From: Candidatus Poribacteria bacterium
Lineage (GTDB): Bacteria; Poribacteria; WGA-4E; WGA-3G
Length of the DNA: 41,436 bases
NCBI GenBank assembly: GCA_028820845.1
Contig: JAPPII010000024.1
Span: 1-41,436 of the forward strand
Direction of reading: 5' to 3'
Position 1 is the stretch's first letter; each line of letters opens with the position of its first letter. The translations under genes and the position numbers were made by a program. Positions 1-41,436 of the stretch are shown here, in pieces. The notes under the pieces were generated by a model. It worked only from the letters and a program-made list of their open reading frames with translations, was not told where the DNA came from and made no database searches.

Positions 1-201
1 TATTAAGCAGCTAATGCTAATTCTTCATCAGCATTTATAAGTGTTCCGCCTATTTAACGAGGCCTGCGGAGACCTCGACATGCAACCTATATTTCATTCA
101 CCTTCGTCGAAACCTTGACACCCCCAGATAGGAAATAGATGGTTAGAATAGAAATTGTACCAATAGGATTCTACTACCGATTCATCCGTCTACGAACGCT
201 A
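1..201. other. window edge, no gene seen
   Basis: I see no coding region here. The one structured element is an imperfect hairpin, CGAGG at 58-62 pairing with CCTCG at 73-77, with two more base pairs inside after one mismatch. It resembles the GGCGAGGTT/AACCTCGCC palindrome at 14702 and is probably another short interspersed palindrome. I looked for a tmRNA gene next to smpB and found none. Confidence 0.4.
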
Positions 202-660
202 TCAATTATATGCCCGTATCTCATTTGCAGTCGCTTCACGTTCAATTTTATCGCGTTTATCATAAAGCCGCTTACCCATCGCAACAGCCAACTCTAATTT
301 GACTTTACCGTTGCTAAAGTAGGCACGCGTCGGGACGATGGTCATTCCTTTTGAACGGATCGAACGTTCAAGCTTCGTGATCTCCCGTCGATGCAACAAT
401 AGTTTCCGTTTCCGTTTCGGCTCGTGATTTGCAATATTCCCGTGTTCATACGGACCGATATGAGCATCAATCAGAAAGACTTCGCCGTCTGTCACCTGCG
501 CATAACTATCAGTGAGGTTAAGCCGTCCGGAGCGAATCGCCTTCACTTCAGTGCCTTGCAAGACAACACCGGCTTCATACCGATCACGCAAGTGATAGTC
601 ATACCGCGCCTTTCGATTTATTGTAATCACTGGAGACGTAGAATCTTTAGCATTTTTCAT
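202..660 (-). CDS. smpB: SsrA-binding protein SmpB
   Basis: SmpB binds tmRNA and delivers it to stalled ribosomes for trans-translation. The 152-residue product has the usual family length. It shows the family pattern: an N-terminal ARYDYHL stretch, the VLQGTEVKAIRSGRLNL OB-fold strand region, the DAHIGPYEHGN segment and a basic C-terminal tail (KRLYDKRDKIERE) that mimics the codon-anticodon helix in the decoding site. I chose the ATG at 660 rather than the GTG at 681. The GTG would add seven residues not expected in the family and would lie on the -10 element of a good promoter. With the 660 start the transcript would have almost no leader, so no ribosome binding site is expected or seen. 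It is divergent from hflX. Identification is firm from conserved motifs; the exact start is inferred. Confidence 0.95.
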   Translation of the reverse strand: MKNAKDSTSPVITINRKARYDYHLRDRYEAGVVLQGTEVKAIRSGRLNLTDSYAQVTDGEVFLIDAHIGPYEHGNIANHEPKRKRKLLLHRREITKLERSIRSKGMTIVPTRAYFSNGKVKLELAVAMGKRLYDKRDKIEREATANEIRAYN

Positions 661-671
661 CGTGACATTAA

Positions 672-700
672 AGTATAACACAAAACGAACTTAGAGACAA
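672..700 (-). promoter_or_regulatory. promoter of smpB
   Basis: On the minus strand TTGTCT (695-700), a 17-base spacer and TATACT (672-677) form a good sigma-70 type promoter. Transcription should begin near 664-666, only about five bases before the smpB ATG at 660, which implies a nearly leaderless message. Confidence 0.6.
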
Positions 701-748
701 GAAAAAACATCAGAAAATCTGAAGTATCTTCTCAAAATTAGATTTCAA

Positions 749-777
749 TTGAAAAAAGCCCGTAGATCTGATAAACT
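749..777 (+). promoter_or_regulatory. promoter of the hflX operon
   Basis: TTGAAA (749-754), 17-base spacer, TAAACT (772-777). It would start transcription near 784, about 70 bases before the hflX ATG. It sits back to back with the smpB promoter in the divergent intergenic gap. Confidence 0.5.
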
Positions 778-855
778 ATACCCTAAAGTCCCTGTTGTTA
801 GATAGACTGAGACCCTGTGCTTCGGTATACTTTCAAAACAAGAAAGGAGTGCTTG

Positions 856-2145
856 ATGCAAGAATTTTACGACACCCGTGCACCGAATCCGCCTACACGC
901 GCAATCTTAGTAGGTGTAAAACTCAGAGATACCCTGATGCACGAAACTGAAGAATCAATACAAGAACTCCGTCAACTCACAGAAACTGCTGGTATTGAAG
1001 TCGTCTGTGAAACTATCCAGCCTCGCAACATGCCCAGTCCAACGTATTTTATCGGCGAAGGCAAGGTGGAAGAGATCAAACCGTTAATTGAAGAACTCAA
1101 CGCCGATGCAATTATCTTTGATGAAGAACTGTCACCGGGGCAGAATCGGAACCTTGAGAAGGCATTTGATATTACCACTATTGACAGGACAGGACTCATC
1201 CTCCAAGTTTTTGCGCAACGCGCACTCACCAAAGAGGCGCGACTCCAAGTCGCATTGGCGCAGCTCGAATATGCGTTGCCGCGTCTGACACGGATGTGGA
1301 CACACCTCTCACGACTCGCAACGGGTGGCGGCGGCGGTAGACACCTCCGCGGTCCTGGTGAAACGCAGCTTGAGATGGACAGACGCTGGGTTCGCCGGAA
1401 CATCGGGCAGGTCAGAAAAGCACTTCAAGCCATCGAGAAGCAACGTCACGTTCAGCGTAAAAACCGTTCTGAAAAAATCAAAGTGTCACTCGTTGGATAC
1501 ACAAACGCTGGGAAATCAACACTTTTCAACGCGCTGACAGGCGAAACTGTTTTAGCTGAAGATAAGCTGTTCGCAACCTTAGATTCTACCACACGGAAAG
1601 TGGATTTGCCACAAAAGCAGCAGATTCTGTTAAGTGATACCGTCGGGTTTATCAAGAAACTGCCACACCAGTTAGTCGAAGCATTCAAAGCAACTCTCGA
1701 AGAGGTTTCAGAAGCCGACTTTCTGCTCCATGTTGTTGATGTGAGCCACCCGGAAGCAGAAGCACAGATCGCTGCCGTGAACGTGGTTCTCGAAGACTTG
1801 GATGCCACCGATATTCCGATGTTCATGGCTTTCAATAAAATTGATAATCTCAAAAACGAAGAAAGCCTACAAATTCTAAAGAGTCAGTATCCAGAAGCGT
1901 TTCCCATCTCGGCACAACGCGGGGACGGTATCAAGGAATTAACGGATGCCTTGGCACATCGTTTCGGTGAACGTGGCACTAACCTCTCTTTCAGTATCCC
2001 ATACACGGAAGGAAAAGTGCTGGATTTACTCTACAAGCACGGCACTGTGCTTAATACGGAATACGCGGCGGAAGCCGTTCATGTCAACGTACGCCTTCCC
2101 AGTCGATACCTCAAATCCGTTTCTGAATTCTTGGTTTCTTCTTAA
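856..2145 (+). CDS. hflX: GTPase HflX
   Basis: HflX is a ribosome-associated GTPase that splits or rescues stalled 70S ribosomes under stress. The 429-residue product has the HflX N-terminal domain, the glycine-rich linker (GGGGGRHLRGPGE, about 155-168) and QLEMDRR signature, then a TrmE-Era-Obg type G domain. G1 is GYTNAGKST at about 213-221, G3 is DTVGF at 261-265 and G4 is NKID at 327-330. I chose ATG 856 because AAAGGAG lies six bases upstream; the GTG at 817 has no such site. A zinc-ribbon mini-gene and a sugar isomerase follow closely, so they are probably co-transcribed. Nothing is missing relative to the family, and the C-terminal extension (about 370-429) is normal for the long HflX form. 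Confidence 0.95.
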   Translation: MQEFYDTRAPNPPTRAILVGVKLRDTLMHETEESIQELRQLTETAGIEVVCETIQPRNMPSPTYFIGEGKVEEIKPLIEELNADAIIFDEELSPGQNRNLEKAFDITTIDRTGLILQVFAQRALTKEARLQVALAQLEYALPRLTRMWTHLSRLATGGGGGRHLRGPGETQLEMDRRWVRRNIGQVRKALQAIEKQRHVQRKNRSEKIKVSLVGYTNAGKSTLFNALTGETVLAEDKLFATLDSTTRKVDLPQKQQILLSDTVGFIKKLPHQLVEAFKATLEEVSEADFLLHVVDVSHPEAEAQIAAVNVVLEDLDATDIPMFMAFNKIDNLKNEESLQILKSQYPEAFPISAQRGDGIKELTDALAHRFGERGTNLSFSIPYTEGKVLDLLYKHGTVLNTEYAAEAVHVNVRLPSRYLKSVSEFLVSS

Positions 2146-2159
2146 GAGGGGCAGGAACA

Positions 2160-2408
2160 ATGCCATGGCTCGACCAGACTGACATCGGACACGACTTGCA
2201 AATCTGTCCAGATTGCGATACGGAATACGAGGTCTTGGATCAGTTTTCGGGAAATCCGTTGACAGATTCTTCACATAATCTGATTGATAGCGTGTTTAAC
2301 GATGCCTACTACGTTGAGATTCGGTGTCCACAGTGCCTTGAAACTCGACACCTTTGTATACAATCTCTAACAGCCACGCAATTTCATATTGAAAAGGAGA
2401 GAAAATGA
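2160..2408 (+). CDS. small zinc-ribbon protein
   Basis: An 82-residue protein with two CPxC knuckles (CPDC near residue 19 and CPQC near residue 58), which together could hold one zinc ion. I do not recognise a named family. It starts 14 bases after the hflX stop with a GGGGCAGGA-like ribosome site, and its stop overlaps the next start as ATGA, so translation is probably coupled to the isomerase gene. The tight packing and Cys pairs support a real gene. The function is unknown; a nucleic-acid-binding or chaperone-like role would be a guess. Confidence 0.75.
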   Translation: MPWLDQTDIGHDLQICPDCDTEYEVLDQFSGNPLTDSSHNLIDSVFNDAYYVEIRCPQCLETRHLCIQSLTATQFHIEKERK

Positions 2409-3196
2409 AGATAGGCGTTACCCAAATTATCCTTGGCGGTATGTCCTTAGACGATACACTTTCGCTCTGTCAGGATGCCGGTTACGATGCCGTCGAACTC
2501 ACGTTCGGTGAAGGACAGGATACCGACATTAATATGAGCGATACGGAACTACAAGGCATCGCCGCGAAGTGTGCCGACGCAGGTATTGAAATCAGCAGTA
2601 TCACAGCAGGCTACGCCGACCGAGGCAATTTGTTAAGTCTGGACGCAACAGCACGCGAAAAAGGGGCAGTCTCTCTGGCACGCGGCTTAGAAGTCGCGGG
2701 TGCCCTTGGTGTCGGCGGAATTTTACTGCATCCGGGACAACTTACCGTTGAAGGTACATACCAACAGGTTTGGGATAACCTTGTCGGTATTCTTAAAGAC
2801 CTCGCACCTTCCGCGGCAAAACATCAAGTTGCAATCGGGCTTGAAAACGTCTGGAACAAATTCTTGCTGAGTCCAAAGGAGATGCGAGATATTGTTGATG
2901 AAATAGATAACGAATGGGTCGGCACCTATCTTGATACCGCGAACATGATGGCTTACGGTTACCCAGAACACTGGATCCGCGAACTCGGACACCGTATTAA
3001 ACGGGTACACTTCAAGGATTTCTCCCGCAGCGACCATCGGTTCGTCAACCTATTAGACGGAGATACAGACTGGCAGGCAGTTATGGAAGGGTTCCGTGCC
3101 ATCGGTTACGACGGCTACGTCATTCATGAAGTCGGTGGCGACAGGGACGCACAAATTGATCTCGCAAAACGGATGCGCAAAATTGTTGCGATGTAG
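2405..3196 (+). CDS. sugar phosphate isomerase/epimerase (AP endonuclease family 2 fold)
   Basis: A 263-residue TIM-barrel protein of the xylose isomerase-like superfamily, which isomerises or epimerises sugars and cyclitols with a divalent metal. Metal-ligand positions are recognisable: Glu in GLENVW (about 142-147), Asp in TYLDTAN (about 178-184), His in RVHFKDF (about 200-206) and Glu in VIHEVGGD (about 239-246). The length is typical for single-domain members. The start codon overlaps the preceding stop (ATGA). This family often works with Gfo/Idh/MocA oxidoreductases in inositol or sugar catabolism; such genes occur 28 kb away in this window but not next to it. The exact substrate cannot be read from the sequence. 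Confidence 0.88.
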   Translation: MKIGVTQIILGGMSLDDTLSLCQDAGYDAVELTFGEGQDTDINMSDTELQGIAAKCADAGIEISSITAGYADRGNLLSLDATAREKGAVSLARGLEVAGALGVGGILLHPGQLTVEGTYQQVWDNLVGILKDLAPSAAKHQVAIGLENVWNKFLLSPKEMRDIVDEIDNEWVGTYLDTANMMAYGYPEHWIRELGHRIKRVHFKDFSRSDHRFVNLLDGDTDWQAVMEGFRAIGYDGYVIHEVGGDRDAQIDLAKRMRKIVAM

Positions 3197-3199
3197 CGC

Positions 3200-3236
3200 A
3201 AACAGAAAAGGCGATGGGTCTACTGAAACCATCGCC
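3200..3236 (-). terminator. rho-independent terminator of tRNA-Leu
   Basis: An 8-bp perfect stem, GGCGATGG/CCATCGCC (3210-3217 and 3229-3236), with an 11-base loop. Read on the minus strand it is followed by TTTTCTGTTTG. It lies just after the tRNA 3' end. On the plus strand it also follows the isomerase stop codon, so the stem may serve both directions, though the U-run exists only for the minus strand. Confidence 0.75.
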
Positions 3237-3240
3237 ACAT

Positions 3241-3324
3241 GCCGGAGGTCGGACTCGAACCGACATGGACCTAGGGCCCGCTGGATTTTGAGTCCAGTGC
3301 GTCTACCAATTTCACCACTCCGGC
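3241..3324 (-). tRNA. tRNA-Leu (anticodon CAA)
   Basis: An 84-base class II tRNA. The acceptor stem is GCCGGAG/CTCCGGC, with a D-loop containing TGGTAGACGC, an anticodon arm CTGGA-CTCAAAA-TCCAG giving anticodon CAA (reads UUG), a variable arm of leucine type and a TTCGAGT T-loop. The 3' CCA is not encoded, so it must be added after transcription. A promoter lies just upstream and a terminator just downstream, so it is a single-gene unit. Confidence 0.97.
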
Positions 3325-3341
3325 TTTTTGCTAATCCCATT

Positions 3342-3370
3342 ATTATATAATATTTTCGGTGAGAAGTCAA
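3342..3370 (-). promoter_or_regulatory. strong promoter of tRNA-Leu
   Basis: TTGACT (minus strand, 3365-3370), exactly 17 bases, TATAAT (3342-3347). This near-consensus promoter fires toward the tRNA at 3324. It occupies the place where a GTG-start version of the opposite hypothetical gene would begin, which argues for the ATG at 3413 in that gene. Confidence 0.8.
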
Positions 3371-3412
3371 ATTTTTCCAACGAGACCCGACTCACAAATC
3401 ATACTCAAAACC

Positions 3413-4261
3413 ATGATAAATGAGCAACGCAACTTCCAATCTGAAAACATACTGCAACGCTTCTTTATCAGCGCGAAAGCCCTGTTCATCCAACTACTGA
3501 AAAAGGAGACGTGGCAAACCTTATGGCAGTGGGGACTTTGGCGTGTTATCCCCAAACGTCGTCGGATTTTGAAGCTAACAAGTCAACTGCAGCCCCTCGA
3601 TCCAAATGCGCCTGCTGAAATACGCGCCGTCCGCGACGAAGTCTTCGCAAAATGTTGTTTAGAACTACAGACCCCCGAACAACAAATCCTTTTAGATATT
3701 CTCAAGTTCGCCGCACAACCGCTTGGGTACGAGCAGATCCTTTTCGCAGCCATCTATCCGGTTCTCATTAAACGCGACATGGCAGTCATCCCGATACAAA
3801 CCGAGGTCGGACACCGACTCGATGTAGAAATTGGTTACCTCGGACATAATGAAGACTACTTCTTTTGGGTTCTGGAGATTGATGGAACCGGACGCTTATC
3901 TCTTGACACACGGCTCGACCCAAGAATCGAAACCCGGGACGACAAACGGTACGTGGTCTATTCGTTGGGCAGTAACGGACTTGTGGACACAGACTATGCG
4001 GCGTATGCAGAGCAGTGGCTACTTGACTCCCATCGTCTAACTGCGGCACTTCCTTTACTCGCCGCCGCCTATGCAGAACAGTGGATACTGAACGCACGTA
4101 CGTATCTGACCCACATCCTCACAGACCTGAAAAAACGGAATTATCAGGTCACAGCAACGGCAATACCTGATTTTGAACGGGAGCGGTTGTCACTTTTACG
4201 CCGTCTCTCCCTCGACCGGCTAAAAAAACGTCAATTTCTGTCCGAACGCCGAAATCGCTAA
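3413..4261 (+). CDS. hypothetical protein with an internal AYAEQW repeat
   Basis: A 282-residue protein that I do not recognise. The N-terminal third is basic and rich in Trp and Leu (FIQLLKKETW, WQWGLWRVIPKRRR). The middle (about 100-170) looks like an alpha/beta fold with strands such as MAVIPIQTEV and FFWVLEIDG. Near the C-terminus the motif AAYAEQW(L/I)L(D/N) occurs twice about 24 residues apart, which suggests a small helix-hairpin duplication. The C-terminus is very basic. I chose ATG 3413 because the earlier GTG (3359) overlaps the divergent tRNA promoter. Its last 113 bases overlap the convergent M24 peptidase gene. Codon use is like its neighbours, which supports a real gene. Confidence 0.65.
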   Translation: MINEQRNFQSENILQRFFISAKALFIQLLKKETWQTLWQWGLWRVIPKRRRILKLTSQLQPLDPNAPAEIRAVRDEVFAKCCLELQTPEQQILLDILKFAAQPLGYEQILFAAIYPVLIKRDMAVIPIQTEVGHRLDVEIGYLGHNEDYFFWVLEIDGTGRLSLDTRLDPRIETRDDKRYVVYSLGSNGLVDTDYAAYAEQWLLDSHRLTAALPLLAAAYAEQWILNARTYLTHILTDLKKRNYQVTATAIPDFERERLSLLRRLSLDRLKKRQFLSERRNR

Positions 4262-5330
4262 GGTAGATACCGGGTTCAATCGAGAAGCAAACCCCTGGAA
4301 TCAAGGTACGCCTATCGCGTGTTTCCAAGTTATCTAAATTAACACCGTTCCCATGGATAACAGTGCCGATGTTATGTCCGGTACGGTGAATAAAGAACTC
4401 CCCATACCCTTTTTCAGTGATATACCCACGGACACAATCGTCTACCTCATAACCGTGAATCGGTTCATCGCGTCCCCACTTTTCACGGATGAATCGAACG
4501 GCTCTGTCCCGCGCTTCCTTGACAATCTCGAAGATTTCAACATATTGTGAGGGGACGGTTTTTCCGGCATAAGCCACCCATGTCGTATCTGCGAAAACAG
4601 CATCTAACTCTTTCTGTTTTGCCCACAAATCGATTAAGATGAAGTCTCCACTTTTAATTTCTTGGGTATTTGTCGCAGTGGGTGCATAATGCGGATCGCT
4701 GCTCTTAGCGTTGACAGCAACGATAGGTGGGTGATCCGTGACGAGGTCCATGTCATCAAACTGTCCGAGAATCTCCTGCTGAACGTCATATTCCGTAATT
4801 GTTTTCCCATCTTTCAGTTGTGCACCGATCCATGCGAAGGCATAATCTTTTGCTTGCAGCACCAAATGTGCCGAGGCTTGATGTCCTGCTGCCTGTGCGT
4901 CGCTCAAACGTGCCTCCACCCTTTGTGCTAAGTCCGCGGACGTATGTACCTCAACACCGAAGGAACGAATCCACTCCAATGTCCCCGCATCTACCCGTGA
5001 GATGTATGGAATTTCGGCATTTGGCGAATACTCCATCGCAACGGTTTTAATATCCGCAAGCAACTTTCGCATCTCTTCGTTCAGTTCCTGCCAACCGGCA
5101 TAAAGTGTCATCTGTCCTTGAACCCCAACGAAGTTGGATGTCTCAATTTTATGGACCAACCATCGCGGTTCACCGTGTGCGGGAATGAGGCAGAACCAGC
5201 GGCGCGTTATATTTTTTCCTGATAAGCTGGCGACGTTCTGTGCGATGGGGTTTATCCCGCGGAAATCGTAGAGGAGCCAGGCATCTAATCGTAATGTTGC
5301 TAATTCACGCTGAATTTCTGTTATTTTCAT
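4149..5330 (-). CDS. M24 family Xaa-Pro aminopeptidase-like metallopeptidase
   Basis: A 393-residue cytoplasmic pita-bread-fold peptidase that removes N-terminal residues before proline. The N-terminal creatinase-like domain covers about 1-160 and the catalytic domain about 165-393. The five dinuclear metal ligands are all in place: Asp234 (LIDLW), Asp248 (FADTT), His319 (HRTGHN), Glu352 (IEPGIY) and Glu365 (RTEIDV). HGNGVNLDN at about 326-334 is also typical. There is no signal peptide. The start is ATG 5330; a GGAGG lies 14 bases upstream, further than usual. The 3' end overlaps the convergent hypothetical gene. It could equally act as a prolidase or creatinase-type hydrolase; motifs alone do not separate these. 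Confidence 0.9.
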   Translation of the reverse strand: MKITEIQRELATLRLDAWLLYDFRGINPIAQNVASLSGKNITRRWFCLIPAHGEPRWLVHKIETSNFVGVQGQMTLYAGWQELNEEMRKLLADIKTVAMEYSPNAEIPYISRVDAGTLEWIRSFGVEVHTSADLAQRVEARLSDAQAAGHQASAHLVLQAKDYAFAWIGAQLKDGKTITEYDVQQEILGQFDDMDLVTDHPPIVAVNAKSSDPHYAPTATNTQEIKSGDFILIDLWAKQKELDAVFADTTWVAYAGKTVPSQYVEIFEIVKEARDRAVRFIREKWGRDEPIHGYEVDDCVRGYITEKGYGEFFIHRTGHNIGTVIHGNGVNLDNLETRDRRTLIPGVCFSIEPGIYLSDFGVRTEIDVFLAGRGRDGVKVTTAPVQNQVLPLL

Positions 5331-5352
5331 GTCAGCAAAGTCTTCCTCCAGA

Positions 5353-5538
5353 TTATATTGTCGGAATTTTTAATTGCTTACAAATTTGCTTGGCAAGATC
5401 ATTGGGAATTTCGGTATGTCTGGGCACCGTGGTGTGAGTGCCTAACTTTGGATGCCGCCATCGCGAATGTTTACGACCCTCTTTATACAACTCACAGCCA
5501 TGCTCTTCAAGATGCTTAATCAACTGTCTGCGTTTCAT
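5353..5538 (-). CDS. hicA: HicA-type toxin (mRNA interferase)
   Basis: A 61-residue protein of the YcfA/HicA family, a double-stranded-RNA-binding-like fold that cleaves mRNA. It shows the family pattern: MKRRQLIKHLEEHG, then KEGRKHSRWRHP with the catalytic His in KHS, then TTVPRHTEIPNDLAKQICKQL. Its start overlaps the antitoxin stop by four bases, so the order is antitoxin first and translation is coupled. The antitoxin gene is complete, so the pair can be functional. Confidence 0.9.
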   Translation of the reverse strand: MKRRQLIKHLEEHGCELYKEGRKHSRWRHPKLGTHTTVPRHTEIPNDLAKQICKQLKIPTI

Positions 5539-5870
5539 ACATCAATTCTTACTTCCTCAAACCCGCCCTCTGTTTGATGCGGCGCGCCGAATTCCAAAAT
5601 GTCAGAAGTCTTTACCGCTTCAGCCTCGCTTTCTGTTCGACGAGACACTTCAAGCGTTTCATCTTCTAAGATTTCGCGAAGCGTGATTTGCAACGTATCT
5701 AATAATTCATTTTTCGTCCGCTCTTGGCACGTAACACCTGGAACTTCCAATATCCAGCCGATCCACCATCCTTCGCTCTCTCGAATGAGAGCTGTGTAGG
5801 TTTGTGGTATCTCTGCAGGACTAGATTCTATTTTTGCGTCTTCGACAAGCAAAATTTTCATCGTACTCAT
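5535..5870 (-). CDS. hicB: HicB-like antitoxin
   Basis: A 111-residue antitoxin. The central region, YTALIRESEGWWIGWILEV followed by PGVTCQERTKNELLDTL, is the HicB partial-RNase-H fold (about 24-70). The C-terminal tail is acidic and would wrap the toxin. The ATG at 5870 has GGAG eight bases upstream; an internal ATG at 5861 lacks a good site. The ATG overlaps the stop of a broken ATPase-domain fragment (ATGA), so this pair once formed the tail of a longer operon. The antitoxin probably represses its own promoter, but I cannot see a clear DNA-binding helix-turn-helix in the C-terminus. Confidence 0.87.
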   Translation of the reverse strand: MSTMKILLVEDAKIESSPAEIPQTYTALIRESEGWWIGWILEVPGVTCQERTKNELLDTLQITLREILEDETLEVSRRTESEAEAVKTSDILEFGAPHQTEGGFEEVRIDV

Positions 5871-5992
5871 TTTTCACTCTCCATTTTAGGTTGAAGTATG
5901 AAATGGGCACCTTCCTCGGGTTCAAGAACCTTCAGTTCAAGTTTGTTTCGTTCCGCAGCTTCTCCGACTATCGCGAGTCCCCAGCCTGTTCC
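5867..5992 (-). pseudogene. C-terminal remnant of a HATPase (histidine-kinase/GHKL) domain
   Basis: Reading in frame on the minus strand up to a stop that overlaps the hicB start gives 41 residues beginning GTGWGLAIVGEAAERN. This is the G2 box and following helix of the GHKL ATPase domain of histidine kinases, and it is followed by strands that end the fold (LELKVLEPEEG, HFILQP). The frame is closed by a TAA at 5993-5995 immediately before GTG, and the upstream kinase body is absent. The break lies next to the hairpin-rich region at 6010-6140, so an insertion may have removed the rest. Confidence 0.65.
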
Positions 5993-6021
5993 TTAAAGGA
6001 GATAGCGCGCTTTTCAGAGTA

Positions 6022-6130
6022 TTTCAGAGTAAACCTGAAAAATGATAGGTTTCAGAAAAAGCCGTAAACCTATACTGTGACTGGCTTTTTACAGATTTTT
6101 GCAGGAGGTTCTAAAAAGTTTACTCTGAAA
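6022..6130. repeat. 109-bp inverted-repeat unit, possible MITE remnant
   Basis: Perfect 13-base arms TTTCAGAGTAAAC and GTTTACTCTGAAA enclose a second inverted pair of 8 bases. The left arm is preceded by a partial extra copy (TTCAGAGTA at 6013-6021). The nested structure suggests a non-coding mobile element or a large hairpin rather than a terminator. No transposase is attached, and I could not define a target duplication. Confidence 0.4.
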
Positions 6131-6570
6131 TTTCAGAGGTGGACACTCAGTCGTTATTCTTTAGTCGGCGAGATCTCCGAATCCCAACTGCTGCTTGCTA
6201 ATAGATGACAACTTCTTGTAGGAGCGAGTGTTTTTGCTTAGAGTCTTTGCGAATCAACAGGGAATGCGCGTGTGGCATTCCGTGGGGTATTTTTGCGGAT
6301 TTCCCGACGTTCGCGATGCTTCCAATAGACACGATTCACGGAGGCTTCACGGAGAATTTTCTAAGGTCAGGTGGTCTGTGGGTTCGTTGAACGTAATATG
6401 TTCCGTCTCCGTGAAAACACGGAATGGTAAATTAGATTTAACAAAATATCCATGCAAACTGTCTATGTGAATTAGCGATCAGCGACTGTGCGGTGTCAAT
6501 TCTGCTGTCCCAGAGTGAGGGAAAATCTGTGAAATCTGCGTCAATCCGTATATTGAGAATTCGCCTTAAA

Positions 6571-6592
6571 AATGTTACACTGGTGTAACATT
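6571..6592. promoter_or_regulatory. 22-base palindrome, candidate repressor operator
   Basis: AATGTTACAC (6571-6580), TG, GTGTAACATT (6583-6592): two perfect 10-base half-sites. A related half-site TGTAACGTTA follows at about 6605-6614. This is the size and symmetry of a dimeric helix-turn-helix repressor site, but no intact gene starts nearby, so it looks orphaned. Confidence 0.35.
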
Positions 6593-6674
6593 TAGTGTGT
6601 GCCATGTAACGTTAGAGAACCCAGTCACCGTAAAGGTTTATTGACGTTTAACTTTCTCTTCTGAAAAAAAATAA

Positions 6675-6713
6675 TTAGGTTGCAGAGTCTTCCTGCTTTT
6701 TGTAGCGTTGCAT
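6675..6713 (-). CDS. 12-residue micro-ORF with strong translation signals
   Basis: On the minus strand an extended -10 (TGCTATAAT, 6746-6754) is followed by AGGAGGT six bases before ATG 6713 and a 12-codon frame (MQRYKKQEDSAT) ending in TAA. A run of eight T follows the stop within about 12 bases, after a weak GCAG/CTGC stem. This could be a leader peptide, a sORF or the retained start of a deleted gene. Only the signals support it; there is no homology. Confidence 0.3.
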   Translation of the reverse strand: MQRYKKQEDSAT

Positions 6714-6879
6714 TACCTGACCTCCTCTGAAAAATGCTTTAAGATATTATAGCATATTTCTTAACATAATTTCTGAAAATCTATTCTGGATTTTTAGAAT
6801 CTTATTTTTCCAAGCAGGAAAACTTACGAGATTTTCGTCTAGACGACTTCTTCTTTTTATATATTCTAACTTAAAATGA

Positions 6880-7389
6880 GGGTGTTTCATAAATAAGAGT
6901 TGCGAAAAGTCAGGATTTCAAGCAGCGACCCAGACGCATGGCAAAATACCCGTTTATATTGACGAGACGGGTTTTACTGAAACCGCTTTCCGCCGGTATG
7001 CTTATGCCCCGAGAGGGGTCGGCGTTGAAGATAAAGTGCCAAGTCATCGGTATACCCCCACGACGTTGATTGCTGCACGCTTGAATGGCTGTTTCACAGC
7101 CCCGCTGCTTTTCGAGGGCAGTTGCGATGCGGTTGCCTTCAACACTTGGCTTTCGGAGATGTTATGTCCGATGCTTGACGACAGGCATGTTCTGATCATG
7201 GATAATGCGTCTTTCCACAAAGGTGCTGAGACGGCGGCGTTGATCCAGGGGTCAGGTGCGAGTTTATTGTTTTTACCACCGTATGCCCCGGAGTTGAACC
7301 CGATTGAGAAGGATTTTGCCAACATCAAGCGCATACGTCAATACAACGCTCAGACTTCTATTGATGATATTATAAAAGTGTATAACTAA
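6880..7389 (+). pseudogene. IS630-family transposase, 5'-truncated
   Basis: The open frame has the DDE catalytic core of IS630/Tc1-mariner transposases: YIDETGF (first Asp), VLIMDNASFHK (second Asp) and APELNPIEKDFANIKR (Glu). Asp-2 and the catalytic Glu are separated by 34 residues (DD34E), as in this family. The N-terminal helix-turn-helix domain is absent. The frame is closed by a TGA at 6877-6879, and no ATG precedes the first Asp; the only good start (GTG 7036) lies after it. The protein cannot be functional alone. Terminal inverted repeats were not found. Confidence 0.8.
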
Positions 7390-7455
7390 TTACGGGATTC
7401 ACTATAATTCTTACAAATTGTCCAAACTATAGTATAGAAACGAAGAGTATGCTTA

Positions 7456-7707
7456 TCATATTCGTCTCTCGTATTCATCATGCGTTCCAATCCAAAACCA
7501 GACGAAATTCCCATCTTCTTCACGAGCTAACGCCCTATAACCTCTACTGACCCGTATTACCCAAAGGTCCCCCACTTTTTTAAAACGAAGAGAAGGGTGC
7601 CTGGGATTTTGCCGAAGGAGTCGAAATTTCTGAGGAACGCGTCTTTGGACATTGGGCGGAAGTTTTGCGCGAAATTCCCAAAAATCATCATCAAGAATAT
7701 GTGCCAT
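7456..7707 (-). CDS. RelE/ParE-superfamily toxin
   Basis: An 83-residue protein with the compact RelE fold pattern: N-terminal helices (FWEFRAKLPPNVQRRVPQKFRLL), a strand-turn rich in basic residues (PSLRFKKVGDLWVIRVSRGYRAL) and a C-terminal strand and tail (FVWFWIGTHDEYERRI). Members cleave mRNA on the ribosome or inhibit gyrase. Arg, Tyr and the terminal HDEYERRI resemble catalytic positions of ribosome-dependent members, so I favour an mRNA interferase. It starts one base after the upstream antitoxin stop. Confidence 0.8.
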   Translation of the reverse strand: MAHILDDDFWEFRAKLPPNVQRRVPQKFRLLRQNPRHPSLRFKKVGDLWVIRVSRGYRALAREEDGNFVWFWIGTHDEYERRI

Positions 7708-7708
7708 A

Positions 7709-8032
7709 CTACAACAGCTTTTGTAGTTCCTCTATGCTACGGTATTTGCCTTCTCGATAATTCTTAGATGCTTTATCAGCGAGGTGATCTAACCGTCCGG
7801 CTTTCACGTCCGCCTCAAACTTCCTTTCCCAGGCTTCTTCTTCGGCTATGAGTGCCTCATGTAGTCTCTTTTCAAGGGTTTTTAGCAATCCGGCTTCTGT
7901 AGGCTCCTCACACTTGACTTTTGAAACCTCCGGAATCCACCCCAGCCAACTCACACCGTTTTTTTGGATGTGAGCGGTATAGGTCTCCTCGAACACCTTG
8001 TCGTGAATTTCGACAGTTTTTATTTTTTCCAT
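7709..8032 (-). CDS. hybrid antitoxin: HicB-like N-terminus with a separate toxin-binding tail
   Basis: A 107-residue partner of the RelE-like toxin. Residues about 17-60 (YTAHIQKNGVSWLGWIPEV, then CEEPTEAGLLKTLEKRL) match the HicB-like fold also seen in the hicB gene at 5535-5870. The C-terminal half is different: FEADVKAGRL, then a helix ending SIEELQKLL. A near-identical ADVKAGRL segment occurs in the small protein at 37350-37580, so this looks like a mobile toxin-neutralising tail. HicB-like domains normally pair with HicA; here the partner is RelE-like, which implies domain exchange. ATG 8032 is preceded by AAGGAAAAAACCC. Confidence 0.78.
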   Translation of the reverse strand: MEKIKTVEIHDKVFEETYTAHIQKNGVSWLGWIPEVSKVKCEEPTEAGLLKTLEKRLHEALIAEEEAWERKFEADVKAGRLDHLADKASKNYREGKYRSIEELQKLL

Positions 8033-8063
8033 GGGTTTTTTCCTTGGGATAAAAAATGGATTT

Positions 8064-8181
8064 ATACCATTTCTAAAAGTTTATATTGCATTAACCCTAC
8101 CTGAGTGCACAGGCTAACAGCCTATGCTACAAAAACGCACAAACTAAAAGTTTATGCTACAATTTCAATCAGAAATGGTAT
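8064..8181. mobile_element. 118-bp MITE-like element with two tandem covarying hairpins
   Basis: Perfect 11-base terminal inverted repeats (ATACCATTTCT 8064-8074, AGAAATGGTAT 8171-8181) enclose two 26-base tandem units at 8107-8132 and 8137-8162. Each unit has the form GCACA - stem - loop - stem - ATGCTACAA. The stems differ (AGGCT/AGCCT versus AAACT/AGTTT) but each is self-complementary. The element lies between the hybrid antitoxin and the zincin gene and has no coding capacity. Confidence 0.6.
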
Positions 8182-8197
8182 TATACAGAGATTTTTT

Positions 8198-9151
8198 CTA
8201 TTTTCCAAGCTGTTTGCCCCCTTTCAAGGCACCCCACGGCACAAACTTCAATTCCCGCTTCCGCCGGAGCATCGGAGCAGCTGCAACGATCGCTTCCATG
8301 GCTTTCTGTTTCACGAGCAGGACATCTACTTCGTCTGTTACGCCGTCATTGTTCACGTCCGTGTCATACAAAATTGTAGTCTGCATAGCACGTCGGACAA
8401 GTAGGACATCCGACAAATCCACACGTCCATCATTGTTCACATCAGCATCTATTTCAGTGGGGGTTAGCAAATGATGGATAGAAAGAAAAGGCGATGTATC
8501 TAAAATCCTTGCGTCATCTGAAGTAAAAACAAGGTCTTGAACATCTGTCGTCAGATCATTTTTTCCCATCAGATGACGTTTGCCTTCCACGAAAGGATCA
8601 TCCGGATGCCCTAAACCAAATGCATGCCCAAGTTCATGTGCCAATGCCCAGTCTAAATAATCCGTTTCTGCTGCGGGTAACCACAATAAATGGTATCCAA
8701 ATTCTCTACCCCCAGGTCTCCCATTCTCCCCCCATCGCAAATGAATATGTTTCCCAACAACTTCGCCCCCTAATCTATCCGTGCCTTCCATGAAAACAAT
8801 ATTAGCCGTATTCTCGTTCCTAAATCTACCTGTATAGAGTGAGTCAGGACCCAACTCAAACCATACCTTATTCCTATCCAAAAGGTATTCTTTGAGTGTA
8901 TAGATGCTCTTATGAACCCGAATATTCCTTTCATATTCAAACGTCTTCCGCTTGAACCCATGCCGTTCCATTTCATCAGCATAGAAGGCTTGGACAGCTG
9001 AAACTATCTCGCCCAAGACTTTGGACTTACCTTCAACTTCGCGCTGGTCTGAAGGTATCAGATAGATAACCTCAATGGGTTCTTGCGGATAAGCAGCTAA
9101 TGAAACACTCAACAAAAGCCACACATAGAAAAAAAATCTGCTTCTATTCAT
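8198..9151 (-). CDS. secreted metzincin-like zinc protease with C-terminal dockerin-type domain
   Basis: A 317-residue exported protein. Residues 1-22 form a signal peptide (basic start, FFFYVWLLLSVSLAA core). The catalytic motif HELGHAFGLGH (172-182) is the metzincin zinc site HExxHxxGxxH, and a Met follows at 195 (HLMG), as expected for the Met-turn. Residues about 236-282 hold two calcium-loop repeats, DVNNDGRVDLSDVLL and DVNNDGVTDEVDVLL, the pattern of a type I dockerin or EF-hand pair. A basic tail follows. I start at ATG 9151 with AAGGA six bases upstream rather than the TTG two codons earlier. It probably degrades extracellular protein and may be docked to a partner through the dockerin; no cohesin is seen here. 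Confidence 0.85.
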   Translation of the reverse strand: MNRSRFFFYVWLLLSVSLAAYPQEPIEVIYLIPSDQREVEGKSKVLGEIVSAVQAFYADEMERHGFKRKTFEYERNIRVHKSIYTLKEYLLDRNKVWFELGPDSLYTGRFRNENTANIVFMEGTDRLGGEVVGKHIHLRWGENGRPGGREFGYHLLWLPAAETDYLDWALAHELGHAFGLGHPDDPFVEGKRHLMGKNDLTTDVQDLVFTSDDARILDTSPFLSIHHLLTPTEIDADVNNDGRVDLSDVLLVRRAMQTTILYDTDVNNDGVTDEVDVLLVKQKAMEAIVAAAPMLRRKRELKFVPWGALKGGKQLGK

Positions 9152-9244
9152 TTTCAATCCTTCAAAAATTAATTTTCAGAATCTCTTTTGTTAACCAATT
9201 CATCTGAGATCTACCATTAACAGAAAACATAAGTGTAAGAAAAC

Positions 9245-12200
9245 CTACCGAAAAACCTCATCAAGCCGCCAAATGAGCTTAAGCGCATCCGTCCAACCTG
9301 TTTTGGCAAACATATCCAACAGATTTAGTAAGTCTTCCAAAGCCTCACCATCTCGCACCTTGTCCCGGTGGTCAGCAAGGACAATTTCAACGAATTCAAC
9401 CACATCTCTCACTGCAATAGAATCGAGGTTATAACCGAACCGTTCGCTTGATCTTACGACTCCCGCTGCTAAATGCAATACCTCTTTAGGATTGCAGCTC
9501 AGGAAACTTGTTAGGAGTTGCATGAAATAGTGCGCCGTCGGTGCGAACATCATGCCAGACTCTTTTTCTTGAGCACAATCAATCACTTGTTCCATTAAAG
9601 GCTTGATCTTATTGTAGAAGCGGCAGCGTAACTCGTACGGAATTTTATTTTTTGATTCCTCACCTTTATTTCTTTCGTAAGCTACTGTAAAGTAAAGGCG
9701 CGTTATCACTGCATCAATCACTCCGTATGTGTCTTGCAACTTTCCCTTTACTTCTTCATCGTTAGGATTCTTAAATAATGCTGGACCTAACTTCTTAAGC
9801 GCATCGGCAGCTACAGCAATTGCCCTGCTTACCCACAAAATCCCTCGTTCAATAACTTCCTGTCCATCAGGAGTTTCAAGATTTCTTGGGATAACATAAT
9901 CATCCATGATCTGAGTCACAAGGCGAGCTAGAGGATTAGCAAATCGGATCGGATCTTTGAAAAACGTATCTTCAATTGTTTTCGATGTCCATCCATTCTG
10001 GCGAACGATTGTCAGTCCCACCAATAAAGCGATGAACGGATCTGACGGCTCTAATCCTTCTGTAGGTGGTGGTGTATGTGCCAGTAGTTTCGCCATCACA
10101 CGGGTCGTCCTATCTTCGTTTTCGTTTTCTCTTGCAGCAACCCAATTTAATGTATGATAGAGATACTTTTGAACAACGCGATTCTGTTCATGTCTTGCCC
10201 TATTGTTCATAATGCGCCAGAATCCTTCAGGCGTTTTGACAGAAACCTTAAACAATTCCATTGCTGTTACCATCCGCACAGAAGGCACAAGGTCATTCGC
10301 AAGCATTTCGATTGCGTCCAATATTTCGGCATCAGATTGGTGAAGTGCGAGTCTCAGTAGTCCACTAGCGGCTTCATGCCGTGGACAAGGCGAATAACCC
10401 GGAAAATCAAATTGAGTATCGTATTCAGGATTAAATTTGGGCTGTTCATGTTTCGCCGCTGCCAAGAGTACCTCTCGGCAAAAAGCGAAGGCATCACTCT
10501 CAAGACTATTAGCAATTCGACCAAGAAGTGACACACAAGCACTCAATTTATGCCAAAGCGAATCAATTACTTTTTTATCAGCCCCTATATCGCTTTTTAT
10601 AGCAGTGTACGCCTCTTGTAACCGTGGTAAAATTAACCGAGCTGCTGCTGGAGTTGGTACACCATTTTGCCAATCTGAACTGAATTTAGTGAGAGGACCA
10701 GAAAAGCGTCGTAATTCCTGATTTTGTGGTTTGCTTGTATCAACACCTTGTCTTTGGAAATCCTCTTCTTCAGTATATGCCGACCAAGTGGGAGGTTCAA
10801 CGCTAACCAGTGGTCTATTGTGTGGGACATCGTTCTCATGTGCCATTTTCTCTCGAATTTTCTTTCCTTCATTTGTAGTCAACAGATTTACAGGAATTTG
10901 TGCAAGAAGTCGGTTTCTTTGTCTTTCAAGTAGATCATTATGCTCATCATCGGCTGTTTCTATAGGGTGTGCCAAAATGCGTTCTTCAATCTGACAAAGT
11001 TGTTCCTGCGTAAACTCTGATGAGGCAGCTTCTAAGAATAGACCGAGTTCGTAATAGGTTTCGGGATATCTCTGGATTGGTTCCGCGATACAAAGTTCAA
11101 AAAGGTGTTGAGCGAAAACCTTGGGAAATTGTGAAGCTGCTTTCAAGAGCCGTTTCCAGAAGAACGCGACTACTACTTCATCACGAAAAATACAAAGGAG
11201 TGAATCAAGACGCGAATCTTCTGACCTCGCCAATTCTCCGATGTATTCAAATAGCGCGTCTGCCATTTTAATAGGTTCATCGGAGGAATTTCGTGCATCC
11301 CATATATAACTGCCGTCTTCCATAAAGTAAGCAGGTTTTCCACGAAAATTGAATGTTTCCACCATATCGTTAAGCGTCACACTATCTTTAAGATATCGAG
11401 CAATATGTTCTGTCACAATAAAAAAATTCAAACTTTGGATTACTGCTTGTGTTGCGTGGGACGGTGCTGCTTTCAGAAACTTGGGAAAATGCTTTACCAA
11501 TCTATATTGGCACATCCTGTAATCCTGACGGCGAGTACTTATCATAGGCATAACGCTGCTACTACCGAAACTTGTTTTTACACCACTGAGTTCATAGTAG
11601 GCAAAAACAGTGCGATAGATTGAGACGACAAGCTCGGGGTCATGTGTCCAAATACTATTAACATGCTCAGTCAACCATGACAAAAAACTTATTGGGAAAT
11701 TCTCTTCTTTCGTCAGATGGAGAACTTTTTCGAGAAGGGCACGAGATTCCTCGACATTCGTATGATAGGTCTTGGCAACAAGCGTCACAGCCCAACGACC
11801 ACCAAATCGATTATACCAGTCGTTCTCATTTGTTTCTCTCTCCCGCCATACCCATGTAAGTAACCGCCGACCAATCCGCCCACAAGTTTTTATAATTTCC
11901 GTGTTTTTGTACTTTATTGCTTGTTCAAGAATATCCCATGTGTGGGTTGCCAACTCCCAAGCAAAGCTAGCGTGCAAGTATTCCGAAACATGATCAAAAA
12001 ATTCGCTCCAGAAAACGTCCCTTTCAATTGGCAGTGTCCGGAGTGCTTGAAAAAGTCGTGTTACTGCCTCGTTGGCGATTTCTTCTCCGTTCTGGAACTT
12101 CTCTAAAATTGGTGACAGATCCTCAATCTCGCGTGCTTCATTTGCAACAACGCTTGTCGGAATCAAACGCGCCACAAGGCGTAAATGGACAGATTGATCG

Positions 12201-13300
12201 CTTGGAAAAAGGTGCCAAAACGCCTTCCAGAAACTTTCTGAGTCATAATACCACAGACGGGTGAAAAAGTAGGTGAGACTCGGTCGAAGAAAAAGCGGGC
12301 GTGATGGGTCTTCAAGGACAAAATCTTCAAGGTGCTGCGGTTCCTCATCAATGAGCAGAACGCTAATTGCGTAGTCAAAAAGGATATTATGAGAAAAAGC
12401 AATCCGTTGCCCGTTCAACGAAACCTTTGTCAAGATTTCATCACTCTGAAGCTTATCCCACGCGGTTTTTCTCACCGGATTATCAAGGTCCACATCATCA
12501 TAAATATCGTCAACTTTGACGGTCAACGAACATTTCTCAACCATTGGGTTTGAGATTCGGCGCAAAACGCGCTCGCTGATCTCATTTTTAACTCGCCGTC
12601 GCCAAAACAGATCAAGTAGCTGGACTTCAGAATGAATCTGACTAAAATCGGGGATATCCTGTGAAGATTTCAAAACTTTTTCTAATAGCCAGAGATTGAA
12701 AGGGTTTGCGAGGAGGTCCTTAAAGTCTTGGGTACCATCGTAGTAGATAGCTTTCGGACATCTAATCTGGTCAAAAGCCTCCAGAATCTCCACTTCATTG
12801 AAGGATGGAATCGTGAAATAGCGGCATAAAACACCTTCGTTCTGATATTTGGTGTCATCAGGGCTACCGAACAGATCTAAAAGTTCTTGTGATTTTTTTG
12901 CATCATAAGTTCGGACGGTGACGACGACATTCCATATACCTTTTAATTCTTGAATTGCGCTTCGGATTAGACGTAGAAAATTTTTGCGCGTCTGCTCGTC
13001 CCGCGCTGCGTCAAAGGCATCAAATAATAAGATTGCTTTCTGGTCTGAGATAGGAACGGATTTCAATCTTTCAATCAGATCGCCCTCATAAGACAACTCT
13101 TCGCGTAAAGTTTTGTCAGTACCATCTCCAAGTTGATCAACAGGAAGTATGAATACCGGTATTTCAAGAGATTCTAAGCTTAGGTAGAGTTCTTTTAGTA
13201 AGTACGTTTTCCCGACCCCCGGACTTCCTATAATGACTCCATTTCCTCGCGCGGCAAAGTCTCGCAAATCATTAAGTAGTTTTTCCCGCTTAATCTTCAT
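9245..13300 (-). CDS. STAND/NACHT-like NTPase with very long helical C-terminal region (candidate immune sensor)
   Basis: A 1351-residue protein. Residues 1-330 are a P-loop NTPase: Walker A GSPGVGKT (25-32), Walker B LLFDAFD (91-97), a sensor-1 Arg in VVVTVRTYD (about 130) and a NACHT-like NPFNLWLLEKVL segment near 200-215. From about 350 to the end the sequence is helix-rich without another enzymatic motif and is probably an alpha-solenoid sensor, as in STAND immune proteins. The start overlaps the SIR2 gene by 11 bases, and AAGGAG lies eight bases upstream. The coupling to a SIR2 gene is the main clue to function: the NTPase would sense an invader, oligomerise and switch on NAD+ cleavage. 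No transmembrane segment is seen. The sensing target is unknown. Confidence 0.82.
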   Translation of the reverse strand: MKIKREKLLNDLRDFAARGNGVIIGSPGVGKTYLLKELYLSLESLEIPVFILPVDQLGDGTDKTLREELSYEGDLIERLKSVPISDQKAILLFDAFDAARDEQTRKNFLRLIRSAIQELKGIWNVVVTVRTYDAKKSQELLDLFGSPDDTKYQNEGVLCRYFTIPSFNEVEILEAFDQIRCPKAIYYDGTQDFKDLLANPFNLWLLEKVLKSSQDIPDFSQIHSEVQLLDLFWRRRVKNEISERVLRRISNPMVEKCSLTVKVDDIYDDVDLDNPVRKTAWDKLQSDEILTKVSLNGQRIAFSHNILFDYAISVLLIDEEPQHLEDFVLEDPSRPLFLRPSLTYFFTRLWYYDSESFWKAFWHLFPSDQSVHLRLVARLIPTSVVANEAREIEDLSPILEKFQNGEEIANEAVTRLFQALRTLPIERDVFWSEFFDHVSEYLHASFAWELATHTWDILEQAIKYKNTEIIKTCGRIGRRLLTWVWRERETNENDWYNRFGGRWAVTLVAKTYHTNVEESRALLEKVLHLTKEENFPISFLSWLTEHVNSIWTHDPELVVSIYRTVFAYYELSGVKTSFGSSSVMPMISTRRQDYRMCQYRLVKHFPKFLKAAPSHATQAVIQSLNFFIVTEHIARYLKDSVTLNDMVETFNFRGKPAYFMEDGSYIWDARNSSDEPIKMADALFEYIGELARSEDSRLDSLLCIFRDEVVVAFFWKRLLKAASQFPKVFAQHLFELCIAEPIQRYPETYYELGLFLEAASSEFTQEQLCQIEERILAHPIETADDEHNDLLERQRNRLLAQIPVNLLTTNEGKKIREKMAHENDVPHNRPLVSVEPPTWSAYTEEEDFQRQGVDTSKPQNQELRRFSGPLTKFSSDWQNGVPTPAAARLILPRLQEAYTAIKSDIGADKKVIDSLWHKLSACVSLLGRIANSLESDAFAFCREVLLAAAKHEQPKFNPEYDTQFDFPGYSPCPRHEAASGLLRLALHQSDAEILDAIEMLANDLVPSVRMVTAMELFKVSVKTPEGFWRIMNNRARHEQNRVVQKYLYHTLNWVAARENENEDRTTRVMAKLLAHTPPPTEGLEPSDPFIALLVGLTIVRQNGWTSKTIEDTFFKDPIRFANPLARLVTQIMDDYVIPRNLETPDGQEVIERGILWVSRAIAVAADALKKLGPALFKNPNDEEVKGKLQDTYGVIDAVITRLYFTVAYERNKGEESKNKIPYELRCRFYNKIKPLMEQVIDCAQEKESGMMFAPTAHYFMQLLTSFLSCNPKEVLHLAAGVVRSSERFGYNLDSIAVRDVVEFVEIVLADHRDKVRDGEALEDLLNLLDMFAKTGWTDALKLIWRLDEVFR

Positions 13301-14516
13301 CGCTCATTCTCCTTATTATACGCCGACCTTCTTGTTTAATCCAATTCAATATATCTCTCGATCCACTTGACACGGATTTCGATTCGTCATCGTCAGAAGG
13401 ATCACTATCGCCTGATAGGTTCTGGGCATTTTCAATAGATCGCTCTCTACTCTCACATTGCCCTACGATTTCAGTGAAAAGATCCTCCAAACGCTGATGT
13501 GAATCTTTAAAAACCTCGTAAAATACGGTGGCAATACCATATTTGTCCTTGAGCCTTTTGGCTTTGTCCTTTGAATCTTTGGTATCTTCATCATCTCCGG
13601 TAGATATACCCATAACTGCGAAGTGAATGGATTTGTTCCACCCCCACAAGTCTGCACTGACAATTTCTAACATCTTCTTAAAATAGGGATCCTCCATACT
13701 GAACCCTACAAAAACGACCCTACGGGTTGCTAAAACAGCCCACAACAATTTCCGATGGAACGTCCATTTGTCCTCAGTTTCTGGATCTTCATCCGGTTGT
13801 TCAACGCGCAGCCCGTAATTTTTAATGTAGTCACAGACACTCAAAATAATACTCTCTCGATACCTATATATTCCATGTAGATGTGCAATTCGTTGTGGTA
13901 TATGAGGATCATTATGTCTTGATAGCAAGAATTCGTGAATGAGTCGAGGCGCATCTGGTCCAATTACCAAAGGGGTCCCATCTATAGGAGGAATCTTTTT
14001 ACCTTCTCGTAATGCTTCATCCTTTTTTTCTACCAATGCTGCTTCAAGGACAGTATCGTAATTTGTAGTTAAGATGCCTCTAACAGGAAGATCAACCAGC
14101 ATTCTGTGGAATTCATCATAGGCTGGAGATTTAGGTTTAAAAAGTTCATCAAGCAAAGCATAATATCTGCCTAAGTCACCCGTTTTATTTTTGATGTGTG
14201 ATTTGATGTCTTCAGCGTATGCTAATGCATCACCTTTCCGCGTTTGATCAAGACCGGCACCACATCTATTAGCTAAATTCTCTAATTCTTGCAGAAGTCC
14301 ATCCCAAGTTACATAGCGAACACGCGCGCTACTCCCGGATCCAACCATAAGCATAGCCTCGCCAGAGGCAACAAGTTCTATCAACTCCCGCTTTCGTTCT
14401 TCGTTCTCGTCCCATTCTTTGGACGTAAAAATTTCTAAATTATTCATGCAAAGAATTATGGGTTTGCTCAATTTCAAATTGTAACTTGCCCATAATAGAT
14501 CCTCCCAACCCTCCAT
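13290..14516 (-). CDS. SIR2-like NADase effector
   Basis: A 408-residue protein with the SIR2-like fold found in anti-phage effectors that destroy NAD+. Numbering from ATG 14516: the nucleotide loop is GSGSS (59-63), followed by TTNYD (150-154), HLHG with the putative catalytic His (212-215) and VGFSMED (270-276). The C-terminus is a charged Ser/Asp-rich linker (SGDSDPSDDDESKS) and a basic end. I chose 14516 because GAGGA lies five bases upstream and a promoter lies just above it. ATG 14447 (MNNLEIF) is an alternative that gives 385 residues but lacks a ribosome site. The zinc-finger Cys residues of protein deacetylases are not apparent, which favours NAD hydrolysis. It is translationally coupled to the STAND NTPase gene. 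Confidence 0.85.
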   Translation of the reverse strand: MEGWEDLLWASYNLKLSKPIILCMNNLEIFTSKEWDENEERKRELIELVASGEAMLMVGSGSSARVRYVTWDGLLQELENLANRCGAGLDQTRKGDALAYAEDIKSHIKNKTGDLGRYYALLDELFKPKSPAYDEFHRMLVDLPVRGILTTNYDTVLEAALVEKKDEALREGKKIPPIDGTPLVIGPDAPRLIHEFLLSRHNDPHIPQRIAHLHGIYRYRESIILSVCDYIKNYGLRVEQPDEDPETEDKWTFHRKLLWAVLATRRVVFVGFSMEDPYFKKMLEIVSADLWGWNKSIHFAVMGISTGDDEDTKDSKDKAKRLKDKYGIATVFYEVFKDSHQRLEDLFTEIVGQCESRERSIENAQNLSGDSDPSDDDESKSVSSGSRDILNWIKQEGRRIIRRMSDED

Positions 14517-14532
14517 TGCTGTCCTCGTTAAA

Positions 14533-14561
14533 ACAGTAGCACATTTAACAGGAAAAATCAA
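14533..14561 (-). promoter_or_regulatory. promoter of the SIR2-STAND operon
   Basis: On the minus strand TTGATT (14556-14561), 17 bases, then TACTGT (14533-14538) preceded by TG one base upstream (extended -10). It predicts a short leader that contains the GAGGA site used by ATG 14516. Confidence 0.5.
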
Positions 14562-14585
14562 GGGGAATCGAGAAATCGAGATGAC

Positions 14586-14662
14586 ATAAACATGCCGCCC
14601 CTACGGGGCTGAAGCGGTGGGTAGAATCTCTGTCTATAAATATGCTGCCCCTACGGGGCTAA
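14586..14662. repeat. two direct copies of a REP-like palindrome
   Basis: GCCCCTACGGGGC occurs at 14597-14609 and 14647-14659, exactly 50 bases apart. Similarity extends left (ATAAACATGCC versus ATAAATATGCT), so each unit is about 25 bases. The palindrome is a typical interspersed element between genes and lies upstream of the SIR2 operon promoter. Confidence 0.6.
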
Positions 14663-14701
14663 GGAGGCTTATCTTTGATACAACGTGCGTCTTGGAAATT
14701 A

Positions 14702-14723
14702 GGCGAGGTTGGGAAACCTCGCC
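14702..14723. repeat. palindrome GGCGAGGTT/AACCTCGCC
   Basis: Nine-base perfect arms separated by four bases. It lies between the SIR2 operon and the broken restriction gene. It is not followed by a U-run, so it is more likely an interspersed palindrome than an intrinsic terminator. Confidence 0.5.
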
Positions 14724-14784
14724 AGCGAAGATAAAGGCAATCTTCATGAACGGACAGGAAGTGGAACAACTCTTACCGAAATTT

Positions 14785-17700
14785 TCAGAAACTTAATTCA
14801 GGTAAGTTTTCAATAACCTTCACCGTCTCCAAACTTACCGTAACCACCTTCCCAATCAACCGGACAATATACTGCGGATCGTCTGCACGGTTCGGGTCGT
14901 TAACAATGCCGCTCCGTTTGTCTATTTTGACACGGTACTGATCCACGATCCACTCTAAAGCAGAACGGGTGCCAAGTCGATAGTCAAATGCTTTCGGAGG
15001 AATATCATCGATTGTGAGGAAATTGTTGTAGATAATCTGCGTTTTGTCTCTGGAGAGTTTCATCTTCTCGACACGCCAATCAAGCGGTACGTCAGGGTTC
15101 TGAACGAATTTGAGTTTATCGTATTCGGGTTGGGATTCGTAGTTGACATGGAGATCTGCTAACCGTTCGCCTGCTTTGGCAAATCCCCAGAAATCGGCTG
15201 CAACCCCCTCGCCCCTTGACAGGGGGTTGGGAGGTGCGGCAGATCGCGTTTGAGGTTCGCTTCATATTTCTGGCGATAGTCGGGGTGATGCAAGAGTCCG
15301 TAGGTATAGTGGAAAATGTCCCATTTGGTGATGGTGTCGTCTCGGTAATGGGTTCGGAAGTGTGTCAACGTCCAATCGGTGATGTTTTCGCGGCGGTTTG
15401 TGCCGTCCTCGTCGTAGGTGTAGAAAGGGAAGCACTGATTGGCATCAACAGGAATAACGGAGGTATTAGGAATAACATCCGTGATACAGCACCAAAACGC
15501 AGCACGCCCACCGATTCCCGGAACACAAATCACCCGATTTTCTGCTTCTGTTTCTGGTATCGGAAAGATAGATGGAAAGACGTATACACGCTCCGTCATC
15601 ATTCTGTCAAAATAGAGGTTTGACTTGGTAAAAGGTCGATAGAAGGAGGTTCTGACCTTTTCTTGTGAAAAATCAGATGTTTTTCCCCTTTGCAAGTTTC
15701 GTTTGAGTGCTTCACTCCAACTGATTTTGGTGTCATCAGAAACTACAAAACTATCAATGTCTGTTCCCTTGCTTTCTTGCCGTTTCCATCTATCCGTTTC
15801 TGTGTTGTACGTTTCAATCATCCGTTGCATATTCTCTATGAGGGTGTTTCTGTTAAAATTATAAGCCCAAGCATCGCGACAGGTTACAACTCCGCGACCA
15901 TAGATACTAAAAATCACGTTCGCTGCTATGCCCTTTTCCGCTTTCGTTGCTTTACTCCCCATAGGGATAAAGGTGTCGAATTCGGCGTGGAGACCTTTAG
16001 TAAACCATGTATGTCGCGAGTCAGGTTGAATAGATTCCCACACAACACCGCCTGCATGTTGACTCTCATTGAGAAAATCGAATTTCTGTTTTCTGTTCCA
16101 CAGTTCGTCTGTTTGATAGTAGTAAAGGTTCGGAGACCCAACTCCTACAGAATTCCTCTTTATGAAAAAGTTGATGCTCACACCCACCCGAATCCCGAAT
16201 ACATTGGCATCGGAGACCTTCAATCCCCGCCTTGCATTCCCGCCCAAGTCCAGAATGTAGATCGCATCGCAGTCTTTAGCGAGATGTTTTCGCATACCAT
16301 CAAAGGCTACCCCGTCAAGAAAACCGTTGTTGGTCACGAAAGCGACAACCCCTTCCTCACCAATCCGATCCGATGCCCATCGAATCGCCTTTACGTAAGG
16401 ATCCGTGAGTGCGTTTTTATTCGTCGCTTGAGAGTCTTGTGAATATGTCTCTCGCACTCGCGCATCCATCGTCTCATACTTGCGATTTTTGTTGTTGTCG
16501 TTCTCATTGACCTGTCCTGCATTGTAGGGTGGGTTGCCGATAACGACGAACATCGGGGTCTCTTTTTGTTTTTCGACGCGCTCGGTATTGGCAGGCGTGA
16601 AGAGATGCATCTGGCGTTCTTCTGCCACTTCAAACGTGTCTACCAGACAGATACCTTCATAAGGGGCATATCGGTTCGTGGCAGTGTAGAACTGCTGTTC
16701 GATATTCAGGTTGGCGATGTAGTAGGGTAGGAGCATCACTTCGTTACATTGAAGTTCGGGTGGGTCAGCAGTGTATTTTCGCTCCAGCGAGATGGGGTCG
16801 AGTTCCTGCATGATGCGGACGATGAAGTTCCCAGTACCGACGAAGGGATCAATGATATTCACACCCGTATCCGCGAGAGAGCGGTTAAACTCGGTTTGTA
16901 AGATGTGTTCAACGCTTTTCACCATAAAGTCGACGATAGGTTGAGGTGTGTAGACGATGCCGTGTGTATCGGCAACCTTGATGGAGAAACCCTGAAAAAA
17001 CTGCTCGTAGACGGTGTTGAGAAAACCTTGTTTTTGAGAGAAGTCGGTAATCGTACCGGCAGTCTGCTCAATCGCGGCGTAGAACGGCTCTAAAGGGCGG
17101 AGAAACTCGGATCGGTTTAGGGTTCGCTCGGTTAGTACATCAATCACGTTTTCAATTTCACGGGCGATAATATTTCGGCGGGTAAAGTCGGGATTATCAA
17201 ACACAGTGCGGAAGATGCGTTCTGTTAGGAGATGCTGGATGAGCATCTCCTCCACGGCAGCAACGGAGAGATTCGGATTAATGGAGGCTTGGCACTGTTG
17301 ATGGAAGTTGGTGAACGCTTCCTGAAAATGTGGATTACTTTGGCGTTCGGTTTTGATTAGTGCTGCTAATTTTTCACCGAGCTCCGGGACTGTCTCTTTG
17401 AATTCGGCGACTGCGGTGTACCATGCGGAGATGTTCTCCTCTTGATAGGCGAAGAAGGTCTGGAGAATGTGGACGAGGTTTCCCGGCTCGCTGATGTCAA
17501 GGTCAAGTTGGAGCTGCCCGTGTTGATAGAGGAGGGCATGGGTTGGGGACTGGATGACGATATTTTTCGAGGGGTAGCCTGCGGCGAACTTCTTGTCTGC
17601 CTCAGTGTAGAGGTTATCCTATGTATCTTTTGCTTCCCAATAGCCGTATGGCAAGCCAAAGGCATCAACAACTTCACCGTCAGGCGTTATCCGTTTTTTC

Positions 17701-17888
17701 TCTGGCGTGTAATGTGTCTTTTCACAGAGGAGGGTGAGATCGGATCGGGAACAGTAATGCTGGAGGAGATTTTGAAAGGCAGCACGAACGGTGCCTTCGT
17801 TTTCGGCACCGTGCCGTGCATATTTTTCGAGTTCGGTGTAGTACGTTTTGATGGGCTTGTGCGTGGGCTTGATATTAAGGTCTGGCAT
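14785..17888 (-). pseudogene. type ISP/IIG-like restriction-modification enzyme (nuclease + N6-adenine methyltransferase), broken twice
   Basis: One ancestral gene now split into three frames. Residues 1-89 (ATG 17888, GGAG seven bases upstream) are a PD-(D/E)xK-like nuclease start with GEVVDAFG and a YWEAKD core; a TAG at 17619-17621 then stops translation. The same frame continues to 15159 as a methyltransferase: DPFVGTGNF (SAM motif I) and NPPYNAGQ (motif IV), which transfers methyl to adenine N6, followed by target-recognition sequence. A 26-base hairpin insertion (15202-15227) shifts the frame; removing it joins LPHLP to ADFWGFAKAGE and on through MKLSRDK into the segment 14785-15063 (RSALEWIVDQY, IVRLIGKVVTVSLETVK), which is the family C-terminus. 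A methylase-only product might start at ATG 17255 but would lack its end. There is no helicase domain. The gene sits next to the SIR2-STAND genes, so this is a defence cluster. Confidence 0.8.
15202..15228. repeat. short hairpin insertion in the restriction gene
   Basis: Arms AACCCCCT (15202-15209) and AGGGGGTT (15221-15228) flank a 11-base centre that also contains CCCCTTGAC. Deleting 26 bases restores a continuous reading frame across the methyltransferase C-terminus, so this palindrome is very likely a recent insertion. Confidence 0.6.
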
Positions 17889-18173
17889 CTATTTTCTCCG
17901 GACGTTATCAGCGGACGAAACGATGCCAAATTATACATGAGTTAGGGCGAAATTGCAAGCGAAATTTCGTTGTGTGATAGGCTATTCGTATCTGGAAAAT
18001 TTGACAAGCACGCTCACGCATACCACAGAGAGTACAATTAGGAAATTCATTGTCCTTTCCTTTCTTGGTTTTTCGAGATTTTTGATGTGTAAATAAAATA
18101 TGAGAACATGCTTTAGTAAAACGCAATATCTGTGAAAAGGTGACAAAAATTTGTGATGAATTAACAGAAAATA
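17889..18173. other. intergenic region, divergent starts
   Basis: About 285 bases between the start of the broken restriction gene and the promoter of the 114-residue hypothetical gene. It is AT-rich. I see the restriction-gene ribosome site (GGAG near 17896-17899) and no RNA gene or repeat. Confidence 0.4.
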
Positions 18174-18202
18174 TTGACACCCAAACGTTCTCACCCTATA
18201 AT
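18174..18202 (+). promoter_or_regulatory. consensus promoter TTGACA-17-TATAAT
   Basis: TTGACA (18174-18179), exactly 17 bases, TATAAT (18197-18202): both hexamers are perfect sigma-70 consensus. Transcription would begin near 18209 and reach the ATG at 18233. It probably also drove the gene now at 20032, before the TnpB element was inserted between them. Confidence 0.8.
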
Positions 18203-18232
18203 ATTTCTAAAATTGACGTAGAGGCATCGAAA

Positions 18233-18577
18233 ATGAAGCCATCCAAAAAACAGATGCTTTCGCAAAAATACTTAGAACAATGCCGACACCCTAAGATTCA
18301 GGCACTTCAACCTGATTCAGAAAACGCAAAAGACTTGTGGATACCCACCGCTAAACAACTTCAGGAGCTCTTAACACAGAAACTCCCCCATCCCGACAGA
18401 TCGGCTTTACGCCGTACCGCAGAGGGATGGGAATATGAAACTTATTTTCGTGAATGGGCGACCGATTACGGCACTTATATTGATATACACCGTCAGTTCG
18501 TCGGAAAAGATGCTGAGAGCGTGCTTTTGGAGGTACTGATGGCATTTCTCGGTATCGGTGAACGATGGATGGTGTGA
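18233..18577 (+). CDS. hypothetical protein, 114 residues
   Basis: I do not recognise this family. The protein starts with a basic helix (MKPSKKQMLSQKYLEQ) and has a central acidic-aromatic part (EGWEYETYFREWATDYGTYID) and a helical end (AESVLLEVLMAFLGIGERWMV). The ATG at 18233 is 24 bases after the predicted transcription start, and GAGG lies eight bases upstream. A longer frame from 18140 would overlap the promoter, so I reject it. The stop codon lies only about five bases before the right end of the TnpB element. The C-terminus may be native or slightly altered by that insertion. Confidence 0.65.
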   Translation: MKPSKKQMLSQKYLEQCRHPKIQALQPDSENAKDLWIPTAKQLQELLTQKLPHPDRSALRRTAEGWEYETYFREWATDYGTYIDIHRQFVGKDAESVLLEVLMAFLGIGERWMV

Positions 18578-18581
18578 TAGC

Positions 18582-18720
18582 ACCCAACGTCTAAAGGCGT
18601 GGGCTTCGGTTTCATAGACAGTGCGGTTTTCTCATAGAGTCCACCGTCTTATTCCGTCTCCACCAACGGGCGTTTCCCTGTAGTGTTCTACAGGCATATC
18701 GTCAAGGGACGGCTATCCCT
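18582..18720 (-). ncRNA. candidate omega (reRNA) guide-RNA scaffold at the tnpB 3' end
   Basis: TnpB nucleases are guided by an RNA transcribed from the 3' end of tnpB through the element right end, with the guide coming from flanking DNA. The region from the tnpB stop to the terminal hairpin is non-coding and contains several stems, including CCTGTAGAACACTACAGG and the end hairpin. A similar right-end sequence occurs alone at 20762. The 5' end is not defined. The guide would be the minus-strand bases just below 18582. Confidence 0.5.
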
Positions 18721-19811
18721 GCCCGCAAAATGTTTATTGCAGCGTTGATGTCTCGGTCGTGGTGAGACCCACACTCAGGACATATCCACTGCCTATCGTT
18801 CAAAGTTATGTTTTCGTTATGAAATCCGCAGTCGCTACACGGTTTCGTTGTAGCCGTCCACTGCCCGATTTGAAGAAACTGACGCTTATGTTTTTCACAC
18901 TTATATCGCAAAATCTCAACAAACTGGTAGAAAGCAAGGTCGGAGACTTTGCGTCCCCACAGGCGTTTCATGCCGTCAAGGTTCAATGTTTCAAGCACAA
19001 TCGTATCAAACTTCTTACAGAGTTTGCTGGCGAGTTGCCACTGAAAGTCTTTACGTTGATTGCTGATTTTCCGATAGAGGCGGGCGAGTTGTCCCACACA
19101 CCGCCACCAACCATTAGAGCCTTTGACCTTACGGCTAAGTGCTTTGTTGAGAGACCGAAGTTTCTTCAAGGATTGTTTCAAAGGTTGGCGGTGTTGTATC
19201 TTTTCACCCGTCGAAAGTGTCAAATATGCGTCTTTCATACCGAAGTCTGCCCCAACACTCTTACCCGTTGTTGGCAGCGGTTTGGTTTCTACAAAATCGG
19301 TCAAGATATAGAGCCAATAATTACCGCAAGCCCCACGCTTTATCGTGATACGACTGATATTTCCATGCCATTGGCGATGCTTATGGAACGTATACGCCAC
19401 TTTGTCATGTCGCCATTTCCCTTTTTCCCATTTTCTGAAGTTGAGGATGAGGCGATTGTCTTTTAACACCCAACCTGCTTGTTTCAGCGTCAAGGACTTG
19501 AACTTATGCCGTTTCTTAATCTTCGGTCTACCGCCAAGCTTCTTGAAAAAACGTTCATACGCCAAGTGTATCCGTTTCAATTCTTCTTGCATGGCTTGAC
19601 TCGGCAGTGCTTTCCAATGCGGGTGCGTCGTGCGTTTCAAATCAGTCAAATGTTCACACATCGCAGCGTGGTTCGCATAAGGCAGACCGTCCTTATAACG
19701 TTGACGTTGCCACTCATGGAAATACTTATGCACCTGCCACAGATCGTCAAGCAGGTTGCCAAGACGAACACAATTAGATTGTTTCCCGATTTTGTATTTG
19801 TAGGTTTTCAT
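18702..19811 (-). CDS. tnpB: TnpB, IS605 OrfB-type RNA-guided endonuclease
   Basis: A 369-residue protein with all TnpB landmarks. The RuvC-like catalytic residues are Asp189 (VGADFG), Glu274 (VLETLNLDGM) and Asp354 (HDRDINAA). The zinc ribbon uses Cys325, Cys328 (CSDC), Cys344 and Cys347 (CPEC). The N-terminal helical region ends with RPKIKKRHKFKSLTL, the usual entry to the wedge domain. Length and residues suggest an active enzyme that cuts DNA next to a TAM using an RNA from the element right end, and so protects the element from loss. No tnpA gene is adjacent. Confidence 0.93.
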   Translation of the reverse strand: MKTYKYKIGKQSNCVRLGNLLDDLWQVHKYFHEWQRQRYKDGLPYANHAAMCEHLTDLKRTTHPHWKALPSQAMQEELKRIHLAYERFFKKLGGRPKIKKRHKFKSLTLKQAGWVLKDNRLILNFRKWEKGKWRHDKVAYTFHKHRQWHGNISRITIKRGACGNYWLYILTDFVETKPLPTTGKSVGADFGMKDAYLTLSTGEKIQHRQPLKQSLKKLRSLNKALSRKVKGSNGWWRCVGQLARLYRKISNQRKDFQWQLASKLCKKFDTIVLETLNLDGMKRLWGRKVSDLAFYQFVEILRYKCEKHKRQFLQIGQWTATTKPCSDCGFHNENITLNDRQWICPECGSHHDRDINAAINILRAGIAVP

Positions 19812-20031
19812 GGTATATCAGACATCAGACTTTTAACCCCTGCAAAGTGGGTAGGCAGACACATTGTCAAGCGACAATGCTTTGCATGTCTGCCAGCCTG
19901 ATAGAAGAATTATACCACAATTTACACTAAAAGTCAAGTTTATTTTCTTGACACACGCACGCAACTGGCTTATATCCCAAAGCTAAAGCATCGGGCTTTA
20001 CGCCCGAATGCCCGTAAATCTGGAGAATTAG

Positions 20032-20742
20032 ATGAATTTTGAACAAGTACTGACGACGATTGAACATTATAAACAAGCGGGTATCTCGCTTGAAACCCTA
20101 ACAACCCTCTTGAATGACGCATTCGGCGATTGGCTTGCATCACAAGGCGTAAGTCACCTCATGATGTTAGGAGATAATACATTATGCTTGAACGTGAGAG
20201 GGGAGTTAGCACACGAAAGCTCTGTGAACGGAATTAGAAGTTACTCCCGATTTCTTGTGATTTCGCTGGATCAGGTGGCAGAAGAACCGGAGGTAATAGC
20301 AGAGGCACTTAAATCCTACACTTCAGACGGCGATGGGGCTTATCTGTGGGTTATTCCAGATGGCTACATGGCGGTATTAACCCCAGCGGAACAGGAATGG
20401 GAAGCGCACGGCGGCGGGTATTTCTCACATGAGTCTATCTGTATCTCTAACACCGCTGATAGAGATACGCGTTGCCTCTTAGAGGTGCTTTATGAGGATC
20501 TGAGTCTGGAAAATGTCTCTTGCGAATTCAAGGTACCTGCACATCGTTCAGTCCACTATCGACTCGACAAACTCAAGGACGCAAACGGTGAACCGTTGAT
20601 TGCCAAAGATGCGCCCGTCAGTTATAAAATTACGAGTCGCGATGCACGGATTGTCGTCCAAGGTTCGCGCATCCTAACAAGCGGTGAAAATAGCACCTTT
20701 GCGAGCTTTGGGACGGTAATGGCGTGGTGCCCAATGCCATAA
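20032..20742 (+). CDS. sensory-rhodopsin-transducer-like (PF07100-type) domain protein with extra N-terminal domain
   Basis: A 236-residue soluble protein. From about residue 105 to the end it follows the Anabaena sensory rhodopsin transducer pattern: WVIPDGY, then YFSHESICISNTADRD, VPAHRSVHYRLDKL, PVSYKITS and RIVVQGSRILT, ending near FASFGTVMAW. That family forms beta-sandwich tetramers; most bacterial members are not linked to rhodopsin and may bind sugars or small ligands. Residues 1-100 are an additional region (helical start FEQVLTTIEHYKQAGISLETL) that I do not recognise. GGAG lies six bases before the ATG. The left end of the TnpB element lies only about 14 bases upstream of the ATG, so the original promoter has been displaced. 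Confidence 0.68.
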   Translation: MNFEQVLTTIEHYKQAGISLETLTTLLNDAFGDWLASQGVSHLMMLGDNTLCLNVRGELAHESSVNGIRSYSRFLVISLDQVAEEPEVIAEALKSYTSDGDGAYLWVIPDGYMAVLTPAEQEWEAHGGGYFSHESICISNTADRDTRCLLEVLYEDLSLENVSCEFKVPAHRSVHYRLDKLKDANGEPLIAKDAPVSYKITSRDARIVVQGSRILTSGENSTFASFGTVMAWCPMP

Positions 20743-20761
20743 CCCTTCAACGTCATAGGTA

Positions 20762-20823
20762 CCCACACGCTAAAGCGTGGGGCTTGTGCTTCATAGCAGT
20801 CAGCGTTTTTCTCTCAGAGAAAA
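20762..20823 (-). repeat. solo right end/omega-RNA tail of a second TnpB element
   Basis: The 62 bases align with the right end of the complete element at 18583: a terminal hairpin (CCACACGC/GCGTGGGG around TAAA), then GGCTT, TTCATAG, CAGT, a CGTTTTTCTC-like stretch and AGAG. There is no tnpB next to it. Orientation matches the complete element. It lies between the transducer-like gene and the DUF433 gene. It is either a remnant or a minimal element. Confidence 0.6.
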
Positions 20824-20906
20824 CTAAAATTGATGACCGACAACTATTCTTGACTTCTTTCACGCTTCCATGTACAATTTTAATATCGCCAAAAAGGAGG
20901 CAAACT

Positions 20907-21275
20907 ATGGATGTACGAGACCATTTTGACTTCATTGATGAAACCAGCATCCGCATCAAGGGGTATCGCGTCTATATTGACGAAGTGTTAGAACAGCATT
21001 TACAAGGCAAAGAGCCCGAGAAAATTCTGTGTTGTTTCCCAAAACTGCCTTTAGAGAAAATATATGCCACACTCCTTTACTACGAAGCAAACAAAACGGA
21101 GGTCACAGCCTATTTAGAACGCGTGAAACAAGAGAAAAAAAAATTAGACAAGGAATGGCGGCAAACTCAGAGGTCAATACGACGACTCGTTGAAGAAAGA
21201 GAACACTTGCGAAAAGATCGGGAAAAACAGATCGCCGAAGGGAAATTTGATCCGATCTGGGATGAACCTGCATGA
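20907..21275 (+). CDS. DUF433-type antitoxin (copy 1)
   Basis: A 122-residue protein with the DUF433 signature: IRIKGYRVYIDEVLEQHLQG, then EKILCCFPKLPLEKIYATLLYY, a winged helix-turn-helix used by antitoxins of the VapB-like DUF433 family. The second half is a charged helix (KQEKKKLDKEWRQTQRSIRR). AAAAAGGAGG lies six bases before ATG 20907, a very strong ribosome site, so the longer frame beginning at 20724 is rejected. It overlaps the toxin gene by four bases (ATGA). It probably neutralises the DUF5615 protein and may repress the operon. Confidence 0.87.
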   Translation: MDVRDHFDFIDETSIRIKGYRVYIDEVLEQHLQGKEPEKILCCFPKLPLEKIYATLLYYEANKTEVTAYLERVKQEKKKLDKEWRQTQRSIRRLVEEREHLRKDREKQIAEGKFDPIWDEPA

Positions 21276-21628
21276 AACCCCGGTTTCTCTTAGATGAACA
21301 TCTCAAACGGGCGATTCAGGAACAACTCGCCGAAATGCACGTCAGACTCATTGGAGACGCGGACGTGCCTCCACTCGGAACACCCGATCCAGACATTCTG
21401 ATGTGGATTGAGCGCAACAACTATGTTCTCGTTACGAACAATCGAACCACAATGTCCAGGCATCTTATTGAACATTTGCAGGCGGGTAGGCATGTACCGG
21501 GAATTCTCTGCTTTCCACAACGGACCTCTATTGGGACTTACATCAAGGAGTTGCGTAGGATTTGGGAATCCTTCAAGCCTGAACAATATCAAGATGTCAT
21601 ACAATATTTCCCGCAGAACCAGAGGTAG
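21272..21628 (+). CDS. DUF5615 PIN-like toxin
   Basis: A 118-residue protein of the DUF5615/PIN-like family, usually encoded after DUF433 proteins. It has the family motifs: FLLDEHL near the start (first acidic residue), PDPDILMWIERNNYVLVTNN (acidic and Asn positions) and a hydrophobic HVPGILCF strand. These proteins are predicted metal-dependent ribonucleases. It is coupled to DUF433 copy 1 by overlap and followed three bases later by DUF433 copy 2. Confidence 0.85.
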   Translation: MKPRFLLDEHLKRAIQEQLAEMHVRLIGDADVPPLGTPDPDILMWIERNNYVLVTNNRTTMSRHLIEHLQAGRHVPGILCFPQRTSIGTYIKELRRIWESFKPEQYQDVIQYFPQNQR

Positions 21629-21631
21629 AAA

Positions 21632-22000
21632 ATGGAACTCCGAGATTACTTCGACTTCAATAGCGAAATTGACATACGTATTAAGGGACATCGCATCGCT
21701 ATTCAACATGTGTTGAACAAGTATCAAGAAGGTAAAGGACCTGATGAGCTGCTACGCCGTTTTCCGACTTTATCCATGGAAAAAATCTACGCCACCATCC
21801 TTTATTACCTTGCCAACAAAGAAGAAGTCGAGGTTTATCTTGAGCGAGAGAGGCTTATGGATGAAGAAGCAGGAAAACTTATAAAAGCGTATGGTGAAAA
21901 TCCAACAGCGATTAATTGGGAGGAACGCTTGGAAGAAGCCCGACAAAGATTGATCGCCGAAGGAAAGTACCCTCTAACACCGGGAGGACCCCCTAACTAA
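21632..22000 (+). CDS. DUF433-type antitoxin (copy 2)
   Basis: A 122-residue paralogue of the gene at 20907: MELRDYFDFNSEIDIRIKGHRI versus MDVRDHFDFIDETSIRIKGYRV, and LSMEKIYATILYYLANKEEVEVYLER versus PLEKIYATLLYYEANKTEVTAYLER. The N-terminal helix-turn-helix is conserved and the C-terminal tail has diverged (INWEERLEEARQRLIAEGKYP). It has no toxin of its own downstream, since the next gene is the convergent YibE/F gene. It may be a spare antitoxin or a partner for a toxin elsewhere. Confidence 0.85.
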   Translation: MELRDYFDFNSEIDIRIKGHRIAIQHVLNKYQEGKGPDELLRRFPTLSMEKIYATILYYLANKEEVEVYLERERLMDEEAGKLIKAYGENPTAINWEERLEEARQRLIAEGKYPLTPGGPPN

Positions 22001-22040
22001 GGTAAGTTCAACTTTAGTATATAGCGGATTAATCCCATCT

Positions 22041-24653
22041 TTATGCTGAAGATTTCGGATTCCAGAACGCACAGATTATCGCCGTAATCGGTATCGCCAA
22101 GACCAGACCCAACGTTCCAGCGAGCAACCGAACGATTTCTGCAGAGACAACACCAATACTCAATAACTGCACCGGCGGTGATTTGAAAAAGTCGAGATTT
22201 GGTGCTGCAATCGTAACGACCAAAAGCAGCTCCACACCGAGATACGCGAAGACCAACGTATTCACCATCGTGCCGAGGATGTCCGTGCCTACGTTCAGAC
22301 CGGAGGCGATCAGTCGCCATGTCGGCATATTCGGATTCGCTCTACGAATCTCCTCCATACTCGATGCCACCTCAATCGCACCGTCAACAGCGACCCCCAA
22401 TACCCCCATCAGCATACCCGCCAAGAGGATTTGCACGAAATCGAACGGCGGCGTGCGCGTCGCTTCAACGATATCGGCGGAAATCGCATTCTCCAACCCC
22501 GAAAAATGGAGGTGCTGCTGCGCAAACAGCACAATTAAGCCAGCGACCAAAATCCCACCCATCGTTCCAAGCACCGCTGCAAAAGTTTTTCGACTCGGAC
22601 CGATGACGAATACGAGAGACACAAATGCCACGACACCCGATGTCAGCGTCACAACGAACACAGCATTCGCACCCTCCGAGATTAAGGGCAACATGAAGAA
22701 GTAGATGACCGCTGCAGAAATTAGCATCGCACACGCCGTCCGGATCCCCTCAAGCCTACCGACGACGATAATCAGCAGGAGCATCCCGCCTACCATCCAA
22801 ATCAGAAACCGGTCTCTGCCGTAATCTTGAACGATGTTCACGAGACCTATCTGATCAGGGTCTCCGGCGACACGGCAGAGAATAACATCTCCAGGTTCCG
22901 CCGGAATGCTCAACAACGGCATATTGTGATTCACAATGTTCCGTAAGACCAAGCGTCTGCCCTTATACATCCCGCTGAGCATCTCCACCTCAAGAATATG
23001 ATGCTCACTCTTTGACTCATAGACCTTGAGGACATTCTCCTCGCTATCCGCCATTGCCCGGACGCTATAGGTCTGCTCGTACTTCTCATCCAAGAGCAGC
23101 CAACGGCTGTCTTTCCACGGTTTGACTGAGACATTCACCTCATCTGAAAATAGGATGTCTTGACGCTTGAATTCCTCACGCAAAACTTGTGGCACGATAC
23201 GATTGTCCAACTCACCTGCAGCACTGCCATCAATATTAAAAAGGAAATTACCGTTCGACTCAAGCAATCGGATGACTTTACCCTTGGCGTACTCCGACTT
23301 ATTAATCGGATTTCCTTCGGCATCGCGTTGCTCAGAGATCGTCGCAGAGAGTTCGTGTGTACGATAGTAAACAAAGACCGTACCAATCAGGACGAGCGCC
23401 ATAGCAATAGGTACAGCGATCCGGGCTTTGCTGCGAGGCGGATCGGCACGGAATAACTCCTCTAATTCTTCCTCCGAAGGCAAGTCCTCGTGAATCTCGG
23501 ACTTATCAACCTTTGCGTATTGGGTCAGAAAACCGGCAACCGCTGCAGCAATCGGAACCGTGAGTACCAATCCGATCGTCCCTACCACCGCTTGAATAAT
23601 CGCAACTGCTGTCGCTTCATCGTTAACGAGACGTAGGAATGGATAGAGGATCCCGACTTCGGGAAAGTCGATGCGGGGTAGAAGCATTGTCATCATGTGG
23701 GCACCGAGGTAAGCAAAGATGAGCGTATCCGCCATTGTTCCCATAATGTCGCGACCGACATTCAGCCCGGCGCGGATGGCTTGGCGGACGGTGATGTTCG
23801 GGTTCACCTGCTTGACCTCATGCACACTTGAAGAGATAGACATACTCACGTCCATCATCGCACCAACGGCACCCAAAATGATACCCGCCGAGAGAATACC
23901 CGTGAAATTCCAGCCATGCGAACTGGAGGTACGCCACAACGCAAGACCGAGTTCCAAGAAACCGAACTCTTGCGCCAAGCCCGTTAGTGCCATCACGTGT
24001 TGGCTCAGGACGGACAATACCCCGACAGCAGCTAATCCACCGAGGGTACCAATTACACCAGAGATCAATTTGTAACTAAACCCTGTGATGAGTAGGAAAG
24101 TCGTGAACGTCAGAAAGGCAGCAATCAGGAGGGCAATTGCGATCGGATTGTAACCAGCAACAGTTAGCGGAACTAAGACATAAAGCACAGTCAGCGCAGT
24201 AACAAAGAGTGTCAGAATCGCCCGGACCCCTTTCATACCAGCGACGAGTATCATCAACACCCCTAATACACCCGCCAGATAAAGCAGAAACGGCGTACGA
24301 AAGTACTCACGCATTGAAACGGTGTCAATTCTCGGATTCATCGGATCGCGAAGCGGAATATCAAGAAACAGGACATCACCTTTCCGTATGACACGGTCCC
24401 CAAAGGCGCGGCCCGTCCAGATATTGTTCACCTGAATCATCTCGCCACGGAATTGTCCAGAGAGGATTCGGAACGATAAAACTTGATCTGCTTCGTCGCT
24501 TGTGTCTATCCCGACGACGCGTCCCAAGCAGACCAGCACTTGTAACGCACCATCATGTGTTATTTCTGCGAACCGATAGAGCCGGACGTGCAACGCGACA
24601 ACGCTCAATAGGATGAGTAAGATAGCCGCGATTTTGATGTTTCTTTCTCTCAT
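22041..24653 (-). CDS. double-length YibE/F family membrane protein
   Basis: An 870-residue inner-membrane protein containing two tandem YibE/F units. Each unit has a soluble region followed by a multi-pass membrane bundle and the same signature near its end: GLNVGRDIMGTMADTLIFAYLG in the first half (about 295-315) and GLNVGTDILGTMVNTLVFAYLG in the second (about 790-810). Further paired motifs are GVIGTLGG/AVLGTMGG and ILGAVGAMMDV/VLGVAVDGAI. An N-terminal membrane segment follows the start. Single-unit homologues are about 370-420 residues; function is not established, but they resemble small-solute or ion transporters. It is transcribed apart from uvrC, 252 bases upstream. Confidence 0.87.
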   Translation of the reverse strand: MRERNIKIAAILLILLSVVALHVRLYRFAEITHDGALQVLVCLGRVVGIDTSDEADQVLSFRILSGQFRGEMIQVNNIWTGRAFGDRVIRKGDVLFLDIPLRDPMNPRIDTVSMREYFRTPFLLYLAGVLGVLMILVAGMKGVRAILTLFVTALTVLYVLVPLTVAGYNPIAIALLIAAFLTFTTFLLITGFSYKLISGVIGTLGGLAAVGVLSVLSQHVMALTGLAQEFGFLELGLALWRTSSSHGWNFTGILSAGIILGAVGAMMDVSMSISSSVHEVKQVNPNITVRQAIRAGLNVGRDIMGTMADTLIFAYLGAHMMTMLLPRIDFPEVGILYPFLRLVNDEATAVAIIQAVVGTIGLVLTVPIAAAVAGFLTQYAKVDKSEIHEDLPSEEELEELFRADPPRSKARIAVPIAMALVLIGTVFVYYRTHELSATISEQRDAEGNPINKSEYAKGKVIRLLESNGNFLFNIDGSAAGELDNRIVPQVLREEFKRQDILFSDEVNVSVKPWKDSRWLLLDEKYEQTYSVRAMADSEENVLKVYESKSEHHILEVEMLSGMYKGRRLVLRNIVNHNMPLLSIPAEPGDVILCRVAGDPDQIGLVNIVQDYGRDRFLIWMVGGMLLLIIVVGRLEGIRTACAMLISAAVIYFFMLPLISEGANAVFVVTLTSGVVAFVSLVFVIGPSRKTFAAVLGTMGGILVAGLIVLFAQQHLHFSGLENAISADIVEATRTPPFDFVQILLAGMLMGVLGVAVDGAIEVASSMEEIRRANPNMPTWRLIASGLNVGTDILGTMVNTLVFAYLGVELLLVVTIAAPNLDFFKSPPVQLLSIGVVSAEIVRLLAGTLGLVLAIPITAIICAFWNPKSSA

Positions 24654-24905
24654 TTTTTTATTTTATATTTTGTAGGATTTAAGATACTCAAAATTAAAGC
24701 TGACACACTGCTTCGCATTTTGCAATCGCGCCAGCACCAACATTAAGACTGCAAATAGTTGTTGCAAATAACATGCCAACCCAAAAACACTATACTCACG
24801 CTACAAGTCCGCGAATCTGCGTGTTGTAACTGCCCAGATCAGTGCAACACAGTAAACAAATTGCACAAATCCGTGCAGTCCGCCGCGGCACTTTAACATT
24901 GCAAA

Positions 24906-26819
24906 TCAGAGATGCTTCCGAATATTCTCTGCGACACTGCGGGGTATTCCTTTCACAGAGAGCAGGCCGTCCAAACTCGCCTCCCGAATCGCCTCAATCG
25001 AACCAAAATGCTGCAGCAGTGCCTGTTTCCGTTTCGGACCGAGGTTCGGAATTTCGTCAAGTACCGAGACGCTTAGCGACTTCTGCCGGAGCCGTCGATG
25101 ATAGGTCACCGCAAATCGGTGCGCTTCGTCTCGTAACCGCTGAATTGTATGTAGGGTCGGGTTATCTTTCCGCAAGACAATTGACTCTGACTTACCGGGA
25201 ACGAAAATTTCTTCAATCCGTTTCGCAAGCGCAATCATCGGAATATCAGGAAGACTGGACGCAGCATCTTTTGAATAGCAAGTTTTGCCTCGCAAGCTGC
25301 GGCAAAAGTTCATAGCCTTCTGCGCTGCGCTGAGTTGTCCTTTGCCCCCATCAATCAACATTAGGTCGGGCAGCTTATTAAATTTCTCATCATCTGCGAG
25401 GGCACGGCGGAAACGGCGGGTGATCACCTCTTGCATCATCGCGAAATCGTTCTGACCCTTAACTGTACGAATCTTAAACCGGCGGTACTCCCCCGAAGCC
25501 GGTTTTCCATCTTCCAAAACCACCATCGAGCCGACGGCGAACCTATCACCAAGATTTGAAATATCATACGCCTCAATCCGTCTGACGGGATGCGATAACC
25601 CAAGCAGTTCCTGTAGTTCAACGAGCGCAGGATCAACCCCACTGCCATAAACCACATTCTGCTCACGCTGTGTCAGCAGAATCTCGGCGTTCTTCGATGC
25701 CAAAGCCTGCAACTTCCTGAGCCGACCCGCTCTCGGCACGTGCAACGCGACGCGGTTCCCCCGTTTTTCGCTCAGCCAAGCTTCAATCAGCTCCGCACCT
25801 TCAATCGGCATTGGTAAAACAATCGTCTTTGGCACAAAAACAGCGTTCTGATAATACTGCGAAATAAAAGCACTCAACGCCGTCGCGAGAGATTTCGGAT
25901 CGGCATCGTTGAGATAGTAGTGCTCACGTTCAAGAAGTTTACCATCCCGTACCCGCAGAAGTTGCACGCAGGCGATATCAGTCCGAGCGGCAATCCCGAT
26001 AACATCCTCATCTGCAGCAGAAACACTATCTAAACTCTGCGTGGTAATCGCTTGTTGAACGTCTTTCAGCGTATCCCGATATTTCGCCGCCGTTTCAAAA
26101 TCGAGTGCCTCCGCAGCCGCTTCCATCTGCACTGTCAACTCTTTAACAACAGCGTCTGTATTCCCACCCAAGAACTGACACACCTTGCGAACAATCTCGG
26201 CGTAATCTCGAACATCCATTTTATCGGCACACGGACCCGGACAGCGTCCGATGTGATAATCCAAACAGGCCCGATATTTATTGCCTTTTTCTTTGAGTGG
26301 CAGGGTACAGGTACGGATAGGAAATAGTTTCGTCAACTGCTTGAGGATATGGCGTGTGGAACGCACATGAACATAGGGTCCGAAATACCGCGCACCGTCG
26401 TTCTCGGCTCTACGCGTAATATGGATACGTGGAAAGGGTTCATTGACGGTCACGCGTAGATATGGATAGCGTTTATCGTCTTTAAGCTTTACGTTATAGC
26501 GAGGCTGATGCGCCTTAATGAGATTATTCTCTAAAATTAGTGCTTCAACCTCGGTCTCCGTGACGATGTAATCGATCTCCGTGACATATCGTATCATCTG
26601 CGAGGTCAGAGCGTGCACGGATTTCTCACCACTTTTGTCTGCAAGTTTTCGGTTTGCAAGCTGCACCGAAAAATAGGAACGTACTCGACTTCGCAAACGG
26701 ACAGCCTTTCCAACATAAATAACAGTGCCGTCCGAGGCTTTCATTAGGTAAACCCCCGGCACATTTGGAAGAGAGTGCCACAATTCAGGTGTGGTATTAC
26801 TGAGTTGCTCTGATTTCAT
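24906..26819 (-). CDS. uvrC: excinuclease ABC subunit C (UvrC)
   Basis: UvrC makes both incisions around a lesion bound by UvrAB in nucleotide excision repair. The 637-residue product has the GIY-YIG nuclease (VPGVYLMKASDGTVIYVGKA, about 20-40), the UvrB-binding helix pair (about 210-245), the RNase-H-like nuclease (RIEAYDISNL, about 415; LMLIDGGKGQL, about 485) and terminal helix-hairpin-helix motifs (LGPKRKQALLQHF; VKGIPRSVAENI). Two unusual stretches, about 49-60 (SVQLANRKLAD) and 504-515 (NFCRSLRGKTCY), are encoded by related palindromic DNA and look like in-frame insertions at loops. It is the last gene of a probable glnD-SDR-trmB-uvrC operon. Confidence 0.96.
   Translation of the reverse strand: MKSEQLSNTTPELWHSLPNVPGVYLMKASDGTVIYVGKAVRLRSRVRSYFSVQLANRKLADKSGEKSVHALTSQMIRYVTEIDYIVTETEVEALILENNLIKAHQPRYNVKLKDDKRYPYLRVTVNEPFPRIHITRRAENDGARYFGPYVHVRSTRHILKQLTKLFPIRTCTLPLKEKGNKYRACLDYHIGRCPGPCADKMDVRDYAEIVRKVCQFLGGNTDAVVKELTVQMEAAAEALDFETAAKYRDTLKDVQQAITTQSLDSVSAADEDVIGIAARTDIACVQLLRVRDGKLLEREHYYLNDADPKSLATALSAFISQYYQNAVFVPKTIVLPMPIEGAELIEAWLSEKRGNRVALHVPRAGRLRKLQALASKNAEILLTQREQNVVYGSGVDPALVELQELLGLSHPVRRIEAYDISNLGDRFAVGSMVVLEDGKPASGEYRRFKIRTVKGQNDFAMMQEVITRRFRRALADDEKFNKLPDLMLIDGGKGQLSAAQKAMNFCRSLRGKTCYSKDAASSLPDIPMIALAKRIEEIFVPGKSESIVLRKDNPTLHTIQRLRDEAHRFAVTYHRRLRQKSLSVSVLDEIPNLGPKRKQALLQHFGSIEAIREASLDGLLSVKGIPRSVAENIRKHL
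25278..25309. repeat. palindromic element, copy 1, in frame inside uvrC
   Basis: Plus-strand: GCAAGTTTT, GCCTC, GCAAGCTGC, GGC, AAAAGT. The arms TTTTGCC/GGCAAAA pair over seven bases around a loop containing GCAAGCTGC. It encodes part of NFCRSLRGKTC in UvrC. It shares the left block, loop and right block with copy 2 while the stem differs. Confidence 0.65.
26641..26674. repeat. palindromic element, copy 2, in frame inside uvrC
   Basis: Plus-strand: GCAAGTTTT, CGGTTT, GCAAGCTGC, ACCG, AAAAAT. The arms TTTTCGGT/ACCGAAAA pair over eight bases. It encodes SVQLANRKL near residue 50, between the GIY-YIG core and LTSQM. Related to copy 1 with compensatory stem changes. Confidence 0.65.
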
Positions 26820-26850
26820 TTTTTTAAGTTCTCAAGGCGTTAGTGATAAA

Positions 26851-27549
26851 TTAGGATTTCTCATATACCGTCCGATAGATTTCCCTACCCTCCAAGGTAT
26901 ACTTCATCTCAAAATTCGTCGCAATATCGCGATCTGGACCGAGATTCTCCGCAACAGGACGTAAAGCATTCACCTGTGAAAGCCGTTCTTGAATCTCCCA
27001 GAAATACGTTTCATAATCCGTCGCGATATAAAGTCTACCACCATCCGATTTGAGCGTAGATGTCAATGCAGACAAAAATTCCTGATTCCGAAAGATTCGG
27101 CGTTTTCGCTGCCGTTTTTTGGGCCACGGATCGGGAAAATAGATATGATACGCCTGTACAGATGCCGCTGGTACATATCGGGTCACAAAGTAGTTTGCAT
27201 CTGTCCACGCGAGACGCACATTTGAGAATGTCCCAGACGCTTTATCCACCTCGAAATGCCGCATGTGCTTTTCAAACCGTTCCCGCGTCAATCCGACGTA
27301 CTTCTGTGCACGTTCCACCCCGATATAGTTAACTTTCGGATGTCGTTTCGACGCTTCAAGTAGGAAACGTCCTTTACCGAATCCGATTTCTATTTCGACC
27401 GGATGTGAATTCCCGAAGAGCACCTCCCAATCAATAGGCGCGGCTACCTCGCTGAGTGGGATAATACGTTCGGTTACAATGTCAATTATCTGGGAGTGGG
27501 CAGTCATATTCTGATAGTAGATGTCGTTGTAGTCAGGATTTTCACGCAT
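26851..27549 (-). CDS. trmB: tRNA (guanine-N7-)-methyltransferase TrmB
   Basis: TrmB methylates G46 of tRNAs with SAM. The 232-residue product contains the SAM loop EIGFGKGRFLLEAS (about 64-78), the NYIGVER strand, the WTDANYF acidic position, the family fingerprint YFPDPWPKKRQRKRR (about 140-155) and the C-terminal GREIYRTVYEK. I start at ATG 27549 (MRENPDYND); a TTG 18 bases earlier and ATG 27510 (MTAHSQ) are alternatives. It lies 27 bases after the SDR gene and 32 bases before uvrC in a likely operon. Confidence 0.94.
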   Translation of the reverse strand: MRENPDYNDIYYQNMTAHSQIIDIVTERIIPLSEVAAPIDWEVLFGNSHPVEIEIGFGKGRFLLEASKRHPKVNYIGVERAQKYVGLTRERFEKHMRHFEVDKASGTFSNVRLAWTDANYFVTRYVPAASVQAYHIYFPDPWPKKRQRKRRIFRNQEFLSALTSTLKSDGGRLYIATDYETYFWEIQERLSQVNALRPVAENLGPDRDIATNFEMKYTLEGREIYRTVYEKS

Positions 27550-27575
27550 AAGGCACCCAAGGGACAAGCCGATGA

Positions 27576-28331
27576 CTATTCCGACAGAAATTTGTGAAGA
27601 TGGGTTTTAACCAAATTATCCTCCGGTTGATATCCCAGAACTTCGACCGCACCGCTTATATCAAGGAAGCTCTGCTGATACCCATCGGAATTCGCCGAAC
27701 GTCCATAAGTAATCAAGTATTTAACAGGTCCGTCGTAATCCACAGCCAATCCAAAAAGTTGTACACAGTCTCGCGGTGTTAGCAGTGTGCTACAGTGGCG
27801 GATTCCACTCGGCTGATATGTGCCGCTGAAAGTCCCGATTCGGATGCTGATGAACCGCATATCGTGTGCATCAACGAGATAACGTCCTGCAATCTCTGCC
27901 ATCCCCTTCATCGCACCGTACCAACTATCAGGACGAAATTGATCACCGGTAGAGAACCGGGGTGGCGAACTCAACCGCTCATTCCATCCTGAAACGTGAT
28001 TCGTACTCGCATAAACAATCTTTTGGACACCTTGCTCGCGTGCCGCCTCAAACAGGGTCATAGATGCCCCGATGTCGCTCACTTCACCCGGATTCTTTCC
28101 AAGCGAGTCCTGACGGATGTAAGCCAGATGTACCAAGACATCTTGATTCTGACATAATTCTCTCATCGCAGCATAGTCGCGAATATCTGCTATCACCACG
28201 CGCGACTCCGCCTGCGCAATGGGATTAATATCCATCAACGTTAGTGTGTAGGTGTCCTGTTTTTCCCATGCCTGCCAGAGTGCCGTACCGACTTGACCAG
28301 CCGCACCTGTAATAAGGACGCGTTGTTTCAT
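27576..28331 (-). CDS. NAD-dependent epimerase/dehydratase (extended SDR, uronate dehydrogenase-like)
   Basis: A 251-residue extended short-chain dehydrogenase. The Rossmann motif TGAAGQVGTALW lies at about 8-19, an acidic residue that selects NAD at the end of strand 2 (LTLMDINP), DIRDYAAM around 50, and the active-site pair in SWYGAMKGMAEI (Tyr-x3-Lys, about 128-132), after a Ser-containing YASTNHVSG strand. Length and the short C-terminal part resemble uronate/hexuronate dehydrogenases more than UDP-sugar epimerases. I start at ATG 28331, which has GAGGAGAGAGGT directly upstream. Substrate is not known. The cluster of sugar oxidoreductases 3 kb away may be related. Confidence 0.85.
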   Translation of the reverse strand: MKQRVLITGAAGQVGTALWQAWEKQDTYTLTLMDINPIAQAESRVVIADIRDYAAMRELCQNQDVLVHLAYIRQDSLGKNPGEVSDIGASMTLFEAAREQGVQKIVYASTNHVSGWNERLSSPPRFSTGDQFRPDSWYGAMKGMAEIAGRYLVDAHDMRFISIRIGTFSGTYQPSGIRHCSTLLTPRDCVQLFGLAVDYDGPVKYLITYGRSANSDGYQQSFLDISGAVEVLGYQPEDNLVKTHLHKFLSE

Positions 28332-28351
28332 ACCTCTCTCCTCAACCAAAA

Positions 28352-31063
28352 TTATTTTCCGTTCTCAGCGTCTAATGCAGCCATAATATCGGCGTGCACC
28401 GCTTTTGGATCAATCACTTGTTGCACATAGAACCGATCGATTGCCTGTCCACCTAAACCTGAGCACTTACACATCTGAACATTTAGACCGAGTTTGGTAA
28501 GAATACCGCTGAAGTAATGCAAAAATCCAACCTTTTCTTCACCAACGACAACAATCTCCGTATAACTCCGCGTCGTCTCAACACTAACTTCATCAACCAG
28601 CCATGTTTCACTCATATTCACGTAGTGTCTATCAAAAACCTCCTCAAGCGTCACTTCCTGTGCCAGCAGACTGCGTATGTCAAAATCCAGATCGCGTTTG
28701 AGTTCCTCATCAAGCGGCATCGGCTCCCCACTATGATGCGGCGGTTGATGCACGAGCCGATAGATTTCCAATTCAACGTTGATATCTTGCTTGGTGTAGA
28801 CGCGCGCGTCTCGGACATCTATGCCGTTGGCGAAGAAAAGTCCGCTCACTGTGTGCAATTTCCCGATACGACTCGGACTACATAGGTGGAGCTCCGTAAA
28901 TCCAGGTCGGTCAACAAATTGAACAACTCCCGTACTCGGCGTGTCTTCTGCTTTCAGCGTTGCGCTCTCAATTTGCGCCGTCATTTTTATATGCATCGCT
29001 ATCTCTTCAGGAGAGACACTAATACGATAGGAAACCGGCATGTGGTGCAAAAATTGCTGGAATTCTTCAACAGGTGCGAAGGCACCCCACTGTGTTTCTT
29101 CCTGTCCAACAAAGCGGGTCCGCGCGGCTTCGTACAAACTCTTCAGGTTATGTTTAACGACATGACTGAAGTTCTGTGAACCGTTGGCTTTGGAATCGCA
29201 ATACGTCAGTAGATAGAGTGCCGTTAAACGTTCCAGAGAGTTCACCTTCTTACAAAATTCGGAAATCGTCCTTTCATCCCAATGATGATAACGCGCCAAA
29301 TCTATCATCTCCAAGTGTTCTCGGATGAGGAAGCAAATGTCATCTGTCTGCTGTGCGTTGAAGCCGAATTCCGGGGCAATACGTTTCGCTTTCTCTGCGC
29401 CTGTCGCTGGATGCGTCGGATCGGGTTTATCTATATCGTGCAGGAAAAGTGCCATATAGAGAGGCGTTGGATCCGAAAGGGAACGAAACGCTGCATTAAG
29501 ATCCTCCAATTCAGAAGCCGGCGATGGCGACATCGGCGAGCTAAATCGGGCACCACCAAACGGGCTACTCGGCTCTGTTGCCCGAATTTCATCAAGATGA
29601 CCAATCGCAACGAGTGTATGCTTCCCGACAGTATATGGATCCAGACTCCGTTCGCTCCGGGTCATCATCGCCTTTTCAAAGAGTGCCCCCCCTTCACCCA
29701 GACGCGACAGAATATTAAGTCGGTGTAGACGGGTCAAAGTTTTCTCAACATCTCCGGGTGTGTTTATCAATTCCACCATCCGCTTCTGGAAAGAACGCCA
29801 ATCAAACGCATGAACATACCGAGAAATAAATGTAGAAAGAGACGCATCAATCTCAAAGTCGTACTGTTGGAAGTAGGTGAACAACTGAAAGAGTTCGTTC
29901 GTATCCAGCTCACCGAAGTTATTGTCCATGCAATACAACATGTCCGTTCTGACAGCCAAGACATCCGAGATTGGAATCCCGTTTGCTAACATTTTCCGGA
30001 TGAGAAGTTCCGCCTTGAAATGGAGATATTTTGCTTTAGCATAATACGCCGCCATAAACGCATAACGTCCCTCGTCGGTTTCGTCTGTAAATCCGAGGAC
30101 CCGAGCGACTTCCGTCTGAAGCGCGTCTCCTCTTTCAGGGTGATAGGAGAGATCATCGTGTGGTGCATCGGCGAGAACATGCAGAAGATTTCGGACTTTA
30201 AACATGAAATCAAGGGAAGGCATGAGCTGCTCGTCAGCGTATCGTTCGTAGAGATCCAGAATCGCTGTAAAGTCTGGGAGCCCACATATCCAGAGCGCGT
30301 ATTGAAGCGTGCGTAATCCCCCGCGTCCGGTCTTCACATTCGGTTGGTTCAGATAGATTGTGTCCTCAGATGCCTTGAACGCATCCGCTTTTGATTTTAG
30401 TAAATCCAGCACGAGGGAAATATCCGACTTCTCAGAACGGACGGCTCTCCGGAATTGTTCTGTCAGTTCCGCATTGCCAGCAATAAACCGCATATCAATC
30501 AAGGCAGTCATATCCTGATAATTCCACTTCGCTATATCTGCGAGCGGACGATAAATAAAACTGAATTCAAACCCCGGAATCACCGAATGGAGACTGTCAA
30601 AAAAGTCGTAGAACCATCGGATCAGTTCAAGTGTACTCTCATCGTAAATATCCTCTAAGTCCACAGAAGAGGTGTATACAACATCAACATCCGAAAAATA
30701 GCAGAGCTCATTCCTACCGTAACTGCCAACACCATAGAGTGCGACATCCGGCAACCACTCCTCTAATCCTGCCTCTAAGTCATCCGTATCAACATCGGGA
30801 AGCATCTTTAGCACTTCAATCTGCTTCTGGTATTCATCCCGAATCTGAAAGGAGGCTACCTCGTAAACCTTCTGAATAACTGTATCCCACATCTCCGTGT
30901 GGGCTTTACACGCCGTGAACCCAGTTTCACCCGCCAAGATACGGGCTTTCAGTTGCTCGCGTTCGGATTGAATGAAAGCAGCTAATTGCTGCTGAAAATC
31001 CTCAAAAGGCACATTCAGGTTCGGGACATAACCATTGAGTCTTTTTTCGATTTTTGTAGCCAT
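28352..31063 (-). CDS. glnD: [protein-PII] uridylyltransferase/uridylyl-removing enzyme GlnD
   Basis: GlnD senses glutamine and uridylylates or deuridylylates PII to control nitrogen assimilation. The 903-residue product has the nucleotidyltransferase signature VGSYGRNELCYFSDVDVV (about 112-130), a HD domain (KHTLVAIGHLDE and YMALFLHDIDKP) and two C-terminal ACT domains (PGFTELHLCSPSRIGKLHTV and IVVVGEEKVGFLHYFSG). A Ser/Pro/Gly-rich stretch, PFGGARFSSPMSPSPASE, sits between the two HD-domain motifs and is unusual. Residues 1-60 are a normal helical start. It is first in a minus-strand operon and divergent from the Gfo/Idh cluster. Confidence 0.92.
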   Translation of the reverse strand: MATKIEKRLNGYVPNLNVPFEDFQQQLAAFIQSEREQLKARILAGETGFTACKAHTEMWDTVIQKVYEVASFQIRDEYQKQIEVLKMLPDVDTDDLEAGLEEWLPDVALYGVGSYGRNELCYFSDVDVVYTSSVDLEDIYDESTLELIRWFYDFFDSLHSVIPGFEFSFIYRPLADIAKWNYQDMTALIDMRFIAGNAELTEQFRRAVRSEKSDISLVLDLLKSKADAFKASEDTIYLNQPNVKTGRGGLRTLQYALWICGLPDFTAILDLYERYADEQLMPSLDFMFKVRNLLHVLADAPHDDLSYHPERGDALQTEVARVLGFTDETDEGRYAFMAAYYAKAKYLHFKAELLIRKMLANGIPISDVLAVRTDMLYCMDNNFGELDTNELFQLFTYFQQYDFEIDASLSTFISRYVHAFDWRSFQKRMVELINTPGDVEKTLTRLHRLNILSRLGEGGALFEKAMMTRSERSLDPYTVGKHTLVAIGHLDEIRATEPSSPFGGARFSSPMSPSPASELEDLNAAFRSLSDPTPLYMALFLHDIDKPDPTHPATGAEKAKRIAPEFGFNAQQTDDICFLIREHLEMIDLARYHHWDERTISEFCKKVNSLERLTALYLLTYCDSKANGSQNFSHVVKHNLKSLYEAARTRFVGQEETQWGAFAPVEEFQQFLHHMPVSYRISVSPEEIAMHIKMTAQIESATLKAEDTPSTGVVQFVDRPGFTELHLCSPSRIGKLHTVSGLFFANGIDVRDARVYTKQDINVELEIYRLVHQPPHHSGEPMPLDEELKRDLDFDIRSLLAQEVTLEEVFDRHYVNMSETWLVDEVSVETTRSYTEIVVVGEEKVGFLHYFSGILTKLGLNVQMCKCSGLGGQAIDRFYVQQVIDPKAVHADIMAALDAENGK

Positions 31064-31153
31064 TTTCCCTTACCCCGAGTGTATCAAAGCAACCTAATTA
31101 TCGTGTCGTTTCCATCAACACTAAAATGACTTAGCATCTTTATCTCTAAATTC

Positions 31154-31159
31154 ATTATA
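31154..31159 (-). promoter_or_regulatory. possible -10 element for glnD
   Basis: TATAAT on the minus strand, preceded by a T-rich stretch and no clear -35. It lies about 90 bases before the glnD start and is the only good -10 in the divergent gap on that strand. Confidence 0.3.
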
Positions 31160-31214
31160 CACGAAAAACAAAAAAAAATAAACACGTTTTTAGACTGAAA
31201 TATGCTCTTTTTCC

Positions 31215-31243
31215 TTGACACACTTTTGTAACGTTGTTAACAT
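31215..31243 (+). promoter_or_regulatory. promoter of the Gfo/Idh-PhyH cluster
   Basis: TTGACA (31215-31220), 17 bases, TAACAT (31238-31243). It lies 21 bases before the ATG of the first cluster gene and just upstream of its AGGGGA ribosome site. Confidence 0.55.
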
Positions 31244-31264
31244 GCAAAATCAGGGGACTTGAAA

Positions 31265-32326
31265 ATGAGCGATACCAAATATCGGGTAGCCATCATCGGC
31301 TGTGGACGGATGGGTCAAAACTACGCAGCGGCATACACCACCTATCCCGACACAGAGATTGTCGCAATCGCCGATGCCAATACACAGCGGCGAGAGGTCC
31401 TTGGCACGCGCTTCAATGTTGCCGCACTCTACCCAGATGTAGAAACCCTATTGGCAAACGACGTCCCAGACATCGCTGTTGTTGTCACACCCACGAAATA
31501 CATGAAAGACACCGTCATCGCCTGTGCTGAAGCCGGTGTTAAAGGTATCTCCACGGAAAAACCAATTGCCGCGCGTCTTAAAGATGCAGATGCGATGGTC
31601 GAAGCGTGTAGTGAACGAGGCGTGGTATTCGCTGGCGGGAACCTACAACGCGCAATGAACGAAGTTCAGGAAGCAGCATCTCGGTTACACAGTGGCGAAT
31701 TTGGGGACATTAGCGGCGCGAGCGTTCACGGATTTGGCGGCGAAATCTCCGGCGGCGGATGTCAACATATCTCCGTACTGCGGTTGTTCACCAACACCGA
31801 AGTTGAAGAAGTGATTGCGTGGGGAACACCTTCAGAGGCTTTAGAAGCAGAAACCGATGAAGGCTTAATCATCAACGGACGCTTTCAGTTGACTAACGGA
31901 CTCGAATGTAATGTCTTTGGAACACCGACACCGTGCCGGGGTGTAGATGTCTGGACAGATGAATGCCTCGTCCGATGGGATTGGAACCCTCCTGAGATTT
32001 TCAAAGGCTATGACTCGCACGGCAACCGTATCCGATTTGCCCCCAACTATAGTCCGTATCCGTGGAGCGAATTTAGCTATCTTACCGGCTCAATCCGATC
32101 TTTTTTGGCGGCTGTCGATGGCGATGGCTGTCCATGGATTACCGGTGCGGATCTCCGGCAGGCACTGGAGGTCGCAATCGCTGCAAAACTCTCGGCGACC
32201 CGAAACAGCGTTCCCATCAAACTCCCACTGGAAGACAGATCTTTAGCACTCTACCCGCGTCCCTACCGATGGCTCGGTGGTGACGTAACAGGTAGACCGC
32301 AAAGTATTGAAGAAGCAACAGGCTAA
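31265..32326 (+). CDS. Gfo/Idh/MocA family oxidoreductase (1)
   Basis: A 353-residue NAD(P)-dependent dehydrogenase of the glucose-fructose oxidoreductase/inositol dehydrogenase family, which oxidises a sugar or cyclitol hydroxyl. Rossmann motif IIGCGRMGQNYAAAY (about 9-23); EKPIA at about 99-103 carries the catalytic Lys. The C-terminal beta domain (about 130-340) binds substrate. The family His in the third motif is probably in GGGCQHISVLRLF. I start at ATG 31265 with AGGGGA seven bases upstream; the TTG two codons earlier is rejected. It is the first gene of the cluster and the PhyH gene follows after 46 bases that include a 33-base repeat. Confidence 0.9.
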   Translation: MSDTKYRVAIIGCGRMGQNYAAAYTTYPDTEIVAIADANTQRREVLGTRFNVAALYPDVETLLANDVPDIAVVVTPTKYMKDTVIACAEAGVKGISTEKPIAARLKDADAMVEACSERGVVFAGGNLQRAMNEVQEAASRLHSGEFGDISGASVHGFGGEISGGGCQHISVLRLFTNTEVEEVIAWGTPSEALEAETDEGLIINGRFQLTNGLECNVFGTPTPCRGVDVWTDECLVRWDWNPPEIFKGYDSHGNRIRFAPNYSPYPWSEFSYLTGSIRSFLAAVDGDGCPWITGADLRQALEVAIAAKLSATRNSVPIKLPLEDRSLALYPRPYRWLGGDVTGRPQSIEEATG

Positions 32327-32356
32327 AGTAGTAGGCACACGCCGTGTGCCGTAACA
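32324..32356. repeat. 33-base repeat at a Gfo/Idh-PhyH junction, copy 1
   Basis: It begins at the stop codon TAA and reads TAAAGTAGTAGGCACACG then CCGTGTGCCGTAACA. The centre GGCACACG-CCGTGTGCC is a near-perfect palindrome that could fold between the two coding regions. An identical copy lies at 34123. Confidence 0.75.
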
Positions 32357-32371
32357 GAAGGGGAACCAGCA

Positions 32372-33160
32372 ATGAACGAAGATCAGAAATATCTATTCGA
32401 TTTGACCGGATACCTCATTATCGAAAATGCCTTAACAACCGAAGAAGTCTCAGAATGTAACGCCGCCATTGACCATCATATTGAGGCACTGAGAGAACGC
32501 GACAGTTCATTAGCGGGTGGGTCGCCGGCACTCGTTGGCACAGCACACCGTATGGATATGGGTGGCATGCTCGCATGGGAAAAACCTTGGTGTGAACCTT
32601 TCCGCAACCTGCTCGTGCATCCGAAGATTAAACCCCACCTTGCAGAGGTTTTAGGCACACAATATCGACTCGACCACGGTCCCGGATTAATAGCGATGGA
32701 AAAAGGCACAGAGGGTGGCACACTGCACGGGGGTGGGATTGAACGTCCTAACTTCTCTGAAGCCTATTTTTTCAAATACGGACGGATATACACGGGTTTG
32801 ACTGTCGTGGAATATATGCTCGCTGACGAAGGTCCCGGTGATGGTGGTTTAGCCATCATACCCGGAAGTCATAAGGCAAACCTTCCTTGTCCAAGCAGTA
32901 TGAAACGGTACGAACAATACCAAAAACACGTCGTCGAAGTCAACGTCAAGGCAGGTGACGCTGTGATTTTCACCGAAACACTGACGCACGGCACACTCCC
33001 ATGGAAGGGGAGCCATCAGCGACGGGCACTTCTCTACAAATTCAGCCCCGGATTCCAAGCTTACAGCGCAGGCGCGCACCAAATTTCATATCCAAATTAT
33101 ATTGAGGATATGTCCCCGGAACAGCGCGAGGTCATGGAGGCACCCCATCTCCGACGCTAA
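32372..33160 (+). CDS. PhyH-type dioxygenase-fold protein with HxG iron motif (1)
   Basis: A 262-residue double-stranded beta-helix protein of the phytanoyl-CoA dioxygenase family, which uses iron(II), 2-oxoglutarate and oxygen. The first iron motif is His119-Gly-Gly (TLHGGG), so the usual Asp/Glu of HxD/E is replaced by Gly. The distal His is probably His206 (TLTHGTLPW) and the 2-oxoglutarate Arg 217 or 218 (HQRRALL). GSHKANLP at about 165-172 is family-typical. HxG is known from iron/2-oxoglutarate halogenases, but many PhyH homologues of unknown function also show LHGG, so activity is uncertain. ATG 32372 is preceded by AAGGGGAA. Confidence 0.82.
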   Translation: MNEDQKYLFDLTGYLIIENALTTEEVSECNAAIDHHIEALRERDSSLAGGSPALVGTAHRMDMGGMLAWEKPWCEPFRNLLVHPKIKPHLAEVLGTQYRLDHGPGLIAMEKGTEGGTLHGGGIERPNFSEAYFFKYGRIYTGLTVVEYMLADEGPGDGGLAIIPGSHKANLPCPSSMKRYEQYQKHVVEVNVKAGDAVIFTETLTHGTLPWKGSHQRRALLYKFSPGFQAYSAGAHQISYPNYIEDMSPEQREVMEAPHLRR

Positions 33161-33177
33161 TCAGAAAGGAGCAAACC

Positions 33178-34125
33178 ATGTCAAAACTACGAGTGGCTGT
33201 CATCGGTTGCGGCAGCAGAGGCCGCGGTCATATAAAAATCCTCTCAGAATTCGACGACACAGATATTGTCGCTGTCTGTGATCCGATTGAAGCAGCACGG
33301 AACAATGCTGGAGATATGTTCAACATCTCAGCACGTTATGAGAGCATCGAGGCATTATTGGACGGCGAGACCTTAGACGCTATCTTCGTTGCCACCCCTG
33401 CACACCTCAACGGCGAAGCGGCACTCCCGTGTTTTGAACGCGGTGTCCACACGCTCTTAGAAAAACCGCCGGGTATGAGCGTTGCAGAAACGGTCGGATT
33501 GCGCGAGGCAGCGGAACGGACAGGGGCAAAAGGAATGGTCGGCTGGAACCGTCGCTTTCATCCGATTATTGTTGAAGCGAAACGGCAAGTCACCGCACGC
33601 GGACCCGTAACACAAATCGTTGGGGAATTCCATAAGAGCATCACGCAATTGGCACGAGGCGGTAGATTCCCTGAACACCTAATGGACAATATGTTTCTGG
33701 AGACCCCTATCCACGCCCTCGATGCAATCCGCGCTATCGCCGAAGCCGAAGTTCAAGAAGTCCATAGCGTTGTCAGACGAACAATCTCTGATTACAAAGA
33801 TGTTCACGCCGCGCTTATCCTTTTTGACAACGGGTGCGTTGCCCAACACATCGCTAACTATACCACGAATGCTCGCCTTGAACGTTATGAGATTCATGGC
33901 AGAGACATCTCCGCCTATCTTGAAGGGGTCTCTCAGGGTACCGTTTTCTGCGACGGTGCTCAACACAAAATTACGAATGCAGGCACCGGCGGCACGACTG
34001 AACAAAACAGGTATTTCCTCGATTGCGTCAAATCCGATACACCTGTCTCATTTCCTGCTGCGAACCTTGATGAGGCTGTCAAAACCATGGAACTCTGCGA
34101 AGCAATCCTAAGTGGACTCCGCTAA
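33178..34125 (+). CDS. Gfo/Idh/MocA family oxidoreductase (2)
   Basis: A 315-residue NAD(P)-dependent oxidoreductase. Rossmann motif VIGCGSRGRGHIKIL (about 8-22), EKPPG near 97-101 with the catalytic Lys, and RAIAEAEVQEVHSVV/FDNGCVAQHIANYTT strands of the C-terminal sheet. GWNRRFHPI (about 121-129) is the family substrate-loop motif. AAGGAG lies seven bases before the ATG, 18 bases after the PhyH stop. It is one of three paralogues in the cluster; their sequences are clearly different, so they are not a recent tandem duplication. Confidence 0.9.
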   Translation: MSKLRVAVIGCGSRGRGHIKILSEFDDTDIVAVCDPIEAARNNAGDMFNISARYESIEALLDGETLDAIFVATPAHLNGEAALPCFERGVHTLLEKPPGMSVAETVGLREAAERTGAKGMVGWNRRFHPIIVEAKRQVTARGPVTQIVGEFHKSITQLARGGRFPEHLMDNMFLETPIHALDAIRAIAEAEVQEVHSVVRRTISDYKDVHAALILFDNGCVAQHIANYTTNARLERYEIHGRDISAYLEGVSQGTVFCDGAQHKITNAGTGGTTEQNRYFLDCVKSDTPVSFPAANLDEAVKTMELCEAILSGLR

Positions 34126-34155
34126 AGTAGTAGGCACACGCCGTGTGCCGTAACA
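34123..34155. repeat. 33-base repeat at a Gfo/Idh-PhyH junction, copy 2
   Basis: Identical over 33 bases to the copy at 32324, starting again at the TAA stop of a Gfo/Idh gene and ending just before the ribosome site of the next PhyH gene. The exact identity at the same kind of junction suggests either a recent duplication or selection for an mRNA hairpin. Confidence 0.75.
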
Positions 34156-34173
34156 ATTAACAGGAACACTCCA

Positions 34174-34998
34174 ATGCCAACGCTTGACGAACGCTTTGAA
34201 GCGTATAAAAAAGACGGATTCACAGTCTTTGAGAAGGTGTTTGACGAACCACAGATGCAAAGTTGGCGAGAAAAGCATGCCGAACTCTCCACAGCCAACA
34301 ACGGGCAAACATGGTTCGGGAACACCCTCGAACTCGCACCTGACCTTATGTGGCACGCTGTCTCACATCCCACAATCCTTGCGTTTGTCGAAAAGGTGAT
34401 GGGACCTTTCGTGCAATTAGACAATCTCACGCTCGCGGCGTTTCCGTCAATTGAAAAGGAAAAAGCGGAAGGCAGAGCCTCTGGTTGGCACCGCGACCGG
34501 TGGGCGCATGTGCCGTATACCGACGCATATCACCGTCCGAACGCTATCAACGCCATCTCCTATCTGCAAGACTTGACAGACGAATTCGGTCCCCTTCGCG
34601 TCATCGTCGGTTCACACCGCAAGCCGATTACGATGGCAGATACGGAACGCGCAAAACCGCATCCCGATGAAACGCTTATCCACATGAAAGCCGGTGATGT
34701 CGTCATTACACACAACGGGCTGATTCACTCGGGTACACCAAACACCTCCGGGAAGTTACGCTATTTCTTCAGCATCTATTACAATCTGACATGGCTGAAA
34801 CACACCGACCATCACACAGGTCCACATACACAAAGACTGATTGAAGCAGCAAAAGCCGCCAACAATCATCAACACATGCGACTCCTCGGTGTGGATGAAC
34901 ACCTTCAACCGCGATGCAACTCCGGTTTCCTCCACGCCGATGAAGAGCGATGGGAAGAATGGGCAACTGCTGACCGAGAAGCAATACAGGAGGTATAA
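34174..34998 (+). CDS. PhyH family iron/2-oxoglutarate dioxygenase (2)
   Basis: A 274-residue dioxygenase with an intact facial triad: His106 and Asp108 in GWHRDRW, distal His185 in NGLIHSGTPN, and the 2-oxoglutarate-binding Arg196 in KLRYFFS. The family GSHRKP motif is at about 146-151. The N-terminal helix (ERFEAYKKDGFTVFEKVFDE) is the usual PhyH opening. AGGA lies before ATG 34174. It should hydroxylate or otherwise oxidise a small substrate. The next PhyH gene begins four bases after the stop. Confidence 0.88.
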   Translation: MPTLDERFEAYKKDGFTVFEKVFDEPQMQSWREKHAELSTANNGQTWFGNTLELAPDLMWHAVSHPTILAFVEKVMGPFVQLDNLTLAAFPSIEKEKAEGRASGWHRDRWAHVPYTDAYHRPNAINAISYLQDLTDEFGPLRVIVGSHRKPITMADTERAKPHPDETLIHMKAGDVVITHNGLIHSGTPNTSGKLRYFFSIYYNLTWLKHTDHHTGPHTQRLIEAAKAANNHQHMRLLGVDEHLQPRCNSGFLHADEERWEEWATADREAIQEV

Positions 34999-35001
34999 CC
35001 G

Positions 35002-35748
35002 ATGGCGAATCCCAGCGTCGTACCGCCAACCCTCAATGTCGAATTAGATCACCAGCTGCAACAAGAGGTCAACTTCTTCCTGAATTGGGGGTATCTCATC
35101 ATTGATAACGCTGCAACACCCGATCAGATTGCGTCGCTGCGCGAGGCACTCGATGAAAGTTACGAGCGCAACGATAAAAGTCAATTCATCGGTGAGCTGC
35201 TTGAGGAAGACGACAGGTTCGCGTTCTTACTCGACAATCCACCTGTTCTAAAGCGGATGGAAGCCATACTCGGTACCTGCGTCCAACTGCACAGCGCGAC
35301 AGCACGAATCACCGAACCCGGAACGCCTGACCAGAACTGGCATCGCGACGGTCCCTGGCCCGTAGCACCCAACGGAACACCTTACGGCAGTCTCCCCGCA
35401 CAGATTAACTGCGGATACTATCTCGACGAAATTACCGACGATACCGGTCCGACCGTCATCCAACCCGGTAGCCATAGGGCACCGTTCCGTCCGCCGCCGA
35501 GTCCCGTCGAACTGCCAGACGAGAAACGGGTACTCGTATCGCCAGGGCAAGCGGTCATGTTCGACGGTTGGACATGGCATCGAGGGGCTGCCAATACCTC
35601 CTCACAACGCCGACGGGTCTGTCTCATGTGCTACCAAAATGCATGGATGAAATCTCGTGAACCGTTTGACGGTCCCCGCGTCACAAAACTCCGAGAAGAA
35701 GGGACATCACAACAGAAACTTCTGCTCGGCGCAATCCCAAAATGGTAA
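35002..35748 (+). CDS. PhyH family iron/2-oxoglutarate dioxygenase (3)
   Basis: A 248-residue dioxygenase with intact ligands: His114 and Asp116 in NWHRDGP, distal His193 in TWHRGAAN and Arg203-205 for the co-substrate. GSHRAPFRP follows the PGQ-type turn as in the family. AGGAGGT lies inside the end of the preceding gene, eight bases before the ATG, so translation is coupled. It is no closer to PhyH (2) than to general family members, so the two probably act on different steps. Confidence 0.88.
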   Translation: MANPSVVPPTLNVELDHQLQQEVNFFLNWGYLIIDNAATPDQIASLREALDESYERNDKSQFIGELLEEDDRFAFLLDNPPVLKRMEAILGTCVQLHSATARITEPGTPDQNWHRDGPWPVAPNGTPYGSLPAQINCGYYLDEITDDTGPTVIQPGSHRAPFRPPPSPVELPDEKRVLVSPGQAVMFDGWTWHRGAANTSSQRRRVCLMCYQNAWMKSREPFDGPRVTKLREEGTSQQKLLLGAIPKW

Positions 35749-35766
35749 CGCCAAAGGAAAAATCAA

Positions 35767-37221
35767 ATGAATCTCGTTTATATCGTTATTGATACACTTC
35801 GCTACGACTACATCGGCGCGAACGGGAACGACTGGATAGAAACACCCAACATTGATCGGTTCGCCTCTAAAGCCTTGGCATTCGATTACGCTTTCTGTGC
35901 CAGTTTTCCGACAATCCCATATCGGACGGATGTCATCACCGGACAATACGGCGCGCCTATCCATCCGTGGAAACCGCTTCGGCACGAACGTCAAACGCTA
36001 CCGTGGACGCTCGCAGAGAATGGCTATGCTACCCAACTCATTCACGATACACCACATCTCGTCAACGGTGGACATAATTTCGATTGGCCTTTCCACGCCT
36101 GGACCTTCGTTCGCGGCGCAGAAGTCGATAGAGACTGGATTACCGATACCGTAGTATGGCCCGACAACTGGACACGCCAACCACTCTTTGATTGCATCGA
36201 CGACAAAGCCGCCGAATCTGGCATGCTCCGCAGCTACGCACGCGCCAATCGAAATCGTAAAAAACCGGAAGACTGGAACTGCGCAAGGCTTTTCAACACC
36301 GCCGCGCAATTCCTAAAAGATAACGTCAACCGAGACAACTTCTTCCTCTGGGTAGATTGCTTTGATCCGCATGAACCTTGGGACGCACCACTTGAATTCA
36401 TGAAAAAATACGATACCCGTCCGGGTTACGACGGTCGTGTGGATCCGCGCAGTCTCGGTGCGCGCGGTAACGCACAACTCTCAGATGAGGCGAAACAACA
36501 CATCAAAGCGCAATACGCCGCGAAAACGACATGGATGGACCACTGCTTCGGACAATTCCTTGACGCACTCGAATCCACAGGGCTTGACAAGAACACTGCT
36601 GTCATCTTTACCGCTGACCACGGCACAAACGTCGGTGAACGCGGTAGGTTCGGCAAAGGACAACCCGTTCGTCAGCAGGAAGCACATGTGCCACTCTTTA
36701 TCCGACTCCCCGAAGGCGACACGGGTAGAAGCAACGTCATTGTGCAACCCCAAGATTTCTTCCCGACAATCCTTAATATCTTGGGTGAGGTACGTCCTGA
36801 CGGTATCGAAGGACACGACATCGTAACGCCTGCGCGCGCCGGAGAATCTGGTGATAGAGAACTCGCGCTCTCAGGCGGAAGCATTGAGCGGTGGCAGAAC
36901 GCCGCAGAAAATCCAAACATCAATCTCTTTACTATCTTCACCCGTGAGTGGAGCTTAGAGGTCGGGACGACACCTGAAAACTCAAAACTCGTCCGACTCG
37001 GCGGATTAGAGGACGTTTCCAATGAGCATCCAGACGTTGTTGTGAAACTTTATGCTGCAGCGATTGATGAAATCGAACGGCGGGGTACGGATCCGGCATT
37101 GATGGCATGGCTCCGCAGCGGCGGTGAAGCTGCATTCCCGACGGATGCGACTTATTGGAACGGCTATCCCGGTCCCGCAGGATACCGACCTTACTTTGGG
37201 AAACTCTATACGGGTGAGTGA
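35767..37221 (+). CDS. sulfatase/alkaline-phosphatase-superfamily hydrolase with Thr at the nucleophile position
   Basis: A 484-residue protein of the sulfatase fold: first metal site IDTLRYDYIG (Asp9, Asp14), the family signature at 49-59 read as TIPYRTDVITG, and the second metal site TADHGTNVGERG (Asp284, His285) with Lys297. In sulfatases the first residue of the signature is Cys or Ser, converted to formylglycine; here it is Thr49. Thr as nucleophile is used by nucleotide pyrophosphatase/phosphodiesterase members, so phosphodiester or phosphonate hydrolysis is as likely as sulfate-ester hydrolysis. There is no signal peptide, so it is cytoplasmic, unlike most degradative sulfatases. It is 19 bases after PhyH (3). 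Confidence 0.85.
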   Translation: MNLVYIVIDTLRYDYIGANGNDWIETPNIDRFASKALAFDYAFCASFPTIPYRTDVITGQYGAPIHPWKPLRHERQTLPWTLAENGYATQLIHDTPHLVNGGHNFDWPFHAWTFVRGAEVDRDWITDTVVWPDNWTRQPLFDCIDDKAAESGMLRSYARANRNRKKPEDWNCARLFNTAAQFLKDNVNRDNFFLWVDCFDPHEPWDAPLEFMKKYDTRPGYDGRVDPRSLGARGNAQLSDEAKQHIKAQYAAKTTWMDHCFGQFLDALESTGLDKNTAVIFTADHGTNVGERGRFGKGQPVRQQEAHVPLFIRLPEGDTGRSNVIVQPQDFFPTILNILGEVRPDGIEGHDIVTPARAGESGDRELALSGGSIERWQNAAENPNINLFTIFTREWSLEVGTTPENSKLVRLGGLEDVSNEHPDVVVKLYAAAIDEIERRGTDPALMAWLRSGGEAAFPTDATYWNGYPGPAGYRPYFGKLYTGE

Positions 37222-37241
37222 TTTTTTACTTCACCCAACCA

Positions 37242-37267
37242 CGGTAGGTGCGGTTTCTAACCGCACC
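37242..37267. repeat. palindromic repeat GGTGCGGTT-TCT-AACCGCACC, copy 1
   Basis: Nine-base perfect arms with a 3-base loop, preceded by CGGTA. It lies after the sulfatase-like gene. A second copy in the opposite orientation lies at 38732. Confidence 0.7.
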
Positions 37268-37349
37268 TCAAAACTTGACAACGCTTCAGACTTCTGATAC
37301 CATATTAATAAAATCCAAGGCAAATTACCCTTTTTTAAGGAGTTCTGTG

Positions 37350-37580
37350 ATGAAGAATGCAAAACTGCAAAAGCAAGCTATGATGTTAATCGAGAGACTC
37401 CCAAATAAAAAACTCAAAGCCGCTATAGATTATATGACCTACCTTTATGACAAGGAAGCATGGGAAGCAACTTATGAATTGGCAAGTGATCCTGAAACTG
37501 TCAAAAGCCTTGAACAAGCCGAAGCCGATGTGAAAGCCGGTAGACTTAAAAGTTGGGCCGATTTTAAACAGGATGTTTGA
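37350..37580 (+). CDS. small antitoxin-like protein
   Basis: A 76-residue protein: a helical N-terminus (KLQKQAMMLIERLPNKKLKAAIDYMTYLYDKEAWEAT), then TVKSLEQAEADVKAGRLKSWADF. The C-terminal ADVKAGRL block is shared with the hybrid antitoxin at 7709-8032 and looks like a toxin-binding tail, in the manner of DUF2281/RelB-like antitoxins. AAGGAG lies before ATG 37350. No toxin gene follows; the next gene is an oxidoreductase. It may have lost its toxin or act on one elsewhere. Confidence 0.7.
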   Translation: MKNAKLQKQAMMLIERLPNKKLKAAIDYMTYLYDKEAWEATYELASDPETVKSLEQAEADVKAGRLKSWADFKQDV

Positions 37581-37621
37581 AGCTCAACTCACCAAACGTC
37601 CCTCTCACAAAGGAGAAAATC

Positions 37622-38671
37622 ATGCCACGTACATATAAAGCCTGTCTCATCGGATGCGGACGGATGGGCGCGACGATTGACGACGAAGTTGCAGGCAGAG
37701 CTGATGCCTTTATATGGCAACCCTTCTCTCATGCAGCAGCCGCTGTCGCCTGTGAACGAACAGACCTCGTTGCTGTCTCCGATGTCTTCGCCGAGAAAGC
37801 GGAAGCCATCAGGCAACGCTACGGAGCCGAACGCGCCTATACAGACTACCAAGAGATGATCGAAAAAGAGAAACCCGACATCGTCTGTATCGCCACGCGG
37901 CCGGGTCCACATGCCGATATGACTGTCTTCGCTGCCGAAAACGGTGTCAAGGGTATCTACTGCGAAAAACCGCTCTGTTGTTCGATGGAAGAGGCAGACA
38001 TTATGGTAGACATCGTTCAAAAGCACGGTGTCAAGTTCAACTACGGGACCCAACGTCGCTACATGCCGATCTATCGCAAAGTGCGCGAACTCGTCGATGC
38101 AGGCGAAATCGGTCGGGTCCTATGCTCCATCGCACAATACGGCGCGGGTTCCGCACTCTGGGGTTTGACCCATGCCGCCGATATGCTCCTCTTCCTCGCG
38201 GGTGATCCAGAGGTGGACTTTGTGCAAGGTGCGATTATCTGCGAAGATTCGGATTGGGATGGTAACCGCCTCAATGTTGATCCGGGTATCGCCTGTGGTT
38301 ACATCCATTACGCCAACGGTGTCCACGGCTACAACACCGCAGGTACGGGACCCGAATACGAGGTCTGCGGCACGGAGGGTAAAATCCGCATTCAGAACAA
38401 CAGCCGAGAAATCCAATTCCGAAAAAAGGACGGGAGCTTTTTTGAAGAAGTACCGTTCCCGGAAACCTCTCGTGCCACTGGTACTGTTATGGGCATTACC
38501 GACATCGCCGAAGCACTCGACGAAGACCGTGAAACCAAGGGACCCGTCCACCTTGCGCGGCGCAGTCAAGAAACACTCATGGGCATGATTGAATCGCATC
38601 GACTGGGCGGTAAGCACATCTCACTTCCAATGGAAAACCGTTCCCTCTATGTCACGCGAGACAATTGGTAA
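37622..38671 (+). CDS. Gfo/Idh/MocA family oxidoreductase (3)
   Basis: A 349-residue NAD(P)-dependent oxidoreductase. Rossmann motif LIGCGRMGATIDDE (about 9-22); the catalytic Lys is in CEKPLC (about 117-122). NYGTQRRYMPIYRKVREL (about 140-157) is a family substrate motif, and WGLTHAADMLLFLAG holds the probable catalytic His (about 185). A helical insertion with HAAAAVACERTD near 45-55 is longer than in the other two paralogues. AAGGAG lies six bases before ATG 37622. It ends the cluster and is separated from MoxR by a palindromic repeat. Confidence 0.9.
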   Translation: MPRTYKACLIGCGRMGATIDDEVAGRADAFIWQPFSHAAAAVACERTDLVAVSDVFAEKAEAIRQRYGAERAYTDYQEMIEKEKPDIVCIATRPGPHADMTVFAAENGVKGIYCEKPLCCSMEEADIMVDIVQKHGVKFNYGTQRRYMPIYRKVRELVDAGEIGRVLCSIAQYGAGSALWGLTHAADMLLFLAGDPEVDFVQGAIICEDSDWDGNRLNVDPGIACGYIHYANGVHGYNTAGTGPEYEVCGTEGKIRIQNNSREIQFRKKDGSFFEEVPFPETSRATGTVMGITDIAEALDEDRETKGPVHLARRSQETLMGMIESHRLGGKHISLPMENRSLYVTRDNW

Positions 38672-38731
38672 GATTTCTCACACCTCAGTTGGCGCGCTTT
38701 CATGAAGTTAAAAATAAACTCGGTAATGTCC

Positions 38732-38757
38732 GGTGCGGTTAGAAACCGCACCTACCG
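38732..38757. repeat. palindromic repeat GGTGCGGTT-AGA-AACCGCACC, copy 2 (inverted)
   Basis: The reverse complement of the copy at 37242, including the flanking CGGTA/TACCG. It lies 14 bases before the MoxR start codon. Together the two copies bracket the antitoxin-like and third Gfo/Idh genes. Confidence 0.7.
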
Positions 38758-38770
38758 AGTCTGAGAGAAT

Positions 38771-39757
38771 ATGAACTTAGAGACCCAAATCCAGCAATTC
38801 CGAGAAACTTTTTACAATGTCAAAGCCGAAGTCCAAAAGCGCATTGTCGGTCAAGACGCGATTATTGAAGGGGTCCTCTTCTGTCTACTCGCCAACGGAC
38901 ACGCACTCCTTGAAGGCATCCCAGGGTTAGGCAAAACCCAACTCATCTATACCCTCAGCGAAGCACTCAATCTCTCCTTCAAGCGTATCCAATTCACACC
39001 GGATATGATGCCATCGGACATCACAGGCACCACACTCCTCGTTGAAGACGAACACGGTAGAAGACAGTTTGAGTTCCAAGAGGGACCCATTTTCTCGCAA
39101 CTCATTCTCGCCGATGAAATCAACCGTGCCACACCTCGCACACAATCCGCACTCCTTGAGGCGATGCAAGAACGCACTGTCACCGTCGGACGCACCAGCC
39201 ACACGTTAGAAGAACCCTTCTGCGTCCTCGCCACGCAAAACCCATTGGAGATGGAAGGCACCTATCCGCTCCCAGAGGCGCAACTCGATCGATTTTTATT
39301 CAAACTTCTTATCGACTTCCCAAGTGAAGACGAGATCGTGGAAATTCTCCGCCGCACGACATCCGGCACTGACATCACAATAGATAAAGTGACGGATGCG
39401 GGAACCCTCAACGAGATGCGCCGACTCGTCCCGCAAGTCATCATCGCTGAGCATGTTGAACGCTACATCATCCGGCTTGTCCGCGCCACACATCCCGATT
39501 CCGAGGATGCCCCGGAGATTGTGAAAAATTACGTTCACCTCGGTGCCGGGATTCGGAGTGTGCAAGCGATAGCACTCACAGCTAAAATCAAGGCTCTCCT
39601 CGATGAACGCTACAACGTCGCTTTTACGGATATTGATACTGTGTTGCTCCCTGCCCTTCGTCACCGCATCCTCCTCAACTTCGAAGGTCAAGGCGAAGGT
39701 ATTGAACCGGACGTTATTGTTAATGAAGTTCGTAACACCATAACGCCAATGCCATAA
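38771..39757 (+). CDS. MoxR family AAA+ ATPase
   Basis: A 328-residue MoxR ATPase, a chaperone-like activator of VWA-domain proteins. Walker A is GIPGLGKT (49-56), Walker B LADEI (113-117), then RATPRTQSALLEAMQER, and sensor-1 Asn in LATQNPLEMEGTYPLPEAQLDRFLF (about 155-179). MoxR genes are normally followed by DUF58 and VWA/TPR genes; here a Fic gene follows instead. ATG 38771 lies 14 bases after a palindromic repeat. Confidence 0.93.
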   Translation: MNLETQIQQFRETFYNVKAEVQKRIVGQDAIIEGVLFCLLANGHALLEGIPGLGKTQLIYTLSEALNLSFKRIQFTPDMMPSDITGTTLLVEDEHGRRQFEFQEGPIFSQLILADEINRATPRTQSALLEAMQERTVTVGRTSHTLEEPFCVLATQNPLEMEGTYPLPEAQLDRFLFKLLIDFPSEDEIVEILRRTTSGTDITIDKVTDAGTLNEMRRLVPQVIIAEHVERYIIRLVRATHPDSEDAPEIVKNYVHLGAGIRSVQAIALTAKIKALLDERYNVAFTDIDTVLLPALRHRILLNFEGQGEGIEPDVIVNEVRNTITPMP

Positions 39758-39764
39758 TTTCACT

Positions 39765-39873
39765 ATTATCAAAAAATACCAAAAAATGATAATACAGAAT
39801 TTTATATTGTCAAAAACACCGAAAAATGATAATATATAACTCTGTATTATCAAAAACAGGTGAAAACGAGAAT
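39765..39873. promoter_or_regulatory. three operator-like repeats upstream of the Fic gene
   Basis: ATTATC-N17-GATAAT (39765-39793), ATTGTC-N16-GATAAT (39806-39833) and ATTATC-N16-GAGAAT (39846-39873) recur at 40-41 base spacing, each with a CAAAAA run after the left half. GATAATACAGA (39788) and TCTGTATTATC (39841) form a further perfect inverted pair. The third repeat ends directly at the Fic ATG. Spacing of four helical turns would put sites on one face of DNA, as for a cooperative repressor. Confidence 0.5.
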
Positions 39874-41001
39874 ATGAACGACTTCATAGCAGGAACATAC
39901 AGACAACAGCGAGAATATAAAAGTTTTACGCCGTCCATCGTAAACCGTCACTTTGCTTGGGAAAATCCACAGATAAACATCCTTCTGGAACGAGCGGGCA
40001 GGCTTTTGGGAGAACTAAACGCTTATGCCAATTTCATACCAGATGTCGATTTTTTCATCAAAATGAACGTTCTGAAAGAAGCAACAGATTCTAATCGAAT
40101 TGAAGGCACAAAAACTGAACTTGATGAAGCCATTTTACCACAAGGAGAGATTAGTCCAGAAAGGCGAGATGATTGGGAGGAAGTTCAAAATTATGTCAAA
40201 GCCCTGAACTTCGCAATAGCCAAACTGTCCGAACTTCCACTTTGTATACGACTCTTAAAAGATGCACACAAGATATTGCTCTCCGGTGTTCGCGGGCAAC
40301 ACAGAGCTCCTGGAGAAATTCGTAAAAGTCAAAACTGGATTGGCGGCTCATCGCCTTCTGATGCATTTTTCGTGCCTCCTTCCGCAGAAGAAGTTCCAGA
40401 TCTTTTAAGCGATCTTGAAAAATTTTGGCATAACGAATCACTACAGATTCCAGAACTGATTAAAATTGCAATTACCCATTACCAGTTTGAAACCATCCAT
40501 CCATTCCTTGATGGAAACGGTAGAAGTGGAAGGTTGTTAATTATCTTGCAACTCATTAATGCAAAGATACTGAGAAAACCTATCCTGTACATGTCTACAT
40601 TTTTTGAGAAACATAGAGATTCATACTATGACTCACTCTCCATGGTGCGTAAATCAAACGATCTCGAACAATGGGTTACATTCTTCTTAAACGGCATCGT
40701 TGACACCGCTCAACACGGGCTCACGACCTTTAAAGCGATTAGGGAACTGCGGCAGGAATATCAAGATAAAATATTAACCTTGGGGTCTCGGGCAAAAAAT
40801 GCACAAGAATTGCTTCGTTTCATGTACTCTATGCCGATTGTCAACGTAAAATTAGTTGAAATAGGATTGGACATGAACTTTGCAACTGCAAATAGACTTC
40901 TAAAATCTTTGACTGACCTCGGTATACTAAAGGAAGTCACTGGCTTTTCCCGTAACCGTCTCTTTGTCTTAGAGGAATATCTGAATCTCTTTAGAAGTTA
41001 G
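39874..41001 (+). CDS. Fic family protein (AMPylase) with N-terminal inhibitory helix
   Basis: A 375-residue class II Fic protein that transfers AMP or a similar group to a target protein. The inhibitory motif is Ser73-NRI-Glu77-Gly78 (SxxxEG), and the Fic core is [12 protein letters not shown] (209-220), with catalytic His209 intact. The flap [13 protein letters not shown] (about 154-166) precedes it. A winged-helix domain (about 310-375; [22 protein letters not shown]) could bind DNA, so the protein may regulate itself through the repeats before its start. I choose ATG 39874 because ATG 39826 lies inside those repeats. Confidence 0.9.
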
Positions 41002-41089
41002 CAGCGAATCATTAGCATTCTTCACCGCTCGCAGACGAGGCTCGCTCCCTCACCCATCAGTTGCTCATTGCTAATTTCGCAAAAAAGGC

Positions 41090-41118
41090 TTGATACCTTT
41101 CAGCAAAAATGTTATACT
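41090..41118 (+). promoter_or_regulatory. promoter of the coiled-coil gene
   Basis: TTGATA (41090-41095), 17 bases, TATACT (41113-41118). It lies 65 bases before the ATG at 41183. Confidence 0.6.
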
Positions 41119-41182
41119 TAGATAGTCAGGTATTGACACCGCAACGATAAATCTTAAACCTACAGCACAAAGGCAAAAAAGA

Positions 41183-41436
41183 ATGGAATTCAGTTTTGTT
41201 ACCGTTGCCCTCATAGACATCAGTGTGCTCGGCATCTGTATGATCACTCTCTGGTGGCTGAAAAAGCAGGTAGATCGCTATAAGGCGCGAAGTGAAGAAT
41301 CAGAGGAACGTTACAATACACTTCAGGGGCAGCACAACGCATTGCAAGAAGCCCATAGTGCGCTTCAAGTGCAACACAACACATTGCAAGAAGCCCATAG
41401 TGCGCTTCAAGTGCAACACAACACATTGCAAGAAGC
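41183..41436 (+). CDS. membrane-anchored coiled-coil protein, truncated by the window end
   Basis: The first 84 codons are present. Residues 1-25 contain one membrane segment (FVTVALIDISVLGICMITLWW), followed by a positive stop-transfer (KKQVDRYKARSEE) and then a coiled coil built from 14-residue units of the form LQxQHNxLQEAHSA. The last two units are encoded by 42-base repeats that are identical at DNA level, so the array is recent. The topology is N-outside or N-inside with a cytoplasmic coil; a role in cell-envelope or DNA-recombination scaffolding (RmuC-like) is possible but not shown, because the rest is missing. Confidence 0.75.
   Translation, partial: MEFSFVTVALIDISVLGICMITLWWLKKQVDRYKARSEESEERYNTLQGQHNALQEAHSALQVQHNTLQEAHSALQVQHNTLQE
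41320..41436 (+). repeat. 42-base tandem repeats in the coiled-coil gene
   Basis: The unit CTTCAAGTGCAACACAACAC then ATTGCAAGAAGCCCATAGTGCG appears twice identically with a slightly diverged first copy (CTTCAGGGGCAGCACAACGC). The array continues past the window end. It encodes two heptads per unit. Confidence 0.8.

Follow-up and report, generated by a model that had tools for sequence, protein, structure and literature searches.

A 36-nucleotide palindromic repeat inserted in frame in uvrC and dispersed among sponge-associated Candidatus Poribacteria

RESULTS

Two insertions in uvrC

The window, the whole of a 41,436-nucleotide (nt) stretch of Candidatus Poribacteria DNA, contains a uvrC gene on its minus strand that encodes 637 amino acids (ORF listing of the window; Table 1). 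The Pfam domains UvrC_RNaseH_dom, UvrC_RNaseH, UVR, and HHH are found in the protein, and its nearest named record is VXZL01000622.1 (99% identity). The two related palindromic stretches that the first-pass annotation had placed in this gene are present, at 25278 and 26641. Because uvrC lies on the minus strand, the C-terminal insertion is copy 1 (25278) and the N-terminal one is copy 2 (26641). Their shared central sequence, GCAAGCTGC, has only these two occurrences in the window, and two occurrences were reached in 1 of 100 shuffles. The palindromes themselves were correctly recognized, but the unit proved larger than first described, and each copy is followed by a stem-completing A-tract.

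Table 1. Features of the uvrC locus
Feature	Position in window	Strand	Basis
uvrC, host of both insertions (residues 505-516 and 51-63)	24906..26819	-	ORF
Copy 1, 36-nt inserted unit CTTTTGAATA-GCAAG-TTTTGCC-TC-GCAAGCTGC-GGC	25268..25303	+	Ortholog gap; covariance-model match
AAAA completing copy 1 stem (coding strand TTTT)	25304..25307	+	Pairs with internal TTTT
Copy 2, unit CTTTTGTCT-GCAAG-TTTTCGGT-TT-GCAAGCTGC-ACCG, 8-bp-arm subtype	26632..26668 (37 nt)	+	Ortholog gap; covariance-model match
AAAA completing copy 2 stem	26669..26672	+	Sequence and fold

Related Poribacteria show clean gaps of 36 or 39 nt opposite the inserted residues. The inserts had been expected near residues 49 to 60 and 504 to 515; they are indeed insertions, with limits now refined to those in Table 1, and the UvrC proteins of close relatives lack both as clean in-frame gaps, in agreement with the proposal of in-frame insertion. 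Relative to empty orthologs, the net insertion at copy 1 is 36 nt (covariance-model score of 60.5 bits, E of 3e-10), whereas that at copy 2 is 39 nt in the window genome, L034, and L038 and 36 nt in others (47.3 bits, E of 4e-7). Empty orthologs have T-rich sequence at the copy 1 site (e.g., GGCTTTCGCG), and at the copy 2 site their coding strand reads TATTTTCGTGAG. In the alignment of Poribacteria UvrC, the C-terminal insertion is filled in 5 rows, the other rows covering the site having an exact 12-codon gap (for example, L041, filled, reads GCTATGAA-CTTTTGCCGCAGCTTGCAAGGCAAAACTTGCGATTCAAAAG-TCGCGGCATCG, and L051, empty, reads GCTATGAAGGCTTTCGCGGCATCG); the N-terminal insertion is filled in 15 rows. 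Outside the element-bearing clade, other Poribacteria included, neither insert occurs in the aligned UvrC sequences, and the same residues were not seen in the UvrC of unrelated phyla. In an AlphaFold2 model of UvrC (mean pLDDT of 80, pTM of 0.39), both insertions coincide with low-confidence loops, at residues 55 to 68 and 512 to 520, that adjoin well-predicted helices and strands, and the inserts are predicted to be disordered loops.

Anatomy of the element

Over 116 distinct insertion sites, drawn from many genomes of the clade, the consensus is CTTTTGTATA-GCAAG-TTTTGGC-TT-GCAAGCTGC-GCC-AAAA. The inserted unit is usually 36 nt (36 to 38 nt across parsed sites), reads CTTTTGTATAGCAAG-TTTTGGC-TT-GCAAGCTGC-GCC, and is set against an A-tract, which on the other strand is a T-tract. 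Read on the T-tract strand, the arrangement is 5'-TTTT^GGC GCAGCTTGC AA GCC AAAA CTTGCTATACAAAAG^N, and the host TTTT/AAAA completes the stem of the element. At the 116 sites, the conserved sequence has CTTTT and AAAA as its two ends; beyond the first C and the last A there is little conservation, with one preferred A before the first C.

Sites with 7-bp arms number 102, and those with 8-bp arms number 14. Of the 714 arm cells in the 7-bp class, 688 are paired, compared with a maximum of 662 in 2,000 shuffles, and the compensatory versions GGC/GCC, GGT/ACC, AGC/GCT, GAC/GTC, CGC/GCG, GCC/GGC, and TTTC/GAAA are all present. A separate pairing count over 67 distinct rows, in an alignment fitted to the structure, agrees. 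What had been noticed for the two uvrC copies, namely, stems that differ yet remain self-complementary around a shared center, is a covariation that is also seen among the 116 sites. An alternative fold, in which the outer CTTTTG/CAAAAG and GCAAG/CTTGC would pair, was rejected: it has no covariation, and its outer-end pairing is weak. Closely adjacent pairs of copies, where seen, are direct head-to-tail dimers with a period of 37 to 39.

Five of the six reading frames of the consensus are free of stop codons, which is not evidence of selection, since by our estimate a random 36-mer achieves this about 1 time in 5. Given these open frames and the usual length of 36 nt (12 codons), a copy that lands in a gene can leave the frame intact and be retained as a surface loop that the protein tolerates.

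Copy number and distribution

With a gapped pattern, the 5.69-Mb window genome yields 7 copies versus 0 for a reversed control, and 26 places versus 10 in the control when up to 3 mismatches are allowed. A covariance model derived from 19 of the copies gives 28 matches in this genome at E < 0.01, of which 22 have E < 1e-4. The first-pass annotation had likened the uvrC stretches to palindromes that spread into protein genes, and many more copies were indeed found, inside and outside genes. At least one weak match (L131, 34.9 bits) is due to chance, its orthologs having conserved coding sequence and no insertion; because it is ordinary coding sequence, only matches below about 1e-4 (22 in the window genome) were relied on.

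At E ≤ 1e-4, a survey of 85 Poribacteria genomes found 7 to 29 copies in every genome of the window's genus (38/38) and at least 57 in G029, the sole genome of the sister genus. In a third genus, four genomes have 1 to 4 copies; a single copy is present in one distant genome, and the remaining Poribacteria have none. The family is restricted to the sponge-associated clade of Candidatus Poribacteria, with almost none in the rest of the phylum. Rfam holds no match for the element, exact-pattern matches in viral contigs do not fit the covariance model, and plasmids and phages yielded nothing convincing.

Other small repeats occur in the same genomes. A second palindromic family, (G/T)TAGGGCGCAGCTTGCAAGCCCATATT, with the core GGCGCAGCTTGCAAGCC in common (L355, L357, L359, and L446 to L473; e.g., G000:C124:10695-10720), has 0 to 6 copies per genome in the genus, 19 in G029, and a few in the third genus. 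G029 also carries a modular mosaic of small repeats (L366 to L370 and L374 to L403), in which the left half of the element is combined with a hairpin, AAGTTG...CAACTT, and with a module, TTATTTCTTACAT(T/G)ACTTGCTA. The mosaic numbers about 30 copies, certain of them nested or in tandem.

Copies inside genes

Among genes identified with Pfam, in-frame copies occur in those encoding the beta subunit of GlyS (L110), Nnr (L121), TsaD (L155), a CtaA-like protein (L240), a GNAT protein (L139), and an enolase-superfamily protein (L247), as well as in others. Gene-borne copies are found in several reading frames and in both orientations, and different frames give recurring peptides (FLAQLASQNLL-KS, FGAACKPKLA, and ASFGLQAAPK). 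Empty orthologs were seen for glyS and nnr, as for uvrC; the other gene-borne copies are presumably insertions as well, judging from the repeated sequence. By our judgment, about 10 of some 60 sites with enough flanking sequence lie convincingly in genes, and most copies are extragenic, many being intergenic or closely preceding a start codon.

Empty and filled sites

Besides uvrC, about 12 loci have orthologous empty sites that reveal clean insertions, mostly of exactly 36 nt. Among the window-genome copies, ortholog gaps measure 36 nt at L112, L113, L114, L115, L121, L122, L125, and L128 and 39 nt at L110, L119, and L127, and a few orthologs carry further small indels. The L112 site is empty in a conspecific genome, which over 2.3 kb of this locus shows 94% identity and exactly 36 gapped positions. 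No target duplication is present at any empty/filled pair, whether at the uvrC sites or at the other loci. The net insertion is usually 36 nt and sometimes 39 nt, without target duplication, and so the reading frame is kept.

Most empty sites are T-rich on the 5' side. At L112 the target is ATTT, a sequence that the empty orthologs L200 and L211 have natively, and its partner within the element is AAAT. L112 gives the clearest hint of guide pairing; the remaining targets are ambiguous in this respect. AAAA is more uniform in filled sites than in empty orthologs, which qualifies what the target can be said to contribute.

On a UvrC tree computed with the insertion columns left out, the insertions require 8 changes at the N-terminal site and 4 at the C-terminal one. 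The N-terminal copy is also found in the G029 lineage (L053) and for that reason may be an ancestral insertion that was lost, exactly, on repeated occasions. The patchy pattern in uvrC could also come from recombination between species with empty relatives.

Search for a mobilizing enzyme

Genes for Y1_Tnp (PF01797) are present in all 11 genomes tested. No convincing copy of the element lies in the neighborhoods of the Y1_Tnp loci examined, which cover a subset of the Y1 genes, and relatives of these Y1 proteins are absent from all 84 element loci compared. Nor is any Y1 subfamily common to all of the element-bearing genomes tested. Searches for an autonomous parent with the left half of the element and with the right-end module of G029 gave only other small repeats. 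A runs test for chromosomal orientation bias was not significant in five genomes, although the origin and terminus could not be located. Some Poribacteria Y1 genes (L176, L185, L186, and L187) are flanked by REP-like palindromes of their own (e.g., CGCTCCAGCGGAGCG and GGTGCGGTTTGCAACCGCACC), as in RAYT/REP systems.

DISCUSSION

A mobile repeat and its possible mode of movement

Dispersal, clean insertion at about 12 sites, a characteristic unit length, stem covariation, and in-frame presence in conserved genes are best explained by a non-autonomous, hairpin-forming mobile repeat of about 36 nt that spreads in Poribacteria by insertion beside short T-tracts, a reading that we consider quite likely. 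The copies are probably REP-like elements moved in trans by a putative single-strand (HUH-type) transposase. On this model, the internal AAAA would pair with the TTTT of the host, half of the stem being supplied by the element and half by the target; the unit would travel as single-stranded DNA folded into a hairpin, the mover would be an HUH enzyme of the Y1/TnpA type, and copies would be lost precisely and repeatedly. The likeness to IS200/IS605 and TnpA-REP transposition is drawn from the fixed length, the sharp ends, the lack of target duplication, the T-tract, and the target-pairing hairpin strand. The enzyme is a step that we infer, because the copies examined have no Y1 gene beside them, no Y1 subfamily is common to all of the element-bearing genomes tested, and no strand bias was detected in five genomes. 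A stronger proposal is tentative, and we would not expect it to hold in full: a minimal 36-nt single-strand transposon with a hairpin that the host target completes (AAAA/AAAT guide pairing with TTTT/ATTT), whose length is in whole codons even outside genes, which is excised precisely and repeatedly, and which is moved by an enzyme unrelated to any linked RAYT.

The most serious competitor is copying of the repeats by host replication or repair, with no dedicated transposase; the hairpin and the T-tracts would act as primers for template switching or gene conversion. It would fit the absence of a linked transposase, the short homology that T-tract junctions provide, the head-to-tail dimers, and an internal AAAA that is matched better by filled than by empty sites. 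However, it does not readily explain why insertions at unrelated sites usually have one net length, 36 nt, and share both of their sharp ends, and the restriction of the family to one clade suggests a specific enzyme; we regard this route as rather improbable. Much less probable is a MITE of a cut-and-paste (DDE) transposon with terminal inverted repeats. The CTTTTG and CAAAAG ends do resemble a short inverted repeat, but their pairing is weak and without covariation, all empty/filled pairs lack a target duplication, and the searches turned up no longer relative with a transposase. Marginally less probable again is a selected RNA or DNA control element (a terminator, protein-binding site, or mRNA hairpin) that arose independently many times. 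Compensatory changes that preserve the hairpin and the many intergenic copies or copies just upstream of start codons would suit such a role, whereas clean presence or absence in genes, in several frames and both orientations, and the lack of an Rfam match argue against it. That the two stretches are ordinary lineage-specific UvrC loops, as their in-frame translation and location in loops might suggest, is hardly credible, since closely related UvrC proteins lack them and the genome-wide copies, the same 36-nt DNA at more than 100 unrelated sites, already refute it.

Relation to known palindromic families

REPINs are inverted pairs of REPs linked to a RAYT. The mobile repeat described here resembles them as a short hairpin repeat spread in bacterial chromosomes (PMC3116915), but its copies are single or direct dimers, and none adjoins a Y1 gene examined. 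The palindromic elements of Rickettsia (RPE) measure 105 to 146 bp, and many genes carry them in frame (Ogata et al. 2000; review, PMC2229807). As with RPE, the Poribacteria palindromes are dispersed, occur in frame in unrelated conserved protein genes (uvrC twice, glyS, nnr, tsaD, and others) and also outside genes, and are tolerated as inserts; in contrast to the RPE, with their greater length and long stem-loop, the unit is 36 to 38 nt and differs in sequence. REPs tagged with GTAG or CGTC are palindromes of 20 to 40 bp with an unpaired motif beside the hairpin and are mainly extragenic (Di Nocera et al. 2013, PMC3733652). They include intragenic REPs as well as RPE-4 and RPE-6; some are in frame in genes, with many cases among DNA repair genes, the uvrB gene of R. 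conorii carrying two (PMC3733652). The Poribacteria family likewise has an imperfect palindrome of 20 to 40 bp and many copies, some of them in frame, but the motif beside its hairpin is GCAAG rather than GTAG or CGTC. Unlike the GTAG REP/RAYT systems, no RAYT gene flanked by the element was found among the Y1 loci examined, and its dimers are head to tail. In IS200/IS605 and TnpA-REP, guide tetranucleotides select the cleavage sites (PMC8266576). The element shares with IS200/IS605 the lack of target duplication, a position beside a short T-rich motif, and a hairpin near its end, and it may share an internal guide tetranucleotide that complements the target; it differs in having no transposase gene and no covarying second end hairpin, and no strand bias was detected in the five genomes.

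The Rickettsia parallel drawn in the first-pass annotation thus stands as an analogy, but membership in the RPE or the tagged REPs does not, on grounds of length, tag, and linked transposase, and the same differences bear out its suggestion of a new family. Our best reading is that the Poribacteria repeat behaves as RPE and intragenic REPs do and would constitute a new, separate family of a known kind. No earlier report of it was found in the open literature searched, the coverage of which is incomplete.

Protein-coding palindromes are known from Rickettsia and from some REP-rich genomes, and to our knowledge, no mode of movement has been settled for them. The Poribacteria family offers a distant phylum, sharp ends, many empty/filled pairs among related species, and one site that is polymorphic between conspecific genomes. 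The limits of the element, its choice of target, its excision, and the degree to which proteins tolerate it thereby become directly testable. Insertion of the element is a route by which bacterial proteins can gain loops of about 12 residues.

Other repeats in the window

The window contains three further sets of repeats. Close copies at 14586 to 14617 and 14636 to 14667 carry a GCCCCTACGGGGC palindrome and resemble the palindromes beside the Y1 gene at L177. Identical 35-nt direct repeats with the palindrome GGCACACGCCGTGTGCC lie at 32322 to 32356 and 34121 to 34155, and a tandem array with a 42-nt period occupies 41321 to 41436, reaching the end of the window.
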